NCBI RefSeq assembly: GCF_000830005.1
Contig: NZ_CP010407.1
Span: 4,383,001-4,447,000, forward strand
Direction: 5' to 3'
Length of the DNA: 64,000 bases
From: Streptomyces vietnamensis
GTDB taxonomy: Bacteria > Actinomycetota > Actinomycetes > Streptomycetales > Streptomycetaceae
Shown: in pieces, positions 1 through 64,000 of the stretch
How the letters are laid out: every line of letters begins with the position of its first letter
Position numbering within the stretch: the first letter of the stretch is position 1
Program-made: the position numbers and the translations under genes
Notes under the pieces: generated by a model
The model's input: only the letters and a program-made list of their open reading frames with translations
What the model was told of the DNA's origin: nothing
Databases searched by the model: none

Positions 1-335
1 ACCGCGTACGAGACCGATTCGCGCTGCTCGGCGGTGTCGGCGGGGCCGAGCATCGGGTCGCCGACGAGCAGCGGCTCCGGCAGCCACTCGCCCACGTACG
101 TCTCGCGGCGGGCGCGGGCCGAGGTGAGCTGGTTGAGGCACAGGTTGGTGAGGACCTTCGTCAGCCAGGCCTCGGGGACCTCGATGCGGTCGACGTCGGC
201 GGCCTGCCAGCGCAGGAACGTGTCCTGCACGGCGTCCTCGGCCTCGCTCGCCGAGCCGAGGAGACGGTAGGCGATCGCCTCCAGGCGGGGCCTGGAGGCC
301 TCGAAGCGGTCCACGTCGCTCAAGGTCAGAGGCAT
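1..335 (-). CDS. ECF sigma factor, SigJ-like, 3' part outside the window
   Basis: The reverse strand from an ATG at 335 reads a sigma-70 family ECF protein starting MPLTLSDVDRFEASRPRLEA. About 111 residues are visible before the window edge. Region 2 is clear: the YRLLGSASEAEDAVQDTFLRW segment is the core-binding and -10 region, followed by VPEAWLTKVLTNLCLNQL. The following WLPEPLL segment is typical of SigJ/ECF41-type factors, which carry a SnoaL-like C-terminal extension; that extension would lie beyond position 1 and cannot be seen. No anti-sigma gene is visible on this side. It is transcribed away from the Bro-N gene. Confidence 0.85.
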   Translation of the reverse strand, partial: MPLTLSDVDRFEASRPRLEAIAYRLLGSASEAEDAVQDTFLRWQAADVDRIEVPEAWLTKVLTNLCLNQLTSARARRETYVGEWLPEPLLVGDPMLGPADTAEQRESVSYA

Positions 336-487
336 GGTTCGGATCCTAGTCCGGGCGGGGTGCGCGGCGGCAGGGCGGCGAGGCCCCGCCGTGTCCGCAA
401 GCGCTTCCCCTTTTGGGTGAACCTGTCTGATTTGCATGTCAGTTGAATATGCCCTCGGCTTAGCTTGCCCGGCGGAGGTGATGATCG

Positions 488-1312
488 ATGGATGCGATCG
501 ACATCGATGACCTGGTGCACGTCGCCACCGGAGCACGACTGCGGCGGCTGACCGCGCCGGACGGGTCCCACTGGTTCCCGGTGGTGGACGTGGCGAAACG
601 GCTCGGATACGCGGGGACGCGCGAGGCGCTGCGGACCGTGACGCTGCCCGAGGAGTGCCTGGCGGCCGCGCGGGACCTCGACGGGGGCGCGGGGTTCCCC
701 GGCCGGTCCGCCGGGATCCGGGCGTCGACCCGGATGGTGAGCCTGGAGGGTCTCGTCCAGCTCGTCGGGGCGTGCAGGAGACCGGAGGCCGGACCGTTCC
801 GGGCGTGGACGGCGGGGGTGGTGGCGGCGGTCCAGCGGTACGGCGGGTACGGGCTCGAACCCTCGCCGGTGCACGCCGGGTTCCTGCTGCCGCCGGAGCT
901 CGTCGACGTCCTCGTACGGCTCGAGAGCCGGTTCGACGAGCACGTCGAGTACGCCGAGCACGTCGCGTACGCGGAGCTGCTCCGCGAGACCCGGCAGAGC
1001 CTCTCCAGGGTCGCCGACTCCCTGGAGCGCCTCGCCGTGCCCCGCCAGCGCACCGGCGCCGCCGTCGCGCTCACCCCGCAGCAGCTCGTCGAGTCCTGGG
1101 CCATCACCGGGGACATGCGGACGGTCGCCTCCTGCCTGGCGCCCGCGCTCGTCCGGGGCGGGGTGCGCTACCGGCCCCAGGACGTCACCCGCCGCACCGG
1201 CCTCTCCGGCGAACGCGTCCGCGACTGCGTCCGCCTCCTCCTGGAACGCGGCTGCATGCGCGAGGTGGGCCGCCCGGCCCCGGACGGGACCCGCATCTAC
1301 GTGCTGCCGTGA
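488..1312 (+). CDS. Bro-N domain protein with C-terminal winged-helix-like segment
   Basis: 274 residues. Residues about 5-120 resemble the Bro-N domain of phage and virus antirepressor-like proteins (WFPVVDVAKRLGYAGTREAL, then the LPEE segment). A middle helical segment is rich in Glu and Arg. The last 50 residues (VTRRTGLSGERVRDCVRLLLERG, then a basic beta wing) look like a winged helix. Bro-N proteins bind DNA, so a regulatory role is likely, but the target is unknown. The ATG at 488 follows a good GGAGGTG ribosome site at about 473-479. No phage genes surround it; relatives appear as stand-alone Streptomyces genes. The 3' end overlaps the convergent gene by 16 bp. Confidence 0.75.
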   Translation: MDAIDIDDLVHVATGARLRRLTAPDGSHWFPVVDVAKRLGYAGTREALRTVTLPEECLAAARDLDGGAGFPGRSAGIRASTRMVSLEGLVQLVGACRRPEAGPFRAWTAGVVAAVQRYGGYGLEPSPVHAGFLLPPELVDVLVRLESRFDEHVEYAEHVAYAELLRETRQSLSRVADSLERLAVPRQRTGAAVALTPQQLVESWAITGDMRTVASCLAPALVRGGVRYRPQDVTRRTGLSGERVRDCVRLLLERGCMREVGRPAPDGTRIYVLP

Positions 1313-1719
1313 GCCGCTGCGTCCTGTCCCCGAAAGGCCGGTCCCACCGCCACCACCTGGTACGCGTCCTCGTACACGATCCGCCCCGGGTCCGCCGACT
1401 CCAGGCGTACGCAGGGCACGCCGTGGTCCCGCAGGATGCGCAGGTACGGGGCGACCCGGGCCAGCGCCTCGGTCGCCGTCGGCCGGAACCAGGCGGCGGC
1501 CCCCGGGTTCACCGCCGGGTCGTAGACCGTCGGGTCCACCGCCGTCGGGTTCGGGAAGTGGGCGTCGTACCAGTCGTTCGAGGCGCGCCAGACCGTCCAT
1601 TCCCCGGGGGAGAGCCGGCCCTCCCGGGCCAGGGCGTTGGCCAGGCCGAAGACGCCGGGGTGGTGGCCCCGTGGACTTCTGATCGGGGACTGGAAGCGGA
1701 TGTGGCGGAGACTGGACAT
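1297..1719 (-). CDS. conserved hypothetical protein
   Basis: 140 residues starting MSSLRHIRFQSPIRSPRGHHPGVFGL. It has no signal peptide or membrane segment. The middle contains W/Y-rich ASNDWYDAHFPNPTAVDPTVYD, and the C-terminal part (RLESADPGRIVYEDAYQVVAVG) looks like a compact alpha/beta fold. I recognise it only as a type of small Streptomyces protein of unknown role. It converges on and overlaps the end of the Bro-N gene by 16 bp and diverges from the DUF2797 gene, with only 27 bp between the two start codons. Confidence 0.65.
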   Translation of the reverse strand: MSSLRHIRFQSPIRSPRGHHPGVFGLANALAREGRLSPGEWTVWRASNDWYDAHFPNPTAVDPTVYDPAVNPGAAAWFRPTATEALARVAPYLRILRDHGVPCVRLESADPGRIVYEDAYQVVAVGPAFRGQDAAAHGST

Positions 1720-1746
1720 CCAGGGAGCCTAGGAGGGGTGGGCGGC

Positions 1747-2613
1747 GTGGAGTGGTGGTGCCGGGGGATCGGCTGGGGCGGCGGGGTGCCCGGGCTGCGG
1801 TGGCGGGGAGGCCGCGTCAGTGCGCTCGCGTACGGGCAGCGGCTCGCCTTCCGGGCCGTCGGGGTCCGGCGGTGTCCCGGGGCCCGGGGGAACCCCTGCC
1901 CCCTGGAGGCCGCCGTCCCCGGGCGGGCCACCGGCGGGCGGTGCCCGGAGTGCGCGCGGCTCGACCGGGCCCACTCCGTCGCGGCCGACACGATCGCGGA
2001 CGACCCGCAGCCGTACCGCGTCTACCTGGCCTGGTTCGGGCCCGGGATGACCAAGGTGGGGATCACCGCCGAGGCCCGGGGCGAGGCCCGGCTCCTGGAA
2101 CAGGGGGCCGTCGCGTTCAGCTGGCTCGGCCGGGGCCCGCTCATGGCCGCCCGGCGCACCGAGGAGGTCCTGCGGCAGGCCCTCGGCGTGCCCGACCGGG
2201 TCGCGTACGAGCGGAAGCGGGCCGCCCGGCACGCCCTGCCGCCCACCGAGGACCGGGCCCGCGAGGTCGAGGAGCTGTACCGGCGCGCGCGGGCGGTCGG
2301 CGGCTGGACGGAGACCCTGGAGCCGCTGGAGTTCGCCGCGCGCGACCACGTGGGGGTGTTCCGTCTCGACGGGCTGCCGCGCCTCGACGGCACGGTCGCC
2401 GAGCTCGTCGACGGCGGCGTCGTCATCGGACGGCTGCTCGCCGCCGCCGGCCCCGACCTGCACCTCCTCGCCCCCGACGGACGCTGCCTCGCCCTCGACA
2501 CCCGGCTCACGGGCGGCTGGATCCTCGAGGCGGCCGGGGAGGGGGAGGGCTTCTCCGTGCCGGTGACGGCGGTGGCTCCGGTGGTCGAGAGCGCCCAGGA
2601 GGGGCTTTTCTGA
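1747..2613 (+). CDS. DUF2797 domain protein
   Basis: 288 residues from a GTG at 1747, chosen because AGGAGGGG lies 8 nt upstream and because the open frame further upstream runs antisense through other genes. The N-terminal half has paired cysteines (RRCPGARGNPCP and RCPECARLD) that look like a small zinc site. The core (YRVYLAWFGPGMTKVGITAEARGEARLLEQGA, then the PLMAARRTEEVL segment) is the DUF2797 signature, which resembles a GIY-YIG-like fold in layout. No enzymatic role is established. The protein is cytoplasmic with no membrane segment. Confidence 0.75.
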   Translation: MEWWCRGIGWGGGVPGLRWRGGRVSALAYGQRLAFRAVGVRRCPGARGNPCPLEAAVPGRATGGRCPECARLDRAHSVAADTIADDPQPYRVYLAWFGPGMTKVGITAEARGEARLLEQGAVAFSWLGRGPLMAARRTEEVLRQALGVPDRVAYERKRAARHALPPTEDRAREVEELYRRARAVGGWTETLEPLEFAARDHVGVFRLDGLPRLDGTVAELVDGGVVIGRLLAAAGPDLHLLAPDGRCLALDTRLTGGWILEAAGEGEGFSVPVTAVAPVVESAQEGLF

Positions 2614-2698
2614 GCCCTGGATCCGCCTTCGTAAAGTCTTGGATCCCTTTGGACGGGGGCCGTGGACATCCTCCGGCCCGCCCGGCGAGGGTGATCAC

Positions 2699-3034
2699 AT
2701 GACCCAGAAGCTCGTGGCGGGCATCGAACCGCCTTACTACACCGCTGTCTTCACCTCGATCCGTCCCGACGCCCCCGAGGGCTACGCCGAGACCTCCGTC
2801 CGGATGCAGGAGATCGTCCGGGACATCCCCGGCTTCCTCGGCTACGAGTCCGCCCGCACCCCCGGCGGCATCGGCATCACCGTCGCCTACTTCCGCGACC
2901 TGGAGGCCCTCGACACCTGGCGCCTCCACACCGAGCACCAGGCCGCCAAGGCGCACGGGCGGAAGCACTGGTACGACAGCTACAGCGTCCACATCGGCAA
3001 GGTCGAGCGGAGTTACAGCTTTGAGCGCGAGTGA
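2699..3034 (+). CDS. antibiotic biosynthesis monooxygenase (ABM) family protein
   Basis: 111 residues starting MTQKLVAGIEPPYYTAVFTS. The short ferredoxin-like ABM fold is supported by PGFLGYESARTPGGIGITVAYFRDLEALDTWR, a typical ABM core where a Trp packs the dimer. Such proteins act as small dimeric oxygenases or heme-degrading enzymes; the substrate cannot be inferred. The ATG at 2699 is preferred over an in-frame start 60 bp upstream. The stop overlaps the amidohydrolase start by 14 bp, so the two are probably translated together and may act on one small molecule. Confidence 0.8.
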   Translation: MTQKLVAGIEPPYYTAVFTSIRPDAPEGYAETSVRMQEIVRDIPGFLGYESARTPGGIGITVAYFRDLEALDTWRLHTEHQAAKAHGRKHWYDSYSVHIGKVERSYSFERE

Positions 3035-3896
3035 GACCGAAGCACTGCTGACGCGGCTCGGGATCCCCGGGCTCGTCGACGTGCACACGCACTTCATGCC
3101 GCAGAACGTCCTCGACAAGGTCTGGGCGTACTTCGACGCCGTAGGGCCCCTGACCGGCGTGGAGTGGCCCATCACCTACCGCGAGGAGGAGGAGCGCCGG
3201 CTCGCCCTCCTGCGCGGGTTCGGTGCGGTCGCCTTCACCGCGATGCTCTACCCGCACAAGCCCGGCATGGCCGCCTGGCTGAACTCCTGGGCCGCCGATT
3301 TCGCCGCCCGCACCCCCGACTGCCTGCACACGGCGACCCTCTTCCCCGAGCCGGGCGTCGCCGAATACGTCCACCAGGCCCTCGACGCCGGCGCCCGGGT
3401 CTTCAAGGCGCACCTCCAGGTCGGCGGCTTCGACCCGACCGACCTCGCGCTCGACAGCTCCTGGGGCGCCCTCGCCGACAGCGGCACCCCCGTCGTCGTG
3501 CACTGCGGCTCGGGCCCCAGCCCGGGGAAGTTCACCGGACCCGGGCCCATGGCGCGGCTGCTCGCCCGCCATCCCCGGCTGCGGGTGATCGTCGCCCACA
3601 TGGGGATGCCCGAGTACGGCGACTTCCTCGACCTCGCCCAGCGGTACGAGGGCGTCCACCTCGACACCACCATGGCCTTCACCGACTTCAGCGAGCGGCT
3701 CGCGCCCTTCCCCGAGGCCGAGCGCGGGCGGCTCCTCGACCTCGGCGACCGGATCCTCCTCGGCTCGGACTTCCCGAACATCCCGTACCCGTACGCCCAC
3801 CAGCTCCACGCCCTCGAACGCCTCGGGCTCGGGGACGACTGGCTCCGGCGGGTCCTGTACGAGAACGGAGCCGCGCTGTTTCACGTGAAACCCTGA
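3021..3896 (+). CDS. amidohydrolase family protein (amidohydrolase_2, TIM-barrel)
   Basis: 291 residues from a TTG at 3021 that overlaps the ABM gene; no other start gives the complete N-terminus. The metal-binding HxH is in GLVDVHTHFMP (residues about 20-24). A later His (HCGSGPSPGKF) and the C-terminal LLGSDFPNIPYP, with its catalytic Asp, match the amidohydrolase_2 family of decarboxylases and hydrolases such as ACMSD. It is cytoplasmic. Unusually, the last codons (LFHVKP, stop) are written by a parS site, so the C-terminus is set by a chromosome-segregation element. Confidence 0.8.
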   Translation: MSASETEALLTRLGIPGLVDVHTHFMPQNVLDKVWAYFDAVGPLTGVEWPITYREEEERRLALLRGFGAVAFTAMLYPHKPGMAAWLNSWAADFAARTPDCLHTATLFPEPGVAEYVHQALDAGARVFKAHLQVGGFDPTDLALDSSWGALADSGTPVVVHCGSGPSPGKFTGPGPMARLLARHPRLRVIVAHMGMPEYGDFLDLAQRYEGVHLDTTMAFTDFSERLAPFPEAERGRLLDLGDRILLGSDFPNIPYPYAHQLHALERLGLGDDWLRRVLYENGAALFHVKP

Positions 3897-3941
3897 GCTG
3901 CTGTTTCACGTGAAACCGAGCCGCGTCGTTTCACGTGAAAC
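3878..3941. other. parS: cluster of three parS centromere sites
   Basis: Three perfect copies of the palindrome GTTTCACGTGAAAC lie at 3878-3891, 3903-3916 and 3928-3941, spaced exactly 25 bp apart. This 14-mer is the ParB-binding parS consensus of Streptomyces and many other bacteria. The first copy overlaps the stop region of the amidohydrolase gene; the other two are intergenic. In S. coelicolor such sites cluster around oriC, so this supports an origin-proximal location. Confidence 0.93.
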
Positions 3942-4036
3942 CTTGATCCCCTGAGGCCCCGGCCCCCGGTCCCTTTCTCAGGGAATTCACAGGAAAGGGA
4001 AAGAGACCTCTCAGTGGCGGCCGTCACCTTGGGGGC

Positions 4037-4780
4037 ATGACCGTCACCACACGCCGCACCGGCACCCGCGCCGACATGCTCCGCGCCGACGGAACCGCCG
4101 TCCGGGTCCTCGTCGTCGACGACGAGGCCTCGCTCGCCGAGCTGCTCTCCATGGCCCTGCGCTACGAGGGCTGGCAGGTCCGCAGCGCCGGGGACGGGGC
4201 CGCCGCGCTCCGCTCCGCGCGCGAGTTCCGGCCCGACGTCGTCATCCTCGACGTCATGCTCCCGGACGTGGACGGGCTGAGCCTGCTCGGCTCGATCCGC
4301 CGCGAGCTGCCCGACGTGCCCGTGCTGTTCCTGACCGCGAAGGACGCCGTCGAGGACCGCATCGCCGGGCTCACCGCCGGCGGCGACGACTACGTCACCA
4401 AGCCCTTCAGCCTGGAGGAGGTCGTGGCCCGGCTGCGCGGCCTCATCCGCAGGTCCGGGGCCGCGCAGACGCGCAGCGAGTCCCTGCTCGCCGTCGGGGA
4501 CCTGACCCTCGACGAGGACAGCCACGAGGTCACCCGGGGCGGCGACTCCATCCACCTCACCGCGACCGAGTTCGAGCTGCTGCGCTACCTCATGCGCAAT
4601 CCGCGCCGGGTGCTCAGCAAGGCGCAGATCCTCGACCGGGTCTGGTCGTACGACTTCGGCGGCCAGGCCAACGTCGTCGAGCTCTACATCTCCTATCTGC
4701 GCCGGAAGATCGACGCGGGACGGTCCCCGATGATCCACACCCGGCGGGGGGCCGGCTATCTGATCAAGCCCGGGGAGTAG
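4037..4780 (+). CDS. OmpR-family response regulator
   Basis: 247 residues. The receiver domain begins at about residue 23 (RVLVVDDEASLAELL) with phosphoacceptor Asp72 in VILDVMLPD, Thr100 in FLTAKD and Lys122 in YVTKPF. The winged-helix output domain covers about 155-245 (ATEFELLRYLMRNPRRVLSK, then the GYLIKPGE end). A 20-residue leader precedes the receiver. It sits 5 bp upstream of the histidine kinase gene. The sequence resembles the TcrA/MprA branch. With the kinase and the two glycosyltransferases downstream it probably forms a cell-envelope stress operon; that link is inference from gene order. Confidence 0.92.
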   Translation: MTVTTRRTGTRADMLRADGTAVRVLVVDDEASLAELLSMALRYEGWQVRSAGDGAAALRSAREFRPDVVILDVMLPDVDGLSLLGSIRRELPDVPVLFLTAKDAVEDRIAGLTAGGDDYVTKPFSLEEVVARLRGLIRRSGAAQTRSESLLAVGDLTLDEDSHEVTRGGDSIHLTATEFELLRYLMRNPRRVLSKAQILDRVWSYDFGGQANVVELYISYLRRKIDAGRSPMIHTRRGAGYLIKPGE

Positions 4781-4785
4781 CTCTC

Positions 4786-6315
4786 GTGCGCGTACGACGT
4801 GGGCGGCCGTGGTCGCTGCGGACCCGGCTCGTCGTCTCGGCGGTCGCGCTGATCGCGGTCGTCGCGGCGGTGATCGGCACGGTGACGGCCATCGCGTTCC
4901 GCTCGTACCTGTACGACCAGGCCGACGAGCAGGTCCACGACATCGCGGACCGGGCGGCGGGGCCGCCGGTCGGCGCGCCCCTGGCGCCCGGCTCACCCGG
5001 CTCGGTCCACCTGAAGGACCCCCTCATGTTCCTCCAGGGACCCGGCACCCTCGGCACCCTCGGCGCGGTCCTCAAGGACGGCGAGGTGACCTCGGCCGGG
5101 TACTCGGCGGAGGCCGGGGGCAGTGGGCCGTACGAGCGGCTCATTCGGGTCAGCATGCTCGACGCGGCCCAGCGGGCCGCGCTCGCCGCCGTTCCTCGCG
5201 ACGGCCGGCCGCACACCGTGGAAATGCCCGGGGGCCTCGGCTCGTACCGGGTCGAGTACGCGGCCGGGGAACGCGGCGAGCTTCTCGCCGGCATCCCCCT
5301 CACCGAGGTCGAGGACGCCCTCTCCACCCTCGTCCTCGTCGAGCTGAGCGTCACCGGCGCCGCGCTCGTCGCGGCCTCGCTCGCCGGGACCGTGCTCGTC
5401 CGGATCGCCCTCCGTCCACTGCGCCGGGTCGCCATCACCGCCCGTCAGGTCGCCCGACTCCCGCTGCACAGCGGAGAGGTGGCGCTCCATCAGCGCGTCC
5501 CGGAGGCCGAGGCGGACCCGCGCACCGAGGTCGGCCAGGTCGGCGCGGCCCTCAACCGGATGCTCGACCACGTCCACTCGGCCCTCGACGCCCGCCAGCA
5601 GAGCGAGACCCGGGTGCGGCAGTTCGTCGCGGACGCCAGCCACGAGCTGCGCACCCCGCTCGCCTCGATCCGGGGCTACGCCGAACTCACCCGGCGCGGC
5701 CACGAGGAGTGCGGCCCCGACACCCGGCACGCCCTCCTGCGCATCGAGTCCGAGGCGGCCCGGATGACGGGCCTGGTCGAGGACCTCCTGCTGCTCGCCC
5801 GGCTCGACGCCGGCCGCCCCCTCTCGTACGAGACCGCCGACCTCGTCCCGCTCGTCGTGGACGCCGTCAGCGACGCCCGTGCCGCCGGACCCGACCACCA
5901 CTGGCGCCTCGAACTGCCCACGGACGGCGCGGTCGTACGGGCCGACGTCGCCCGGCTCCAGCAGGTCCTGGTCAACCTCCTCGCCAACGCCCGCACCCAC
6001 ACCCCGCCCGGCACCAAGGTCACCGCCCGTGTGCGTGCGGAGGGCTCGGCCGTGCTCGTCGACGTCGAGGACGAGGGTCCCGGCATCCCGCCCGAGCTGC
6101 TCCCCGCCGTCTTCGAGCGCTTCGCACGCGGCGACGCCTCCCGTTCCCGGCACGCCGGCTCCACCGGCCTCGGCCTCGCCATCGTGCGTGCCGTCGTGCT
6201 CGCCCACGGCGGCGACGTGGACGTCGAGAGCGTCCCCGGCCGGACCGTCTTCACCGTCCGGCTCCCCGCAGCACAGGACTCACAGGCAGGGCACAGGCTC
6301 ATCACACAGCCGTGA
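4786..6315 (+). CDS. two-component sensor histidine kinase
   Basis: 509 residues from a GTG 5 bp after the regulator. It has an N-terminal membrane helix (about 14-36), an extracytoplasmic sensor of about 145 residues, a second helix (about 183-206) and a HAMP segment (RPLRRVAITARQVARL). The phosphoacceptor His286 is in FVADASHELRTPLASIRGY. The ATPase domain shows the N box (NLLANARTHTPPGT), the G1 box (DEGPGIPPELLPAVFERFARG) and the G2 box (GSTGLGLAIVRAVV). It is a membrane protein that would phosphorylate the adjacent regulator. The signal sensed is unknown. Confidence 0.92.
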   Translation: MRVRRGRPWSLRTRLVVSAVALIAVVAAVIGTVTAIAFRSYLYDQADEQVHDIADRAAGPPVGAPLAPGSPGSVHLKDPLMFLQGPGTLGTLGAVLKDGEVTSAGYSAEAGGSGPYERLIRVSMLDAAQRAALAAVPRDGRPHTVEMPGGLGSYRVEYAAGERGELLAGIPLTEVEDALSTLVLVELSVTGAALVAASLAGTVLVRIALRPLRRVAITARQVARLPLHSGEVALHQRVPEAEADPRTEVGQVGAALNRMLDHVHSALDARQQSETRVRQFVADASHELRTPLASIRGYAELTRRGHEECGPDTRHALLRIESEAARMTGLVEDLLLLARLDAGRPLSYETADLVPLVVDAVSDARAAGPDHHWRLELPTDGAVVRADVARLQQVLVNLLANARTHTPPGTKVTARVRAEGSAVLVDVEDEGPGIPPELLPAVFERFARGDASRSRHAGSTGLGLAIVRAVVLAHGGDVDVESVPGRTVFTVRLPAAQDSQAGHRLITQP

Positions 6316-6341
6316 CAGCGGGCCCCGGAAGGGTCCCCGTC

Positions 6342-7601
6342 ATGCGAATCCACACCATCGGGGAAGCCCTCCCCGCCCGGGAACACCTTCCGGTGAGCGC
6401 CGCCGGGCGGCCCGTCCTGGACGTGGTCGTCCCCGTCCACAACGAGGAGAAGGACCTGGAGCCGTGCGTCCGCCGGCTCCACGAGCACCTCCTCCGGACC
6501 TTCCCGTACGGCTTCCGCATCACCGTCGCCGACAACGCCTCCACCGACACGACGCCCGACGTCGCCGCCGCCCTCGCGGCCGAGGTGCCCGAGGTGCGTT
6601 CGGTACGCCTCGAACAGAAGGGCCGAGGCCGGGCGCTGCGGACCGTGTGGTCGGCCTCGGACGCGCCCGTCCTCGCCTACATGGACGTGGACCTGTCCAC
6701 CGACCTCAACGCGCTGCTCCCGCTGGTCGCACCGCTCATCTCCGGCCACTCGGACCTGGCGATCGGCTCCCGGCTCGCCCGCTCCTCGCGGGTGGTGCGC
6801 GGGCCGAAGCGGGAGTTCATCTCGCGCGCCTACAACCTGATCCTGCGCTCCTCCCTCGCCGCCCGGTTCTCCGACGCGCAGTGCGGCTTCAAGGCCATAC
6901 GGCGGGAGGTCGCCGAGCGACTCCTTCCGATGGTGGAGGACACCGGCTGGTTCTTCGACACCGAGATGCTGGTCCTCGCCGAGCGGGCCGGGCTCCGCAT
7001 CCACGAGGTGCCGGTCGACTGGATCGACGACCCCGACTCCACCGTCCACATCGTGAAGACCGCCACCGACGACCTGAAGGGCGTGTGGCGGGTGGGGCGG
7101 GCCCTCGCGACCGGTTCGCTGCCCCTCGACCGGCTCGCCCGGCCGTTCGGCGACGACCCCCGGGACCGCGAGCTGAACGGCGTGCCGGGCGGCCTCGCCC
7201 GCCAGCTCGTCGGCTTCTGCGTGGTCGGCGTCCTGTCCACGCTCTTCTACCTCGCGCTGTACTCGGCCTTCCGCCTCGGCGTCGGCCCGCAGCCCGCCAA
7301 CGCCGCCGCCCTCCTCGTCTCCGCCGTCGCCAACACGGCCGCCAACCGGCGCCTCACCTTCGGCGTACGGGGCCGGGACCGGGCCGTCCGCCACCAGGCG
7401 CAGGGGCTCGTGGTCTTCGCCATCGGCCTCGCCCTGACCAGCGGTTCGCTCGCCGCCCTCGGCGCGGCGACCGGCGATCCGGCGCACTCCACCGAGCTCG
7501 CCGTCCTGATCGTCGCCAACCTCGCCGCGACCGTCCTGCGCTTCCTCCTCTTCCGGCTCTGGGTCTTCCCGGACCGCGCTTCAGCAAGGAACGAACGATG
7601 A
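6342..7601 (+). CDS. family 2 glycosyltransferase (DPM1-like) fused to GtrA-like membrane domain
   Basis: 419 residues from the ATG at 6342; the upstream open frame is antisense-like noise inside the kinase gene. The GT-A domain starts at LDVVVPVHNEEKDLEP (about residue 26) with the metal-binding DVD at 115-117, and GPKREFISRAYNLILR plus QCGFKAIRRE are typical of polyprenyl-phosphate sugar synthases. The last 140 residues contain about four membrane helices (LVGFCVVGVLSTLFYLAL onward) of the GtrA/DPMS type. It probably makes a lipid-linked sugar donor used by the next gene. It overlaps the next gene by 4 bp (ATGA), so translation is coupled. Confidence 0.9.
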   Translation: MRIHTIGEALPAREHLPVSAAGRPVLDVVVPVHNEEKDLEPCVRRLHEHLLRTFPYGFRITVADNASTDTTPDVAAALAAEVPEVRSVRLEQKGRGRALRTVWSASDAPVLAYMDVDLSTDLNALLPLVAPLISGHSDLAIGSRLARSSRVVRGPKREFISRAYNLILRSSLAARFSDAQCGFKAIRREVAERLLPMVEDTGWFFDTEMLVLAERAGLRIHEVPVDWIDDPDSTVHIVKTATDDLKGVWRVGRALATGSLPLDRLARPFGDDPRDRELNGVPGGLARQLVGFCVVGVLSTLFYLALYSAFRLGVGPQPANAAALLVSAVANTAANRRLTFGVRGRDRAVRHQAQGLVVFAIGLALTSGSLAALGAATGDPAHSTELAVLIVANLAATVLRFLLFRLWVFPDRASARNER

Positions 7602-9724
7602 CCACCCTGAATCCGCTCGTACGGCGCTGCCGGCGCGGGCGGGCCGAGGACGCGCCCTGGGTGCGGCCCGCCTTCCTCGGCCTGCTCCTCGCCACCGCCG
7701 CCCTCTACCTCTGGAACCTGAGCGCCAGCGGCTACGCCAACTCCTTCTACTCCGCCGCCGTCCAGGCGGGCAGCCAGAGCTGGAAGGCGTTCTTCTTCGG
7801 CTCGCTCGACGCCGCCAACGCCATCACCGTCGACAAGCCCCCGGCCGCCCTCTGGCCCATGGCCCTGTCCGTCCGTCTCTTCGGGCTCGGCTCCTGGCAG
7901 ATCCTGCTGCCCGAGGTGCTGATGGGGGTCGCCACGGTCGCCGTCCTGTACGCGGCGGTCCGGCGGCGGTTCAGCGCGGGCGCCGGACTGATCGCGGGCG
8001 CGGTGCTCGCGCTCACCCCGGTCGCCGCGCTGATGTTCCGCTTCAACAACCCGGACGCGCTGCTCGCGCTGCTCATGACGGTCGCCGTCTACTGCGTCCT
8101 GCGCGCCCTGGAGCTGGACAAGGGCGCCGCGCGGTGGCTGATGTGGGCCGGGGCGGCGCTCGGGTTCGCGTTCCTGGCCAAGACCCTGCAGGCGTTCCTG
8201 ATCCTGCCGGTGCTCGCCCTCGTGTACGTGGTGTGCGCGCCGGGCGGCCCGGCGCGGCGGTTCGGGCGGCTCGGCCTGGGCGGGCTCGCGCTCCTCGTGT
8301 CGGCAGGCTGGTGGGTGGCCCTGGTCGAACTGTGGCCGGCGTCCTCCCGCCCGTACATCGGAGGCTCGCAGAAGAACAGCTTCCTGGAGCTGACCTTCGG
8401 CTACAACGGCCTGGGCCGCATCAACGGCAACGAGGTCGGCAGTGTGGGCGGCGGTGGCAAGGGCGGCCCGGGCCGGATGACGGTGGATCTGCCGGCCGGC
8501 ATGGAACTCCCGACCCGGGTTGGCGGCGGCTGGGGCGAGACCGGCATCGGCCGGATGTTCAACGACCAGGTGGGCGGTCAGATCTCCTGGCTGCTGCCGG
8601 CCGCGCTGATCCTGCTCGTCGCCGGACTCGTCGTCACCTGGCGGGCGCCCCGGACGGACACGGCGCGCTCCGCGTTCCTGGTGTGGGGCGGTTCGCTGCT
8701 CATGACGCTGGCCGTGTTCAGCTTCATGGCCGGTATCTTCCACGAGTACTACACGGTGGCCCTGGCCCCGTACCTCGCGGCGCTGATCGGCATGGGCGCG
8801 GCGGTGCTGTGGGAGGAGCGGACGAGGTTCCTCGCCTCCGCGACCCTCGGGGCGGCCGTCGCGGTGACGGCCTGGTGGGCCTGGACGCTGCTCGGCCGTA
8901 CGCCGGACTGGCTGCCGTGGCTGCGCTGGACGGTCCTGGCGGCGGGCGGGGTCGCGGCGCTGGGTCTCCTCTTCGCGGGCCGGGTCGACCGGCGGTGGGG
9001 GCTCGGGGTGGCGGGCCTCGGCCTGGCGGCGGGGCTCGTGGGGCCGTTCGCGTACACCCTGACGACGGTGAACGCCGGGCACACGGGCTCGATCGTGACG
9101 GCGGGCCCGGCGGGCGCCGCGACGGGCGGGCGGGGGCCCGGCATGCGCGGCGGCGCCCCGATGTTCGTCCTGTACGGTCCGGGACCGGGCGGCCAGGGCG
9201 GCGGTCAGCTCCCCGGCGGCCAGGCCCCCGGCGGCCAGGGCGCGGGCCGGCCCCCCGGCGGCCAGGGCATGGGCCAAGCCCCCGGAAGCCAAGCCCCCGG
9301 CGGTCAGGCCCCCGGAGGTGCGGCCCCCGGCGGTCCCGCGCAGCCCCCCAAGGGCGTCCGCCCCGGCGCCGTCGGCGGTCTCCTCAACGGCGCCACGGTC
9401 GGCACCGCCGCCAAGGCCAAGCTCCTGGCGGACGCCGACTCGTACACCTGGGTCGCCGCCGCCATCGGCTCCCAGAACGCCGCCAGCTACCAACTCGCCA
9501 CCGAAAAGCCGGTGATGGCGATCGGCGGCTTCAACGGCAGCGATCCGTCGCCGACGCTCGCGCAGTTCAAGCAGTACGTGGCAGAGGGGCGGATCCACTA
9601 CTTCATCGCGTCCGGCGGCGGCTTCGGCGGCGGCAACTCCGCCATCTCCACCTGGGCCGAGGAGACCTTCGAGAAGGTCACGGTCGACGGCGCCACCTTC
9701 TACGACCTGACCAAGAAGAAGTAG
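7598..9724 (+). CDS. family 39 (ArnT/PMT-like) membrane glycosyltransferase
   Basis: 708 residues with about a dozen hydrophobic helices. The first extracytoplasmic loop (GYANSFYSAAVQAGSQSWKAFFFGSLD, then ITVDKPP) carries the acidic and Lys-Pro residues typical of GT39/GT83 enzymes such as ArnT. These transfer a sugar from a polyprenyl-phosphate donor to a surface acceptor. After the membrane region come a Gly/Gln/Pro repeat segment (GGQAPGGQ-type units, about residues 515-585) and a compact C-terminal domain (AKLLADADSYTWVAAAIGSQNAA, then the EKPVMAIGGFNG segment). It is co-translated with the GT2 gene, whose product likely makes its donor. Confidence 0.88.
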   Translation: MTTLNPLVRRCRRGRAEDAPWVRPAFLGLLLATAALYLWNLSASGYANSFYSAAVQAGSQSWKAFFFGSLDAANAITVDKPPAALWPMALSVRLFGLGSWQILLPEVLMGVATVAVLYAAVRRRFSAGAGLIAGAVLALTPVAALMFRFNNPDALLALLMTVAVYCVLRALELDKGAARWLMWAGAALGFAFLAKTLQAFLILPVLALVYVVCAPGGPARRFGRLGLGGLALLVSAGWWVALVELWPASSRPYIGGSQKNSFLELTFGYNGLGRINGNEVGSVGGGGKGGPGRMTVDLPAGMELPTRVGGGWGETGIGRMFNDQVGGQISWLLPAALILLVAGLVVTWRAPRTDTARSAFLVWGGSLLMTLAVFSFMAGIFHEYYTVALAPYLAALIGMGAAVLWEERTRFLASATLGAAVAVTAWWAWTLLGRTPDWLPWLRWTVLAAGGVAALGLLFAGRVDRRWGLGVAGLGLAAGLVGPFAYTLTTVNAGHTGSIVTAGPAGAATGGRGPGMRGGAPMFVLYGPGPGGQGGGQLPGGQAPGGQGAGRPPGGQGMGQAPGSQAPGGQAPGGAAPGGPAQPPKGVRPGAVGGLLNGATVGTAAKAKLLADADSYTWVAAAIGSQNAASYQLATEKPVMAIGGFNGSDPSPTLAQFKQYVAEGRIHYFIASGGGFGGGNSAISTWAEETFEKVTVDGATFYDLTKKK

Positions 9725-9764
9725 CCGGCCCGAAAAAATAACCGCTATACAGCGTACGAGACCT

Positions 9765-9805
9765 CCTATACGGTGTACGAGCCTTGGCCTCGTACACCGT
9801 ATAGG
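9765..9805. promoter_or_regulatory. perfect 17-bp inverted repeat, operator of the MFS-TetR operon
   Basis: Arms cctatacggtgtacgag (9765-9781) and its exact complement (9789-9805) flank a 7-bp spacer just before the ribosome site and ATG of the MFS gene. A degenerate half site (tatacagcgtacgag) lies at 9746-9760. Position and symmetry fit a TetR operator, most likely bound by the product of the second gene in the operon (11349-12176). Confidence 0.8.
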
Positions 9806-9813
9806 AGCGTCCC

Positions 9814-11313
9814 ATGACAACCCCCGCCCGCCATCCACAACGCTGGCTGATCCTCGGCGTCATCTGTCTCGCCCAGCTCACCGTCCTGCTCGACAACACC
9901 GTCCTCAGCGTCGCCATCCCCTCGCTGACCTCCGAACTCCACGCCTCCACCACCGACATCCAGTGGATGATCAACGCGTACTCGCTCGTCCAGTCCGGCC
10001 TGCTGCTCACCGCCGGCAACGCCGCCGACCGCTACGGCCGCAAGAAGCTCCTCGCCACCGGCCTCGCGCTCTTCGGCCTCGGCTCGCTCGCCGCAGGACT
10101 CGCCGGCTCCACCGCGCAGCTGATCGCCGCCCGCGCGGGCATGGGCGTCGGCGGCGCGCTCCTGATGACCACCACCCTCGCCGTCGTGATGCAGATCTTC
10201 GACGACGCGGAGCGGGTCAAGGCCATCGCGCTCTGGTCCACGGTCGCCTCGCTCGGCTTCGCCGGCGGCCCGCTGATCGGCGGCGTGATCCTGAACCACT
10301 TCTGGTGGGGAATGATCTTCCTGGTCAACATCCCGGTCGCGGTGATCGCCCTCGTCGCCGTCCTCAAGCTCGTCCCCGAGTCCAAGAACCCGCAGGGCGA
10401 CCGCCCCGACCTGCTCGGCGCGCTGCTCTCCACCATCGGCATGACCGCCGTCGTGTACGCGATCATCAGCGGCCCCGAGCACGGCTGGCTCTCCGCGCAG
10501 GTCCTCGTCCCGGCCGGGATCGGTGTCCTCGGGCTCGGCGCCTTCGCGCTGTGGGAGCTGCACACCCCGTACCCGATGCTCGACATGCACTTCTTCCGGA
10601 ACCAGAAGTTCATCGGCGCCATCGGCGGTTCGATCCTGGTCGTCTTCGGCATGGGCGGCTCGCTCTTCCTGCTCACCCAGCACCTGCAGTTCGTCCTCGG
10701 CTACGAGCCGCTCGAAGCCGGTCTCCGGATGGCGCCGCTCGCCCTGACGATCGTCGGCCTCAACCTGACCGGCGTCGGCCCGAGGATCGTCGTGAAGCTC
10801 GGCACCCCGCCCACCGTCGTCCTCGGCATGACCCTGGTCGCCGCCGGCCTCACCTCGATCGCGCTGCTCGGCGGCGGCACGGACGGCAGCTACTGGGGCA
10901 TGCTGCTCGGCCTGGTCCTGATGGGCGTCGGCATCGCCGTCTCCTCCCCGGCCATGGCCAACGCGGTGATGAGCGCGATCCCGCCGGAGAAGGCGGGCGT
11001 GGGCGCCGGGATCAACGGCACCCTGGCCGAGTTCGGCAACGGCCTGGGCGTCGCCGTCCTCGGAGCCGTGCTCAACGCCCGCTTCGCCGCCCTCGTCGCC
11101 GTCACCGCGAGCTCCCTCCCGGCCGCCCTGGCCGCCGCCGGCGGCGAGGCCGAGCGCCGGCAGATCTCGGACGCCTTCGCCTCCGGCCTCCAGACCAGCC
11201 AGCTGGTCGGCGCGATCGCCGTCTTCGCCGGTGGTCTCCTCGCGGCGGCCCTGCTCAAGCGGGCCGAACGCGCGGAGAAGGCCGTGACCGCCGAGCAGCC
11301 GGTCGCTGCCTAG
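9814..11313 (+). CDS. MFS transporter, DHA2 (EmrB/QacA) 14-helix drug efflux pump
   Basis: 499 residues with about 14 membrane helices. Family motifs are visible: LLDNTVLSVAIPSL in helix 1 and the loop 2-3 motif GNAADRYGRKKLL. A helix-5 Gly/Pro-rich segment (SLGFAGGPLIGGVI) is typical of proton antiporters. Drug/H+ antiport is the family role; the substrate is unknown. AGGAG lies at the edge of the operator, 5-9 bp before the ATG. It is followed after 35 bp by a TetR gene on the same strand, so the pump and its likely repressor form one autoregulated operon. Confidence 0.9.
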   Translation: MTTPARHPQRWLILGVICLAQLTVLLDNTVLSVAIPSLTSELHASTTDIQWMINAYSLVQSGLLLTAGNAADRYGRKKLLATGLALFGLGSLAAGLAGSTAQLIAARAGMGVGGALLMTTTLAVVMQIFDDAERVKAIALWSTVASLGFAGGPLIGGVILNHFWWGMIFLVNIPVAVIALVAVLKLVPESKNPQGDRPDLLGALLSTIGMTAVVYAIISGPEHGWLSAQVLVPAGIGVLGLGAFALWELHTPYPMLDMHFFRNQKFIGAIGGSILVVFGMGGSLFLLTQHLQFVLGYEPLEAGLRMAPLALTIVGLNLTGVGPRIVVKLGTPPTVVLGMTLVAAGLTSIALLGGGTDGSYWGMLLGLVLMGVGIAVSSPAMANAVMSAIPPEKAGVGAGINGTLAEFGNGLGVAVLGAVLNARFAALVAVTASSLPAALAAAGGEAERRQISDAFASGLQTSQLVGAIAVFAGGLLAAALLKRAERAEKAVTAEQPVAA

Positions 11314-11348
11314 CATGGTGACGGACCGCTGACAGACGGAGGAACGCG

Positions 11349-12176
11349 ATGGTCAAGGCAGCCGATCGGGCCAAGAACCCGGCGCGTTCCAGCGTCTGGC
11401 TGGAGAAGAGAGCCACCCGCGGCGGCGGCGGCCCGGCCGGGCTCGACCGGGACCGGATCGTCGCTGCCGCGGTCCGGATGCTCGACGAGGAGGGCCTCGC
11501 CAAGCTGTCCATGCGCAAGCTCGCGACCGAACTCGGCGTCACCGCCATGTCCCTGTACTGGTACGTGGACACCAAGGACGACATCCTCGAGTACGCCATG
11601 GACAGCGTCTACGGCGAGATCGACCTCGCGGCGGTCGACGCGGCCGAGGACTGGCAGACCCGGATCCGGCTGCTCGCCCTGGACTACCGGCGGATGCTGG
11701 TCCGCCACGGCTGGATGTCGCCGAGCGCCGGCCAGTACCTGAACATCGGCCCGAACTCGATCGCCGTCGGCCACAAGATCCACGACACGATCAAGGAGAC
11801 CGGCCTCTCCCTCGACCGCAGGCCGAGCGCGATGTCGGCGGTCTTCCAGTTCGTGTACGGCTACGGGACGATCGAGTCCCAGTTCGGCCGGCGCGCGGCG
11901 GAGGCCGGGATGTCGCAGGACGAGTTCTACGTGGACTCGGTCAACGCCTTCCGGAACGACCCGGAGCTGACGGACCGGATCGAGGGCCTGCGGGAGATCC
12001 TCGACGAGCGGACCTCGCACGACGACCTCAGCGCCCTCTGGGACCGCGACTTCGGCTACGCCCTGGACGTCCTGATCGCCGGCATCGAGGTCATGGTCGC
12101 GCGCGAGGCGGCAGAAGAAGCACGCGAGGCAGCAGAAGAAGCGCGCGAGGCAGCGGAAGAAGCAGCGGAGAAATGA
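11349..12176 (+). CDS. TetR-family regulator with TetR_C_1-type ligand domain
   Basis: 275 residues. The N-terminal HTH (RIVAAAVRMLDEEGLAKLSMRKLATELGVTAMSLYWYVDTKDDI) spans about residues 36-80. The C-terminal domain resembles TetR_C (LALDYRRMLVRHGWM, then the VYGYGTIESQF segment), which binds small hydrophobic ligands. The last 27 residues are a low-complexity AREAAEE repeat encoded by three near-identical 21-bp units, probably a helical tail of recent origin. It likely represses the upstream MFS gene and itself through the palindrome at 9765-9805; no similar palindrome occurs at its own start. Confidence 0.88.
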   Translation: MVKAADRAKNPARSSVWLEKRATRGGGGPAGLDRDRIVAAAVRMLDEEGLAKLSMRKLATELGVTAMSLYWYVDTKDDILEYAMDSVYGEIDLAAVDAAEDWQTRIRLLALDYRRMLVRHGWMSPSAGQYLNIGPNSIAVGHKIHDTIKETGLSLDRRPSAMSAVFQFVYGYGTIESQFGRRAAEAGMSQDEFYVDSVNAFRNDPELTDRIEGLREILDERTSHDDLSALWDRDFGYALDVLIAGIEVMVAREAAEEAREAAEEAREAAEEAAEK

Positions 12177-12211
12177 CGGAGCGGCGGGCCGTCCCCTGCC
12201 CGCCGCTCCGT
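12176..12211. terminator. bidirectional hairpin terminator
   Basis: Perfect 14-bp arms (acggagcggcgggc at 12176-12189 and its complement at 12198-12211) with an 8-nt loop lie between two convergent genes, beginning at the TetR stop codon. There is no strong T-tract, as is common in Streptomyces. Confidence 0.75.
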
Positions 12212-12267
12212 ACCGGACCCGGCCGCGCCTCCGCTCGAAGCGCGCCCGGGAGTCTTTTTCCTGTCGG

Positions 12268-13863
12268 CTACTTCTTGTCGGCCTTCGCCGCGTTGCTCTT
12301 CAGCGCGACCTCCTTGATGAACAGCGTCACCACGAAGGCGAGCAGCGCGAACGGCGCCGAGTAGAGGAAGACGTCACCGACGCCGTGCCCGTACGCGTCC
12401 TCCATGACCGTGCGGATCGGGGCCGGCAGCTTGTCCATGTCGGGGATGCCGCCGCCCGAGCCGCCCTTGCCCATGGCGGCCGCGGCCTTCGGGCCGAGCT
12501 CGGCCAGGCCCTCCTTGACGTAGTTCGTGACCCGGTGGGCCATGACCGCGCCGAGCGCCGAGACACCGATCGCACCGCCCAGGGAGCGGAAGAAGGTGAC
12601 GACGGAGGAGGCGGCGCCGAGGTCGGCGGGGGCGACCTGGTTCTGGGTGCAGAGCACCAGGTTCTGCATCATCATGCCGAGGCCGAGGCCGAGGACCGCC
12701 ATGAAGAGCGCGATGTGCCAGTACGCCGTGTCGTAGCGGATCGTGCCGAGCAGGCCGAGGCCGCCGGCGGCGAGGGCGCCACCGCTGACCAGCCAGGCCT
12801 TCCAGCGGCCGGTCTTGGTGATGATCAGGCCGGAGACCGTCGAGGAGACGAACAGGCCGCCGATCATCGGGATGGTGAGGACGCCGGACATCGTCGGCGA
12901 CTCGTTCCGCGCCAGCTGGAAGTACTGGCTGAAGAAGACCGTGCCGGCGAACATCGCGACGCCCACGAAGAGCGAGGCGAGCGAGGCGAGGGTGATCGTC
13001 CGGTTGCGGAACAGGCGGAGCGGGATGATCGGCTCGCTCGCCTTGGACTCGACGAACACGAAGACCGCGCCGAGGAGGACCGAGCCGCCGACCATGGCGG
13101 CCGTCTGCCAGGACATCCAGTCGTACTTGTCGCCCGCGAAGGTGACCCAGACGAGGAGCAGGGAGACGGCGGCGCTGATGAAGAAGGCGCCGGCCCAGTC
13201 GACCTTGACCTGACGCTTCACGACGGGGAGCTTCAGGGTCTTCTGCAGGACGATCAGGGCGATGATCGCGAAGGGCACGCCGACGTAGAAGCACCAGCGC
13301 CAGCCGAGCCAGTCGGTGTCGGTGATGACGCCGCCGAGCAGCGGGCCGCCGACGGTGGCGACGGCGAAGGTGGCGCCCAGGTAGCCGCTGTACCGGCCGC
13401 GCTCACGCGGGGCGATCATCGCGGCCAGGATGATCTGGGAGAGGGCGGTCAGACCGCCGACGCCGATGCCCTGGACGACGCGGCAGGCGATGAGCATGCC
13501 GGTGCTCTGCGAGAGGCCGGCGACGATCGAGCCCGTGACGTAGACGATCAGGGCTATCTGGACGAGCAGCTTCTTGGAGAAGAGGTCGGCGAGCTTGCCC
13601 CAGAGCGGGGTGGTCGCGGTCATCGCCAGGAGGGAGGCGGTGACCACCCAGGTGTAGGCGGACTGGCCGCCGCCCAGGTCGGTGATGATCTGGGGGAGGG
13701 CGTTGGAGACGATCGTCGAGGACAGGATGGCGACGAACATGCCGAGCAGCAGCCCGGACAGCGCCTCCATGATCTGCCGGTGCGTCATCGGGGCGGTCTC
13801 GCCGCCACCGCCGGTACCGGTGACGCCGTCCCGCGCACCGGTGTCGGGCGTGGTCGTAGCCAT
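12268..13863 (-). CDS. MFS transporter, DHA2 family multidrug efflux
   Basis: 531 residues with 14 predicted helices. Motifs include FVAILSSTIVSNALPQI in helix 1, GKLADLFSKKLL in the 2-3 loop, and GGPLLGGVITDTDWLGWRWCFYVGVPF in helix 5, the drug-antiporter motif C region. The late loop carries a Gly-rich stretch (MGKGGSGGGIPDMDKLP) seen in Streptomyces DHA2 pumps. It lies 25 bp downstream of a MarR gene on the same strand, so it is likely expressed from the MarR-controlled promoter at about 14340-14410 and induced by the drug or acid that the MarR protein senses. Confidence 0.9.
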   Translation of the reverse strand: MATTTPDTGARDGVTGTGGGGETAPMTHRQIMEALSGLLLGMFVAILSSTIVSNALPQIITDLGGGQSAYTWVVTASLLAMTATTPLWGKLADLFSKKLLVQIALIVYVTGSIVAGLSQSTGMLIACRVVQGIGVGGLTALSQIILAAMIAPRERGRYSGYLGATFAVATVGGPLLGGVITDTDWLGWRWCFYVGVPFAIIALIVLQKTLKLPVVKRQVKVDWAGAFFISAAVSLLLVWVTFAGDKYDWMSWQTAAMVGGSVLLGAVFVFVESKASEPIIPLRLFRNRTITLASLASLFVGVAMFAGTVFFSQYFQLARNESPTMSGVLTIPMIGGLFVSSTVSGLIITKTGRWKAWLVSGGALAAGGLGLLGTIRYDTAYWHIALFMAVLGLGLGMMMQNLVLCTQNQVAPADLGAASSVVTFFRSLGGAIGVSALGAVMAHRVTNYVKEGLAELGPKAAAAMGKGGSGGGIPDMDKLPAPIRTVMEDAYGHGVGDVFLYSAPFALLAFVVTLFIKEVALKSNAAKADKK

Positions 13864-13888
13864 GAACTTCCTTTTTCTCAGGCGTTTC

Positions 13889-14338
13889 TCAAGCGTGGTG
13901 GGCCTGGACCCGGCAGTCCCCGAAGGAGTCGCGGAGGCGGGCGAGCAGGTGGGTGAGGAGTTCGACGTCGTCGTCGGACCACTCCGTGAGGTGGCGGGAG
14001 AAGGCCTCGGTCACTCGGCGGTCGAGCTCGCCGAGCATCGCGTGGCCCGGTTCCGTGAGGTGCAGGATGCGGGAGCGCTTGTCGTCCGGGTCGGGCAGGC
14101 GCTCGATCCAGCCGTGTTCGACCGTGTGGGCCACATGGCGGCTGCACACGGACATGTCGACGGCCATGAGTTCGGCGAGCCGGCTCATCCGCATGGCGCC
14201 GTGGTGCTTGACCAGGGCGAGCACGGCCGCCGAGCCGCCCTGGCATTCGACGGGCAGGGCGCGGGCGAGTCCGCGCTTCACGGCTCCGATCGCGCTCACC
14301 GAGCGGGCGAGTTCCTCGTACCTGTTCCGTGTCGCCAT
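13889..14338 (-). CDS. MarR-family transcriptional regulator
   Basis: 149 residues from the ATG at 14338; a longer start at 14401 would run through the operator and is less likely. The winged helix-turn-helix (GAMRMSRLAELMAVDMSVCSRHVAHTVEHGWIERLPDPDDKRSRILHLTEPG) contains the MarR DRR-like wing (DPDDKRS). Flanking helices form the dimer. Operon order is MarR then the DHA2 pump, the usual autoregulated arrangement. A Cys next to the recognition helix (VCSRH) could be redox active, but nothing else supports that. Confidence 0.9.
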   Translation of the reverse strand: MATRNRYEELARSVSAIGAVKRGLARALPVECQGGSAAVLALVKHHGAMRMSRLAELMAVDMSVCSRHVAHTVEHGWIERLPDPDDKRSRILHLTEPGHAMLGELDRRVTEAFSRHLTEWSDDDVELLTHLLARLRDSFGDCRVQAHHA

Positions 14339-14359
14339 CGGGCACCCCCGTCCATCTTG

Positions 14360-14401
14360 TTGCTTAGGGCAACCATAGAGATGGATGGTTGCTTCAGGCA
14401 A
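14360..14401. promoter_or_regulatory. tandem MarR operator boxes
   Basis: Two copies of the imperfect palindrome TTGCTTNNGGCAA occur at 14360-14372 and 14389-14401, 29 bp apart, directly upstream of the MarR start codon. Each has TTGC/GCAA arms. Spacing and position suit two MarR dimers covering the promoter of the MarR-MFS operon. Confidence 0.75.
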
Positions 14402-14497
14402 ACTAAATCGGTCAAACGGCGCTAAAGAATCGGCAAAGGCGGGTGGGGGGAGCCGGGGCTTGGGGCCCCCACCCCGACTTCGCTAGGGTCCTGGCCC

Positions 14498-14731
14498 ATG
14501 GCACACAACCCGCAAGCACCGTACGGCCAGGGCCAGCCCCCTCAGGGCCCCGAGGGTTACGACCCCGCCGGCAGCACCCAGATGTTCCGCGCCTTCGTCG
14601 ACGAGGGCACCCCGCAGCGGCAGCAGCCGCAGGCCGCGGCCGCGTCGGGCGGCCCGCGGGTCGGCCTGATCGTCGGTGTCGTCGCCGTGATCGTCGTCCT
14701 GGCGGCCGTCGCCTGGCTGGCGCTGGGCTGA
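14498..14731 (+). CDS. small Pro/Gln-rich single-pass membrane protein
   Basis: 77 residues. A hydrophilic N-terminus rich in Gln, Pro and Gly (QAPYGQGQPPQGPEGYDP, then the GSTQMF segment) is followed by one membrane helix at the very C-terminus (VGLIVGVVAVIVVLAAVAWLAL). This layout, a cytoplasmic disordered tail on a C-terminal anchor, is common among small Streptomyces proteins of unknown role. It is a stand-alone gene with its own strong terminator immediately downstream. Confidence 0.7.
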   Translation: MAHNPQAPYGQGQPPQGPEGYDPAGSTQMFRAFVDEGTPQRQQPQAAAASGGPRVGLIVGVVAVIVVLAAVAWLALG

Positions 14732-14752
14732 CCGCTCCGTACCCCCGTAGGG

Positions 14753-14793
14753 GTGGGCCGGATCCGCATCGCGCGGACCCGGCCCACTTTTTT
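14753..14793 (+). terminator. intrinsic terminator
   Basis: A GC-rich hairpin (gtgggccgg and ccggcccac arms with a few inner mismatches) is followed by a run of T at 14788-14793. It lies downstream of the small membrane protein gene. Confidence 0.8.
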
Positions 14794-14814
14794 ATGCGCC
14801 CACCGAGTCCAGGT

Positions 14815-15417
14815 TCATGCGCTTACGGAGTCCAGGGCGGGCGCGAGCAGCGCGAAGGCCTCCCCGATCAGCGCGCCGGGATCCTCGGCGGCCTCCCCCT
14901 CGCCCCCGCTCCACCGGTGCAGTACGGCGTCGAAGGCGGCGAGCGCCATGCCCGCCGCGAGCCGGGGATAGAGGTCGGCCTCGGGATCGCGGCCGAGCCG
15001 GGCCGCCAGCTCCTCCGCCAGCTCCTCCCGCCATCGCGCCTGGTGTTCGAGGAGGCGGGCGAGCAGCGCGGGCGTCCGCAGGATCAGCCGGACCACCGGA
15101 AGCACCCGCTCGGCGTGGTCGCCGCAGGCGGCCAGCGGTACGGAGACGGTGTGAAGCAGCGCCTCGGAGGGGCGCTCCCCGGCGGGCCGGGCGGCGAGCC
15201 CCGCGCGCATGTCGGCGCCCATGCCGGCCAGGAACTGGACGACCACGTCCTCCTTGGACGCGAAGTACCGGAAGAAGGTCCGCTTGGAGACCCCGGCGGT
15301 GGTCGCGATCTCGTCGACGGTCACCGCGTCGAAGCCCCGGAGGGCGAGCAGCTGGAGCGCCGCCTCGGTGAGCTCGGTCGCGACGAGCTGGCGTTTGCGC
15401 TGGGCGAGGGTGGTCAC
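14815..15417 (-). CDS. TetR-family regulator
   Basis: 200 residues from a GTG at 15417. Upstream open sequence on this strand overlaps the divergent SDR gene and is not coding. The HTH is QLVATELTEAALQLLALRGFDAVTVDEIATTAGVSKRTFFRYFASKEDVVV (about residues 9-58). The C-terminal domain is helical and Ala/Leu-rich with RW (HRWSGGEG) near the end, as in AcrR-like acyl or drug sensors. It is divergent from the SDR gene with 82 bp between starts, so it probably controls that gene. Confidence 0.88.
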   Translation of the reverse strand: MTTLAQRKRQLVATELTEAALQLLALRGFDAVTVDEIATTAGVSKRTFFRYFASKEDVVVQFLAGMGADMRAGLAARPAGERPSEALLHTVSVPLAACGDHAERVLPVVRLILRTPALLARLLEHQARWREELAEELAARLGRDPEADLYPRLAAGMALAAFDAVLHRWSGGEGEAAEDPGALIGEAFALLAPALDSVSA

Positions 15418-15499
15418 GGGCCCGATGGTAACGCGGTGCCGTCGATGGCATCCAGAGCCAGGCTTGACACTCGGTGACACGAACGGCAACGTGTGCCGC
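15418..15499. promoter_or_regulatory. divergent promoter region TetR / SDR
   Basis: This 82-bp spacer holds TTGACA at 15464-15469, a good -35 for the SDR gene, and a direct repeat of TGACAC (15465-15470 and 15475-15480). A matching -10 is weak. The repeat region is the best candidate operator for the divergent TetR protein; no long perfect palindrome is visible. Confidence 0.5.
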
Positions 15500-16423
15500 A
15501 TGACTGACAAGCAGCGCTGGACCGCCGACCTGATCCCGGACCAGACCGGACGGGTCTTCGTCGTCACCGGGGCCAACAGCGGTCTCGGCCTCGCCACCAC
15601 CCGCGAGCTCGCCCGCCGGGGCGGGCGCGTGATCCTCGCCGTACGGGACGAGGAGAAGGGCCGACGGGCCGCCGAGGGCCTCGGGGTCGACGCCCGTCTC
15701 CTCGACGTCCGCCCGCTCGACCTCGCCGACCTCGACTCGGTACGGGCCTTCGCCGAGCGGCTGCGCGCGGAGCACCCCCGCCTCGACGTGCTCGTCAACA
15801 ACGCGGGCGTGATGGCCCCGCCCCGCACGCTCAGCCCCCAGGGCCACGAGCTCCAGTTCGCCACCAACCACCTCGGGCACTTCGCCCTCACCGGCCTGCT
15901 GCTCGACCTGCTCGCCGCCGGAACCGACCCCCGGGTGGTCACGGTCAGCTCGATCAACCACCGGCAGGGCAGCCTCCGCTTCGACGACCTGAACGGCGAG
16001 CACGGCTACGCGCCGATGGCCTTCTATAACCAGTCGAAGTTCGCCAACGCCGTCTTCGGCAAGGAGCTGCACCGCCGCCTGACCACGATCGCGAGCCCGG
16101 TCCGCAGCGTGCTCGCCCACCCCGGCTACACGGCGACCAGCCTCCAGATGAAGGACACCTCCGGTCTGGCGAAGCTGTTCTTCGGGCGCGTCGGCAATCC
16201 GCTGCTCGCCCAGCGCCCGGAGCGGGGCGCGCTGCCCCAGCTGTACGCGGCGACCGACCCGTCCGTCGCGGGCGGCGAGTTCATCGGCCCGGACGGCATG
16301 GGCGAACTGCGCGGCACCCCGACCCGCGTACGCCTCTCCGACGCGGCGGCCGACCCCGGGACGGGCCGCCGGCTGTGGGAGGAGTCGGAGCGCCTGACCG
16401 GAGTGCGTTTTCTCAGTTCCTGA
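15500..16423 (+). CDS. short-chain dehydrogenase/reductase (SDR), retinol-dehydrogenase-like
   Basis: 307 residues. The Rossmann glycine motif TGANSGLG is at 23-30, NNAG follows at about 98, and the catalytic pair is Tyr176 and Lys180 in YNQSK. VVTVSSINHRQG gives the catalytic Ser. The length (slightly over 300) and the LNGEHGYAPMAFYNQSKFAN segment match the retinol dehydrogenase/WWOX-like SDR group. It would be an NAD(P)-dependent oxidoreductase; the substrate is unknown. It is likely regulated by the divergent TetR gene. Confidence 0.9.
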   Translation: MTDKQRWTADLIPDQTGRVFVVTGANSGLGLATTRELARRGGRVILAVRDEEKGRRAAEGLGVDARLLDVRPLDLADLDSVRAFAERLRAEHPRLDVLVNNAGVMAPPRTLSPQGHELQFATNHLGHFALTGLLLDLLAAGTDPRVVTVSSINHRQGSLRFDDLNGEHGYAPMAFYNQSKFANAVFGKELHRRLTTIASPVRSVLAHPGYTATSLQMKDTSGLAKLFFGRVGNPLLAQRPERGALPQLYAATDPSVAGGEFIGPDGMGELRGTPTRVRLSDAAADPGTGRRLWEESERLTGVRFLSS

Positions 16424-16445
16424 GCATGCCTAGGGCTGCTAGGTT

Positions 16446-16468
16446 CCTTCCTAGGATCCCTAGGAAGG
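16446..16468. promoter_or_regulatory. palindromic operator upstream of TetR-hydrolase operon
   Basis: Perfect inverted repeat CCTTCCTAGG, spacer ATC, CCTAGGAAGG, ending 10 bp before the GTG start at 16479. Two further CTAGG half sites lie just upstream (about 16428-16443). This is most likely the autoregulatory site of the TetR protein encoded next. Confidence 0.8.
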
Positions 16469-16478
16469 GGAAGCATCT

Positions 16479-17051
16479 GTGGTGCGCGCGGGAATCACCG
16501 TCGACGGCCTCGTACGGGCCGCAGCCGAAATGGCGGACGAGAGCGGCCTCGACAAGGTCACCGTCTCGGCCCTCGCCCGCCGTTTCGGCGTCAAGGACGC
16601 GAGCCTCTACTCGCACATCCGGAACCTGCGGGACCTGCGGGTCCGGCTCGCGCTCCTCGCCTCGGGCGAGATGAACGACGCCATCGGCGCCGCCGTGGCC
16701 GGCCGCTCCGGCAAGGAGGCACTCGTCGCCTTCGCCGACGCCTACCGCGACTACGCCCTCGCCCACCCCGGGCGGTACGCGGCCACCCAGCAGCGGATCG
16801 ACCCGGCCGAGGTCGCCGACACCGCCGTCCTCCTGCGGGCCGTCGAGCTCACGTACGGCATGCTGCGCGGCTACGGCCTGGTCGAACCCGACCTCACCGA
16901 CGCGGGCCGCCTGCTCCGCAGCACCTTCCACGGCTACATCCACCTCGAACTGAGCGGCGGCTTCGCGCACTCCCGCCCCGTCGCCGAGTCCTGGGCGCGC
17001 TCGCTCGACGCGCTCCATCACGTCCTGGAGAACTGGGGGAACAGTTCATGA
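16479..17051 (+). CDS. TetR/AcrR regulator with WHG-type C-terminal domain
   Basis: 190 residues; the start is GTG at 16479 (a second GTG follows directly), preceded by AGGAAGGGG. The HTH is GLVRAAAEMADESGLDKVTVSALARRFGVKDASLYSHIRNLRDLRV. The C-terminal part (HPGRYAATQQRIDP, then the FHGYIHLELSGGF segment) matches the WHG domain of TetR regulators. Its stop overlaps the hydrolase start by 4 bp, so the two form one translationally coupled unit that the TetR protein likely autoregulates through the 16446-16468 palindrome. Confidence 0.88.
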   Translation: MVRAGITVDGLVRAAAEMADESGLDKVTVSALARRFGVKDASLYSHIRNLRDLRVRLALLASGEMNDAIGAAVAGRSGKEALVAFADAYRDYALAHPGRYAATQQRIDPAEVADTAVLLRAVELTYGMLRGYGLVEPDLTDAGRLLRSTFHGYIHLELSGGFAHSRPVAESWARSLDALHHVLENWGNSS

Positions 17052-17872
17052 ACGTCGGAACGCTGAAGGTCCCGGGAGCCACCCTCCACCACGAGACGCG
17101 CGGCACCGGCCCCGTCCTCCTCCTCGTCCCCGGCGGCGCGGGGGACGCCGGGCTCTTCGAAGGAATGGCGGACCTGCTCGCGGAAGCCGGGCACACGGTG
17201 GTCTCCTACGACCAGCGCGGCCTGTCGCGCAGCCCGCTCGACGGGCCCCTCGGCGACCAGCGGGTGGCCGAGTGGCGCGAGGACGCCCTCGCCGTCCTGG
17301 ACGCGGTCTCGCCGGACGAGCCCGCGTACGTCTTCGGCAGCAGTTCCGGCGCCATCGTCGCCCTCGCCCTGCTCGCCGCCCACCCGGACCGGGTGCGCCG
17401 GCTCGTCGCCCACGAGCCGCCCCTGGTGGAGCTGCTCGCCGACCCCGCCCCGTACCGCGACCACTTCGCCGAGGTGCGCGAGCTGCACCGCACGCAGGGG
17501 CTCGGGCCCGCGATGGCCCGGTTCTCCGAGACGCCGGACGGCCGGAAGCCGGAGCGGCAGCACGGCGAACTGCCCGCCTCCATCCGGCCGATGGCCTCCC
17601 GCATGGCCGCCAACATGCCGGTGTTCCTGGAGCACGTCCTGTGCCCCTTCTCCTCCTCCGCCCCGGATGTGGACGGCCTGCGCGCCGCCGCCGGGAAGCT
17701 GACGCTCGGCATCGGGCGGGAGTCGGCGGGTCAGGAGGCGCTGGTCGGGCCGTCCCGGCGGATCGCGGAGCTGACCGGGGCGGAGACCGTCGAGTTCCCC
17801 GGCGGGCACGTGGGCTGCGTGGAGCACCCGGCGGAGTTCGCGAAGGTGCTGGTCAGCGCCATGTCGCGGTGA
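17048..17872 (+). CDS. alpha/beta hydrolase
   Basis: 274 residues. The oxyanion-hole strand is LLLVPGGAGDAG, the strand after it gives VVSYDQRGLSRS, and the nucleophile elbow is FGSSSGAIVAL (Gly-x-Ser-x-Gly). The late His is in FPGGHVGCVEHP, where a conserved His completes the triad. It is a cytoplasmic esterase-like or haloperoxidase-like enzyme of unknown substrate. It is coupled to the upstream TetR gene. The 3' end overlaps the convergent lipoprotein gene by 20 bp. Confidence 0.87.
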   Translation: MNVGTLKVPGATLHHETRGTGPVLLLVPGGAGDAGLFEGMADLLAEAGHTVVSYDQRGLSRSPLDGPLGDQRVAEWREDALAVLDAVSPDEPAYVFGSSSGAIVALALLAAHPDRVRRLVAHEPPLVELLADPAPYRDHFAEVRELHRTQGLGPAMARFSETPDGRKPERQHGELPASIRPMASRMAANMPVFLEHVLCPFSSSAPDVDGLRAAAGKLTLGIGRESAGQEALVGPSRRIAELTGAETVEFPGGHVGCVEHPAEFAKVLVSAMSR

Positions 17873-18683
17873 CCTCGCGGGTGTCGACCCGCATGCCGAT
17901 CGGCACCCGCCAGGAGTCCACGCACACCGTGTACGTCCGGGTCCGCGCCGTCCCGGCGGCGATCGGCGCGGGCAGCGGCTGGCTGGAGGGGACCGTCCCC
18001 CAGTCGGTGCCGAGCAGCCCGATGATGTGCGTCGCGAAGCCGACCGTGCCCGAAGTCGCGGCGGAGCCACCGGTGTTGCGGAAGGTCACGGTGACCCGCT
18101 GGCACCAGCGCTTGTCGGCGTCGGCGAGGGTGGGCGCGGAGACGGTGAGCACGGCGGGCCCGGGTACGGGGGTCGGCGTGGGGGACGGCGGGGGCGTGGT
18201 GGGCGTCGGCGTCGTGCCGGGGGTACGGGGCGGGGCGGTGGTCCCGGCCCCTCCGCCGCCGGGCGCGGCCGTCGGAGCCGTACTCGATCCCGTACCGGAT
18301 CCCGGTCCTGATCCCGTGCCCGTGTCCGTACGAGAAGACCCGGAGGCCCTGGGGGACTCAGACGCCCCAGGCGTCCCAGACACCCCAGGCGCCTCGGAAG
18401 GACCGGAAGAGGCCCCGCTCCCGCCGGCAGAGGGCGCCCCGGGCGCCCCGGAAGACGCCCCGGGGCCCGCAGGCGACGGGGACGACGTACTCGACGTCGT
18501 CCCGCTCTCCGAGGGCTCCAGGGGGACCAGCCTGACCACACCCGAGGGGCCGGTCGCGCCCTTGGGGGAGGGGACGGCGCCGACCGCCGCGTACCCCTCG
18601 CCGTCTCCTCCGCCACCGCACGCGGTCAGCGCCCCACCGAGGCAGAGCGCCACCGCCACGAGTCCCGGCTTCCTACGCCTCAT
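17853..18683 (-). CDS. secreted lipoprotein with long Ser/Pro/Gly linker
   Basis: 276 residues from the ATG at 18683. It has a short signal peptide with lipobox LTAC at about residues 19-22 (ALCLGGALTACGGGG), so it is probably lipidated on Cys. Residues about 55-170 are low-complexity Ser/Gly/Pro/Ala/Thr, a wall-spanning linker. The C-terminal 100 residues form a beta-rich domain (VTVTFRNTGGSAATSGTVGFATHIIGLLGTDWGTV) with two Cys (WCQRV and YTVCVDSW) that could form a disulfide. The function is unknown. It lies just downstream of a sigma-factor gene on the same strand. Confidence 0.75.
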   Translation of the reverse strand: MRRRKPGLVAVALCLGGALTACGGGGDGEGYAAVGAVPSPKGATGPSGVVRLVPLEPSESGTTSSTSSPSPAGPGASSGAPGAPSAGGSGASSGPSEAPGVSGTPGASESPRASGSSRTDTGTGSGPGSGTGSSTAPTAAPGGGGAGTTAPPRTPGTTPTPTTPPPSPTPTPVPGPAVLTVSAPTLADADKRWCQRVTVTFRNTGGSAATSGTVGFATHIIGLLGTDWGTVPSSQPLPAPIAAGTARTRTYTVCVDSWRVPIGMRVDTREVTATWR

Positions 18684-18698
18684 ACGCCCCAGTCTGGC

Positions 18699-18711
18699 TG
18701 ACGAGTCGTCA
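18699..18711. promoter_or_regulatory. short perfect palindrome between sigma gene and lipoprotein gene
   Basis: TGACGAGTCGTCA is a perfect odd palindrome 15 bp upstream of the lipoprotein start codon. It could be an operator, or part of a promoter for the lipoprotein gene. It is too short for a terminator. Confidence 0.4.
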
Positions 18712-18733
18712 ACAAACCGGGGTTTCGGGGAAG

Positions 18734-19648
18734 TCAGTCGGAGATGAGGCCCTCGCGCAGCTGGGCGAGGGTGCGGGTGAGGAGCCGCGAGACGTGCATC
18801 TGGGAGATGCCGACCTCCTCGCCGATCTGCGACTGCGTCATGTTCGCGAAGAAGCGGAGCATGATGATCTGCCGCTCCCGGGGCGGCAGTTTGGCGAGGA
18901 GCGGCTTGAGCGACTCGCGGTACTCGACGCCTTCGAGGGCCGAGTCCTCGTAGCCGAGGCGGTCCGCGAGGGAGCCCTCGCCGCCGTCGTCCTCGGGCGA
19001 GGGGGAGTCGAGCGAGGAGGCGGTGTACGCGTTGCCGACGGCGAGGCCGTCGACGACGTCCTCCTCCGACACCCCGAGCACGGCGGCGAGTTCGGGGACG
19101 GTGGGGGAGCGGTCGAGCTTCTGGGCGAGCTCGTCGCTGGCCTTGGTGAGGGCGAGGCGCAGCTCCTGGAGCCGGCGCGGGACGCGGACCGACCAGGAGG
19201 TGTCGCGGAAGAAACGCTTGATCTCGCCGACGACGGTCGGCATCGCGAACGTCGGGAACTCCACGCCGCGTTCGCAGTCGAAGCGGTCGATCGCCTTGAT
19301 CAGGCCGATGGTGCCGACCTGGACGATGTCCTCCATCGGCTCGTTGCGGGAGCGGAAGCGGGCCGCCGCGTACCGCACGAGGGGGAGGTTGAGCTCGATG
19401 AGGGTGTCGCGGACGTAGGTCCGCTCCGGGCTGTCGGCGGCGGCGCCTTCGTCGTCGAGGGCGCGCAGGCGCAGGAACAGGGAGCGGGAGAGGGTGCGGG
19501 TGTCGAGGGCTCCGGGCGTGACCGTCATCGGCGGCGGCGCGGTCTCCGCGGTCTCCGTGCTGTCGGTCGCGGTCGGCGCCGTCGTCTGCGTGGGCACGGG
19601 AACGGGCGTGAGCGTGAGCACCTTCGAGCTGCCCAGTTCTGTGGACAT
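18734..19648 (-). CDS. sigN: SigB/SigF-family sigma factor, probable SigN
   Basis: 304 residues. Region 2 is [46 protein letters not shown], region 3 begins [33 protein letters not shown], and region 4 is [41 protein letters not shown]. These are the SigB/F/G group of stress and sporulation factors. In S. coelicolor the neighbours sigN and sigF occur in this order beside tadA and upp, which is the basis for the name. An AAGGGGGTG ribosome site precedes the ATG. Its N-terminus is Thr/Val-rich and unlike that of its neighbour. Confidence 0.8.
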
Positions 19649-19883
19649 GCCACCCCCTTGAGGTCGCGGACGGTCGCGGTGGCCGCGACCATCTGAGGAA
19701 CGCAGCCTCCACCTGAATACCGGCGGCGGGGCTGCGGCAAACTCGGTTCCAGCAGAATGTCACATGTCGGCAACACGCTGTAGTGACTTGTCGACACAGA
19801 CAGCTGACATTTCCGCAGGAAACAAGGGGTGTACGGCATTTGGGGTGTCGGAGAACTGCTCCGAACCGGTCTACCCGTTCCGG

Positions 19884-20738
19884 TTACGCCTCGATCCTGT
19901 TTGCGGATCTCAAGCGGGCGAAGCTGCGGGCGAGGAGCCTTGACACGTGCATCTGGGAGACGCCGAGCTCCTGACTGATCTGGGACTGGGTCAAGTTGCT
20001 GTAGTAGCGCAGCATCAGGATCCGCTGCTCCCGTTCGGGCAGCTGGACGAGCAGGTGGCGGACGAGGTCGCGGTGCTCGACGCCGGCCAGGGCGGGGTCC
20101 TCGTAGCCGAGCCGGTCGAGCAGTCCGGGCAGCCCGTCGCCCTCCTGTGCGGCCTCCAGGGAGGTGGCGTGGTACGAGCGGCCGGCCTCGATGCAGGCGA
20201 GCACCTCGTCCTCGCCGATCCGCAGCCGCTCGGCGATCTCCGCGGTCGTGGGGGAGCGGCCGTGAGCGGTCGTCAGGTCCTCGGTGGCGCCGTTCACCTG
20301 GACCCAGAGCTCGTGCAGCCGGCGCGGCACGTGCACGGTCCGGACGTTGTCGCGGAAGTACCGCTTGATCTCGCCGACGACGGTCGGCATCGCGAAGGTG
20401 GGGAACTGCACGCCGCGGTCGGGGTCGAAGCGGTCGATGGCGTTGATGAGGCCGATGGTGCCGACCTGGACGACGTCCTCCATCGGCTCGTTGCGGGAGC
20501 GGAAGCGGGCCGCCGCGTACCGCACGAGCGGCAGGTTGGCCTCGATGAGGGCCCCGCGCACCCGGTGGTGCTCGGGGGTGCCGGGCTCCAGGTCCTTGAG
20601 CTGCCCGAAGAGCACCTGGGTGAGGGCGCGGGTGTCGGCGCCGCGGCTGCTCTGGGGCCGGGGGCGCGGGGTGTCCACGGCTCCGCCCGCCTCGTGCTGG
20701 GGCGGGACCTGAGGTGCTGTACTGGCCGGCACGTTCAC
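19884..20738 (-). CDS. sigF: SigB/SigF-family sigma factor, probable sporulation sigma SigF
   Basis: 284 residues from a GTG at 20738 with AAAGGGGTGGC upstream. Region 2 ([41 protein letters not shown]) and region 4 ([45 protein letters not shown]) are nearly those of the neighbouring paralogue, so the two arose by tandem duplication. In Streptomyces SigF is a late sporulation sigma factor controlled by anti-sigma factors. The gap of 235 bp to the next gene leaves room for a separate promoter. Confidence 0.85.
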
Positions 20739-20917
20739 GCCACCCCTTTGGCTGGTCTTGCTGGTCGACTGGGTAACTGGGTCACTGGGTCAACTACGGT
20801 CAACTCATCCGTCAAAAGCGGTCATAGCATCACAAGACATGTCCACTGTGTGCAAGCACCGCATAGTCACGTGTTGAGGGCATGTTGGCGGAAAAAGGGG
20901 AGGTCACGCACGGAAAA

Positions 20918-20944
20918 GGCCCCCCGCCGCGACGGCAGGGGGCC
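20918..20944. terminator. hairpin terminator
   Basis: GGCCCCC, one mismatch, GCCG, a short loop, then the complement to 20944. It lies just after the Dabb gene stop and before the sigF promoter region, with an A-tract on its left that becomes a T-tract on the minus strand. The rest of 20739-20917 holds no gene I can see. Confidence 0.7.
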
Positions 20945-20960
20945 CCGGTACGAGCGAGGA

Positions 20961-21254
20961 CTAGAAGGCGTAGTCCGCGATGACCCAGGTGGCGAACTCG
21001 CGCCACTGGGCGACGCCCGCCTGGTGCGCCGGGTGGTCCAGATAGCGCTGGAGCGCGTCCGTGTCCTCGACGGCCGAGTTGATGGCGAAGTCGTACGCGA
21101 TCGGCCGGTCCGTGATGTTCCAGTCGCACTCCCAGAACTTCAGCTCCGGGATCTGCCCGCCGAGCGCGCGGAACGCCTCGACACCGGCGACCACGCGCGG
21201 CTCGTCGCGCTTGACGCCGTCGTTGAGCTTGAAGAGGACCAGGTGGCGGATCAC
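20961..21254 (-). CDS. Dabb (stress-responsive A/B barrel) family protein
   Basis: 97 residues. MIRHLVLFKLNDGV at the start and HPAHQAGVAQWREFATWVIADYAF at the end are hallmarks of the Dabb dimeric ferredoxin-like fold. Family members are stress-induced or act as small cyclases; the role here is unknown. It lies 9 bp downstream of a 54-residue membrane protein gene and is probably co-transcribed with it. Confidence 0.88.
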   Translation of the reverse strand: MIRHLVLFKLNDGVKRDEPRVVAGVEAFRALGGQIPELKFWECDWNITDRPIAYDFAINSAVEDTDALQRYLDHPAHQAGVAQWREFATWVIADYAF

Positions 21255-21263
21255 GGAGAGCTC

Positions 21264-21428
21264 CTAATTGATGAGTTCGGTCATGAACTGACCGACTCCC
21301 TGGGCTGCGCTGGAAATGCCCTCGAACCCTACCTGCACCAGATCGGCCGCCCGGGCCGGGGAGGTGACGATCGTGTACACGATAAAGACCATGACCGCGT
21401 ACAGCGCGACCTTCTTCGCCTGCGCCAC
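21264..21428 (-). CDS. 54-residue membrane protein
   Basis: A short reading frame from a GTG at 21428 to a TAG at 21264-21266: VAQAKKVALYAVMVFIVYTIV, then TSPARAADLVQVGFEGISSAAQGVGQFMTELIN. It has a basic N-terminus, one membrane helix (about residues 6-21) and an amphipathic C-terminal helix. Codon use is typical of the genome, and it ends 9 bp before the Dabb gene on the same strand, so an operon is likely. The role is unknown; it is easily missed because of its size. Confidence 0.7.
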   Translation of the reverse strand: MAQAKKVALYAVMVFIVYTIVTSPARAADLVQVGFEGISSAAQGVGQFMTELIN

Positions 21429-21852
21429 TGCCCCGCCCTCCCCAGTTCCCCCGCCCGTACGACCGCGCCACTCTAACCGAGCCCTTATGGACCAAGGGCC
21501 CTGCGATCCGGGCCTTTCGCCGCCACACGGAAGGGTGACGGGCGAGCAGTATGGATGTCGAGCCCGGCGGATCTGGCAGGAATCGGCGGGGCTCGAAGGA
21601 ACCGGCCCGCACTGCGGGGTCCGTGCCGCGGGCTTCCCCCCTGAACGCGGCGCAGGACTTGCCGGACCGGTTCTCGTCGGGGGGAGCGGCTTGTCCCCCC
21701 GATGCCGTTCCCCCCGTCCTGCGTGAGAAGGCCCCGGCCGCGCGACGAGCGCGGACCGGGGCCTTTCGCGTACGAGTCCCGTACGGGTCCGGTACGGAGG
21801 GGAGATACGCCGAAGGGCCCGGCGCTTGATGCGTCGGGCCCTTCGATCGAAG
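21429..21852. other. noncoding stretch with strong hairpin, no gene seen
   Basis: This 424-bp interval has no convincing protein gene on either strand. It holds a very strong hairpin at 21728-21765 (AAGGCCCCGG outer arms plus CCGCGC/GCGCGG inner arms, T-tract on the right) and the tRNA terminator described separately. The hairpin looks like a terminator, but nothing coding feeds into it from the left, so a small RNA ending there is possible. Confidence 0.5.
21811..21845 (-). terminator. terminator of tRNA-Ser(CGA)
   Basis: 11-bp arms cgaagggcccg and its complement flank a 13-nt loop that can itself pair (GGCGC with GCGTC). It lies 8 bp past the 3' end of the tRNA. Confidence 0.75.
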
Positions 21853-21937
21853 CGGTAGCGGAGGGATTTGAACCCTCGGTGACTTGCGCCACACTCGCTT
21901 TCGAGGCGAGCTCCTTCGGCCGCTCGGACACGCTACC
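21853..21937 (-). tRNA. tRNA-Ser(CGA)
   Basis: The minus strand folds as a class II tRNA: acceptor GGTAGCG/CGCTACC, D-arm GTCCGAGCGGCCGAAGGAGC, anticodon stem CTCGC/GCGAG with loop CTCGAAA (anticodon CGA, serine codon UCG), a long variable arm, T-loop GGTTCAAATCC, and discriminator G. CCA is not encoded. Length is 85 nt, as expected for tRNA-Ser. Confidence 0.95.
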
Positions 21938-21992
21938 GAGAGAGAGCTTAGCCCAAAGTTCCGCTGCGATGAAATCCGTATCCCGTCGCAGG

Positions 21993-22667
21993 TCAGCGGG
22001 TGCGGAAGAAGGCCGTCAACTGGGCCGCGCACTCCTCGCCGAGGACGCCCTGGATCACCTCGGGGCGGTGGTTGAGCCGACGGTCCCGTACGAGGTCCCA
22101 GAGCGAACCGGTCGCGCCCGCCTTCTCGTCGAGCGCCCCGAACACCACCCGCTCGACGCGCGACTGGACGAGTGCGCCCGCGCACATCACGCACGGCTCC
22201 AGGGTCACGACCAGCGTGCAGCCCGTCAGCCGCCACTCGCCGGTCGCCGCGGCGGCCCGGCGCAGGGCGAGCACCTCGGCGTGCGCGGTGGGGTCGCCGG
22301 TGGCCTCCCGCTCGTTGTGCGCGCGGGCGATCACCGCGCCGTCCGGGCCGAGCACGACCGCGCCGACCGGTACGTCACCGGCCGGCGCGGCCGCATCGGC
22401 CTCGGCGATGGCGAGCCGCATGGCCTCCCGCCAGGGGTCCCGCACGGGGTCGGGCGCCGCGTTCGGGCCGGCGTCCCGTACGGAGTCGGATGCCGCGCCC
22501 GGTTCGGGGTTCCGTACGGCGTCCGGGCCGGCGTCCCGTACGGGGTCGGGAACGGCGTCCCGCACGGGATCGGGCGCCGCGCCCGGGTCGGGGTTCGGTA
22601 CGGGGTCGGGAACGGCGGCCGGCGTCGCACCGGTCGGCCGCTCGGGAACAGGTACTGCAGGGGTCAC
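21993..22667 (-). CDS. tadA: tRNA adenosine(34) deaminase TadA with repeat-rich N-terminal extension
   Basis: 224 residues; the usual enzyme is about 145-170. The deaminase domain begins near residue 78 (WREAMRLAIAEADAAAP). Zinc ligands are His129 (HAE, with catalytic Glu131) and Cys159 and Cys162 (PCVMC). It converts A34 of tRNA-Arg(ACG) to inosine. The first 77 residues are degenerate PDPVRDAGPD-type units, encoded by short GC-rich repeats, and are probably disordered. A start nearer the domain cannot be excluded, but the GTG at 22667 overlaps the stop of the upstream partner by 1 bp (TAGTG), which supports coupling. Confidence 0.88.
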   Translation of the reverse strand: MTPAVPVPERPTGATPAAVPDPVPNPDPGAAPDPVRDAVPDPVRDAGPDAVRNPEPGAASDSVRDAGPNAAPDPVRDPWREAMRLAIAEADAAAPAGDVPVGAVVLGPDGAVIARAHNEREATGDPTAHAEVLALRRAAAATGEWRLTGCTLVVTLEPCVMCAGALVQSRVERVVFGALDEKAGATGSLWDLVRDRRLNHRPEVIQGVLGEECAAQLTAFFRTR

Positions 22668-23197
22668 TAGCGGACGGCCTCCAGGACCTCGGCGGCGCCC
22701 AGCGCGTCCGCGATCTCCGCGAGCGCGTCGCTGTCGAGGGCCAGCAGGTCCTCCGCCGACATCCCGAGGTCCGCCAGGATCAGCCGGTCGCCCACCGGGG
22801 CGGCCGGGACGGCCTCGGCGGCGACGGAGCCCGCCTCGTCGTCCTCGTCGGCGTCGAGCGGCTCCCCGTCCTCGGTGCCGTCCAGGTCCAGGTCGTCGAG
22901 GTCGTCGACCAGGTCGTCCAGGTCGTCACCGAGGAGCTCCCGGGTGAGCATCTCCCCGTACGAGGAACGGGCGGCGGCGGCCCCGTCCGAGACGTAGATG
23001 CGAGGGTCTTCCTCACCCTCGATCCGGACGATCCCGAACCACGCGTCCTCCTGCTCGATGAAGACGATCACCGTGTCGTCGTCCGAGGCCTCACGGGCGA
23101 GCTCGGCCAGATCCGACAGGGTCTCCACGTCGTCGAGCTCCGTGTCGCTCGCTTCCCACCCGTCTTCGGTGCGCGCGAGCAGTGCGGCGAAGTACAC
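22667..23197 (-). CDS. TadA-associated acidic protein
   Basis: 176 residues from a GTG at 23197 (VYFAALLARTEDGWEASD), chosen because GGGAGAGAG lies just upstream; a GTG at 23212 is also in frame. The protein is strongly acidic, with an Asp-rich run (LGDDLDDLVDDLDDLDLDG, about residues 88-106). Genes of this type sit directly before tadA in actinobacteria and are named tRNA adenosine deaminase-associated. No enzymatic motif is visible. The 1-bp overlap with tadA indicates coupled translation and possibly a complex. Confidence 0.8.
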   Translation of the reverse strand: MYFAALLARTEDGWEASDTELDDVETLSDLAELAREASDDDTVIVFIEQEDAWFGIVRIEGEEDPRIYVSDGAAAARSSYGEMLTRELLGDDLDDLVDDLDDLDLDGTEDGEPLDADEDDEAGSVAAEAVPAAPVGDRLILADLGMSAEDLLALDSDALAEIADALGAAEVLEAVR

Positions 23198-23409
23198 CTG
23201 ACTCTCTCCCACTGATCAGAGGTGTGACGTTCCGGCGGCGCGAGCCTGATGCCCCGCCCAATCGGCATCGTGACAGATACGACGCCGTCTGGAGAGGTCT
23301 TCGGCTCTTGCGTCGTGCATCAGTCTGAACGACCCCGCGATCGGGTGGGCGTGCGACCCCGGCGCACGGAGGGGGCGCACAACGGATCATCCGCCCGGTG
23401 CGTCGGACC

Positions 23410-23622
23410 TCACCAGCGGAAGGTCCGCATGCGCATCGCCTGGCGCATCCGGGCGGCCCGGGCGCGTCGCGGCTGCACCCGTTCGCGCAGCGCCTTGGCC
23501 TCGTTCAGCTCGCGGAGGAACTGGGCGCGGCGCCTGCGGCGCTCCGCGTCGGTCTCCGGTCCCGCCGGCGCCCGGGCCGCCCCCTCGGCGGCTTCCTCGG
23601 CCGGTTCTTCCAGGTCGGGCAT
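23410..23622 (-). CDS. small highly basic conserved protein
   Basis: 70 residues from the ATG at 23622 (in-frame GTG at 23661 is an alternative). It has an acidic start (MPDLEEPAEEAAEG) and then a strongly basic helical part (DAERRRRRAQFLRELNEAKALRERVQPRRARAARMRQAMRMRTFRW). This pattern and the C-terminal RTFRW are typical of a short Streptomyces protein near upp. The role is unknown; nucleic-acid binding is plausible from charge alone. It is divergent from upp. Confidence 0.65.
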   Translation of the reverse strand: MPDLEEPAEEAAEGAARAPAGPETDAERRRRRAQFLRELNEAKALRERVQPRRARAARMRQAMRMRTFRW

Positions 23623-23714
23623 GGGCCACACCACCCCATCGCTGGGTCCCTGTGCCCCCACTTTCCCCCAGCGCCATGGGTCGACGCCAGTGCGCGGCGG
23701 GCTACTGTTGAGTC

Positions 23715-24350
23715 ATGCGTCTCCACGTCGTCGACCACCCCTTGGTCGCCCACAAGCTCACCACCCTGCGCGACAAGCGCACGGACTCCGCGACCTTCCG
23801 CCGTCTCGCCGACGAGCTGGTCACCCTGCTCGCCTACGAGGCCACCAGGGACGTGCGGACCGAGCAGGTCGACATCGAGACCCCCGTCACGCCCACGACC
23901 GGCGTGAAGCTGTCGCACCCGCGTCCGCTGGTGGTCCCGATCCTGCGGGCCGGGCTCGGCATGCTCGACGGCATGGTCCGGCTGCTCCCGACGGCCGAGG
24001 TCGGCTTCCTCGGCATGATCCGCAACGAGGAGACGCTGGAGGCGTCGACCTACGCCACGCGGATGCCGGAGGACCTCTCGGGCCGCCAGGTGTACGTCCT
24101 GGACCCGATGCTGGCGACCGGCGGCACGCTGGTCGCGGCGATCCAGGAGCTCATCAAGCGCGGCGCCGACGACGTGACCGCGGTCGTGCTCCTCGCCGCC
24201 CCGGAGGGCGTCGAGGTCATGGAGCGCGAGCTCGCGGGCACGCCGGTGACCGTCGTGACGGCCTCGGTCGACGAGCGGCTCAACGAGAACGGCTACATCG
24301 TCCCGGGCCTGGGCGACGCGGGCGACCGCATGTACGGCTCCGCGGAGTAG
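23715..24350 (+). CDS. upp: uracil phosphoribosyltransferase
   Basis: 211 residues, the usual length. The PRPP-binding loop is [17 protein letters not shown] (about residues 126-142), and the uracil-binding C-terminal loop is [31 protein letters not shown] is the conserved N-terminal active-site strand. It converts uracil and PRPP to UMP in pyrimidine salvage in the cytoplasm. It is a single gene converging on the LytR_C gene with a 6-bp gap. Confidence 0.97.
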
Positions 24351-24356
24351 AAGTCC

Positions 24357-24986
24357 TCAGCACTTTCCGGTCGGTACGGGCGCGGGCTTGGTCAGGGCGA
24401 CCAGGGCCGCGTCCGCCGTCGCTTTCGGGGACAGCGTCTTGAACGCGGTTCCGATGATCAGGTCCACATCCGGCGTGGCCCGTGTGTCGGCCTTGCTCGT
24501 GGTGCCCGCGAGCTGGGTGCCGAGGACCGGGAGGGCGCCCTTGACGGCCGCGGGCGCGCCGAGCAGCAGGCCGGTGCCCGGGACCTTCTTGTCGTAGGCG
24601 ACGGGTGCGTTGCCCACCTTGCCGATCTTGAAGCCGCGCTTCTTCAGCTCGTCCGCGGTCGTCTTGGCGAGCCCGCTGCGCGGGGTCGCGTTGTAGACGT
24701 TGACCGTGATCTGCGCGGGCTTGGGGAAGGCGGCGGCGGGCGCGGTGGTCGGCTTGGGCGCGGGCTTGCAGTCGGCCTGCTTCCCGGCCGTCGTCTTCGT
24801 CCCCCCGTCACCGGAGAAGACGTCGACGAGCTGCAGCGTCCCCCAGCCGGCCGCGCCGAGCACGACCACGGCAGCGGCGGACGCGAGGACGATCCTGCGC
24901 CGGCGGTGGGGGCGGCGCATGCGGGGGTAGACATCCCCCGTAATGCGGTACTTACCGCCCATGCCGGGGGGAGTGAGCATGCTCAT
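24357..24986 (-). CDS. LytR C-terminal domain membrane protein
   Basis: 209 residues starting MSMLTPPGMGGKYRITGDVYPRM. A basic stretch (RRPHRRRR) precedes one membrane helix (IVLASAAAVVVLGAAGWGTLQL, about 32-53), giving a short cytoplasmic tail and an outer domain. The outer part is the LytR_C domain (ITVNVYNATPRSGLAKTTADELKKRGFKIGKVGNAP), which occurs alone or behind LCP wall-polymer ligases and probably binds wall glycans. There is no SD before the ATG; a TACGCT hexamer 6 bp upstream could be a -10 for a leaderless mRNA. Confidence 0.85.
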   Translation of the reverse strand: MSMLTPPGMGGKYRITGDVYPRMRRPHRRRRIVLASAAAVVVLGAAGWGTLQLVDVFSGDGGTKTTAGKQADCKPAPKPTTAPAAAFPKPAQITVNVYNATPRSGLAKTTADELKKRGFKIGKVGNAPVAYDKKVPGTGLLLGAPAAVKGALPVLGTQLAGTTSKADTRATPDVDLIIGTAFKTLSPKATADAALVALTKPAPVPTGKC

Positions 24987-25098
24987 GAACGCAGCGTAAT
25001 GCCGCCCGTCGGCGATGCCTACTTGATGATCATGTGATCGCGTCCGGATGGGGGCGAACTGACCCCGAAAGGATCAGTCGGCCGGGGTGCCCGAGGGC

Positions 25099-25395
25099 TC
25101 AGTCGAGTTCCAGGACGCGGGCGTGCAGCACCTGGCGCTGCTGGAGCGCCGCGCGGACGGCGCGGTGCAGTCCGTCCTCGAGGTAGAGGTCGCCCTGCCA
25201 CTTCACGACGTGCGCGAAGAGGTCGCCGTAGAAGGTGGAGTCCTCGGCGAGCAGGGTCTCCAGGTCCAGCTGGCCCTTGGTGGTCACCAGCTGGTCGAGG
25301 CGGACCGGGCGCGGGGCGACGTCCGCCCACTGCCGGGTGCTTTCCCGGCCGTGGTCGGGATACGGCTTTCCGTTTCCGATGCGCTTGAAGATCAC
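25099..25395 (-). CDS. conserved actinobacterial protein (annotated elsewhere as VapB-like)
   Basis: 98 residues starting MIFKRIGNGKPYPDHGRES. The second half (LLAEDSTFYGDLFAHVVKWQGDLYLEDGLHRAVRAALQQRQVLHARVLELD) is highly conserved among Streptomyces and resembles the DGxHR-type core of ParB-like nuclease folds. Automatic pipelines often call it a VapB-family antitoxin, but there is no PIN toxin gene next to it here, so I do not accept a toxin-antitoxin role. It is divergent from the HerA-like gene. Confidence 0.75.
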   Translation of the reverse strand: MIFKRIGNGKPYPDHGRESTRQWADVAPRPVRLDQLVTTKGQLDLETLLAEDSTFYGDLFAHVVKWQGDLYLEDGLHRAVRAALQQRQVLHARVLELD

Positions 25396-25492
25396 ACGGA
25401 AAGCCTACCGGGCGAGCGGCTCCCGGCGCAGCCACGCGGGGGCAGTGGGATGCTGGTGCGAACCGTGACAAAAGGGAAATTGGGGTGCCGTC

Positions 25493-27028
25493 ATGAGCGC
25501 GAGCGAGCAGCCGCCGACCCCCGGAACGGCCGGGACGCCCCCCGCCTCTCCGGCCGGGCCCGCCGCCGAGATCGCCGCCGGGTACGCCTTCGAAGGACCC
25601 GCACTCGAACTGGGGGCCCTGCTCTGGGACGGCGTCTGTCACCCGGACGCGCGCATCCGCATCCCGCTGCCCGTACTGAACCGGCACGGCCTCGTCGCCG
25701 GAGCCACCGGCACCGGCAAGACGAAGACGCTCCAGCTGATCGCCGAGCAGCTGTCGGCGAACGGCGTGCCGGTCTTCCTCGCCGACATCAAGGGCGACGT
25801 CTCCGGCGTCTCGGCCCCCGGCCAGGACGGCGAGAGGGTCAGGCAGCGGGCCGCCGAGGTCGGCCAGGAGTGGCGGGCGCGCGGCTTCCCCTGCGAGTTC
25901 TACGGGCTCGGCGGCACCGGCCCCGGCATCCCGGTCCGCGCGACGGTCACCAGCTTCGGCCCGGTGCTGCTCTCCAAGGTGCTCCGGCTCAACCAGACGC
26001 AGGAGCAGTCCCTCGGCCTGATCTTCCACTACGCCGACTCCAAGGGCCTGGAGCTGATCGACCTCAAGGACCTGCGGGCGGTGGTGGCCTTCCTGGTCTC
26101 GGACACGGGGAAGGCCGAGCTCAAGGGGATCGGCGGCCTCTCCACGGTCACGGCGGGGGTGATCCTGCGGTCGATCACGGCCTTCGAGCAGCAGGGCGCG
26201 GCGGGCTTCTTCGGGGAGCCGGAGTTCGACACGGGCGAGCTCCTGCGGACGGCGGCGGACGGGCGCGGGATCGTCTCGGTCCTGGAGCTGCCGGCCGTGC
26301 AGGACAAGCCGCAGCTGTTCTCGACCTTCCTGATGTGGATGCTGGCGGACCTCTTCAACGACCTGCCCGAGGTCGGCGACCTCGACAAACCGAAGCTGGT
26401 CTTCTTCTTCGACGAGGCGCACCTGCTCTTCAGCGGGGCGTCGAAGGCGTTCCTGGAGTCGATCACGCAGACGGTGCGGCTGATCCGCTCGAAGGGCATC
26501 GGGGTCTTCTTCGTGACGCAGACCCCGAAGGACGTCCCCTCGGACGTGCTCGGGCAGCTCGGCAACCGGGTGCAGCACGCGCTGCGCGCCTTCACCCCGG
26601 ACGACGCGAAGGCCCTGAAGGCGACGGTGCGGACCTTCCCGAACTCGCCGTACGACCTGGAGGAGGTGCTGACCGGCCTCGGCACGGGCGAGGCGGTGGT
26701 CACCGTACTGAGCGAGAAGGGCGCGCCGACGCCGGTGGCGGCGACCCGGCTGCGGGCCCCCGAGTCGCTGATGGGGCCGGTGGACGCGGCGGCCCTGGAC
26801 GCGGCGGTGAAGGCTTCGCCGCTGTACGGGCGGTACGCGGAGGCGGTGGACCGGGAGTCGGCGTACGAGAGGCTGACCGCCGAGCAGCGGGCGGCGGAGG
26901 CGGCGGCGCTCCGGGCCGCCGAGGAGAAGGAAGCGGCGAGGGCCCCCGCTCCGAAGAGTCGGAAGGAGGAGCCCTCGCTCGCCGAACAGGTGGTGGGCAG
27001 CGGGATCTTCAAGTCCCTGGCCCGGTAG
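25493..27028 (+). CDS. HerA-like ATPase (DUF853 family), probably C-terminally truncated by a stop
   Basis: 511 residues. Walker A is GATGTGKTKT (about 70-79) and Walker B is LVFFFDEAHLLF (about 302-313), with RLIRSKGIGVFFVTQTPKDVP as the sensor strand. This is the YjgR/DUF853 branch of HerA-like ATPases, hexameric and possibly DNA-translocating; the physiological role is not known. After SGIFKSLAR the frame hits TAG at 27026, and then continues open for 21 codons ending GTARRRR and a second TAG. That tail resembles the conserved end of the family, so this copy appears to have lost it. The start is ATG with weak SD (GGGTGCCGTC). Confidence 0.85.
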   Translation: MSASEQPPTPGTAGTPPASPAGPAAEIAAGYAFEGPALELGALLWDGVCHPDARIRIPLPVLNRHGLVAGATGTGKTKTLQLIAEQLSANGVPVFLADIKGDVSGVSAPGQDGERVRQRAAEVGQEWRARGFPCEFYGLGGTGPGIPVRATVTSFGPVLLSKVLRLNQTQEQSLGLIFHYADSKGLELIDLKDLRAVVAFLVSDTGKAELKGIGGLSTVTAGVILRSITAFEQQGAAGFFGEPEFDTGELLRTAADGRGIVSVLELPAVQDKPQLFSTFLMWMLADLFNDLPEVGDLDKPKLVFFFDEAHLLFSGASKAFLESITQTVRLIRSKGIGVFFVTQTPKDVPSDVLGQLGNRVQHALRAFTPDDAKALKATVRTFPNSPYDLEEVLTGLGTGEAVVTVLSEKGAPTPVAATRLRAPESLMGPVDAAALDAAVKASPLYGRYAEAVDRESAYERLTAEQRAAEAAALRAAEEKEAARAPAPKSRKEEPSLAEQVVGSGIFKSLAR

Positions 27029-27094
27029 GTCGGGACCCAGCTGGGCCGGGAGATCAGCCGCTCGCTCTTCGGGACGGCCCGCCGGAGGCGGTAG
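27029..27094 (+). pseudogene. in-frame remnant of the HerA-like C-terminal tail
   Basis: Directly after the TAG at 27026-27028 the same frame encodes VGTQLGREISRSLFGTARRR plus one Arg and a TAG (27092-27094), abutting the convergent peptidase gene. The GRExxRxLFG pattern with a poly-Arg end is what DUF853 proteins normally finish with. A single change such as TCG to TAG would explain it; a sequencing error or programmed readthrough are alternatives. Confidence 0.65.
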
Positions 27095-28648
27095 CTACTG
27101 CGTCACCTCGTCGTGGTCGCCGTGCAGGCCGCCGCCGCTGCCCGCGTCGCCGGTGGTCGGGACGGAGACGACCGGCTTGCGCAGGGAGGAGAGGTCGTGG
27201 GCGTAGGTGCCCACGGCGTTGGCGATGACGTCGATGTTCACGTCGAAGGCCGTCATGTCGATGTTGCTGATGTCGTCGCCCTTGGCGTGGTAGTTCACGT
27301 CGTACGCGACGCCCGCCGTGCCGCCGAACTTGGCGGCCTGGGCAGGGGTCTTGATGCCCTCGGCGCCGGTGAAGGTGCCGCCGGAGGGGATGCCGACCGC
27401 GATGAACGGGCCGTAGTCGGAGCGGCCGGTGAAGTCGGTGCCCTCGTGCGGGGCCCCGCTCCTGTCCATGAAGTCGGTGATGTCGCGCTCCAGTTGGGCG
27501 GATCCCTCGGGGCCGGCGCCCGCGCCGACGCCGTCCGAGTTGTCGCCGTCGTACACGAACAGGCCGTAGTTCGGCGAGGCGATCATGTCGAAGTTGAGGT
27601 AGAGCTTGATCTCCTTCTTGTCGAGCGCGGTGAGGCTGTCGACGTAGTGCTCGGAGCCGAGGAGGCCGACCTCCTCCGCCGACCACCAGGCGAAGCGGAT
27701 CTTGTTGCGGACCTTGTCCTTGGACCTGGCGAGCTCCAGGGCGGTCTGCAGGAGACCGGCGGAACCGGAGCCGTTGTCGTTGATGCCGGGGCCCGCGGTG
27801 ACGGAGTCGAGGTGGGAGCCGAGCATGACGGTGTTGGCGGCGTTGCCGCCCCTGGTCTCCGCGATGACGTTGTTGGTGGAACGCTTCTCCTGGAGCTGGC
27901 GGATCTCGAAGGAGAGCGAGACCGGGCCCTTGGCGAGGTCGGCGGCGAGCTGCGTGCCCTCGGCCAGGCTGATGCCGCCGGTGGGGATCGCGCCGGAGGC
28001 CGGGTCGCCGAGGGTGCCGGAGAGGGCGCCGTCGACGTTGTTGTAGACGATCGCGCCGGCGGCGCCGGCCGCGGCGGCGTTCTGCTGCTTGACCGCGAAG
28101 GTGCAGCCGCCGCGCTTGATCAGCGCGATCTTCCCGGTGAAGGTGCCGGAGGCGAAGTCGCCCGGCTCGCAGCCGGTGGTTCCGTCGGCGTCGACGGGCA
28201 CGGCCGCGAGCTCGGCGGTGATGCCGCCGACCGGGGTGGACTTCGTGTACGTCATCGCCTTGATGCCGAGCGTCCGGGGCGCGGGCGCGACGACGGAGGC
28301 CTTCTCGGCGAGCGTCTCGGTGTAGACGAAGTCGAACTGCTGGTACCGGACGTCGTACCCGGCCTTCTTGAGCTGCGTGTACACATAAGCGGCCGAGGCG
28401 TCGTGGCCGAGCGTGCCGGCCGCGCGGTTGCCGCGGGCGGAGTCGGCTATCGCCTGGAACTTCTGCAGGTGCTTGTAGGCGTCCTGGGCGGTGGTTTCGC
28501 GGACCAGCTTCTTCGCCAGCCGTGCGGCGTCGCGGGCGGGTGCGGCGGCCGGGTCCTGTCCCGCGGTGGCGGGGGAGGCGAGGACCAGCGGGGTGGCGAG
28601 GGCGGCGGCGGCGAGGATGGCCGCGGCTCGGCGCTGGGATGCGTTCAC
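27095..28648 (-). CDS. secreted M28-family zinc aminopeptidase with PA domain
   Basis: 517 residues from a GTG at 28648 preceded by GAAGGGAC. The Sec signal peptide is NASQRRAAAILAAAALATPLVLASPATA. A PA domain lies at about 130-250 (CEPGDFASGTFTGKIALIKRGGCTFAVKQQNAAAAGAAGAIVYNN). The catalytic M28 domain has MLGSHLDSVTAGPGINDNGSG (zinc His and Asp) and FAWWSAEEVGLLGSEHYV (catalytic Glu pair), with the late Asp/His ligands near FDMIASPNYG and TDFTGRSDYGPF. It is an extracellular aminopeptidase of the Streptomyces griseus type, longer than the classical enzyme because of the PA domain. Transcribed alone. Confidence 0.9.
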   Translation of the reverse strand: MNASQRRAAAILAAAALATPLVLASPATAGQDPAAAPARDAARLAKKLVRETTAQDAYKHLQKFQAIADSARGNRAAGTLGHDASAAYVYTQLKKAGYDVRYQQFDFVYTETLAEKASVVAPAPRTLGIKAMTYTKSTPVGGITAELAAVPVDADGTTGCEPGDFASGTFTGKIALIKRGGCTFAVKQQNAAAAGAAGAIVYNNVDGALSGTLGDPASGAIPTGGISLAEGTQLAADLAKGPVSLSFEIRQLQEKRSTNNVIAETRGGNAANTVMLGSHLDSVTAGPGINDNGSGSAGLLQTALELARSKDKVRNKIRFAWWSAEEVGLLGSEHYVDSLTALDKKEIKLYLNFDMIASPNYGLFVYDGDNSDGVGAGAGPEGSAQLERDITDFMDRSGAPHEGTDFTGRSDYGPFIAVGIPSGGTFTGAEGIKTPAQAAKFGGTAGVAYDVNYHAKGDDISNIDMTAFDVNIDVIANAVGTYAHDLSSLRKPVVSVPTTGDAGSGGGLHGDHDEVTQ

Positions 28649-28789
28649 AGAAGTCCCTTCCCGGTACGGACGAGGTTGAGGGGAAGTTAGCGATCGTGGG
28701 GGCATTCTGTGAACAGATCTGCCGCAATTCCTGTCAGGTCGAACAGGAATGAAATGTGGAATTATCAATTCCCGCCCGTTCGGCCGTAT

Positions 28790-29740
28790 TCAGCCCTTCG
28801 TGGAGCCGTTCTTCGCGAAGCGGTCCAGGGCCGCCAGGATCAGCCCCCCGGTCTCCTCGCCGCCCAGGTGCCCCGACCTCTCCACCACGTGCAGCTCGGC
28901 GTCCGGCCAGGCGCGGGCCAGTTCCCAGGCGGTGGTGAGCGGCCCGCCCATGTCGAGCCGGCCGTGGATCAGGACCCCGGGGATGCCGGCGAGCCGGTGC
29001 GCGTCGCGGATCAGCGCGCCCTCCTCCAGGAAGGCGCCGTGCGCGAAGTAGTGCGAGCAGATCCGGACGAAGCCGAGCCGGGTGTCGTCGACCCGGTCGG
29101 TGTACGGGGTGCCCATGCCCTCCGGCGAGAGGACCGCGTCCTCCCAGGCGCACCAGTCGGCCGCCGCCTTCTCCCGTACGGCCCGGTCGGGGTGGTTCAT
29201 CCGGGCCGCGTACTCCCCGACCAGGTCCGCCGCGTGCTCCGCCCCCGCGCGGAAGCGCTCGTGGGCCTCGGGGAAGAAGCGGCCGACGCCCTCGTACAGC
29301 CAGGCGGTCTCGGAGCGGCGGGTCGTCGTGACGGCCGCAATCACGATCTCCGAGACGCGCTCGGGGTACGCCTCCGCGTACGCCAGGATCAGCGTCGAGC
29401 CCCAGGACCCGCCGTACAGCAGCCACTTCTCGACCCCGAGGTGCTCCCGCAGCCGCTCCATGTCGGCCACCAGGTGCGCGGTGGTGTTCACGGACAGGTC
29501 GGCGGCCGGGTCGCTCGCGTGCGGGGTGGAGCGCCCGCAGCCGCGCTGGTCGAAGAGGACGATCCGGTACGCCTCCGGGTCGAACCAGCGCCGGCTGCCC
29601 GGGGATGAGCCGGAGCCCGGCCCGCCGTGCACGACGAGCGCGGGCTTGCCGTCCGGGTTCCCGGAGACCTCCCAGTGGATGCGGTTGCCGTCGCCCACGT
29701 CGAGCAGGCCCTGGTCGTACGGTGCGGTCACGGGATGCAT
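28790..29740 (-). CDS. pip: proline iminopeptidase
   Basis: 316 residues from the ATG at 29740; upstream in-frame sequence is not conserved in character. Family marks are HGGPG (38-42), DQRGCGRSTPH (about 64-74) and the nucleophile motif GGSWGS (Ser112). A cap domain follows, and the late His is in VERSGHLGGEE. It removes N-terminal proline from peptides and belongs to peptidase family S33. It is cytoplasmic, with no signal peptide. It follows the secreted aminopeptidase gene on the same strand's downstream side, but with a 140-bp gap. Confidence 0.92.
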   Translation of the reverse strand: MHPVTAPYDQGLLDVGDGNRIHWEVSGNPDGKPALVVHGGPGSGSSPGSRRWFDPEAYRIVLFDQRGCGRSTPHASDPAADLSVNTTAHLVADMERLREHLGVEKWLLYGGSWGSTLILAYAEAYPERVSEIVIAAVTTTRRSETAWLYEGVGRFFPEAHERFRAGAEHAADLVGEYAARMNHPDRAVREKAAADWCAWEDAVLSPEGMGTPYTDRVDDTRLGFVRICSHYFAHGAFLEEGALIRDAHRLAGIPGVLIHGRLDMGGPLTTAWELARAWPDAELHVVERSGHLGGEETGGLILAALDRFAKNGSTKG

Positions 29741-29802
29741 CCGGCCGACGCTACTGGTCCAAGGGCCGCTGGGCAGCCTGTTTTCCGGCCCGCTCACGGC
29801 CC

Positions 29803-30372
29803 TTACGGGTTCACATTTCCCCGCACCCGTACGGTCGGGTCCTCGCACCACTCAAGGACCGAGGGCCACTCCCCGTACCCCGAGTCGGGGTTGAGGTGCT
29901 CGCCGTCCGGTACGAGGTCCAGGTCGAGGCCGAGCGGGATGCCGTAGTGCAGGTCGGCGCCCTCGGGGCAGTACGGGTCCCCGTCCCCGTACACGAGCCG
30001 CGCCTTGAGTCCCGCCTCCGTCAGGTCGAGGCCGTCGGCGAAGGCGGCGATCTCCGGGATCGAGGCGGTGACCTGCGGGGAGGGCGGGGCGACCAGGAGG
30101 ACCCGGTCGGCATCGGGCCGCCGCGCCCCGGCGCGCAGCCAGAGCAGCACCGACAGGCTGTGCGCGAGGACCACGAACTCGCCCTCGGCCGGGCGCTGCC
30201 CGTGCTCCTCCAGGGCGTCGAGCCAGGCGTCGAGGTCGGGCGCGTCCGGCGCGGGCAGCTGGGGGTAGCGGACCTCGTGGCCGCGCTCGCGCAGCTGCCC
30301 GGCGAGCCAGTGCTGCCAGTGGGCGGGCGGGCGGCGGTTCTGGAAGCCGTGCAGGATCAAGTACGTGGTCAT
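29803..30372 (-). CDS. RBBP9/YdeN-family alpha/beta hydrolase
   Basis: 189 residues. It starts TYLILHGFQNRRPPAHWQHWLAGQL, with the nucleophile in VLAHSLSVLLWL (Ser in HSLS). Late catalytic residues are Asp in LVYGDGDPYCP and His in LVPDGEHLNPDSGYG, the usual ending of the RBBP9/YdeN family of small serine hydrolases. It is cytoplasmic. Substrate unknown. It may be co-transcribed with pip (62 bp apart). Confidence 0.88.
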   Translation of the reverse strand: MTTYLILHGFQNRRPPAHWQHWLAGQLRERGHEVRYPQLPAPDAPDLDAWLDALEEHGQRPAEGEFVVLAHSLSVLLWLRAGARRPDADRVLLVAPPSPQVTASIPEIAAFADGLDLTEAGLKARLVYGDGDPYCPEGADLHYGIPLGLDLDLVPDGEHLNPDSGYGEWPSVLEWCEDPTVRVRGNVNP

Positions 30373-30464
30373 GGCGTGATCTTGCGCCGCCGGGGGCCCG
30401 CCGGTCCACCATCCGCCACGGACGGGCCCCGGCTCCGCAGGGTCAGCGGCTCCCGCACACTGCC

Positions 30465-31127
30465 TTAGCTACGCAGGGTCAGCAGCTCCCGCACGCCGGC
30501 CTTGAGCCGGTCGGCCGGCAGTTCCTGCTCGACCGTCAGGTGGTGCATGACGTCGGGCGAGAACGGTGCGAGCGCCAGGTGCGCGAGGAGCGTGCTGTCG
30601 CTGCCCGGCCTGAGCCGGCCGATGAGCAGGGCCATGTGCGTGTGCATCACCCGGTAGGCGCCGCTGTGGTAGCGGGCGCGGGGCGCGGCGGAGTGGGCCG
30701 CGAGCAGCAGGGCGCGCTGCGAGGCGACCCGGTCGACGAGCGCGTCGAGGAAGGCGTCGAGCCGTTCGGCGGCGGGGGCGCCGGGGCCCAGCGGGGGAGG
30801 TCCGCTCATGTACGCCTCCTGGAACAGGCGCTCGCGCTCGTCGAGGAGCGCCCACAGGAGCTGGGAGACGTCGCCGAAGCGGCGGTAGACGGTGCCGACG
30901 CCGATGCCGCTGGCGTGGGCGACCTGGTTCATGGTGACGGCGTCGGGGCCTTCCTCGGCGACGATCCGGGCGGCCGCGTCGAGGATGCGGCGCCGGTTGC
31001 GGGCCGCGTCGGCGCGCTCGGGGGCGGGGGCGTCGACGGTGGGGAGCAGGCTGAGTACCGGCACCGCCGCACCGTCTCCGGACCGGTCTCGGGACCGGTC
31101 TCCGGACTGGGGGTTCTCCGTGCTCAT
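30465..31127 (-). CDS. TetR-family regulator of the divergent wrbA-like gene
   Basis: 220 residues. After a disordered 35-residue leader, the HTH is RRRILDAAARIVAEEGPDAVTMNQVAHASGIGVGTVYRRFGDVSQLL (about 44-90). The C-terminal domain is helical with HTHMALLIGRLRPGSD. The gene is divergent from the WrbA-type quinone reductase gene, and two palindromic boxes lie between them (31203-31259), the standard layout for a repressor induced by an electrophile or quinone. That inducer class is inference from the partner gene. Confidence 0.88.
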   Translation of the reverse strand: MSTENPQSGDRSRDRSGDGAAVPVLSLLPTVDAPAPERADAARNRRRILDAAARIVAEEGPDAVTMNQVAHASGIGVGTVYRRFGDVSQLLWALLDERERLFQEAYMSGPPPLGPGAPAAERLDAFLDALVDRVASQRALLLAAHSAAPRARYHSGAYRVMHTHMALLIGRLRPGSDSTLLAHLALAPFSPDVMHHLTVEQELPADRLKAGVRELLTLRS

Positions 31128-31202
31128 CTGCCGACTCCTGTTCGCTGAGCCCCGTTCCCCCGTCGGTCGCTTTCTGATGCGAGCATACCTGTTGCCCTTG
31201 CG

Positions 31203-31259
31203 AAACGGATAGCAATCCGCTTAACCTCGAAGGCGTGGAAGCGGAAAGCAATCCGCTTC
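31203..31259. promoter_or_regulatory. two TetR operator boxes, wrbA promoter
   Basis: Box 1 (31203-31222) reads aaacggatagcaatccgctt. Box 2 (31238-31259) has perfect GAAGCGGA and TCCGCTTC arms around AAGCAA. The boxes are 36 bp apart and lie between the TetR and WrbA starts. The shared core AGCAATCCGCTT makes a common binding protein very likely. Confidence 0.82.
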
Positions 31260-31290
31260 GCTCGTCGAGTTCGGCTGAGGAGAGTCCGCC

Positions 31291-31899
31291 ATGTCCGTCA
31301 AGGTCGCCGTCATCTACTACTCGGCCACGGGTTCCGTCCATCAGCTCGCCCAGGCCGTCGCCGAGGGCGCCGAGAAGGCCGGTGCCGAGGTGCGCCTGCG
31401 CCGGGTGCCCGAGCTCGCCCCCGACGCCGCCATCGACGCGAACCCGGCCTGGCGCGCCCACGTGGACGCCACCGGCGACGTCGAGATCGCCACGCTCGAC
31501 GACCTGGAGTGGGCGGACGCGTACGCGCTCGGCTCCCCCACCCGCTTCGGCAACGTCTCGGCGCAGCTGAAGCAGTACGTCGACACGACGGGCGGCCTCT
31601 GGCAGCGGGGCGTCATGGCGGACAAGCCCGCGACCGCCTTCACCAGTGCCCACAACGTCCACGGCGGAAACGAGTCGACGCTGCTCGCGCTCTACAACAC
31701 CTTCCACCACTGGGGTTCGGTCATCGTCTCGCCCGGCTTCACGGACCCGGCGGTCTACGCGGCCGGCGGCAACCCGTACGGCACCGCCCACCCGGGTGCG
31801 AACGGCGCCCCGGCGGAGGAGGTCCTCGCGGCCGCCCGCTACCAGGGCGCGCGCCTGACCCGCATCGCCAAGCGCCTGCAGGGCCTGGCGGACGACTGA
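31291..31899 (+). CDS. wrbA: WrbA-type NAD(P)H:quinone oxidoreductase
   Basis: 202 residues. The FMN-binding flavodoxin fold begins VAVIYYSATGSVHQLAQAVAEGAEKAGAEV, with SPTRFGNVSAQLKQYVDTTGGLWQRG as the WrbA signature and the late FTSAHNVHGGNESTLLALYNTFHHWG segment. It performs two-electron reduction of quinones and protects against redox cycling. It is cytoplasmic and tetrameric in known relatives. It is regulated by the divergent TetR gene through the boxes at 31203-31259. Confidence 0.92.
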   Translation: MSVKVAVIYYSATGSVHQLAQAVAEGAEKAGAEVRLRRVPELAPDAAIDANPAWRAHVDATGDVEIATLDDLEWADAYALGSPTRFGNVSAQLKQYVDTTGGLWQRGVMADKPATAFTSAHNVHGGNESTLLALYNTFHHWGSVIVSPGFTDPAVYAAGGNPYGTAHPGANGAPAEEVLAAARYQGARLTRIAKRLQGLADD

Positions 31900-31927
31900 T
31901 GTCCTGACCGCCGTCCGCTGGGACAGG

Positions 31928-31958
31928 AGTGCCCCCGGGGGAAACCCCCGGGGGCACT
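31928..31958. terminator. bidirectional terminator
   Basis: Perfect 14-bp arms (agtgcccccggggg and its complement) with an AAA loop, followed by T-rich sequence at 31961-31979. It lies between the convergent wrbA and CsoR-family genes. Confidence 0.85.
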
Positions 31959-31991
31959 CTGCTTTTCGTTGCTTTTCGTTCCGGGCCGGTT

Positions 31992-33059
<1,068 letters not shown>

Positions 33060-34475
33060 ATGCCCAGGACACACACCGCCCTACCCACCCCTGCCCACGT
33101 CCGCCCGCGCCGCTGGACGGCCCTCGCGCTGATCTGCGCGGCCCAGTTCATGCTGATCCTCGACGTCACCGTCGTGAACGTCGCGCTGCCCGCCGTCGCC
33201 GCCGACCTGGACCTCGGGCGTACGGCCCTGACCTGGGTCGTCACCGCGTACACCCTCTGCTTCGGCGGCCTGATGCTCCTCGGCGGACGGCTCGCCGACG
33301 CCCTCGGCGCCCGCCGGGTCCTCCTCACCGGCCTCGCCCTCTTCACCGCCGCCTCACTGGCCTGCGGCCTCGCCCCGAACGCCGCCGTCCTGCTCTCCGG
33401 CCGGGTGATCCAGGGCATCGGCGCCGCACTCCTCTCCCCGGCGGCCCTCGCCCTCGTCACGACCACCTTCCACGGCCCCGAACGGGCCAGGGCCCTCGGC
33501 GTCTGGGCGGCCGTCGGCGGCACCGGCTCCGCCGTCGGCGTCCTCCTCGGCGGCGCCCTCACGGCCGGCCCGGGCTGGCCCTGGATCTTCTACGTGAACG
33601 TCCCGACGGGCCTGGCGCTGCTCGCCGTACTCCCGAAACTGCTCCCGAAGGACACGGGCACGACAGGGGCCGGGCACCTGGACGTCCCGGGAGCCCTCCT
33701 GGTCACCGCGGCCACGGGCGCGCTGCTCTACGGCCTGGTCGGGGCGGGCGACGCGGGCTGGACCTCGGCCGGAACCCTGCTCCCGCTCCTGGGCGCGGTC
33801 GCCCTCTACGCGGCGTTCGCGGCGGCGGAACGCAGGAGCCGCACCCCGCTCATGGACCTCCGGCTGCTGACCCGGCGCCCGGTCGTGGCGGGCTCACTCC
33901 TCATGCTGGTCGCGACGGCGCTCCTGATCGCGTTCTTCTTCCTGGGCTCGATGTGGCTCCAGCACGTGCACGGCCTGGACGCCTTCCGCACCGGCCTGCT
34001 CTTCCTCCCGGTCGCGCTCACCACGGCGGTCGGCGCGCACCTCGGCTCCCGCCTGGTCACGACGGCCGGCCCACGCGTCTGTGCGGCCGCCGGCACGGCC
34101 CTGACGGCCGCGGGCTGCCTGCCGCTCGCCCTGGTGAGCGCGACCGCCGACCCCTGGACGACCCTCCTGCCGTCCCTGGCGACGGCGGCCCTCGGCCTGG
34201 GCGCGGTCTTCGTCACGGCGACCACGACCGCCCTCGGCCTGATCCCGCCGCACGAGGCCGGCCTCGCCTCCGGCATCGTCAACACCTGCCACGAGCTCGG
34301 CGGCGGCATCGGAGTGGCCGTGGCCTCCACCCTCGCCCTCGGCACCGTCACGACGGGCTTCACCACCGCCTTCACCGTCTGCACCGTCACGGCCGCCGCG
34401 GCGGCCCTGACGGCCCCGCTCCTCGTCCCCGGGGGAAGGCCCCGCGCGTCGGGCGGGGCCCACGGGATGCACTGA
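33060..34475 (+). CDS. MFS transporter, DHA2-like drug efflux
   Basis: 471 residues from the ATG at 33060; a GTG-type start 18 bp upstream would lie inside the operator. About 14 helices. Motifs are FMLILDVTVVNVALPAVAADL in helix 1, GGRLADALGARRVLL in the 2-3 loop, and GGTGSAVGVLLGGALTAGPGWPWIFYVNVP in helices 5-6. It is likely an antiporter for a toxic compound. There is no ribosome site in front of the ATG, and promoter spacing suggests a leaderless transcript. It is controlled by the divergent TetR gene. Confidence 0.9.
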   Translation: MPRTHTALPTPAHVRPRRWTALALICAAQFMLILDVTVVNVALPAVAADLDLGRTALTWVVTAYTLCFGGLMLLGGRLADALGARRVLLTGLALFTAASLACGLAPNAAVLLSGRVIQGIGAALLSPAALALVTTTFHGPERARALGVWAAVGGTGSAVGVLLGGALTAGPGWPWIFYVNVPTGLALLAVLPKLLPKDTGTTGAGHLDVPGALLVTAATGALLYGLVGAGDAGWTSAGTLLPLLGAVALYAAFAAAERRSRTPLMDLRLLTRRPVVAGSLLMLVATALLIAFFFLGSMWLQHVHGLDAFRTGLLFLPVALTTAVGAHLGSRLVTTAGPRVCAAAGTALTAAGCLPLALVSATADPWTTLLPSLATAALGLGAVFVTATTTALGLIPPHEAGLASGIVNTCHELGGGIGVAVASTLALGTVTTGFTTAFTVCTVTAAAAALTAPLLVPGGRPRASGGAHGMH

Positions 34476-34490
34476 GCGTCCGCACCGGGC

Positions 34491-34907
34491 TCAGTCCTGG
34501 CCCGGGCCCGTCTCGTCGATCGGGCGGATGACCACCGGGTAGTCGGGGGAGCCGGGCGGGACCGGGCAGCGGGCGACCTGGGCGGCGATCTCCGTGACGC
34601 GCTCCAGGGAGGCGCAGTCGAGGACCCAGTAGCCGGCGAGGACCTCCTTGGTCTCGGCGTACGGGCCGTCGGTGACGACCGGCTCGCCGTCGCCGTCCAC
34701 CGTGACGAAGCGGGTCGTGGACGGGGCGGCGAGGCCCTGGGCGTCGACCATCTCGCCGCGCGCGGCCGCGTCCTCGGTGACCGCGTTCATGTGGTCGAAC
34801 ATCGCCTGGAGCTGTGCCTTGTCCCAGGCGGGGTACTGCGCGGAGCCGCGGCCCGCCATCGCTTCGTAGTCGGCCTGCGATCCCTGCACCATCACCAGGT
34901 ACTTCAT
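34491..34907 (-). CDS. YciI / DGPF-domain protein
   Basis: 138 residues. MKYLVMVQGSQADYEA at the start and VTDGPYAETKEVLAGYWVLDCASLERVTEIAAQVARCP in the middle are the YCII/DGPF signature, a dimeric ferredoxin-like fold. Such proteins are often next to ECF sigma factors of the SigJ type, but none is adjacent here. The role is unknown; the family includes putative dehydratases or hydrolases. It converges on the MFS gene with a 15-bp gap. Confidence 0.88.
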   Translation of the reverse strand: MKYLVMVQGSQADYEAMAGRGSAQYPAWDKAQLQAMFDHMNAVTEDAAARGEMVDAQGLAAPSTTRFVTVDGDGEPVVTDGPYAETKEVLAGYWVLDCASLERVTEIAAQVARCPVPPGSPDYPVVIRPIDETGPGQD

Positions 34908-35060
34908 GACGACCTCCTCGCTCGTTCTGCGACTGCTGCTGTCACTGCCTCTCGCAGCAGAGTCGGAGCCGGGCCGCCGTTCTCGACACCGCGCGGAGGG
35001 AAACCGGGAAAACGGAAGAAATCACCCGACCGCCCCAGGAAGCCGGTCAAGATCTCCGGT

Positions 35061-35690
35061 GTGAACGCACTCACCTTCTCCGCCGCCTTCATCGCCTTCT
35101 TCTCCGTCGTCGGGCCCCCGAAGGTGCTCCTCGCCTTCGCCGGCCTCGCCCAGGTCCACGAGGTCCGCCAGCTGCGGACCATCGCGCTCATCTCCTCCGG
35201 CGCGGCCGTCCTCGTCGGCCTCGTCACCGGCATCGCGGCACCCTGGCTGCTCGACCTCTTCCACATCAGCACGCCCGCCCTCCAGCTCGCGGGCGGCGTC
35301 ATCTTCTTCATCTACGCCGTCGGCCTCGTCCTCGGCCTCCACTTCGGCTCCGACGGCACCCACCAGGACTCCCCGGACCTGGTCAGCGGGGTGCGCGAGC
35401 TGCTCATGCCGTACGTCGTGAGCCCGCTCGCCATGACCGCGGTGCTCATCGAGGCGGCCGCCCGCGACTCCTTCACCTGGCGCTCGACGGTCGTCGGCGC
35501 GTACGTGTCGGTCATCGTCCTCGACCTCGTCTGCGTCCTGCTCCTCGCCCGGATCCTGCGCCGCACCCACCACGCCACGATCGAGCTCCTCGGCCGCCTG
35601 CTCGGCCTGCTGCTCGCCGCCGTCGGCGTCGACCTGGTCCTCGACGGCCTCTACGACCTGGGCGTCCCGGGCCTGGAGGCCCGCCACTAG
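35061..35690 (+). CDS. MarC family integral membrane protein
   Basis: 209 residues from a GTG at 35061 (VNALTFSAAFIAFFSVVGPPKVLLAFAGL). It has six hydrophobic helices. The PPK after the first helix and the mid-protein MPYVVSPLAMTAVLIEAA segment are the two half-repeats typical of MarC/UPF0056 proteins. Despite the name, the family is not shown to give drug resistance; it is probably a transporter. Transcribed alone, it ends in a large perfect hairpin. Confidence 0.85.
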   Translation: MNALTFSAAFIAFFSVVGPPKVLLAFAGLAQVHEVRQLRTIALISSGAAVLVGLVTGIAAPWLLDLFHISTPALQLAGGVIFFIYAVGLVLGLHFGSDGTHQDSPDLVSGVRELLMPYVVSPLAMTAVLIEAAARDSFTWRSTVVGAYVSVIVLDLVCVLLLARILRRTHHATIELLGRLLGLLLAAVGVDLVLDGLYDLGVPGLEARH

Positions 35691-35729
35691 GGCCTGTCCG
35701 GCGGATCAGGGTCGGACAGGCCCTAGTGG
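35684..35729. terminator. bidirectional terminator spanning two stop codons
   Basis: Perfect 17-bp arms (CCACTAGGGCCTGTCCG at 35684-35700 and its complement at 35713-35729) with a 12-nt loop. The stop codons of both convergent genes (TAG at 35688-35690 and, on the minus strand, 35723-35725) lie within the arms. Confidence 0.85.
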
Positions 35730-36898
35730 GCGCTCAACTCCCGCTCCAACGGCGTCCGGAACCGGGGCGTCACCCGCACGTCCCCCAGCCACTCCGCGAG
35801 CCGCTCCGCCTCCGCCCCGATCGCCCGCTCCGCCTCCGCGCCCACGTCGGCGAGCAGCCGGCGGACGAGGGAGCCGTCCGGGCGCTGCGCCCAGCCGCCG
35901 ACGATCCGGCCGTTCCACCACACCGTCGGCCCGATGTTCCCGCTGCGGTCGAACAGCGCCGCCCGATGGTCCGGGTCCAGGTACCAGTCACGGCCCTGCC
36001 AGCCCATCGCCGTCGGGTCGAGCGCGGGCAGCAGCGCCGCCCACGGTTCCGGCGACGCCACGGGCTCCAGGTCGTCCGGCAGGACGAACCCCGTCCCCCC
36101 GTCCACCGCCACCGACACCGCCCCCACCGCCGCGAGCGCCTTGCGCACGTCGGTGACCTTCCACCCCGTCCACCACGTCAGATCCGCCTCGGTCGCAGGC
36201 CCGCACGCCCCGAGCCAGTGCCCGAGCAGCTCCGCCCGCGCCTCCGCCGGATCCCGTACGGGATGCTCCTCGGCGAGCGCCCACCGGAAGCGGCTCGACG
36301 TCCACGAACCCTGCGGCCTGCCCCGTACGATCCGGCCCTCCATGCCGAGCACCCGCAGCACCCGGCTGGCGACCGACTGCACGCCCTCCTGGCGCGTCCC
36401 GGCCCCGTACACATACGTCGACCTCAACCTCGGTACGGCACCGCCGAGTTCGGCCCCGGTCGCCTCGCCCCGTACGGCCAACTCTCCGAGTACGAGCCGC
36501 TCGGTCTCCGCGAGCCACTCCCCGTCGAAGTCGCTGCCGGCCGCCAAGTGCTTGAGGAGCGTGGTGCGTTCGCGTACGGCAGCGGGCCGGGTCGTCGAGG
36601 CCTGGACGGCGGCGGCGAGGGAGGAAGGGAAGACGAAGACCGTGTGCCGCATGCCGTGCATACGGACCAGGGACCCGTCCTCGTACAGCGCCCGCTCCAC
36701 CGCCCCGACCGGCTCGACGCCCTCGGCCAGCCGGGCCGCCACCGCGAGGAACACGCTCGCCGGATCCGTCCCGTGCAGCGCCACCAGCGCGTCCGCGACC
36801 TCCGCCGCCGACCCGGCCCGCGCGCTCCCGGCCAGCCGGTGCCGCACCCCGAGCCGGGCCCGCCGCTCGGCCGCATCGATGATCCTGGTCTCTCCCAT
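35723..36898 (-). CDS. winged-helix DNA-binding protein of the AlkX/YcaQ-like HTH_42 family
   Basis: 391 residues from the ATG at 36898 (an ATG 9 bp upstream is also possible). It starts ETRIIDAAERRARLGVRHRLAG, followed by VADALVALHGTDPASVFLAVAARL, and later LTWWTGWKVTDVRKALAAV and LPALDPTAMGWQGRDWYLDP, all typical of the HTH_42 family. Some relatives (AlkZ/YcaQ) are DNA glycosylases that unhook crosslinks; others are uncharacterised. The catalytic Gln-x-Gln/Asp motif of AlkZ is not evident, so glycosylase activity is doubtful. Confidence 0.82.
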   Translation of the reverse strand: MGETRIIDAAERRARLGVRHRLAGSARAGSAAEVADALVALHGTDPASVFLAVAARLAEGVEPVGAVERALYEDGSLVRMHGMRHTVFVFPSSLAAAVQASTTRPAAVRERTTLLKHLAAGSDFDGEWLAETERLVLGELAVRGEATGAELGGAVPRLRSTYVYGAGTRQEGVQSVASRVLRVLGMEGRIVRGRPQGSWTSSRFRWALAEEHPVRDPAEARAELLGHWLGACGPATEADLTWWTGWKVTDVRKALAAVGAVSVAVDGGTGFVLPDDLEPVASPEPWAALLPALDPTAMGWQGRDWYLDPDHRAALFDRSGNIGPTVWWNGRIVGGWAQRPDGSLVRRLLADVGAEAERAIGAEAERLAEWLGDVRVTPRFRTPLERELSAH

Positions 36899-36913
36899 GG
36901 GCCCCATGATGGT

Positions 36914-37099
36914 TCAGGAGCCGGTCGAGTCGAGGAACTCCGTCACGGTCCTCACGAACTCGTCCTCCTCCTCGAACAGCGCCTCGTCCTCTGCACCCCG
37001 CCGCCGGGCACGGAGGCGGGGGAGCGCCTCGCGCTGCTCCGGGTGGTGGGCAGGGAACAGTTCACGCCCGCCATGTGGGGGTCGGCCGGCGGCAAGGGG
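36914..37099 (-). pseudogene. in-frame open remnant after the hydrolase stop
   Basis: Immediately after the TGA of the hydrolase gene (37100-37102, minus strand) the same frame stays open for 61 codons to a TGA at 36914-36916. It encodes GRELFPAHHPEQREALPRLR, then RGAEDEALFEEEDEFVRTVTEF, ending LDSTGS. It has no start codon of its own. Composition looks protein-coding (a charged amphipathic C-terminus), so it may be the tail of a lost gene, or a readthrough extension. Confidence 0.4.
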
Positions 37100-37975
37100 T
37101 CAGTGCGGGAGTTCGAGGATCAGCCCGCCGAGCACCTCGGGCCGCTCCAGATGCACATCGTGCCCGACGCCGGGCAGGCTCACGCCGTGGAGCCGGGGCT
37201 GGATCCGCGCCATCTCCGCGTACTCGTCACCGCTGATGATCCCCTCCTCGCCGAGGACGACGAGGGCGGGGCAGTCGACGGCGGCCCACTCCGCCCAGAA
37301 GTCCCGCCGGGTGAGCTCGTCGAGGGACCGCTCCATGACGTCGGGTTCGAAACGGGGCCAAAGCCCACCGTCACGCTCCTCGAGCCCATCGGCCCACCCC
37401 TCTCCCACGGCCCGCTTCCCGTTCCCCAGGTACGAGACGGCGGCCTCCCGCGAAGGGAACGGCACCGGCCAGGCCCGCAGCCAGCCCCCGATCTGCTCCG
37501 GAAGACCGGGCTCGGCACCGCCGGGCCCGGCCTCGACGAGGACGAGGGCGCGCGGCAGACCGGGGTGGGCGGCGGCGGTGAGGAGGGCGGTGTGCCCGCC
37601 GAGCGACTGCCCGACCAACAGGGGCCGTACGAGCCCGAGTTCCTCGACGACGGCGACGACGTCGGCGACGTACGCGGCACGCGAGACGTCCGCCGGATGC
37701 CGCTCGCCGGCACCGTGCCCGCGCTGGTCGAGGGCGACGACCCGGTGGCCGGCGTCCCGGAGCAGCCGGGCGAGGCCGTCCCACTCGCCGGAATGCCCGG
37801 CGAGCCCGTGGAGGAGGAGGGCGTCGGGCCCGGAACCGCCCCAGTCGCGGCAGGAGAGCCGTACCCCGTCACGTACGAGAACACGCTCGGTCCAAGAAGC
37901 CCCGGAAGGCCCGGCAGGCCCGGCAGACCCGGAAGAGCCGGAAGAGCTGAAAGACCCGGAAGGGAAGATCACCAC
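37100..37975 (-). CDS. alpha/beta hydrolase
   Basis: 291 residues from a GTG at 37975 (a GTG 3 bp downstream is also possible); GGGAGG lies just upstream. An N-terminal Ser/Gly/Pro-rich tail (about 25 residues) precedes the fold. Motifs: DALLLHGLAGHSGEW, VVALDQRGHGAGERHP, and the nucleophile LLVGQSLGGHTAL. The acid is in VVLGEEGIIS and the His in LPGVGHDVHLERP. An esterase or haloperoxidase-like enzyme of unknown substrate. It is followed in frame by an open remnant. Confidence 0.88.
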   Translation of the reverse strand: MVIFPSGSFSSSGSSGSAGPAGPSGASWTERVLVRDGVRLSCRDWGGSGPDALLLHGLAGHSGEWDGLARLLRDAGHRVVALDQRGHGAGERHPADVSRAAYVADVVAVVEELGLVRPLLVGQSLGGHTALLTAAAHPGLPRALVLVEAGPGGAEPGLPEQIGGWLRAWPVPFPSREAAVSYLGNGKRAVGEGWADGLEERDGGLWPRFEPDVMERSLDELTRRDFWAEWAAVDCPALVVLGEEGIISGDEYAEMARIQPRLHGVSLPGVGHDVHLERPEVLGGLILELPH

Positions 37976-38004
37976 CCCATCCTCCCTCACGAACCTCACG
38001 AACC

Positions 38005-38982
38005 TCACGGATGAAGGAGCTGATCGGCGACGGCGGTACGGGCGTAGAGGACGGAGCGGCCGCTGCGGTGGGCGGTGACGAGGCCGGCGTTCCGGAGGGC
38101 GATGAGGTGCTGGGAGACGCCGGCGGCGGACATGCCGCAGTGCGCGGCGAGCTGGGTGGTGGAGGCGGGGGTGTCGAGCTCGGTGAGGAGCAGGGTGCGG
38201 GAGCGACCGAGGACGGCGGCGACGGCATCGGTGGCGGCGGTGGTGCGAGGCTCCCAAACTCCGCCGAACCCTCGTGCGGGATAGGCGAGTTGAGGAGGAT
38301 CAGGATGAACGGACCGGGTGAGGACCTGGGGCCAGGCGAAGACGGAGGGGATGAGCAGCAGCCCGGATCCGGCCTGGTCGCGGGTGAGGGAGCAGTGCCG
38401 CCGTACGAGCCGCAGGGTGCCGTCGTCCCACCGTACGGTCTCGTGGAGTTCGCTCAGGACCCGCGCCGAACCGTGCTCGGCGACCTGCCGCGCCCGGTGG
38501 AAGACGTCGGCCTCCAGGACCTTCTGGATGCGGGCCCAGTAGGGGGCGAGGGCGAGCTCCCAGTACGTCTCGATCTCGTCGGCGACCTTGGGGAGGACGG
38601 CCGGGGGATCCTCGCGCAGAGACCGGAGCCGAGCCGGGTCGACCCTCTTCCCCTCCAAGGTGTCGAGGTCGTCGATCACGTCCTCGGCGGGGGCGCGGCG
38701 GATGGCGTCGAGCTCGGCGTCGAGGGTGGGGAAGGGCCCGGCGGGGGTGGGGTTGAGGAAGTCGGCGAGGTAGCCGCTGCCGGGGATGAGGGCGGCGAGC
38801 CAGCCGCGATCGAGCCCGGCGCGGACGATCCGGGGCCGGACCTGGGCGGCCCAGCGCCCGTGGGGGGCGGAGTCGGGCCGGTGGGCGACGATGCGGTAGC
38901 TGGTGACGACCTCCCACATGGGGGAGACGGCGAAACGGGTCTGGGCGAGGTCGGCGGCGGAGAAACTGAGCCCGGCTTCCAT
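38005..38982 (-). CDS. ArsR-type regulator with DUF5937-like N-terminal domain
   Basis: 325 residues (ATG at 38982; GTG at 38991 is possible). The N-terminal 230 residues (SFSAADLAQTRFAVSPMWEVVTSYRI) are the DUF5937-type domain seen in large Streptomyces ArsR proteins. The C-terminal winged helix is AVLGRSRTLLLTELDTPASTTQLAAHCGMSAAGVSQHLIALRNAGLVTAHRSGRSVLYA. No metal-binding Cys motif is visible in helix alpha3, so the signal is probably not a metal. It is divergent from an MFS gene and likely represses it. Confidence 0.88.
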   Translation of the reverse strand: MEAGLSFSAADLAQTRFAVSPMWEVVTSYRIVAHRPDSAPHGRWAAQVRPRIVRAGLDRGWLAALIPGSGYLADFLNPTPAGPFPTLDAELDAIRRAPAEDVIDDLDTLEGKRVDPARLRSLREDPPAVLPKVADEIETYWELALAPYWARIQKVLEADVFHRARQVAEHGSARVLSELHETVRWDDGTLRLVRRHCSLTRDQAGSGLLLIPSVFAWPQVLTRSVHPDPPQLAYPARGFGGVWEPRTTAATDAVAAVLGRSRTLLLTELDTPASTTQLAAHCGMSAAGVSQHLIALRNAGLVTAHRSGRSVLYARTAVADQLLHP

Positions 38983-39003
38983 GCGTGCCACGTCCTGGAG
39001 TAG

Positions 39004-39042
39004 GCGAATGGATTCGCTCTGACCTTAATCATTGGAGGGTCA
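39004..39042. promoter_or_regulatory. operator region between ArsR and MFS genes
   Basis: Two palindromes lie in the spacer: perfect GCGAATGGATTCGC (39004-39017), and a looser repeat CTGACC (39019-39024) with GGTCAG (about 39038-39043). Either could be the ArsR operator; the first is better conserved and close to the regulator's start. Confidence 0.6.
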
Positions 39043-39068
39043 GGACTGCGGAAAACCAAACTCCCCCC

Positions 39069-40277
39069 ATGCCTTCGACACGCACGTCCACCTCAGCGTT
39101 CCGCAGCCTCCCGTCCGTCGTCTGGACGATCTTCGCGGGAACGATCGTCAACCGCCTCGGCTACCTGGTCACGCCGTTCCTGGTCTTCTTCCTCGCCTCG
39201 CGGGGAGTGACGGGCGGGGACACGACGTACGTCCTCGGCGCGCTCGGCGCGGGCAACCTGATCGGCCCGGCCGTGGGCGGCATCCTCGCGGACCGCATCG
39301 GCCGCCGCCCCACGATGCTGATCGGCCTGATCGGCGCGGCGGCGGCGCAGGGGGCGCTGTTCCTGGCGCCGGGGGTGTGGACGATGGCGGCGGCGGCGCT
39401 GCTGATCAGCGCGGCCGGCAGCACGGTCTCCCCGGCGGCGTACGCGATGCTGGCGGACGCCGTCGACAGCGAACGGCGCCGGCGCGCGTACGCCCTCTTC
39501 GGCTGGGGCGTGAACATCGGCACGGCGGTGTCGGGCGTCCTGGGCGGCTATCTGGCGGCCCAGGGCTACTGGCTCCTGTTCGCGGTGGACGCGGGCTCGA
39601 TGCTGCTGTACGCGCTGGTGGTGGCGGTCCGCCTCCCGGAACCGAAGCGGTCGGCCCCGGCGGAGCGCTCTCAGGACGGCATCGGCTACGGGGTGGTGGC
39701 TCGAGACCGCCTGGCGATGCTCCTGCTCCCCCTCTTCGGCGTCCAGCTTTTCGTCTACTCGCTGACCGAGGTCGCGCTCCCGCTGGCCGTCCGCGACAGC
39801 GGCCTCTCGCCGGCGGTGTACGGGGCGATGGCGGCGATCAACGCGGTCATGGTGGTCGCGCTGCAGCCGTTCGCGACGGCGTGGCTGTCCCGGTTCCCGC
39901 AACTGGCGGTACAGAGCACGGGCAGCGCACTGATAGCGCTGGGAGTCGCGCTGACCGGTCTCGCTGACAGCATCGCCGGCTACACGCTGTCGGTCGTGGT
40001 CTGGTCACTCGGCGAGGTGGTGGTGGCGGGCATCGCGGCAGGCCTCTTCGCCAACCTGGCCCCGGCCCACGCCCGCGGCCGCTACCAGGGCGCCTTCAGC
40101 TGGACGTGGGGAGTGGCCCGCTTCGGCGCCCTCACCCTGGGAGTGACGACGTACACGACGCTGGGCCCGGCGACCCTGTGGTGGACGGCGCTGGTGGCGG
40201 GCACGGCATCAGCGGCGACGACGCTGACCCTGAGGACCCGCATCGAGAGCCGCACGACCCACGAACTGACGGCATGA
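39069..40277 (+). CDS. MFS transporter, 12-helix MdtH/YfcJ-like
   Basis: 402 residues with 12 helices. Helix 1 is FAGTIVNRLGYLVTPFLVFFLA, the 2-3 loop carries the motif GGILADRIGRRPTML, and DAVDSERRRRAYALFGWGVNIGTAVSGVLGGYLA covers helices 4-5. This is the DHA1/MdtH-like group of exporters. It is divergent from the DUF5937/ArsR gene and most likely regulated by it. A strong hairpin terminator follows the gene. Confidence 0.88.
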   Translation: MPSTRTSTSAFRSLPSVVWTIFAGTIVNRLGYLVTPFLVFFLASRGVTGGDTTYVLGALGAGNLIGPAVGGILADRIGRRPTMLIGLIGAAAAQGALFLAPGVWTMAAAALLISAAGSTVSPAAYAMLADAVDSERRRRAYALFGWGVNIGTAVSGVLGGYLAAQGYWLLFAVDAGSMLLYALVVAVRLPEPKRSAPAERSQDGIGYGVVARDRLAMLLLPLFGVQLFVYSLTEVALPLAVRDSGLSPAVYGAMAAINAVMVVALQPFATAWLSRFPQLAVQSTGSALIALGVALTGLADSIAGYTLSVVVWSLGEVVVAGIAAGLFANLAPAHARGRYQGAFSWTWGVARFGALTLGVTTYTTLGPATLWWTALVAGTASAATTLTLRTRIESRTTHELTA

Positions 40278-40296
40278 GGAACTGCTCGCCTCCGGC

Positions 40297-40344
40297 ACGG
40301 CAGTGGGCCACGAGCACGTCGGCGTGCTCGTGGCCCACTGCCGT
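40297..40344. terminator. long perfect hairpin terminator
   Basis: 22-bp perfect arms (acggcagtgggccacgagca continuing to 40318, and its complement at 40323-40344) with a 4-nt loop. It sits between the MFS gene and the convergent ABC permease gene. Confidence 0.85.
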
Positions 40345-40450
40345 CCTCGCCCTTCCACCAGGAGACGAGCTCCCTGTGCGTGGCGAGCGGCGAGTCCCGA
40401 ATGACCTCCGGGTAAGCGAACGGACACCTGAAGGACAGGACCCCGAACGA

Positions 40451-42706
40451 TCAGTCCCGCCGAATGTGCTCGGGATCGATGTGCCGCCGCACCATGGGAA
40501 CGGAGGCGACCGCGGCGGCGAGCACGACCCCCAGCGCACAGGCGAACAGCAAGGGCAACCCCTCCCAGTCCCAGTGCACCGCACCACCCCCGGTGATCAG
40601 ATAACTGGACTCGGCGAGCCACCCGGTGACGATCGCCGCCCCCAACCCCACCACCAACGGCAACACCACCTGCACCACCTGCACCACCCGCAAGGTCCCC
40701 GCCCGAGCCCCCAACAAGGCCAACGCCGTCACCTGCCCCCGCCGCTCCATGGCCCGATCGGCCACAGACACGACGAACGCGGCCACCCCGATCACGAGCC
40801 CGAGCACCATCCCGACCACCAGCAGACTCCGAATCACGGTCAACTGAGCTAGCGAGTCGATGACGATCCCCACGGGCTCGACGGATGCGGTGGGCGCGAT
40901 GGCCCCGATCCCGTCGAGAACGGCACGGACGGTGCCGGGGTCGGAGGCGCTGACTAGAACGAAGCGCGAGTCTGCGAGCTGAGTGCCTTGGGGGAGCAGT
41001 GAGGGAGGAATGAGCAGGCTTGGCCCGACAAACTCCGAGGGCTCGTAGGCTTGAACGGTGACGACATCCTGAGGTACAGGGACAACCAGTTTCCGCCCAC
41101 TGTTGAGTAGGAACGGGAAGCTGGCGCCGGGGCGGGCGTCCTCGTCAAATAAGAAGGTCGGATCCTTGATCCGCAGCACCTTGTTGTCGACGCATCCGTG
41201 TGTTGTCTTGGTGAAGGCCGCCAATTGAGCGCACGTAGCAATGACGCCCTGGACCCTGGGCAGGTCCTCCTCCACGGTAGGGATCCATGAAGGGGCGATC
41301 AGACCATGGGCCTGCACTCCACTCAAAGCGGTCAATTGTGTGCGCTGCTGTGTACTCAGCTGCGACACCGGAAGGCTGTACTCCTGAATTGGGGCCGTCC
41401 GGCGACTGACCTGATCCAGTTCGATGAGTACCCCTTGCGTGAGCGAGGCACCGAATACCAGCAGCACAAGACCGGTCACGACCCGAAGTGCGCCACCAGG
41501 GTCGACTTCCGTGCGTCGCATGGCCAACGACAGAGGCAGCGATTTCGACGTTGATGCAAGGCGCTTGGACAGCCACGATGTGATCGGAGCCAGCCCGAAT
41601 ACAAGCCCCGCCCCGGTCAACAGTACTGCGCCAGGAACCAGTGCAGCGCTGCCAGAGTCACCTGACGGATCCCGACCCAACGCACTGAGCAGGCAGTATC
41701 CGCCGATAATCCCGAGCCCGGGGACCAGTAAGAACGTCCCGTACTTCTTGGGAGGTTTCCCTTCGCCAGTGCGGCGGACGCTGATGGGAGACTGGGTAGC
41801 CCGCCGCGCACTGATCTGGCCTACGGCCCACGCGAGAGCCGGACACCCCAGTAGACAAACGGCGATGGTTACCCCCTCGGGCCGCCCATCGGCTGGGTAC
41901 CAGTGCAGTCCTGGCAATCCGACCCGGGCCATGACTTCGTTGCACCCGAGATAACCGATGAGTCCAACCAATGCCCCGACGAAGGCGGCGACCACGATCT
42001 CTCCGGCATTGACCCGCAACGTGTCCTTCGCACTGAGGCCGACGAGCCGAAGCGCGGCGAGCCGGCGCGCACGAGACTCTCCGGAGAGCCGCGCGCAGAC
42101 AGAGAGGAAGATGACGAGAGGGAGCAGCACGATGCAGCCGAGAGTGAACCGCAGGATGTCCAGGGTGGATGGCTCGATGAGCTCGTGCTGCATGTACTCG
42201 GTGCCGAAGTGACCGAGCGCCGCCGCCCCGGTTAGCTCATCCGGGCTGGTGCCGATGTAGGCGTAAAGCTCGTCGGGACCTGCGAGCCCCGGCGGGGCAA
42301 TCGTGCCGGTCACACGGCCGGGTACGAGTCCCGCAGCGTGCGGGTTGGCAGCCAAGATCTCGCCCAGCTTCGGCGAAACGATTGCCTCGCCTGCACGAGG
42401 GAGTTCCTTGATTCCCGGGGGAACCGGCAGAGGCCCAGGGCCTGTGCGAGCAATGAAGATCCGTCGCAACGGTTGTGAGCCGTAGGGGTCCAGGAATTCT
42501 TGGTAGACGGCGTTGCTGTTCTTGGCGGACTGTACCGATCGGATCGTCACCCGAGCATCGCTGGCAGCGATGATCGTCGGAATGGTGAGTGAGGCGGCCA
42601 GGCAGGCAACGCCGAGTGCGGACCCGAAGGCCATCAGGAGGAACCGGACCCGGGCCCTGCGCCCGCTGCGCAATAGCAAGCGCATGCCAAGGACGAACGC
42701 GTTCAC
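40451..42706 (-). CDS. ABC transporter permease, FtsX type
   Basis: 751 residues from a GTG at 42706. It has an N-terminal helix (FLLMAFGSALGVACLAASL), a first FtsX core of three helices (about 190-310), a central four-helix part, a second extracytoplasmic loop of about 200 residues, and a C-terminal FtsX core (VIRSLLVVGMVLGLVIGVAAFVVSVADRAMERRGQVTALALLGA). This is the layout of MacB/LolE-like exporters of actinobacteria. GC content is lower than that of flanking genes. It overlaps the ATPase gene by 4 bp and probably works with it to export or extract an envelope substrate. Confidence 0.88.
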   Translation of the reverse strand: MNAFVLGMRLLLRSGRRARVRFLLMAFGSALGVACLAASLTIPTIIAASDARVTIRSVQSAKNSNAVYQEFLDPYGSQPLRRIFIARTGPGPLPVPPGIKELPRAGEAIVSPKLGEILAANPHAAGLVPGRVTGTIAPPGLAGPDELYAYIGTSPDELTGAAALGHFGTEYMQHELIEPSTLDILRFTLGCIVLLPLVIFLSVCARLSGESRARRLAALRLVGLSAKDTLRVNAGEIVVAAFVGALVGLIGYLGCNEVMARVGLPGLHWYPADGRPEGVTIAVCLLGCPALAWAVGQISARRATQSPISVRRTGEGKPPKKYGTFLLVPGLGIIGGYCLLSALGRDPSGDSGSAALVPGAVLLTGAGLVFGLAPITSWLSKRLASTSKSLPLSLAMRRTEVDPGGALRVVTGLVLLVFGASLTQGVLIELDQVSRRTAPIQEYSLPVSQLSTQQRTQLTALSGVQAHGLIAPSWIPTVEEDLPRVQGVIATCAQLAAFTKTTHGCVDNKVLRIKDPTFLFDEDARPGASFPFLLNSGRKLVVPVPQDVVTVQAYEPSEFVGPSLLIPPSLLPQGTQLADSRFVLVSASDPGTVRAVLDGIGAIAPTASVEPVGIVIDSLAQLTVIRSLLVVGMVLGLVIGVAAFVVSVADRAMERRGQVTALALLGARAGTLRVVQVVQVVLPLVVGLGAAIVTGWLAESSYLITGGGAVHWDWEGLPLLFACALGVVLAAAVASVPMVRRHIDPEHIRRD

Positions 42707-43377
42707 ACAGCCACCCGCTGGGCCAGCACACCGTCCGACATCGTGTACTGGGTATCGGCCTTCGCGGCGACATCGGCATCGTGAGTGACGATGACGACGG
42801 CGGTCTTCTGCCTCCGGGCAAGCTGAAGGAATTCATCCAGTACGGCAGCCGCGTTGGCGCTGTCGAGCGCCCCGGTCGGCTCATCGGCGAACACCACGTC
42901 CGGCCGGTGGACCAGAGCCCGCGCAACTGCCACACGCTGACTCTGGCCACCCGACAACTTCGACGTCCTGCGCCGCAACAGATCGCCCATCCCCAGCCGC
43001 CCGAGCACCTGGCCGGCCATCGCATGGGCGTGGGACTTACTGATCCCGGCGAGCCGGAGAGGGAGCGCTGCGTTCTCCTCGACGGTCAGTTCCGGCAGCA
43101 GTTCCCCGTACTGGAAGACGAACCCCAGGCGCGTACGACGCAGCGCACTGAGCTCCCCGTCGGGGAGGGACGAGAGCTGCTTGCTGTCGAAGGTCACCGT
43201 GCCGTTGGAAGGCGGCAGAACCCCGGCGAGGCAGTACAGCAGGGACGACTTGCCTGATCCGCTGCTGCCCATGATGGCGGCCACTTCGCCGCGCTTGAGC
43301 GAGAAATCGGCACCGGTTACCGCCTGCTGGGTGCCGTAGAAGAGATCCACGCCCTCGGCGCGGAGGATGACGTCCAT
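42703..43377 (-). CDS. ABC transporter ATP-binding protein, MacB/LolD type
   Basis: 224 residues from the ATG at 43377 (GTG at 43389 is possible). Walker A is MGSSGSGKSSLLY, the signature motif LSGGQSQRVAVARALV, Walker B VVFADEPTGALD, and the H-loop VIVTHDADVA. The short length and the sequence around QYGELLPELTVEENAALPLRLAG are typical of LolD/MacB ATPases. It pairs with the FtsX permease downstream (GTGA overlap) and follows a secreted-protein gene by about 60 bp; the three likely form one operon. Confidence 0.92.
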   Translation of the reverse strand: MDVILRAEGVDLFYGTQQAVTGADFSLKRGEVAAIMGSSGSGKSSLLYCLAGVLPPSNGTVTFDSKQLSSLPDGELSALRRTRLGFVFQYGELLPELTVEENAALPLRLAGISKSHAHAMAGQVLGRLGMGDLLRRRTSKLSGGQSQRVAVARALVHRPDVVFADEPTGALDSANAAAVLDEFLQLARRQKTAVVIVTHDADVAAKADTQYTMSDGVLAQRVAV

Positions 43378-43440
43378 CGTGCTGCGCACTCCTATGGGGG
43401 CGGGAGGCGCTGGTGAGCACCTCCCGCGAGGTTGGCTTCC

Positions 43441-43854
43441 CTACGGGCGCTTGAAGTGCTTCGTCGGCGAGCAGTTGTCAGGGTGAAGGGAGCCGCGGTT
43501 CACGCATACGCGTACGTCGGCCGTGCTCGTGTATCGAGTCGCACCGTCGTGGACGAGCTTGTCGATGAAGACGGACTTCTTCTGCGTACCATCGAAGCGA
43601 TTCCACCCGTAACCGTGCACCTTCACCAGCAGATACACGTTGTGGCCGTCGTTCACGTCGAGGTCGCGCAGCCGGCCCTTGACGTGGAAGGCGCCCTGCT
43701 GCACCTCTACCGGCTCCCACTTGTACCTTGCGTCCGTGAACTGCGCCCCCTTCGTCTTGAGGGTCGCTACTTCGTGCCACGAGTCGGCCGCCGCTACCCC
43801 CATGCCTCCAACGAACAACCCCGCAGCCACCACAGCTGCCGCCAACTTCCTCAT
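43441..43854 (-). CDS. small secreted protein of the ABC exporter operon
   Basis: 137 residues from the ATG at 43854 with AGGGGAT upstream. The signal peptide is MRKLAAAVVAAGLFVGGMGV, cleaved after AAA (AAADSW). The mature 114-residue domain is beta-rich and rich in Lys, His and Asp (WEPVEVQQGAFHVKGRLRDLDVNDGHNVYLLVKVHGYGWNRF). Two Cys near the end (VCVNRGSLHPDNCSP) could form a disulfide. I recognise no family. Its place upstream of an FtsX-type exporter suggests it is a partner of, or is protected or handled by, that system. Confidence 0.7.
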   Translation of the reverse strand: MRKLAAAVVAAGLFVGGMGVAAADSWHEVATLKTKGAQFTDARYKWEPVEVQQGAFHVKGRLRDLDVNDGHNVYLLVKVHGYGWNRFDGTQKKSVFIDKLVHDGATRYTSTADVRVCVNRGSLHPDNCSPTKHFKRP

Positions 43855-44321
43855 CGATATCCCCTGGTTGAAGTGAATGTGCCGACTGGTCATCACAGAA
43901 AGTATCGGCATCACTACAGATGAGATCGAGAAGGAACGTCCCTTCCTCGAATCACCCTTCGATCCAGTGAATGGGCCCTTCCAGTCCACCGCTCATCCCT
44001 GCGCGACATCGCTGCAGGTCACAGCCGTCGTCTCAGTCGGTGCGCGCTATCGGAAGGCGAGTTGAGTTCCTCGGCCGGGTAGAAGCCGTTGACGCCCAGG
44101 GTGTTGGCGAGGTGCCGCGGCGGGCCCGGTCGCTTTGTCGGGTGTGAATTGGGCGATGGCCGTCATCGGCGGAGGCGTCCGGCTCGGGGTGAGCCGGACG
44201 CCTCCGTAGTCAGCGGGGTGGTGCGTGGGTCGGGTCAACTGCACCTGGGCGCAGCACTGTTGGCGCGCACGCGCCGCGATTGCCCGGCACCCATCCCCCC
44301 GCCCCCCCATCCCTCACCCCC
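43855..44321. other. noncoding stretch with perfect hairpin
   Basis: 467 bp without a convincing gene. It contains the promoter side of the secreted-protein operon and a perfect 16-bp hairpin (CGGAGGCGTCCGGCTC at 44170-44185 and its complement at 44191-44206), probably a terminator. The minus strand at about 44050-44120 encodes the short phrase HLANTLGVNGFYPAEELNS in a frame without a start, possibly a gene remnant. Confidence 0.5.
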
Positions 44322-44807
44322 TCAGCCCGCGAACACCTCGCGCAGCTTCGTCTCCTTCTCGCTGTCCAGGTTGGAGTGGATCAGCTCCGTGTGGCCGCCC
44401 GGAAAGGCCTCCCGGATGCGTTCGACCACGGCGTCCTGCGAGAGCAGGAACAGCGCCGAAGTCCCGGGCGTCACCTTCGACTTGACCGAGTCGATGAAGT
44501 CGTCGTCGATGCCGACGTCCGCCATCTTCCCGCCCAGCGCACCCGCCGCCGCCCCGACCGCCGCGCCGAGCAGGGGCATGAAGAAGAGGAGGCCGAAGAG
44601 CATGCCCCAGAAGGTGCCGGAGAGCGCGCCCGCGCCGGTGAGGTCGTGCAGTTGCTTCGTCTTCGGCTTGCCCGCGTCCGCCGGCCAGCTGACCGTCGCC
44701 GCGTCGAGGACCTTGATCAGTTCCTGCTTCTGCAGCTGGAGCAGGGTGTCCTCCACGGCTGCGGCCCCCTCGGGCGCATCGAATTTCCACACGGTCAACG
44801 TGGCCAC
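44322..44807 (-). CDS. DUF1269 membrane protein
   Basis: 161 residues from a GTG at 44807 with GGAGG 7 bp upstream. The N-terminus TLTVWKFDAPEGAAAVEDTLLQLQKQELI is the conserved DUF1269 start. A Gly/Ala-rich hydrophobic hairpin (GTFWGMLFGLLFFMPLLGAAVGAAAGALGG, about 71-100) can insert in the membrane, and the C-terminal part (GTSALFLLSQDAVVERIREAF) completes the family. The role is unknown. It diverges from the secreted-protein gene at 45007; a palindrome lies between. Confidence 0.88.
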   Translation of the reverse strand: MATLTVWKFDAPEGAAAVEDTLLQLQKQELIKVLDAATVSWPADAGKPKTKQLHDLTGAGALSGTFWGMLFGLLFFMPLLGAAVGAAAGALGGKMADVGIDDDFIDSVKSKVTPGTSALFLLSQDAVVERIREAFPGGHTELIHSNLDSEKETKLREVFAG

Positions 44808-44940
44808 GTCCAGCCTCCAGGAGCTCGCCGTACGGCGCTCGGCAACAGGTACGGCCCAGTAAAGGCGCTGCACCCAGAAGGTGCATCTCGGGATGAAATG
44901 AACGATGGGGCGTGGTGGTCGCATCACCGTCCCCGTAGGA

Positions 44941-44958
44941 GTGATCACCGGTGATCAC
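44941..44958. promoter_or_regulatory. palindromic operator candidate
   Basis: GTGATCACCGGTGATCAC is a perfect 18-bp palindrome built from two copies of the smaller palindrome GTGATCAC. It lies in the spacer of two divergent genes, 49 bp before the secreted-protein start. Confidence 0.55.
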
Positions 44959-45006
44959 CGGTGCGCCTGCGTGAAGGGGCGCGGCGGGCTCCCCAAGGAT
45001 GCGCGC

Positions 45007-45573
45007 ATGCGTCCTTCCTCTTCCTTCCTGAGCCGTGCCCGGGCCCTCGTCCCGTTCGTCGCCGCCGTCGCCCTCCTCGGTACCGCCGGTTCGTCCGTGG
45101 CCGGTGCGGCGGAGGCCTGCGGCTCCGTCATCACCGCCCCCCTCGCCCCTCCCGTCTCCGCCGACGACCCCTGTCCCAGCGCCGACCCGGTCGTGTGCCG
45201 GATCCGCGTCCTGCCGATGGACGAGAAGGTCGAGGCCCAGCGGACCCGGATGCAGTACCACGGGCTCCTGGAGGACATGCACCGCACCGAGCGCGACATG
45301 CGGGAGGCGGGCGCCACGGACGAGGAGATCGCCCGGGAGCTCGTCGACATGCGCAACCAGGCCAAGGAGATCACCCGCGCCGGCATGACCCCCGAGGAGG
45401 TCCGGATCCTGGAGGAGCGGAACATCGCCAAGTACGGCAACCCCCTGGGCCCCACCGCGGACCAGCTGTACGCCAAGTACGGCTCCTGGCAGCAGGTCAT
45501 CGACGCGTCGATGCGGACCAGCTACGCCGTCGACCGCGAGCTGAGCCTCGAGTACCGCCCCTGCTCCGTGTGA
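45007..45573 (+). CDS. secreted protein of unknown function
   Basis: 188 residues from the ATG at 45007 with AAGGAT upstream. The signal peptide is SRARALVPFVAAVALLGTAG, cleaved near AGAAEA. The mature protein has Cys at its start and end (ACGSV, PCPSADPVVCRIRV, YRPCSV), so disulfides are likely, and a long charged helix (MQYHGLLEDMHRTERDMREAGATDEEIARELVDMRNQAKEI). I do not recognise a family. It is the last chromosomal gene before the mobile element. Confidence 0.7.
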   Translation: MRPSSSFLSRARALVPFVAAVALLGTAGSSVAGAAEACGSVITAPLAPPVSADDPCPSADPVVCRIRVLPMDEKVEAQRTRMQYHGLLEDMHRTERDMREAGATDEEIARELVDMRNQAKEITRAGMTPEEVRILEERNIAKYGNPLGPTADQLYAKYGSWQQVIDASMRTSYAVDRELSLEYRPCSV

Positions 45574-45682
45574 CCACCGACGGCCCTGTACGACGTGCGT
45601 GCCGGCCGGCGAGCCGGTCCGCGCCGCTCGTGCAGGGTCGTCCCGCGTCCGTGACCAAGCGGGATCCGCCGCTGGGCCGGAG

Positions 45683-45798
45683 AACGTCGAAGGGCCCCAC
45701 CGCGAACGGTGGGGCCCTTCGACAACGTGCCCGGTGAGGCACTGGCGGAGGATACGAGATTCGAACTCGTGAGGGGTTGCCCCCAACACGCTTTCCAA
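45683..45798. repeat. attL: attL: 116-bp direct repeat with tRNA-Ser 3' fragment
   Basis: Identical to 62924-63039. It holds a 17-bp-arm terminator hairpin (45686-45723) and the tRNA-Ser(GGA) 3' part from CCA back into the anticodon loop (45743-45798). Identity ends in the anticodon stem, after CTTTCCAA. It is the chromosomal 3' end left behind when the element inserted. Confidence 0.92.
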
Positions 45799-45838
45799 CT
45801 GTCCGCTCCACCGTTCGCGGACATTCGCAGGTGTTCGC

Positions 45839-45881
45839 GCGGCCGTTCAGGTATGCATCGTGGATGCAGGTGAACGGCCGC
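45839..45881. terminator. nested inverted repeat, probable terminator of the NB-ARC gene
   Basis: Outer arms GCGGCCGTTCA (45839-45849) and its complement (45871-45881) enclose a second repeat TGCATC/GATGCA (45854-45859, 45863-45868). It is 92 bp past the NB-ARC stop on the minus strand. Its position beside attL also allows a role in recombination. Confidence 0.55.
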
Positions 45882-45895
45882 GTCCTACGGCGTAC

Positions 45896-45916
45896 TGGAC
45901 AAAGACCAGGACAACG
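45896..45916 (+). repeat. 21-bp repeat shared with the end of int (arm-site candidate)
   Basis: TGGACAAAGACCAGGACAAC followed by G occurs here and at 62892-62912, the last codons of the integrase gene, in the same orientation. In the excised circle the two copies would lie on either side of the att core, as arm-type integrase sites do. Confidence 0.6.
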
Positions 45917-45972
45917 CTTGGCGGGACGTAGGACCTTCCGTTCCGTAAACCGTGTGGATCGGTCGTAGACGG

Positions 45973-48900
45973 TCACTGTGGCTTCTCGTGGTCTTCTGCG
46001 AGGGTCTCGGAGGCGGGAACGGCCGTCACGGTTGCTGTACTCGGTTCCTGCAAGGCTTCGACCAAACCGCGGATGATGGTGGTGATCTCGCGAGTGGCAT
46101 GGGTGTGAGGGTGGTCTGGGCCGAGGAGGCGTTCGCGGTCGGCCAGTACTCGCTCGCATAGTTCCAGGGCTTCCTGGATGCGTCCGACATCGGTGTAGGA
46201 GACGGCCAGGTTGTTGCGGGCGCTAAGGGTGTCGGGGTGGTCTGGGCCGAGGAGGCGTTCGCGGTCGGCCAGTACTCGCTCGCGTAGTTCCAGGGCTTCC
46301 TGGTTGCGCCCGGACTTGATGTAGGAGACGGCCAGGTTGCTGCGGGCGCTAAGGGTGTCGGGGTGGTCCGGGCCGAGGAGGCGTTCGCGGTCGGCCAGTA
46401 CTCGCTCGCGTAGTTCCAGGGCTTCCTGGTTGCGCCCGGACTTGGTGTAGGAGTTGGCCAGGTTGTTGCGGGCGCTAAGGGTGTCGGGGTGGTCCGGGCC
46501 GAGGAGGCGTTCGCGGTCGGCCAGTACTCGCTCGCGTAGTTCCAGGGCTTCCTGGTTGCGCCCGGACTTGGTGTAGGAGTTGGCCAGGTTGCTGCGGGCG
46601 CCAAGGGTGTCGGGGTGGTCCGGGCCGAGGAGGCGTTCGCGGTCGGCCAGTACCCGTTTTTTCAGCTGCAGGGCTTCCTGGATGCGCCCGACATCGGTGT
46701 AGGAGCTGGCCAGGTTGCTGCGGGCCGTGAGGGTGTCGGGGTGGTCCGGGCCGAGGAGGCGTTCGCGGTCGGCCAGTACCCGTTCTTCCAGCTGCAGGGC
46801 TTCCTGGATGCGTCCGGCCTCGGTGTAGGAGACGGCCAGGTTGCTGCGGGCCGTGAGGGTGTCGGGGTGGTCCGGGCCGAGGAGGCGTTCGCGGTCGGCC
46901 AGTACCCGTTCTTCCAGCTGCAGGGCTTCCTGGATGCGCCCGACATCGGTGTAGGAGACGGCCAGGTTGCTGCGGGCCGTGAGGGTGTCGGGGTGGTCCG
47001 GGCCGAGGAGGCGTTCGCGGTCGGCCAGTACCCGTTCATCCAGCTGCAGGGCTTCCTGGATGCGTCCGGCCTCGGTGTAGGAGACGGCCAGGTTGCTGCG
47101 GGCCGTGAGGGTGTCGGGGTGGTCCGGGCCGAGGAGGCGTTCGCGGTCGCCCAGGACTCGCTCGTGCAGTTCCAGGGCTTCCTGGTTGCGCCCGGCCTCG
47201 GTGTAGGAGTTGGCCAGGTTGCTGCGGGCCGTGAGGGTGTCGGGGTGGTCCGGGCCGAGTGAGCCTTCGAAGTCGGCCAGTACTCGCTCGCGTAGTTCCA
47301 GGGCTTCCTGGATGCGTCCGACATCGGTGTAGGAGTTGGCCAGGTTGCTGCGGGTGCCAAGGGTGTCGGGGTGGTCCGGGCCGAGGAGGCGTTCGCGGTC
47401 GGCCAGGACTCGCTCGTGCAGTTCCAGGGCTTCCTGGTTGCGCCCGGCCTCGGTGTAGGAGTTGGCCAGGTTGCTGCGGGCCGTGAGGGTGTCGGGGTGG
47501 TCCGGGCCGAGTGAGCCTTCGAAGTCGGCCAGTACTCGCTCGCGTAGTTCCAGGGCTTCCTGGATGCGTCCGACATCGGTGTAGGAGTTGGCCAGGTTGC
47601 TGCGGGTGCCAAGGGTGTCGGGGTGGTCCGGGCCGAGGAGGCGTTCGCGGTCGGCCAGGACTCGCTCGTGCAGTTCCAGGGCTTCCTGGATGCGTCCGAC
47701 ATCGGTGTAGGAGTTGGCCAGGTTGCTGCGGGTGCCAAGGGTGTCGGGGTGGTCTGGGCCGAGGAGGCGTTCGCGGTCGGCCAGTACTCGCTCGCGTAGT
47801 TCCAGGGCTTCCTGGATGCGTCCGGCATTGGTGTAGGAGTTGGCCAGGTTGCTGCGGGTGCCAAGGGTGTCGGGGTGGTCCGGACCGTGGTGGTCGGTGC
47901 TGCGCTGAACAACGCTTTGGTCGTATTCGACGGCTTGCTCGTACAGGCCTACTGCGGTCAGACTGCGGCTGACTCGGTACACGCATGTGTGCGTGGTGGG
48001 CTGCCACAGCAATGGGTATGTGTGCTGATCCAGCAGCATGGTGTTCACACGCAGGGTCGCGGAGAGGTCTCGGTCCTGGTGGTCGATGTCGGGCCACAGG
48101 CTGAGAATCGCATCGCCCGCGGTACGGGCGATCGGGGGGAGCGCCTGGTGCTTGATTGTCTCGCGCACGGCCCGTGCTGTCAGGGCGTGCATACGGATCG
48201 GTGCCTGGACGCTGTCCTGTGCAACGAGCGCGTAGGTGCGCAGGCAGTCCAGCGCGGAGTGGATTTCCTCTTCGGTGACGGCCAGTTGCCGTCTGCGCAG
48301 CCAACGACGGCGGGACGGTCGCGATGTGCGTAGGTAGTTTTGCGCCGGTGGCGTGGTCCACAGAGCTGCAGGGTGTCCGAGTGGGTCCACCAAAGCGATG
48401 AGCTGGAGCAGCGTCTGGGCCAGTTGAGTGGTGTCGGAGGCTTGGACGGCGTCTAGGGAGAGCAGAAGCGCCGTGGTGACGGGCCGGCCGTAGCCTTCGG
48501 TGTCTGCCTCCGGTGGGAGAAGGTCGGCGAGTTTGCTGTCCGTTGCCTGGAAGCCGGTGAGGTACGTGCCGACGTCGCACCGCTTGTTAATCATGTAGGC
48601 GGCGGCGTGGCCGAGAGCGAGCGGCAACAGACCCAGAGCCTGGGACAATTCACCTGCGGGACCGTCCTCGAAGAGCTGGGGATGCCCGGCGTCGGACAGA
48701 CGGCGGTGCAGGTAGGCCGTCGCCTCTGTGGGAGTGTAGAGATCAAGGTGGATCAGGCGGCGGCCCTGGCCACTCAGCAGGGCGTCCCTGCGTCTGGTTG
48801 TGGCCAGGACACGGCCGTTGCGGGGGTTGCCGTCCGGCCACCACGCATCGACGGCCACTGGGTCGGTGATGTCGTCGAGCACCACTAGCCACCGCCGGTT

Positions 48901-49374
48901 GGTGGCCGATAGCCAGGCCAGGAACGCCCGTGCGGCGGTGGCATCGTCTGCGCTGCCAGCAAGCCGCAGCTGCTCGGCAGCCTCGGCGTAGGCAGTGATG
49001 ATCTGGTCGGGCTCCGTGGCGCTGACCCACAAGAGCAGGTCAAGCCCGCTGTCCTGCCCTCGGTCCTCATCGCGCAGTTCCCGCGCCAGTGCGGCGGCGA
49101 GCTGGCTCTTGCCGACCCCACCGTCCCCTGCCAGGACCTGCGACAGCACCGGTTTACCCTCACCCTGCTCGCTGCGGGACCGGTGAAGGGACGACCAGGC
49201 CACTGCGCGTGGTTGGAATGCCGCCGCGAGCCTAGGAACGTTGCCCACCCAGACCGGCCAGGAGACCTCCGGCGCCCGCGGAGGCGGCACCTGAACATGC
49301 ACGTCGGTCGTGATCTGCGTGACGTCCCTGCCCGCGCGGGCACGCTGCTGCGTCTGCTTCCGCCCCAGCCCCAC
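45973..49374 (-). CDS. STAND ATPase: N-terminal short motif, NB-ARC, fourteen TPR units (NLR-like)
   Basis: 1133 residues from a GTG at 49374 with AGGGGGAT upstream. Residues 9-24 (QQRARAGRDVTQITTD) form a short motif before the ATPase. The NB-ARC domain has Walker A GDGGVGKS (83-90), Walker B LVVLDDI (163-169), RVLATTRR (about 189-196) and LGLLPLALGHAAAYM. Residues 497-1084 are fourteen 42-residue TPR units (GPDHPDTLxxRxNLAxSYxxxGRxQEALEL), followed by a 49-residue tail. STAND proteins of this type oligomerise on sensing a ligand; several are anti-phage sensors. It has no effector domain of its own. It lies 24 bp after a small membrane-protein gene on the same strand. Cargo of the AICE. Confidence 0.88.
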   Translation of the reverse strand: MGLGRKQTQQRARAGRDVTQITTDVHVQVPPPRAPEVSWPVWVGNVPRLAAAFQPRAVAWSSLHRSRSEQGEGKPVLSQVLAGDGGVGKSQLAAALARELRDEDRGQDSGLDLLLWVSATEPDQIITAYAEAAEQLRLAGSADDATAARAFLAWLSATNRRWLVVLDDITDPVAVDAWWPDGNPRNGRVLATTRRRDALLSGQGRRLIHLDLYTPTEATAYLHRRLSDAGHPQLFEDGPAGELSQALGLLPLALGHAAAYMINKRCDVGTYLTGFQATDSKLADLLPPEADTEGYGRPVTTALLLSLDAVQASDTTQLAQTLLQLIALVDPLGHPAALWTTPPAQNYLRTSRPSRRRWLRRRQLAVTEEEIHSALDCLRTYALVAQDSVQAPIRMHALTARAVRETIKHQALPPIARTAGDAILSLWPDIDHQDRDLSATLRVNTMLLDQHTYPLLWQPTTHTCVYRVSRSLTAVGLYEQAVEYDQSVVQRSTDHHGPDHPDTLGTRSNLANSYTNAGRIQEALELRERVLADRERLLGPDHPDTLGTRSNLANSYTDVGRIQEALELHERVLADRERLLGPDHPDTLGTRSNLANSYTDVGRIQEALELRERVLADFEGSLGPDHPDTLTARSNLANSYTEAGRNQEALELHERVLADRERLLGPDHPDTLGTRSNLANSYTDVGRIQEALELRERVLADFEGSLGPDHPDTLTARSNLANSYTEAGRNQEALELHERVLGDRERLLGPDHPDTLTARSNLAVSYTEAGRIQEALQLDERVLADRERLLGPDHPDTLTARSNLAVSYTDVGRIQEALQLEERVLADRERLLGPDHPDTLTARSNLAVSYTEAGRIQEALQLEERVLADRERLLGPDHPDTLTARSNLASSYTDVGRIQEALQLKKRVLADRERLLGPDHPDTLGARSNLANSYTKSGRNQEALELRERVLADRERLLGPDHPDTLSARNNLANSYTKSGRNQEALELRERVLADRERLLGPDHPDTLSARSNLAVSYIKSGRNQEALELRERVLADRERLLGPDHPDTLSARNNLAVSYTDVGRIQEALELCERVLADRERLLGPDHPHTHATREITTIIRGLVEALQEPSTATVTAVPASETLAEDHEKPQ
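46123..47886 (-). repeat. fourteen tandem 126-bp repeats encoding TPR units
   Basis: The interval is exactly 14 x 126 bp inside the NB-ARC/TPR gene. Units are nearly identical at the DNA level, including silent positions. Units 3-4 and 5-6 are a duplicated 252-bp block differing by one residue (Ala/Gly in RVLxDRERLL). Such an array is expected to change copy number by recombination. Confidence 0.93.
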
Positions 49375-49398
49375 TGGATCCCCCTGCGTTCTGGTTGG

Positions 49399-49767
49399 TC
49401 AGGACCGGTCGCCAGCGACCTGGTCCACGTCGCCCCCGCCGCGCGCCTTCTGCCGGATGCTCTCCCGCAGCGGACGACGCCCCGACCGTGCCGACGAGCC
49501 GTGGCTGCCAGCGGTCTGCTTGACCTTGCCCTTCGTACGCGCCGACTGCCGCACCCGGCGCACCGGTCCACCCCCGCCGGGCGCAGACGCCTGGGAGGCC
49601 CACCAGCCAAGAGCGGCCAGCACGCCGGCCGCGACCACCCCCGCGACCGGGCCGATCACATCCCAAGGGTCGTTCCCACCCGGAGACAACACAGCCCATG
49701 GCACCGCGACGGCGAAAAACGCCACCACTGAGGCCACCACCGCCAGCACCCACCGCAGCGCTGCCAT
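49399..49767 (-). CDS. small two-helix membrane protein with C-terminal motif matching the NB-ARC protein
   Basis: 122 residues from the ATG at 49767, chosen because GGAGGGG lies directly upstream. Two membrane helices (about 5-27 and 37-57) are joined by a short loop (SPGGNDPWD). The basic tail (RRVRQSARTKGKVKQTAGS) ends with RQKARGGGDVDQVAGD (105-120). That ending aligns without gaps to residues 9-24 of the NB-ARC/TPR protein encoded 24 bp downstream: 8 of 16 identical, 3 more similar. Short motifs shared between an effector C-terminus and an NLR N-terminus are the pattern of bacterial amyloid signalling, so this is a candidate membrane-acting effector. The function is inferred, not shown. 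Confidence 0.7.
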   Translation of the reverse strand: MAALRWVLAVVASVVAFFAVAVPWAVLSPGGNDPWDVIGPVAGVVAAGVLAALGWWASQASAPGGGGPVRRVRQSARTKGKVKQTAGSHGSSARSGRRPLRESIRQKARGGGDVDQVAGDRS

Positions 49768-49918
49768 GCCACCCCTCCGCATCGAGTAACACGCTTGTAA
49801 AACAGCATGATTGCACGCACCGACCCCCAGCACGCGGCTATGAAGAGACCACCCCGCGACTGCCGGACCGCCATACCCACACAGTCGGCGGAACCTGAAC
49901 GGCGCCGCGCCGCGCGCT

Positions 49919-49938
49919 GGCCCCAATAAAGCGGGGCC
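49919..49938. terminator. short hairpin terminator
   Basis: GGCCCC and GGGGCC arms around AATAAAGC, 24 bp past the stop of the kinase gene on the minus strand. The rest of 49768-49961 is the promoter region of the membrane-protein/NB-ARC pair, with an AT-richer segment at about 49788-49815. Confidence 0.5.
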
Positions 49939-49961
49939 TCGCCCGTCTCAGTTCCTGTCGG

Positions 49962-50537
49962 TCAGGTGGGGGGAATCCTGGCATCTAGGGCCCTGGTGAC
50001 GTTCGCGGGATCACCGTCGTACCGCACATGTGGTTCATCTGCTTGAGGAGGGACGAAGCGGGTGCGGTATCGCTGAAGGTCACTCTCGGAGAAGTAGATC
50101 GAGTTGGGGTCGTTAGCGTGAAATGCGTTTCGCCTACTGATCCGCTCCCACAGCTCCGCATGGCTTGCCGCAAGGTAGACAAGCACAGGGGCCGCTCCGG
50201 CATCCGTAGCGATCGCTCGCCACTTCGCACGGTCCTCCGGAGTCCAGAACCCGTGGTCGACGACGACGCTGTGTCCAGCCTTGAGGTGGTTCCTGAGCTC
50301 GATCGCCACATCCGCGAGCACCGGCTGTTCAAGAACAGGGAAGACGCCTCGTGGGAAGTCCACCCCGTACACGCCGTGCCTGCGGAACATCTCCTCATCT
50401 GGGCAAAGTCGCACGAACCCGCGCGCGGTAAGAGTGCGCGAGAGTGTGGTCTTCCCAGAGCCAGGCAGGCCGGCCATGAGGACACAGACCGGCGGCTTTG
50501 GCGGCACGTTCGTCATGGTGTCGTCCATGCCGCTCAC
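49962..50537 (-). CDS. P-loop kinase-like ATPase (AAA_33 type)
   Basis: 191 residues from a GTG at 50537: GGAGG lies 8 bp upstream and the GTGA overlaps the GntR stop. Walker A is MAGLPGSGKTTLSRTL (about 18-33). VVVDHGFWTPEDRAKWR and VLVYLAASHAELWERISRRNAF give the remaining nucleoside/polynucleotide kinase-like features, including a lid-like Arg pair. The group includes zeta-toxin and aminoglycoside-phosphotransferase-like small-molecule kinases; the substrate is unknown. Translational coupling to the GntR regulator suggests a role in controlling, or signalling to, the element. pSAM2 has a Nudix gene (pif) in its regulatory region instead. Confidence 0.82.
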   Translation of the reverse strand: MSGMDDTMTNVPPKPPVCVLMAGLPGSGKTTLSRTLTARGFVRLCPDEEMFRRHGVYGVDFPRGVFPVLEQPVLADVAIELRNHLKAGHSVVVDHGFWTPEDRAKWRAIATDAGAAPVLVYLAASHAELWERISRRNAFHANDPNSIYFSESDLQRYRTRFVPPQADEPHVRYDGDPANVTRALDARIPPT

Positions 50538-51292
50538 GACGAGACCTCCGATTCTGTTCGCCACGTCCGGCCGGGCCCTCCAAGGTCTACGCCGTACTCC
50601 ACGATGTTGCCCTCGCTATCGATGAACTTCGCGGTCATGACGACCACTGGCTCCGCAGGCGGGTTTTCGGGATCCAGTTCCAGCAGGCGCGCGTACTCCG
50701 CTGTCAGCGGGGAGGCGGACGCGGTGTCGATTCGGTGGCTGATCGGGTGGCCTGTCGCCTGGGCGATGAGCTGAAGGGAGGTTCCCCCCGTCAGCCGCTC
50801 ACTCGTCGCAAGCTGAGGAATCATCCGGCCGTACCGAGCGGGAATCCATGACGTGCTGTGGGCGACGATGCCGTGCCGGTCCCGATACACGCGGCTCCGG
50901 CGGACCACTTCGGTGCCCGGCTGGATGTCCAGCGCTTGCGCCACATCAGCAGGCGCCGGCACCACAGATGCCTGATGTGAATCAGACCTCTCGCCATCCC
51001 CCCAGCTGGACCCGGTGCGGCGCCCCCGGTCCTGCCGTTGGGATCCGGAGGACATGGGGGCGGGCTGGTCGAGGACCTCCGTGCCGATGCCATGGATGCC
51101 TCGGACGAGTCCTTCGTTGCGTAGCTTCCGCAGAGCCTTCTCAGCCGTAGCAGTGCTTACCTTCCACTCCTCCGAGAGGTTCTTGATGCTCGGCAGGAGA
51201 GTGCCCGGCTGGAGCTGACCGGACGCGATCAGCTCGGCGTAGTGGGCGGCAATCCTTGCGTAGGGCGCCCGATTATCGGCCTGACCTGCCAT
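50534..51292 (-). CDS. GntR/HutC-family regulator (KorSA-like)
   Basis: 252 residues. The N-terminal winged helix is IAAHYAELIASGQLQPGTLLPSIKNLSEEWKVSTATAEKALRKLRNEGLVRGIHGIGTEVL (about 13-73). The C-terminal UTRA effector domain (VVRRSRVYRDRHGIVAHSTSWIPARYGRMIPQL) spans about 110-245. In pSAM2 the GntR protein KorSA represses transfer and replication genes; this gene has the same place, divergent from the transfer operon. The repeated AGGGAACC boxes at 51323-51375 are its probable binding sites. Confidence 0.87.
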   Translation of the reverse strand: MAGQADNRAPYARIAAHYAELIASGQLQPGTLLPSIKNLSEEWKVSTATAEKALRKLRNEGLVRGIHGIGTEVLDQPAPMSSGSQRQDRGRRTGSSWGDGERSDSHQASVVPAPADVAQALDIQPGTEVVRRSRVYRDRHGIVAHSTSWIPARYGRMIPQLATSERLTGGTSLQLIAQATGHPISHRIDTASASPLTAEYARLLELDPENPPAEPVVVMTAKFIDSEGNIVEYGVDLGGPGRTWRTESEVSS

Positions 51293-51769
51293 GTCTCTCG
51301 CTCCCTCTCGCGACTTCCCTGAGGTTCCCTAGCTTACTGCTTGACACCACAGGGAACCCTAGGGAACCTTAGGGACGTGCCCGCCGGGCCGGTTAGCCGG
51401 TCGGTGAGCGCGGGACCTCAACGTGCCCTATCTCCGGGCCAGTTGAGGTCAAGGGGCCCGGGACAGAGCGGGCCGAGGGTCCCGGGTCCCTGGTCACCCC
51501 GGAGGGCGAGACCGAAAGGTCGCCGTCTCGCATGCCTAAACGGGAGCTCGTGTTCCTGAAGGCGAGACACCTGCACCACCTGAAACACCTGCGCTCAGTC
51601 GCGGCGATTGCTGCGGCCGGTTGCCTCCCCCGCCTGTCCGGCCCTCTCGGGTGCCGTACGGGAGGGGCCGAGGGGAGCCGGAGATTCCTGGTTCTAACGG
51701 CGAGACCCCCCGGTGTTCGAGCACCGGGGGGTCGGTTCGGGCCGTTCCTGTCTGAGAGGAACACACCCA
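51293..51769. promoter_or_regulatory. divergent control region of the AICE transfer operon
   Basis: 477 bp without a convincing gene. Next to the GntR start it holds GGTTCCCTAG (51323-51332) and AGGGAACC twice (51351-51358, 51361-51368) plus AGGGA at 51371, with TTGACA (51341-51346) as a likely -35 reading right. At 51705-51732 a perfect hairpin (ACCCCCCGGTG arms, TTCGAG-containing loop) precedes the first transfer gene and may be a terminator or attenuator. A GAGAGGAAC ribosome site follows. Confidence 0.65.
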
Positions 51770-52036
51770 ATGAAGTCCATCGCTGCACTTCAGGCCGTTG
51801 TTACGGCCACCCCGTTCGACGGTGAGCCGTCGGATGCGGAGCTGGACGCGATCGAGCAGGAGATGCCGCTGATCCTGGCGAAGGTCGACCTGCTCGACGC
51901 GCAGATCATGACCCTCGACCGCCCGGCCACGGAGCTGGACGAGCGGCGGATCCGCCGGGCCCGCAACCGGGTCATGGCGGAGCGCCGGAACCTGACCAAC
52001 CGCGCCGGCCTGGCGCAGGCGGGCGGTGCCGCGTGA
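51770..52036 (+). CDS. DUF6284-like small protein
   Basis: 88 residues starting MKSIAALQAVVTATPFDGEP. It is an acidic-then-basic helical protein (AELDAIEQEMPLILAKVDLLDAQIMTL, then DERRIRRARNRVMAERRNL) like the DUF6284 proteins found at the start of AICE transfer operons. Helix pattern suggests a coiled coil. It is the first gene of the operon, and its stop overlaps the next start (GTGA). Confidence 0.72.
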   Translation: MKSIAALQAVVTATPFDGEPSDAELDAIEQEMPLILAKVDLLDAQIMTLDRPATELDERRIRRARNRVMAERRNLTNRAGLAQAGGAA

Positions 52037-52221
52037 ACCCCCTCGCCTTCTGGGCCCTCGGTCTCCTGTGCATCGCTGTCGAGATCTGGTGCGCCGTCAC
52101 CAGCATCAAGGACGGGGTGCTCGTCGCCGCTATCGCCGGGTTCGGCGTGATCGGCGTCGACCGGCTCCTGCTCCGCGCCGACCGCTGCGAGGAGTTCGCC
52201 GAGGCGGGTGAGGAGCGATGA
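52033..52221 (+). CDS. small membrane protein of the spread operon
   Basis: 62 residues from a GTG overlapping the previous stop. Two hydrophobic segments (LAFWALGLLCIAVEIWCAV and VLVAAIAGFGVIGVDRLLL) suggest a hairpin in the membrane, ending in an acidic tail. Small hydrophobic Spd proteins of this kind help plasmid spread between mycelial compartments; this assignment rests on position and size. Confidence 0.68.
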   Translation: MNPLAFWALGLLCIAVEIWCAVTSIKDGVLVAAIAGFGVIGVDRLLLRADRCEEFAEAGEER

Positions 52222-52523
52222 CCCCCGCAGAATGCGGCGTGAGCGGACGCGACATGCTCCCGGCCGATGTCGTGGACCTGCTGTCCGCGATCGTCGAGGC
52301 CCTGGACATCCCGCTGCCGTCGGTCGAGGACACCGACGAGCGCAAGCACTACCAGCTGCTGGACCGTCGCACGATGGACGTCCGCATTGCTCTGCAGTCC
52401 CTGCTGCGTCACCGCAGCCACCCGGACCTGCACGACGACGCGGCCTACATCCGCCGCTGGACGGCTGAATACCCGGTCACCTACATGCCCTTCCGCTCCG
52501 ACCGGACGGAGGAGGAGGGATGA
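52218..52523 (+). CDS. small cytoplasmic AICE protein
   Basis: 101 residues, no membrane segment. DMLPADVVDLLSAIVEALDIPLPSVEDTDERKHYQLLDRRTMDVRIALQSLLRH is helical; the end (YIRRWTAEYPVTYMPFRSDRTEEEG) is charged. Such proteins recur in AICE operons between the first small genes and spdB. The role is unknown. It overlaps both neighbours by 4 bp. Confidence 0.68.
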   Translation: MTPAECGVSGRDMLPADVVDLLSAIVEALDIPLPSVEDTDERKHYQLLDRRTMDVRIALQSLLRHRSHPDLHDDAAYIRRWTAEYPVTYMPFRSDRTEEEG

Positions 52524-53386
52524 GGAAGCAGCTCGTGACCGTCGCTCCGGCCGTCGCCATGACGGTGGTGTCCATGGTCCTCACGCTGGCCGTGGTGGTG
52601 ATGTGGCTCGGCGGCTCGATGCCCTGGCAGATCGCCCTGGTGGTCGGGCTCGGCCTCGACGGCGGCTGGCTGGCCACCCTCGCCTATGAGCGGCGCCTCG
52701 CCGCCCAGGGCGACCACTCCACCCCCGTCACCATCGTCGGGTGGGCCTTCGGGCTCGCCGCGACCGGCGTCCTGGTCGCCCACGCCCTCGGCGAGGAGTC
52801 CACCGGCGCCTGGCTCGCCATCTCCTGGCTCCCGCTTGCGGCCAAGGCGTTGTGGCTCGTGCACGGCATGTGGGAGCGGACCGCGCTCACCCCGGTCGCG
52901 CTGGACGCGATCCGCGGCATCCAGCAGGAGGCACGGGACGAGGCGGCCGTGGCCCGTGCCCGACTGCGGGCGCAGGCAGGCACGGAGGAGACCCGGCTGA
53001 CGGCCGTGACGGAGACCGGGTCACGCGTCGCACGGGTCCAGGCCAAAACCGCCGAACGGCTCTCCGGAGCGTGGGCGACGCTGGAGACGGCCCGGCAGGG
53101 CGAGGGCACCGCACGGGCCCTGACCTGCGTGACGGACCGCGTCACACCCACGTCACAGCCCCGCTGGGAGCTCCCCGTCTGGGCCCCCTTCGAACCCGTC
53201 CCCGCCCTCGACGCGCCCGCCCTGGACGATGCCGAGCTCGACCGGATCGTCACCGAGCTCCACAGCAGCGAGACGCCGCCACTGTCCTACCGTGAACTGT
53301 CGCTGCGGTTCCGGGCGGCCGGTCACAGTGCGAGCGAGACCCGGCTGCGGGCCGCCTGGCGACGCGTCACCACGACCGCCTCATGA
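52520..53386 (+). CDS. SpdB-like (DUF2637) membrane spread protein
   Basis: 288 residues. Four membrane helices occupy residues about 5-115 (VAPAVAMTVVSMVLTLAVVVMWLGG, then the IALVVGLGLDGGWLATLAYERR helix and two more), the DUF2637/SpdB pattern. A coiled-coil-like segment follows (IRGIQQEARDEAAVARARLRAQAGTEETRL), and the C-terminus has a winged-helix-like part (LSYRELSLRFRAAGHSASETRLRAAWRRV). SpdB proteins interact with TraB and DNA and promote intramycelial spread. It is translationally coupled on both sides. Confidence 0.82.
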   Translation: MRKQLVTVAPAVAMTVVSMVLTLAVVVMWLGGSMPWQIALVVGLGLDGGWLATLAYERRLAAQGDHSTPVTIVGWAFGLAATGVLVAHALGEESTGAWLAISWLPLAAKALWLVHGMWERTALTPVALDAIRGIQQEARDEAAVARARLRAQAGTEETRLTAVTETGSRVARVQAKTAERLSGAWATLETARQGEGTARALTCVTDRVTPTSQPRWELPVWAPFEPVPALDAPALDDAELDRIVTELHSSETPPLSYRELSLRFRAAGHSASETRLRAAWRRVTTTAS

Positions 53387-53718
53387 GCACGCTCCCCGTC
53401 TACCGCTGGCGCCTCGCGCCCGAGGGCCTCGCCACCGTCCGGCAGCTCCGCGCGATCGGGCTGCGGCCCGGCGGTCAGCCGGTCGTGGCCCAGCTCGAAC
53501 GCCGCCGCCGCCGGCGCGAACCGCTCATCGCCTTCCTCTACCGGGTCGACCTCGCCCTGCCGGTCCGGCCGATGACCCCGGCCCGCTGGGCGGCTCTGGA
53601 GCGGGCGAACGCGGCCCGGCGCATCTGCCCGCAGTGCGGGCGGGACGCCGGGTACCGGATCCCGCCCTCGCTCGGCATGTGCACCCCCTGCGCCTACCCC
53701 GACACCACCGCCGCCTGA
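53383..53718 (+). CDS. RRQRL-type zinc-binding small protein
   Basis: 111 residues. The N-terminal half is very basic (YRWRLAPEGLATVRQLRAIGLRPGGQ, then QLERRRRRREPL). Near the C-terminus two CxxC pairs (ICPQCGRDAGYRIPPSLGMCTPCAY) form a zinc ribbon. This arrangement matches the RRQRL motif-containing zinc-binding proteins of AICEs. Probable nucleic-acid binding; role in transfer unknown. ATGA overlap with spdB. Confidence 0.75.
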   Translation: MSTLPVYRWRLAPEGLATVRQLRAIGLRPGGQPVVAQLERRRRRREPLIAFLYRVDLALPVRPMTPARWAALERANAARRICPQCGRDAGYRIPPSLGMCTPCAYPDTTAA

Positions 53719-53734
53719 GCGGCCACGAGAGGAC

Positions 53735-54124
53735 GTGACCTCCGTGAACCACCTCCCCGAGCCCACCCCCGTCGTCCGGCTCCCGGACGGCACCTACACC
53801 TACGCCGACCACCTCCCCACCCCGATCCAGCCCGCCGCCGTGCCGCAGGTGGTCCACCAGCACATCCACCAGGCGCCGCCGGACCGCACCGTCCAGCGCA
53901 TCGCGCTCGGCTCCGGCATCGGCGCCGGCACGGTCGCCGCCGGGGTCTACTTCGGCCCCCTGCTCGTCGGCGCGCTCACCGCGATCGCCGCGAACCTGGC
54001 CCTGCTCGCGTTCCTCGCCGCCGTCCTGTCCTGGGGCGTCGTGACCGTCGTGCGGTCGATCGGCGGCCCGGACGGCAAGGCCGCCGCCAAGACCCTGACC
54101 AAGACCCGCAAGCGCCGCCGCTGA
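53735..54124 (+). CDS. SpdD-like membrane protein
   Basis: 129 residues from a GTG at 53735 with GAGAGGAC upstream. A Pro-rich N-terminus (HLPEPTPVVRLPDGTYTYADHLPTP, then a His-rich stretch VVHQHIHQAPP) leads to two membrane helices (about 60-85 and 88-110) and a basic tail (AKTLTKTRKRRR). Position between the zinc protein and the translocase and the overall layout fit SpdD-like spread proteins. Confidence 0.7.
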   Translation: MTSVNHLPEPTPVVRLPDGTYTYADHLPTPIQPAAVPQVVHQHIHQAPPDRTVQRIALGSGIGAGTVAAGVYFGPLLVGALTAIAANLALLAFLAAVLSWGVVTVVRSIGGPDGKAAAKTLTKTRKRRR

Positions 54125-54204
54125 CGCCTGCCCGTCCACCCCTCGGCCAACCGGGCCGGGGGTGGGCGGGGAGTCGGGACAGCCCCGGCCCCGGGAGGGA
54201 CCCC

Positions 54205-54381
54205 GTGACCAGCCAGGAGTACCGCGAGAAGGCGGAGAAGCTGCTCCGCAACGCCATCTACGGCGGCCACCCCACCGCCGCCGCCGTCGAGGAGGCCGCC
54301 GTGTGGGCCCGCCTCGCGCAGGCCGCCGCCACCACCGAGGCCGCCCAGACCACCAACCCGCAGCAGAGCGAGGAGAAGTAG
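54205..54381 (+). CDS. 58-residue AICE protein
   Basis: A short gene from a GTG at 54205 with GGGAGGG 5 bp upstream: VTSQEYREKAEKLLRNAIYG, then GHPTAAAVEEAAVWARLAQAAATTEAAQ. It is a helical, Ala/Glu-rich protein with no membrane segment. It ends 2 bp before the next gene. Function unknown; similar small helical proteins precede traB in other AICEs. Confidence 0.65.
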   Translation: MTSQEYREKAEKLLRNAIYGGHPTAAAVEEAAVWARLAQAAATTEAAQTTNPQQSEEK

Positions 54382-54383
54382 CC

Positions 54384-54563
54384 ATGGCCGACACCCCGAA
54401 GCTGACCGCCGGAGAGAAGACGCAGGTCGCCTGGTACGTCGCCCGCATGTGCAAGCGCGGCATCGCCGGCGAGACCGTCTACCAGGCCGACCTGGAGGCC
54501 AAGGTCGACCGCGTCATCGACAAGGCCCGCGAGCGCGCCGAGAAGAACGCCAAGAAGAAGTAG
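54384..54563 (+). CDS. 59-residue basic AICE protein
   Basis: Starts MADTPKLTAGEKTQVAWYVARM and continues CKRGIAGETVYQADLEAKVDRVIDKARERAEKNAKKK. It is helical with a Lys-rich end. It resembles a small DUF (DUF6257-like) that is common just before the AICE translocase gene, but I am not sure of the number. It follows the previous gene after 2 bp, with its ribosome site (GAGGAG) inside that gene's end. Confidence 0.65.
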   Translation: MADTPKLTAGEKTQVAWYVARMCKRGIAGETVYQADLEAKVDRVIDKARERAEKNAKKK

Positions 54564-54567
54564 CGGT

Positions 54568-54616
54568 GCCCCGGGGACGGCCGTCCCGGCCAAGGAAACC
54601 GCGCCGTCCCCGGGGC
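54568..54616 (+). terminator. hairpin between spread genes and translocase gene
   Basis: Perfect 14-bp arms (gccccggggacggc at 54568-54581 and its complement at 54603-54616) with a 21-nt loop, directly after the stop of the basic small protein. It may terminate part of the transcription or process the mRNA, so that the translocase is made at a lower level. Confidence 0.65.
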
Positions 54617-54656
54617 CTCTGCCCTCCACTCTTTCGAGCAGCAGGAGAACCCCAGC

Positions 54657-56735
54657 ATGACCGAGACGCCCGTGGCCGCGCACCTGCGGCCGGTGCCCGA
54701 CATAGACCGCGACGACGAGACGCCCACCGCCCCGATGCCGGTGGACAACCCGAACCTGCCCGACCCGAAGGTGACGATCGAGAAGCGCAAGCCGGTCCTC
54801 GCCGGATGGCTCACCAACCGCCATGACTTCCTCGCCACCGCCCGCCACACCGGCGCGAACGTCGGCTACGCCGCCCTGTACCACGGGGTGCGGGTGCCGG
54901 TATATGCCGGACGCCTGGCGCTGATGTCGCCGCGGGGAGCGTGCCGGTTCGTCGCCTCCACCAACCGGTGGGTGTGGGACCGGGAGGCCGCTCCGCTGCG
55001 GGACTACGCGGTGCGGACCGAGGACGTGGAGGAGTACATGCGGCTGGCCAAGCTGCGCGCCGGACGGATCCGGCTGCGCGGTCTGGTCACCCTCGTGTCC
55101 CTCGTGTTCGGCGCCTCCTTCGCCCTGTGGCTGTACGTCGTCGCCCCCGCCTACCTGTTCCTCTTCGCCACCGGCGGGGTGCTGCTGCTGGGGATGGGCG
55201 GGCAGCAGCCCGACTCCCCGGTCGTCGGCCCGGCCGTACTGAAGACCGAGATCCAAAAGCTCACCGGCTCGATCGTGCTGCGCGGTCTGGACTCGATCGG
55301 CAACGCGAAGATCTCCGCCGCCATCAAGAAGGGCGGCGACATGAACGGCCTGCGGTTCACCAGCGAGATCGTGCGCGACGGGCCCGGCTACCGCGCCGAC
55401 CTCGACCTGCCCTACGGCGTCACGCCCGAGGACATCATGGAGGCGCGCAAGCCCCTCGCCTCCGGCCTGCGCCGCAAGGTCGGCTGCGTCTGGCCCGCCC
55501 CCGACCCCACCGAGCACGAGGGACGACTGGTGCTGTGGGTGGGGGACAAGCCGATGAACGAGACCACCAAGCCCGCCTGGCCGCTGCTGAAGACCGGCAG
55601 CGTGGACCTGTTCAAGCCGGTGGTGTTCGGCAACGACCAGCGCATGCGGGACGTCACGGTCACGCTCATGTTCGCGGCCGTCGTCGTCGGCTCCGTGCCC
55701 CGTATGGGCAAGACGTTCCTGATGCGGCTGCTCCTGCTCATCGCCGCCCTCGACCCCCGCGCGGAGATCCACGCGTTCGACTTCAAGGGCACCGGCGACT
55801 TCGGCGCCCTCGAACCCATCTGCCACCGCTACCGCGCCGGCGAGGAAGACGACGACATCGGCTACGTCGTCGAGTCGCTGCGGGAGCTGAAGGACGAGCT
55901 GCGACGCCGGGCGAAGGTCATCAAGTCCCTGCCGCGCTCGCGCTGCCCGGAGTCGAAGGTCACCCCCGCCCTCGCCGACGACAAGTCCCTCGGGCTGCAC
56001 CCGATCGTGGTCGGGTTCGACGAGTGCCAGGTGCCCTTCGAGCACGCCGAACACGGCGCGGAGATCGAGGCGATCTGCACCGACCTGGTCAAACGCGGCC
56101 CCGCCCTGGGAATCGTGACCCTCTTCGGCACCCAGCGCCCCGACGCCAAGTCCCTGCCCACCGGCATCTCCGCGAACGCGATCCTCAGGTTCTGCCTGAA
56201 GGTCATGGGCCAGCCCGCCAACGACATGGTGCTGGGCACCTCGATGTACAAGTCGGGATACCGGGCCACCATGTTCTCCCGCTCCGACCGGGGCATCTGC
56301 TGGATGGCCGGCGAGGGCGACGACCCCCGCATCGTCGCCTCCGCGTTCGTCGACGCCGTCGCCGCCGAACAGGTCGTCGCCCGCGCCCGCAAGGCCCGCG
56401 AGGAGTACGGCAACGTCACCGGCCACGCCATCGGCAAGGGCCCCGACAAGACCAGCGGCAACGACATCCTCGCCGACGTCCTCGACGTCATCCACGAGGG
56501 CGAGAAGGCCGTGTGGTGCGAGCGCATCGCCACCCGTCTGACCTCCCTCCGGCCCGACACCTATGCCGGGTGGAAGGGCGAGAACGTCACGGCCGCCCTC
56601 AAGCCGTACGGCATCAAGCCGGGCCAGGTCTGGGGCACCACCGACGACGGCAAGGGCGCCAACCGACGCGGCATCGACCGCACCGACATCACCGCCGCCC
56701 TCACACGCCGTAACGCCGACCGGGCCGCCGCCTGA
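54657..56735 (+). CDS. FtsK/SpoIIIE-type conjugative DNA translocase (TraB/TraSA-like)
   Basis: 692 residues. An N-terminal region of 130 residues precedes two membrane helices (about 143-180: LVTLVSLVFGASFALWLYVVAPAYLFLFATGGVLLLG). The motor domain has Walker A VPRMGKTFL (about 347-355) and Walker B PIVVGFDECQ (about 449-458), with TLFGTQRPDAKSLPTGI as the conserved sensor. The C-terminal 100 residues (WCERIATRLTSLRPDTYAGWKGENVTAALKPYGI) resemble a winged helix for recognising a DNA site. Streptomyces transfer double-stranded DNA with one such hexameric pump, so this is the transfer protein. Confidence 0.9.
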   Translation: MTETPVAAHLRPVPDIDRDDETPTAPMPVDNPNLPDPKVTIEKRKPVLAGWLTNRHDFLATARHTGANVGYAALYHGVRVPVYAGRLALMSPRGACRFVASTNRWVWDREAAPLRDYAVRTEDVEEYMRLAKLRAGRIRLRGLVTLVSLVFGASFALWLYVVAPAYLFLFATGGVLLLGMGGQQPDSPVVGPAVLKTEIQKLTGSIVLRGLDSIGNAKISAAIKKGGDMNGLRFTSEIVRDGPGYRADLDLPYGVTPEDIMEARKPLASGLRRKVGCVWPAPDPTEHEGRLVLWVGDKPMNETTKPAWPLLKTGSVDLFKPVVFGNDQRMRDVTVTLMFAAVVVGSVPRMGKTFLMRLLLLIAALDPRAEIHAFDFKGTGDFGALEPICHRYRAGEEDDDIGYVVESLRELKDELRRRAKVIKSLPRSRCPESKVTPALADDKSLGLHPIVVGFDECQVPFEHAEHGAEIEAICTDLVKRGPALGIVTLFGTQRPDAKSLPTGISANAILRFCLKVMGQPANDMVLGTSMYKSGYRATMFSRSDRGICWMAGEGDDPRIVASAFVDAVAAEQVVARARKAREEYGNVTGHAIGKGPDKTSGNDILADVLDVIHEGEKAVWCERIATRLTSLRPDTYAGWKGENVTAALKPYGIKPGQVWGTTDDGKGANRRGIDRTDITAALTRRNADRAAA

Positions 56736-56748
56736 CCCCGGCACCACC

Positions 56749-56782
56749 GCTAGACCTAGCAGCATCCGCTGCTAGGTCTAGC
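56749..56782. repeat. perfect 14-bp inverted repeat after the translocase gene
   Basis: GCTAGACCTAGCAG and its exact complement flank CATCCG. CTAG tetramers continue to the right (56790, 56821, 56827). It may be the terminator of the transfer gene. As it lies at the place where cis-acting transfer loci are found in Streptomyces plasmids, it is also a candidate transfer site. Confidence 0.6.
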
Positions 56783-56884
56783 AGCCGCGCTAGCACCCCA
56801 CAGGGTCGCTGACCTGCGCACTAGCGTCTAGCGGCCCACCTGCGAAAACCCCGGAAACCGCCCCAGGCAAGGGAGAGCCCGCCC

Positions 56885-57130
56885 ATGCTCACCGCTAGTA
56901 CCCTGCTTCTGCTCGCCGCCCTCGCCGGTTACGCACTGTTGTGTGCGGCGTCTCCGTTCGGGACCTGCCGCAAGTGCCGTGGCCTCGGCGCCAAGGTCGT
57001 CCTCGACCGCAAGGGACGCCCCAAGCGGTCCAAGCCCTGCCGCCGCTGCAAGGGCCACGGCAAGCGCCTCCGCGTCGGACGGCGCCTGCACAACCACGGC
57101 CGTGCGATCCACCGCGCCGGCACCCGCTGA
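56885..57130 (+). CDS. membrane-anchored small zinc-finger-like protein
   Basis: 81 residues. One N-terminal membrane helix (LTASTLLLLAALAGYALLCAA) is followed by two DnaJ-like CxxCxG units (CRKCRGLGAKV and CRRCKGHGKRL) separated by a basic loop, then a basic tail. The two CxxC pairs can bind one zinc. Small proteins of this layout are common in AICEs; the function is unknown. Confidence 0.7.
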   Translation: MLTASTLLLLAALAGYALLCAASPFGTCRKCRGLGAKVVLDRKGRPKRSKPCRRCKGHGKRLRVGRRLHNHGRAIHRAGTR

Positions 57131-57288
57131 ACCACGTTGTGGGACCGGCGGCCACCCGCCTACGGGCGGGCTCGCTCGAAGCAAACGCTCGCCAGCGCGG
57201 CCACCGGTCCATGTCCCCGAGCTTGCGAGCACCCGGGGCCCGCGCAGCCTCCCAGCCACCCCAGCACGCCGTCAAAGGAGATACCGCC
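57131..57288. other. 158-bp intergenic segment with inverted repeats
   Basis: No gene seen. GGACCGG (about 57142) and CCGGTCC (about 57204) form long-range arms, and GCGGGCTCGCTCG-like and CCCGGGG motifs allow further pairing. An AAAGGAGAT ribosome site for the next gene is at 57275-57283. Confidence 0.4.
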
Positions 57289-57477
57289 ATGGTCGTGACC
57301 GTCTCCCTGGTCGCGCTCTTCGGACTCGTCCTGTTCTTCCTCCTGCGCTCCAAGTCCCTCGGCCCTGGTGCCGCGTTCATCGCCGTGATGTTCGGGTTCT
57401 TCCTCGCCTCCACCGGCGCCTCCAAGCCCATCAACCAGCTCACCGAATCCCTCATCCAGACCGTCTCGAACCTTTAA
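57289..57477 (+). CDS. 62-residue membrane protein
   Basis: MVVTVSLVALFGLVLFFLLR is the first membrane helix, and GPGAAFIAVMFGFFLASTGA the second; a short polar end (KPINQLTESLIQTVSNL) follows. AAAGGAGAT precedes the ATG. It is a typical AICE accessory membrane peptide of unknown function; a role in transfer through the septal membranes is a guess from context. Confidence 0.68.
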   Translation: MVVTVSLVALFGLVLFFLLRSKSLGPGAAFIAVMFGFFLASTGASKPINQLTESLIQTVSNL

Positions 57478-57488
57478 GCGGCCCGGCC

Positions 57489-57836
57489 ATGAACCCTCTC
57501 CTCGACTGGGGCGACGGCCGCCACTTCGACCACACGCGGGACCGGCCGTGCTGCCTGTGCGGCCGGCCGACCCCGATGCGGTCCCACGCCGGTGAGGCCG
57601 TCCACAAGGTGTGCGCGGAGGACTGGAACGCGACCCACCCGACCGAGGCCCGTCGTTACACGCCGCCGTCCAAGGGCCGGCCGCAGCACGACGTCGGTAC
57701 CTGGCGCTTCCACAACGACGGCCCCGTCACCGACCAGCGGGTGACCGTCCTCGCCCCGGTCCCCAGCGTCTCCCCGCAGCGCGACGTCGTCGACATCGAC
57801 ATCGAGCCGGGGCAACGCGGCCTGTTCGCCGCGTGA
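57489..57836 (+). CDS. small AICE protein with Cys pair
   Basis: 115 residues starting MNPLLDWGDGRHFDHTRDRPC. CCLCGRPTPMRSHAGEAVHKVCAEDWNATHP contains a CxxC pair, a His and a further Cys that could hold zinc. The second half is beta-like (WRFHNDGPVTDQRVTVLAPVP). It starts 11 bp after the previous gene. Function unknown. Confidence 0.65.
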   Translation: MNPLLDWGDGRHFDHTRDRPCCLCGRPTPMRSHAGEAVHKVCAEDWNATHPTEARRYTPPSKGRPQHDVGTWRFHNDGPVTDQRVTVLAPVPSVSPQRDVVDIDIEPGQRGLFAA

Positions 57837-57844
57837 CAGCACGA

Positions 57845-57882
57845 AGGGCGGCCCCCGTCTCGCCAAAGCCTGGGGCCGCCCT
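57845..57882 (+). terminator. hairpin after the small AICE genes
   Basis: Perfect 11-bp arms (agggcggcccc and its complement) with a 16-nt loop, 9 bp after the stop codon. It separates the accessory genes from the methyltransferase gene. Confidence 0.6.
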
Positions 57883-57915
57883 CACATCCAGCATCGAGAA
57901 CTGGAGACACCCAGC

Positions 57916-58641
57916 ATGACCCAACCCACCCTGATCCGGCGAGATGGCCGCAGGCCACTGCTGCTGGACCTGTTCTGCTGCGCCGGCGGCGCCGGGACGG
58001 GCTACCACCGCGCCGGGTTCGACGTCGTCGGCGTCGACATCGCCCCGCGCCCCAACTACCCCTTCACCTTCGCCCGGGCCGACGCCCTGGAGTACCTCGC
58101 CGCCCTGATCGCCTCCGGGGAGATCGAGCGGTACGCGTTCGTCCACACCTCCCCGCCCTGCCAGGCCGGATGCGCCCTCACCGTCGGCACCAATCGATCC
58201 AAGGGCTGGGGCGGCACCCACGTCGACCTCGTCCCGCCCACCCGCGAGCTGCTGGAGGCGTCCGGGCTGCCGTACGTCATCGAGCAGCCCAATGGGAAGG
58301 CGGAGATCCGCAAGGACGTGTGGCTGTGCGGGGAGATGTTCTCCCTCGGCGTCCTGCGTCACCGCAACTTCGAGCTCGGCCGCTGGAGCACCGCTCAGCC
58401 GGCCCACCCCAAGCACCGCGGCTACGTGCGCGGACACCGGCACGGCGTCTACCGGGACGGACCGTACGTCGCCCCGTACGGGAACGGCGGCGGCAAGGCC
58501 ACGGTGCCGGAGATGCAGGCCGCCATGGGCATCACGTGGACCGACGTCCGCGAGGAACTCACCGAGGCCATCCCGCCCGCGTTCTCCCAGTGGCTCGGCA
58601 CCGCATTCCTCTCCCAGACCCGGGCGGGGGTGGCCGCGTGA
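57916..58641 (+). CDS. C5-cytosine methyltransferase-like protein
   Basis: 241 residues, short for a full C5 methyltransferase (300 or more). Motif I is LLDLFCCAGGAGTGYHRAGFDVVGVDI (SAM binding), motif IV is TSPPCQAG with the catalytic Cys, and IEQPNG stands where motif VI (ENV) is expected. The target-recognition domain is reduced. Such proteins are frequent on AICEs and phages and may protect the element from restriction or modify its own DNA. The end overlaps the prim-pol start by 4 bp, coupling it to the replication genes. Confidence 0.82.
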   Translation: MTQPTLIRRDGRRPLLLDLFCCAGGAGTGYHRAGFDVVGVDIAPRPNYPFTFARADALEYLAALIASGEIERYAFVHTSPPCQAGCALTVGTNRSKGWGGTHVDLVPPTRELLEASGLPYVIEQPNGKAEIRKDVWLCGEMFSLGVLRHRNFELGRWSTAQPAHPKHRGYVRGHRHGVYRDGPYVAPYGNGGGKATVPEMQAAMGITWTDVREELTEAIPPAFSQWLGTAFLSQTRAGVAA

Positions 58642-59477
58642 ACAGCATCCCCACCACCGCCCTTGGCCTCGCCGAAATGGGGCTCCCGGTCCTGCCCCTG
58701 CGGGCCGACAAACGCCCCCTCGGCAACTGCCGCGCCTGCGACGACCTCGCCTGCGGCGGGCGACCGAACATGGCCACCCCGGGCCCCTGCGTCTGCCCGT
58801 GGCCGTGCCACGGCTGGGCCGCCGCCACCACCGACCCGACCGTCCTCGCCTCCCCGCAGTGGGCGGCCGCATGGCGCCGGACGCGGGCTATCGGCTACCA
58901 CCCGGGCGGCGCCGGCGTGACCGTCGTCGACCTCGACAACCCGGCCGCCGTCGACTGGGCCCGCACCCACCTTCCGCCCACCGCGACCGTGCCCACCACA
59001 CGCGGGCAGCACTGGATCTACTCGGGCACCATGCGCTCGGTGAACGGCGTCCGGGACGGTGTCGACCTGAAGTCCACCATGTCCTACGCCCGGTGGCTCG
59101 GCCCCGGCACCGGCACCCTGGCGGAGCTGCCGGACGTCGCGCGTGCGCTCGCCGAGAAGGCGCCGTCCACCGCCCGGCCGGCCTCGCTCGCGGCCGCGGT
59201 GCCCGCGCCGGCCGGGGGCGGGCAGTGCCGTCACCGCTCGCCCGCCTACCTGGAGCGCGGGATCGCCATGGCCGAGCAGCGGATCACCGAGGCGGCCGAC
59301 GGGGTCCACCACACGGTGTACCGGACGTTCCTCGCGGTGCTGTCCACCCACGGCCGGTGCGGCTGCCTCACCGAGGCCCACATCGCCCGCCTGTTCACCG
59401 CCGCGCAGGCCAAGGGCGAGTCGCCCCGGCACTGCACCGATGCCTGGACCAACGCCCAGACCGCACTGGGGATGTGA
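58638..59477 (+). CDS. bifunctional DNA primase/polymerase (prim-pol) domain protein
   Basis: 279 residues from a GTG at 58638. The N-terminus (TTALGLAEMGLPVLPLRADKRPL) and VTVVDLDNPAAVDW (catalytic acidic pair), followed by TTRGQHWIYSG, are typical of the archaeo-eukaryotic prim-pol fold. A Cys-rich insertion (CRACDDLACGG and CVCPWPCHGW) may bind zinc. The C-terminal 70 residues are a helical linker domain. It likely starts replication of the excised element with the helicase encoded next; AICEs of the prim-pol class use this pair in place of RepSA. Confidence 0.87.
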   Translation: MNSIPTTALGLAEMGLPVLPLRADKRPLGNCRACDDLACGGRPNMATPGPCVCPWPCHGWAAATTDPTVLASPQWAAAWRRTRAIGYHPGGAGVTVVDLDNPAAVDWARTHLPPTATVPTTRGQHWIYSGTMRSVNGVRDGVDLKSTMSYARWLGPGTGTLAELPDVARALAEKAPSTARPASLAAAVPAPAGGGQCRHRSPAYLERGIAMAEQRITEAADGVHHTVYRTFLAVLSTHGRCGCLTEAHIARLFTAAQAKGESPRHCTDAWTNAQTALGM

Positions 59478-59478
59478 C

Positions 59479-60954
59479 ATGTCCGAGGACGAGAAGAATC
59501 CGGCCCGCGAGATCATCGGCGACTACGCGCGCAGCAACTTCCGGTACTTCCGCACCGCCGACGGCACCGTGTACGCCCAGCGCAACGGCCACCCCGTCGC
59601 CCGCCCGATCCGCTCCCAGGGAACGACCGGCAGCCACCGCCAGGAACTCATCGTCGGCCTGTTCAAGGACGGCTACGGCGTCTTCAACGGAACCGCACTC
59701 AAGGAGGCTCTGGACTTGATCGAGGCACTGGCCATGAGCGAGCAGGTGCAGCCCGTCCACATCCGCGTCGCCCCCGGGTTCGACGGCGCCACCTGGCTCG
59801 ACCTGGGCCGCAACGACGGCCAGTCCGTCCGCATCCACCCCACCGGCTGGGAGATCCGCACCCCCGACCCGCAGGAGGTGTGCTGGCGGCGGACCCAGCT
59901 CACCGGCGAGCTGCCCCTGCCGGCCAAGGACACCAACGGCAAGGGACTCGACCTCCTGCTGCGGCTGTGCAACTTCGCCAACGCCCAGACCGAGAGCCTC
60001 GCGATCGCCTGGCTCATCGGCTGTCTCGGACCGTCCGTGCCCGTCCCCGCCCCGTTCCTCACCGGCCCCCAGGGCGCGGGCAAGTCCACCGGCGCCCGGA
60101 TGCTCGTCCGGATCATCGAGGGCATGAGCAGCGACCTGCGCCGCGCCCCGAAGGACGAGGAGAACCTCATCGCGGCCGTGGCCGCCGGATGGGTCACCGC
60201 CCTGGACAACCTCTCCCACCTGACGCCGGACATGTCCGACGCCATGTGCTGCATCGTCACCGGCGCCGAGAACGTCAAGCGGGCCCTGTTCACCGACGGC
60301 GACGTCGTCCGTTCCCGCTACCGAAAGCCGTTGCTGCTGACCGGTATCGACGTCGGCGTCATCCGGCCCGACCTCGCCGAACGGCTCCTCCCGCTCCGCC
60401 TGGAGCGCCCGCGCGTGCGGCGGACCGAGGCGGAGCTGTGGGCCGAGTTCGGGGAGATCCTGCCGATCATCCTCGGCTCGCTGCTCGACCTCACGGTCAA
60501 GGTCCGCGCGACCGAGGCCGAGATCCCGACCGACCTGCGCATGGCGGACTTCGCGCACCTGTGCGCGCAGCTCGACGCGGCCACGAGCTTCGGCGCGCTG
60601 GACGCCTACCGGGCCAGCCTGGACGATCTGAACGACGACGTCATCGAGGGCGATCTGCTCGCCCAGACCGTCCTGAAGCACGCCGCCGGCATCGACCCGG
60701 GCGCGGAGATCCGGATGTCGTCGTCCGAGTGGCTGCACTGCCTCACGCAGCTCTACACCGGCGAGGAATGCCGTCCCCTGCCCAAGGGGTGGCCGACCAC
60801 CGGAAAGGTCCTCTCCGACCGCCTCAAGCGCATTCAGCCGGTCCTCGCCGCGCGCGGCGTGCTCGTCGACTGGGGCCGGACCGGCACGGCCCGCTACATC
60901 GAGATGACCCGCCCCACGCCGCCGGAGCCGGACGAGCAGGCCGGGATGTTCTAG
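59479..60954 (+). CDS. replication helicase-like ATPase
   Basis: 491 residues from the ATG at 59479, one base after the prim-pol stop. The N-terminal 150 residues are an uncharacterised domain. The ATPase has Walker A GPQGAGKST (about 196-204), Walker B-like WVTALDNLSHL, and an Arg finger region (VRSRYRKPLLLTGID). The C-terminus has a winged-helix-like part (LSDRLKRIQPVLAARGVLVDW). It resembles phage P4/D5-type SF3 helicases. It would unwind the origin, probably at the iterons downstream. Confidence 0.83.
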   Translation: MSEDEKNPAREIIGDYARSNFRYFRTADGTVYAQRNGHPVARPIRSQGTTGSHRQELIVGLFKDGYGVFNGTALKEALDLIEALAMSEQVQPVHIRVAPGFDGATWLDLGRNDGQSVRIHPTGWEIRTPDPQEVCWRRTQLTGELPLPAKDTNGKGLDLLLRLCNFANAQTESLAIAWLIGCLGPSVPVPAPFLTGPQGAGKSTGARMLVRIIEGMSSDLRRAPKDEENLIAAVAAGWVTALDNLSHLTPDMSDAMCCIVTGAENVKRALFTDGDVVRSRYRKPLLLTGIDVGVIRPDLAERLLPLRLERPRVRRTEAELWAEFGEILPIILGSLLDLTVKVRATEAEIPTDLRMADFAHLCAQLDAATSFGALDAYRASLDDLNDDVIEGDLLAQTVLKHAAGIDPGAEIRMSSSEWLHCLTQLYTGEECRPLPKGWPTTGKVLSDRLKRIQPVLAARGVLVDWGRTGTARYIEMTRPTPPEPDEQAGMF

Positions 60955-60980
60955 ACCGCGCCGCACGGGCCACCGCACAG

Positions 60981-61022
60981 GCAAGAGGAGCACGCCGCCA
61001 CGCGAGGACGTGCTCCTCTTGC
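60981..61022 (+). terminator. terminator of the replication operon
   Basis: Perfect 14-bp arms (gcaagaggagcacg and its complement) with a 14-nt loop, 26 bp after the helicase stop, followed by a short pyrimidine-rich stretch. Confidence 0.8.
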
Positions 61023-61137
61023 TCTTCGGCGGCCGCGCCGCCGCTCCAAGGGCGTGCCGCTCTGCGGCTCCCTCTTCACGCTCTAAGGCGCGCACAACAA
61101 CAAACACCACCCCGCTCTTTTCCTAAGTAGGAAACGC

Positions 61138-61345
61138 TGCGTCACCTGCGTCACAACGGGTCCCAAAACGGCCCCTGAGCTGCATCAACGCGGGTGACGC
61201 AGAGCCCGAATGTCTGCGTCATCCTGCGTCACCTGCGTCATCCCGTGACGGACGGCTGCGTCACCGATGACGCAGCCCGCAAGCCTCTGCGTCACACAAA
61301 CCCGCAGGTCAGAGGCGCGAATGACGCTGATGACGCAATGACGCA
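61138..61345. repeat. iteron array, probable replication origin
   Basis: Eleven exact copies of the heptamer TGCGTCA (or its complement TGACGCA) lie in 208 bp: forward at 61138, 61147, 61215, 61225, 61234, 61257 and 61288, and reverse at 61195, 61268, 61331 and 61339, with near copies at 61246 and 61322. The interval 60955-61407 has no gene. An AT-richer segment (about 61096-61135) lies just to the left. This fits a Rep-bound origin; a transfer or Xis-binding locus is the alternative. Confidence 0.75.
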
Positions 61346-61407
61346 GAAATCCCCACCTAGGACACAACAGCCACCTCCGATCACGCCCCAGGCCAAAGGA
61401 GCGCCGC

Positions 61408-61629
61408 ATGGACGCGTCCCTATCCGAAGTGACCGTTGACTCCACGCTCGTCTTGCTCACCGTCGAGGAGGCAGCTCGCCGTCTCCAGATCGGCCGGACC
61501 CTCTGCTACCGGTACATCGGCACCGGCGAGCTGGAGTCCGTACCGCTCGGCCGACTCCGCCGCGTCCCTGCCGACGCCGTCATCGCATTCGCCACCCAGC
61601 TCCGCCGCGCCCATCGGCCGGCCGCCTAA
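61408..61629 (+). CDS. xis: excisionase (MerR-like HTH)
   Basis: 73 residues. LVLLTVEEAARRLQIGRTLCYRYIGTGELESVPLGRLRRVPADAVIAFATQL is the excisionase/MerR-type winged HTH (helix, turn, then GRLRRVP wing). It works with the integrase to excise the element. It lies 10 bp upstream of int on the same strand, the standard AICE order. Confidence 0.88.
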   Translation: MDASLSEVTVDSTLVLLTVEEAARRLQIGRTLCYRYIGTGELESVPLGRLRRVPADAVIAFATQLRRAHRPAA

Positions 61630-61639
61630 GAGGATCACT

Positions 61640-62920
61640 GTGGAACGACAGAAGAAGCGCACCCGCCGGGCGAACGGCGAAACGGCCATCTACTTCGGTA
61701 AGGACGGTCGTTGGCACGCCCGAGTGCCGATGGGCTACAAGGACAACGGGGAGCCCTATCGCAGGCACATCACGCGCCCCACGGAAGACGCCCTGAAGGA
61801 TGAGGTCAAGCGGCGGGAGAAGCAGCGAGACCAGGGCACCGCACAGCAGCCCGGAAAGCTGTGGACCGTCGAGAAGTGGCTGTGTCACTGGGTCGAGAAC
61901 ATCGCCAAGGACGTCGTCAGCGAGAACACGTACGACGGTTACGAAGTGGCAGTGCGCGTGCACCTCGTTCCCGGCATTGGGAAGCACCGCATGGACCGCC
62001 TGGAGCCCGAGCACCTGGAAAGCCTGTACCGCCGGATGCAGAAGAACGGCAGTAAGCCCGCCACGGCTCACCAGGCCCACCGCACCGCTCGTACTGCGCT
62101 CGGAGAAGCCGTCCGTCGCGGCTACGCGGCGAAGAATGCCGCCGCCCTGGCCAAGCCGCCCCGGATGGAGGGCGACGAAGACGAGATCGAGCCCTACTCC
62201 GTCGAAGAGGTGCAGAGCCTACTGATCGCGGTGAACAAGCGTCGCAACAGCGCTCGCTGGATGCTCGCGCTCGCCCTCGGACTGCGCCAGGGCGAGACCC
62301 TCGGTCTGCGATGGTCTGACGTGGACTTGGACAACGAGTATCTGAAGCTGCGCCGGAACCGACTGCGGCCGAAGTACGCGCACGGATGCGCCGAAGCGTC
62401 GCCATGCGGTCGCAAGGCCGGGTACTGCCCCAAGCGCGAGCAGGTGCGGAGGGAGACCAAGAACACCAAGTCGCGGGCCGGCCGCCGGGCCGTTCCGCTG
62501 CCCGGTCCGCTGGTCGTGATGCTCCGTGCCCACAGGGAGGCGCAAGCCCTCGAACGGGCGAAGGCGGGGAACCTGTGGACACCGTCCGACTACGTCTTCA
62601 CCAAGCCCCTCGGTGGCCCGCTCAGCCCGAACACGGACTACCACGACTGGAAGAAGCTGCTGGGCGACGCGGGGGTGCGTGACGCGCGCCTGCACGATGC
62701 CCGGCACACGGCTGCCACCGTGCTCATGCTGCTCGGGGTCCCGGACCGCGTCATCGACCAGATCATGGGGTGGGAGCCGGGCACGTCCTCCCGGATGCGG
62801 GCGCGGTACCTCCACGTGCCGGACGCCATGCTGAAGGACGTGGCCCGGAAGATCGCTGAAGCGATCTGGGGGCCTCCGGAAAAGCTCCCTGTGGACAAAG
62901 ACCAGGACAACGAGGGCTGA
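61640..62920 (+). CDS. int: tyrosine-family site-specific integrase
   Basis: 426 residues from a GTG at 61640 with AGAGGAT upstream. It has an N-terminal arm-binding AP2-like part (ETAIYFGKDGRWHARVPMGYKD), a core-binding SAM-like domain (about 75-170) and a catalytic domain with Arg216 (LRQGE), His352-x-x-Arg355 (HDARH) and nucleophile Tyr390 (RYLHV); Trp378 takes the place of the second His. A Cys-rich insertion (HGCAEASPCGRKAGYCPKREQ, about 249-268) may bind zinc. The gene ends 3 bp before attR, and its last codons contain the 21-bp repeat found near attL. Inserts the element into tRNA-Ser(GGA). Confidence 0.94.
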   Translation: MERQKKRTRRANGETAIYFGKDGRWHARVPMGYKDNGEPYRRHITRPTEDALKDEVKRREKQRDQGTAQQPGKLWTVEKWLCHWVENIAKDVVSENTYDGYEVAVRVHLVPGIGKHRMDRLEPEHLESLYRRMQKNGSKPATAHQAHRTARTALGEAVRRGYAAKNAAALAKPPRMEGDEDEIEPYSVEEVQSLLIAVNKRRNSARWMLALALGLRQGETLGLRWSDVDLDNEYLKLRRNRLRPKYAHGCAEASPCGRKAGYCPKREQVRRETKNTKSRAGRRAVPLPGPLVVMLRAHREAQALERAKAGNLWTPSDYVFTKPLGGPLSPNTDYHDWKKLLGDAGVRDARLHDARHTAATVLMLLGVPDRVIDQIMGWEPGTSSRMRARYLHVPDAMLKDVARKIAEAIWGPPEKLPVDKDQDNEG

Positions 62921-62923
62921 GGC

Positions 62924-63039
62924 AACGTCGAAGGGCCCCACCGCGAACGGTGGGGCCCTTCGACAACGTGCCCGGTGAGGCACTGGCGGAGGATACGAGA
63001 TTCGAACTCGTGAGGGGTTGCCCCCAACACGCTTTCCAA
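62924..63039. repeat. attR: attR: 116-bp direct repeat
   Basis: Identical to 45683-45798. It is brought by the element and restores the 3' half of tRNA-Ser(GGA), so the tRNA stays functional. It includes the terminator hairpin at 62927-62964. Confidence 0.92.
62927..62964 (-). terminator. terminator of tRNA-Ser(GGA)
   Basis: Perfect 17-bp arms (gtcgaagggccccaccg and its complement) around CGAA. It lies 20 bp past the tRNA 3' end and is duplicated at 45686-45723. It also terminates int from the other side. Confidence 0.85.
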
Positions 63040-63071
63040 GCGTGCGCCCTAGGCCTCTAGGCGAATCCTCC
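62984..63071 (-). tRNA. tRNA-Ser(GGA), AICE integration site
   Basis: The minus strand gives acceptor GGAGGAT/ATCCTCC, D-arm TCGCCTAGAGGCCTAGGGC, anticodon stem CACGC/GCGTG with loop TTGGAAA (anticodon GGA, codons UCC/UCU), long variable arm, T-loop GTTCGAATC, discriminator G and an encoded CCA. The 3' part from the anticodon stem on is the AICE copy. Confidence 0.95.
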
Positions 63072-63187
63072 GTGGAGAACATTACATGACCGGAGAGGGT
63101 GCTCGTGCACACGATCGCGGGCGGGGGTCGTCGAAGGGTGCAGGTCGACGGGGGTGGCCGGGGAGGGGCGTGGATCGGGTACTCTGG

Positions 63188-63279
63188 GCGGAGCCCCTCA
63201 CGTGGCGCTATCTGACTGAACTCCCCCAGGGCCGGAAGGCAGCAAGGGTAGGTCGGCTCTGGCGGGTGCGTGGGGGGCG
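63188..63279 (+). ncRNA. ffs: small signal recognition particle RNA (4.5S-like)
   Basis: The tip GGCCGGAAGGCAGCAAGGGTAGGTC has the conserved GGAA tetraloop and the asymmetric AGCA loop bound by Ffh. The ends pair (gcccctcacg with cgtggggggc). Length is about 92 nt, typical of Streptomyces SRP RNA; exact ends are approximate. It lies just upstream of dnaX, as in other Streptomyces. Confidence 0.88.
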
Positions 63280-63283
63280 CTTG

Positions 63284-63392
63284 CGTTTCCCGGCCCGTTC
63301 GTTTCCCGGCCTGTTCGTTCCCGGCCTGTTCGTTCCCGGCCCGTTCGTTTCTCGGCCCGTTCGTTTCTCGGCCCGTTCGTTCCCCGGCCCGT
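63284..63392. repeat. 15-16 bp tandem repeat between ffs and dnaX
   Basis: About six units of the form CCCGGCCCGTTCGTTT, with C/T variants, run from the SRP RNA end almost to the dnaX promoter. Unit length alternates between 15 and 16 bp. No reading frame is conserved, so it is a noncoding minisatellite. Confidence 0.8.
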
Positions 63393-63447
63393 CCCGGTGC
63401 GGGCTTGTTTTCCCGGGTTGTCGGTGGGCGCCTATAACCTCGTATAC

Positions 63448-64000
63448 GTGTCGTCTCTCGCGCTGTACCGCCGCTATCGTCCCGAGTCCTTCGCCGAGGT
63501 CATCGGGCAGGAGCATGTCACCGACCCGTTGCAGCAGGCCCTGCGGAACAACCGGGTCAATCACGCGTACCTGTTCAGCGGGCCCCGAGGGTGCGGAAAG
63601 ACGACCAGTGCGCGCATTCTCGCGCGGTGTCTGAACTGTGAGCAGGGTCCCACTCCGACGCCCTGCGGCGAGTGCCAGTCCTGCCGGGACCTCGCGCGGA
63701 ACGGGCCCGGGTCCATCGACGTCATCGAGATCGACGCCGCCTCCCACGGTGGTGTGGACGACGCCCGTGACCTGCGGGAGAAGGCCTTCTTCGGGCCCGC
63801 CTCCAGCCGGTACAAGATCTACATCATCGACGAGGCCCACATGGTCACCTCGGCGGGCTTCAACGCCCTCCTGAAGGTGGTCGAGGAGCCGCCGGAGCAC
63901 CTCAAGTTCATCTTCGCCACGACCGAGCCCGAGAAGGTCATCGGGACCATTCGGTCCCGGACCCATCACTATCCCTTCCGGCTCGTGCCCCCCGGCACCC
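63448..64000 (+). CDS. dnaX: DNA polymerase III tau/gamma subunit, N-terminal part
   Basis: 184 codons are visible from a GTG at 63448; the gene runs off the window. SSLALYRRYRPESFAEVIGQEHVTDPLQQAL begins the clamp-loader AAA+ domain. Walker A is GPRGCGKTTSARILA, the zinc module is CLNCEQGPTPTPCGECQSC (four Cys), and Walker B with DExx is YKIYIIDEAHMV; sensor 1 is FATTEPEK. It loads the beta clamp and joins polymerase cores. There is no SD; TATAAC at 63433-63438 suggests a very short or absent leader. Confidence 0.95.
   Translation, partial: MSSLALYRRYRPESFAEVIGQEHVTDPLQQALRNNRVNHAYLFSGPRGCGKTTSARILARCLNCEQGPTPTPCGECQSCRDLARNGPGSIDVIEIDAASHGGVDDARDLREKAFFGPASSRYKIYIIDEAHMVTSAGFNALLKVVEEPPEHLKFIFATTEPEKVIGTIRSRTHHYPFRLVPPGT

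Follow-up and report, generated by a model that had tools for sequence, protein, structure and literature searches.

Bacterial amyloid signalosomes of the BASS/BELL-NLR kind were reportedly described by Dyrka et al. (2020, J Mol Biol). BASS motifs fall into ten families (BASS1–10), and the BELL domain is a helical bundle with a hydrophobic helix. Effectors of the HET-S type carry two motif pseudo-repeats at the C-terminus, and some anti-phage systems use short membrane effectors, a small two-helix protein being placed under the control of a sensor. A BASS signalosome is laid out as a small effector gene next to an NLR gene, with matching motifs at the effector C-terminus and the NLR N-terminus (PMC7889193); BASS systems are reported from filamentous actinobacteria, with several motif families (PMC7889193, PMC8086366, PMC12261475, PMC9815663), and the BASS4 motif is often repeated on the effector (PMC8086366). 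Fungal amyloid signalling of the HET-S type combines a membrane-acting effector with a matching motif at the receptor N-terminus (PMC7889193).

The locus analysed here lies in a 64,000-nucleotide stretch of Streptomyces vietnamensis DNA (the window) and consists of a small membrane protein gene with a large sensor gene downstream of it:

49399 to 49767, minus strand: membrane hairpin effector, 122 residues, ATG at 49767, with two predicted membrane helices and two motif copies
49687 to 49764, minus strand: first membrane helix, residues 2–27 (AlphaFold2, pLDDT 70–87 by blocks of ten)
49588 to 49668, minus strand: second membrane helix, residues 34–60 (AlphaFold2)
49507 to 49554, minus strand: motif copy R1, effector residues 72–87, VRQSARTKGKVKQTAG, the internal second copy
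49408 to 49455, minus strand: motif copy R2, effector residues 105–120, RQKARGGGDVDQVAGD, near the effector C-terminus
45973 to 49374, minus strand: NLR/STAND-type sensor, 1133 residues, GTG start, with N-terminal motif, NB-ARC domain and TPR array
49303 to 49350, minus strand: motif copy N, NLR residues 9–24, QQRARAGRDVTQITTD, retained in the downstream NLRs of related loci
48724 to 49134, minus strand: NB-ARC domain, residues 81–217, P-loop from residue 83 (28.3 bits, cut-off 23.5)
45975 to 48038, minus strand: TPR array in 126-nt units, with 15 TPR_10 stretches

The preliminary description had identified an NB-ARC/TPR protein 24 bp from a two-helix membrane protein whose C-terminal 16-residue motif matches the N-terminus of its neighbour, and this holds. 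The gap is confirmed by the coordinates and the sensor by its NB-ARC score and TPR_10 stretches; two membrane helices are predicted from the sequence and from AlphaFold2 models of this effector and one distant relative. The best ungapped BLOSUM62 alignment of the effector tail with the first 60 residues of the NLR scores 47 and spans the R2/N stretch, extending four residues further left than the motif; shuffles average 22.2 (sd 4.0) and equal it once in 2000, and when the two whole proteins are compared the match is equalled in 0 of 100 shuffles. R1, absent from the earlier account, scores 41 (equalled in 3 of 2000 shuffles). Within the TPR array, identity to the reference copy is 87–95% for 12 of the 14 other 300-nt copies and 65% and 71% for the two end copies. 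A search with the first 50 residues of the NLR returned four matches, all of them NB-ARC/TPR proteins with a similar N-terminus.

Related loci repeat the arrangement with matched tags, which comes close to what the check proposed in the preliminary description required. A tag-bearing sensor stands directly downstream of the hairpin in 16 of 16 named loci, at gaps of −44 to +99 when the first possible start codon is taken, and in a search with the hairpin part only, 36 of the 51 rows examined (54 in all) stand next to a gene whose motif is of the same class. For the tests of tag pairing, 45 pairs were chosen from 60 loci; left out were loci without a downstream partner (L156, L165), joined genes (L129, L131, L132), shifted frames (L133), hairpins without a tag (L127, L128, L130, L167–L169) and hairpins within another, longer protein (L135, L136, L138). 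In 41 of the 45 pairs, no more than 5 of 500 shuffles attain the pair's own score, and the own-partner scores sum to 2599 vs. 1623 ± 74 with partners permuted (0 of 20,000 permutations); this permutation and the shuffles of the present pair reject a chance match of the tags. The 10 pairs with other tag types sum to 760 vs. 409 ± 66 (0/20,000), and permutation within the glutamine class only gives 1839 vs. 1417 ± 60 (0/20,000), a difference in which relatedness remains and which is therefore not counted as co-variation.

Effector and partner agree in tag class in 44 of 45 pairs, over five tag types, after hand correction and with class patterns that were written after the sequences had been seen, the glutamine-class pattern being broad. 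Before correction there were 42 agreements, two mismatches (L038 and L041, where a faulty pattern placed TGN in the TGD class) and a single pair without assignment (L163). By eye, the first glutamine is missing on both partners in L147 and, less surely, in L149. Exceptions to the layout are of several kinds: L156 has tags and no partner within 14.9 kb, and no NLR stands alongside six tag-less solo hairpins or three hairpins within longer proteins. In three proteins from three genomes, the hairpin is joined directly to the sensor without a tag; the present sensor matches one of these at 31% over 1138 columns (E 3e-107). The P-loop is missing from 6 of the 45 partners (L137, L139, L140, L150, L155 and L157), so not every partner has to be an active NLR.

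The AlphaFold2 models of the effector and its distant relative each show two helices, and every tag copy is modelled as a single strand-turn-strand, the strands here being 70–77 and 82–85 in R1 and 102–109 and 114–117 in R2. Residues Q74 and Q84 of R1 and Q106 and Q116 of R2 are invariant among 56 aligned effectors, and the two conserved glutamines lie an even number of residues apart in 228 of 230 effector copies, counted after hand correction (six R1 spacings re-read, in P0006, P0026, P0060, P0063, P0096 and P0109; P0110 added; truncated or broken rows P0091, P0117 and P0118 dropped), so that the in/out face of the strand is kept. Effector homologues number 118 rows at E ≤ 0.01, the query included, and rows with an organism name come from Streptomyces, Kitasatospora or other Streptomycetaceae, i.e. 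filamentous bacteria. A phylum-wide search with distant effectors gave matches in 5 of 396 genomes, three of them in the same genus, the present genome included; two weak matches outside the family proved on inspection not to be hairpin-motif genes. At the sensitivity of these searches no relatives were found in viral contigs, plasmids or phages, and the motif profile and effector alignment matched no solved structure up to E 10.

The best explanation as a whole, and one that we hold with somewhat more confidence than doubt, is that sensor and executioner are linked through a short homotypic tag and act by amyloid-like assembly; the matching tags probably enable the sensor to activate the membrane protein. 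As expected from the domain classes, a trigger would bind the TPR array, the NB-ARC domain would oligomerise, and the N-terminal tags of the sensors would thereby be brought together. The clustered tags could form a beta-arch template on which R1 and R2 of the hairpin fold and stack, the stack probably being an amyloid-like assembly; hairpins gathered in this way would damage or depolarise the membrane and so stop the infected or stressed hypha. Several observations weigh against this explanation: the strands are modelled at low confidence (pLDDT about 53–77) and are only suggestive as to fibril or prion formation by the motif; the second glutamine of L163 is missing in the sensor and kept in the effector copies; the TGD-type hairpins are only distantly similar (E 2e-6 to 1e-4); and the hairpin tree, built without L030 and L032 (incomplete N-termini), needs only the minimum possible number of label changes. 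The same holds for the exceptions to the layout (L156, the tag-less solo hairpins and those within longer proteins), for the partners that lack a P-loop and for the tag matching within the main class, which does not exceed kinship.

A rather unlikely reading is that the tag is an ordinary non-polymerising dock, by beta-augmentation or a coiled contact between one sensor and one hairpin, and that the hairpin anchors the sensor in the membrane and is not an executioner. From the pairing of tags and the existence of further tag types it follows only that effector and partner tags go together; the hairpin is a short one, a membrane-anchored sensor would account equally well for the three joined proteins, and the partners in L150, L155 and L157, with neither P-loop nor Pfam domain, need not be NLRs. 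Two tag copies on the effector vs. one on the sensor fit repeat-stacking better than a one-to-one dock, as do the invariant, evenly spaced glutamines and the finding of this tag class on BELL-like effectors. The tags might instead resemble each other as a relic of shared ancestry or of low-complexity drift, for example after fission of a joined gene, with no present function. Relatedness does explain the matching within the main tag class, where a pair's own partner beats that of its nearest relative 18 times vs. 16 with one tie, and regression on relatedness predicts an own score of 59 where 52.5 is seen; by this tally and regression there is no fine co-variation beyond kinship. The co-variation between partners that the preliminary description put forward as a check is approached by the other tag types, which are matched on both partners, and is absent within the main class once relatedness is allowed for. 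Five dissimilar tag types on one hairpin scaffold, each matched by the neighbour, and the invariance of the glutamines make descent without function very improbable. The reading to which we give the least credence, next to none, assigns the sensor to an FxSxx-COOH radical-SAM peptide system, as its TPR protein, with the membrane protein as a bystander. The sensor scores 687.6 bits against NCBIfam FxSxx_TPR (NF040586, cut-off 300), a score to which its TPR repeats probably contribute much, and a near relative is named FxSxx-COOH system TPR protein in GenBank; but the hairpin is the constant neighbour of the sensor, none of the ten element ORFs scanned is an FxsB radical-SAM protein, and FxsB is missing from the whole genome at E 1e-10, on which ground we reject the peptide system.

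Our verdict is that the pair represents a variant form of the BASS-like, amyloid-type signalling already known for NLRs, in which a hairpin effector bears doubled, exchangeable tags. The BASS layout (PMC7889193) is shared, as first proposed, in gene adjacency and in matched short motifs at the NLR N-terminus and effector C-terminus; further likenesses are the filamentous host, the existence of several motif families and the repetition of the motif on the effector, as reported for BASS4 (PMC8086366). The differences are the two-helix membrane hairpin as effector, the joined hairpin-sensor forms and the several tag types on one hairpin scaffold. With the HET-S type, the likeness is a membrane effector with two C-terminal motif copies and a motif at the receptor N-terminus; we claim no homology, a HeLo domain is not seen here and the sensor is of NB-ARC/TPR type. 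The tag motif, which the preliminary description thought might be new, probably belongs to no new class, since C-termini of BELL-like effectors are also picked up by its profile; it might correspond to one of BASS1–10, and a literature search for the printed motif strings gave unrelated matches only. Outside the motif, the effector has no sequence likeness to one protein that we take to be a BELL protein, and Pfam and NCBIfam, in which we know of no BELL profile, returned no hit above cut-off either for the effector or for BELL-like proteins; the effector model has two helices only. We tentatively propose that very small two-helix executioners form a family of their own in Streptomycetaceae, distinct from BELL, and that their control is set by an exchangeable self-stacking address tag. 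To judge from sequence, one hairpin scaffold may carry up to five dissimilar tags, with the neighbour's tag matching, while the joined forms appear to dispense with the tag.

The pair is carried as cargo by an AICE-type element that has inserted at tRNA-Ser and has att repeats and an adjacent integrase; the preliminary description had suggested carriage by an AICE:

45683 to 45806, unstranded: att-like direct repeat at the left end of the element, 124 bp, 98% identical to 62924–63047
62924 to 63047, unstranded: second att-like direct repeat, at the opposite end of the element; overlaps tRNA-Ser(GGA) at 62984–63071
61436 to 62920, plus strand: tyrosine integrase of the element (Phage_integrase, 71 bits)
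50534 to 51292, minus strand: GntR/UTRA regulator of the element

A candidate transfer gene at 54657–56735 was identified by eye and gave no Pfam match. Given its place as cargo on an integrated element, the pair would most likely serve in phage defence or mobile-element competition. Of 44 other loci, only 4 have element genes in the flanks that were examined (GntR-like in L030, L035 and L037; integrase in L162). The PADLOC 2023 defence models gave no match to the effector, one match to the NLR (in a TPR stretch) and, for eight related proteins, one TPR-type match, one weak DinG match (16.5 bits) and six without a match; the pair would also differ from short anti-phage membrane effectors in being controlled by a tag and not by a nucleotide messenger or protease.

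If the proposed mechanism is true, bacterial amyloid-type signalling is not bound to the BELL domain and amounts to a plug-in wiring code, in which exchanging a tag of about 20 residues couples a small hairpin to different sensors. The loci would then supply naturally occurring candidates for orthogonal tag pairs, with which to ask which sequences template each other, and the joined and split forms would probe whether the tag merely brings the effector to a clustered sensor. In L165, a single sensor sits between a BELL-like effector and a hairpin, and all three are tagged, so it is possible that one receptor drives two executioners.

The effector and its sensor are adjacent genes on the minus strand of the window:

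49399-49767, minus strand, effector of 122 residues
45973-49374, minus strand, NB-ARC/TPR sensor of 1133 residues with a GTG start, 24 bp beyond the effector

The preliminary description had reported a 16-residue match between the end of the effector and the beginning of the sensor; we find it contained in the best ungapped match of the two regions, whose score of 47 is reached by 1 of 2000 shuffles. A further motif copy at residues 72-87 of the effector (3 of 2000 shuffles) had been overlooked, and the order of the effector is therefore two hydrophobic helices, the first copy (R1), a linker, the second copy (R2, residues 105-120) and the stop. The motif profile retrieves only three copies from the same genome at E ≤ 0.1, all at this locus; and of its 20 NB-ARC matches at E ≤ 0.01 (17 above the cut-off), only the window sensor showed the motif when up to 110 N-terminal residues of each were examined with a pattern and by eye. 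The gene immediately upstream of the effector on the same strand (49962-50564) encodes a P-loop kinase-like protein (AAA_33, with a weaker zeta-toxin match).

The mobile-element setting suggested earlier is confirmed: a direct repeat of 124 bp (45683-45806 and 62924-63047, 98% identical) encloses 17.2 kb that terminate at tRNA-Ser(GGA) with an adjoining phage-type integrase, and the pair lies between the repeats, just inside the element end distant from the integrase. Element genes were found near only 4 of 44 other loci, within the flanking sequence covered, and no effector relatives were found in phage, plasmid and viral collections.

The layout recurs in other genomes. Effector matches at E ≤ 0.001 are present in 21 of 297 family genomes, nine of them strong (E 1e-33 or better) and the others at 1e-6 to 1e-3; the weak matches L022-L024, L026 and L028 are probably due to chance. 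Among 5.8 billion proteins, the effector search returned 118 rows at E ≤ 0.01, the window protein included, and the named organisms are Streptomyces, Kitasatospora or Streptomycetaceae bacterium. Linkage of the two genes, which the preliminary description had put forward for checking, holds in homologues: a P-loop sensor with the N-terminal motif lies directly downstream in all 16 named loci of a species-genome collection (gaps of -44 to +99, measured from the first possible start codon). The partner at L038 is a different P-loop protein of 1221 aa that bears the motif, with no TPR matches and an AAA_16 match of 28.1 bits, below the cut-off of 32.6.

A motif-free search with the aligned hairpin part of 16 effectors (A3), themselves originally found with whole effectors, gave 54 rows in 47 of 394 family genomes at E ≤ 0.001, of which we examined the best 51 (the other three have E 2.4e-4 to 2.9e-4). 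The N-terminus of the neighbour has the tag class of the hairpin tail in 36 of these 51 rows (L163 only weakly). Two rows have tags without a downstream partner: at L165 the tagged sensor is upstream of the hairpin, and at L156 no partner was found within 14.9 kb. Hairpin, tag and sensor are in shifted frames at L133 (sequence left unaltered); three rows are proteins in which hairpin and sensor are joined; three more are hairpins inside other, longer proteins; and six (L127, L128, L130, L167, L168, L169) are hairpins of 72-91 aa that stand alone, with neither tag nor NLR, and may be a separate family.

Five tag types are seen on the hairpin scaffold, the glutamine motif being the commonest.

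Tag types among the 45 effector-partner pairs
Glutamine motif: 35 of 45
GERSxAIGGDNxGxIxTGD (TGD): 5 of 45
IxMAGRD (MAGRD): 2 of 45
NRVAGxGAHDNxFGD (FGD): 2 of 45
GNVAPHGKIYV (GKIYV): 1 of 45

The tag class is the same on effector and partner in 44 of 45 pairs after correction of two pattern faults by hand, the remaining one being unassigned. In 41 of 45 pairs, no more than 5 of 500 shuffles equal or exceed the own effector-partner score; the summed own score is 2599 vs. 1623 ± 74 with permuted partners (0 of 20000) for the 45 pairs, a set that includes some close relatives, and 760 vs. 409 ± 66 (0 of 20000) when only the ten pairs with other tags than the glutamine motif are taken. By eye, both partners of L147 have another residue in place of the first glutamine, and the same holds with less certainty for L149.

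Co-variation between partners, also put forward earlier for checking, did not emerge among glutamine-class pairs: matched against the partner belonging to the most closely related sensor, the own partner gave 18 wins, 16 losses and 1 tie (p 0.43), and regression on relatedness predicts an own score of 59, against 52.5 seen. Tags of one class thus look interchangeable, and the evidence for coupling comes from agreement in tag class. In six of the 45 pairs (L137, L139, L140, L150, L155, L157) we found no P-loop in the partner, which bears a matching tag, and no Pfam domains in the four scanned (L137, L150, L155, L157); the tag may therefore also link the hairpin to non-NLR proteins.

The different tags probably sit on related hairpins. 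Before the odd types entered any query, a whole-effector alignment of the glutamine class (A2) matched the GKIYV hairpin (5.5e-18), both MAGRD hairpins (2.0e-17 and 1.9e-17) and the FGD hairpins (1.7e-7 and 3.0e-7); four GKIYV/MAGRD/FGD hairpins found in this way later served as seeds of A3. As A3 finds TGD-type hairpins only at 2.0e-6 to 1.0e-4, their common descent with the scaffold is likely, but the case is weaker. In a small tree built from the hairpins of 43 of the 45 pairs and of the three joined proteins (46 in all), the six labels require five changes, the minimum possible, and MAGRD, FGD and GKIYV fall among glutamine-class hairpins, in a short alignment with 19 of 43 forks open.

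In the three joined proteins (L129, L131 and L132, from three genomes; A3 matches of 6e-10 to 6e-9), the hairpin forms the N-terminus of a single protein of 1323-1341 residues with a P-loop region, and no tag is visible. A domain scan of L129 gave a TPR_12 match of 192.9 bits and an NB-ARC match of 20.2 bits (below the cut-off of 23.5), and the window sensor, beginning with its residue 19, can be aligned with this protein (31% identity, E 3e-107). Direct attachment of the hairpin to the sensor instead of a tag would be expected if the only task of the tag were to bring hairpin and sensor together.

The BASS-type layout proposed in the preliminary description agrees with that published for BASS signalosomes (PMC7889193). 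The suggestion that the motif may be a new class fared otherwise. A profile (A5) made solely from 19 motif copies of hairpin pairs matched 43 of 101 family genomes at E ≤ 0.1; it returned 30 loci, 8 of which are hairpin loci, and 13 of the other 22 are C-termini of another kind of protein (MDPELAALA..., mostly 136-183 residues), which we take to be the BELL domain. A tagged neighbour lies beside 12 of these 13 BELL-like effectors, as judged by eye. The remaining loci comprise three N-termini of STAND-like proteins, one other two-helix protein and five that are not interpretable. Comparison of the hairpin with one BELL-like protein revealed no likeness outside the motif, and the best alignment of a distant hairpin effector with that protein falls in the motif (E 0.026). 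At L165:4000-7490, a BELL-like effector with the motif, a P-loop sensor with the motif and a hairpin with two copies follow in a row. Judged from these matches, hairpin and BELL-like effectors share the motif, which probably belongs to a family already published. The apparent novelty lies in the hairpin effector with its doubled tag, in the range of tag types and in the joined forms; a literature search found no hairpin effector of this kind named, which is not proof that none has been published. A seemingly unrelated two-helix protein at L194:1087-1557 ends in the same motif class and adjoins a tagged partner.

Among the positions invariant across 56 aligned effectors are Q74 and Q84 (R1) and Q106 and Q116 (R2). 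The glutamine-glutamine distance is 10 in 110 copies, 12 in 3 and 11 in 2 for R1, and 10 in 58, 12 in 56 and 16 in 1 for R2, i.e. even in 228 of 230 copies (pattern output corrected by hand; the counts are of related sequences, not events). Even spacing fits strands, because an even step leaves the residue on one strand face. AlphaFold2 predicts, for the window effector (56 rows), helices 2-27 and 34-60 and strands 70-77, 82-85, 102-109 and 114-117 (mean pLDDT 66, strand blocks 53-60), and, for 21 rows led by the distant effector L144, helices 2-26 and 36-63 and strands 76-83, 88-92, 111-118 and 123-127 (mean pLDDT 70, strand blocks 59-77). The order of helices and strands is alike in both models, with one strand-turn-strand per motif copy; the predicted strands are no more than suggestive.

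The sequences show the anatomy of the two proteins, their pairing, matched tag types and joined forms. As the likeliest mechanism we propose that a trigger would act at the TPR array; the NB-ARC region would oligomerise, clustering the N-terminal tags of the sensor; the clustered tags may template R1 and R2 on the hairpins by amyloid-like stacking; and the hairpins would gather in the membrane, with putative loss of membrane integrity and a possible role in defence. The TPR part of the window sensor (45975-48038) is an array of units with an exact spacing of 126 nt, and has recently expanded, as most 300-nt copies are 87-95% identical to the reference copy. Relatives whose N-termini are 83-91% identical have lengths of 670, 882 and 921 aa, which suggests that the number of repeats in this sensing region changes.
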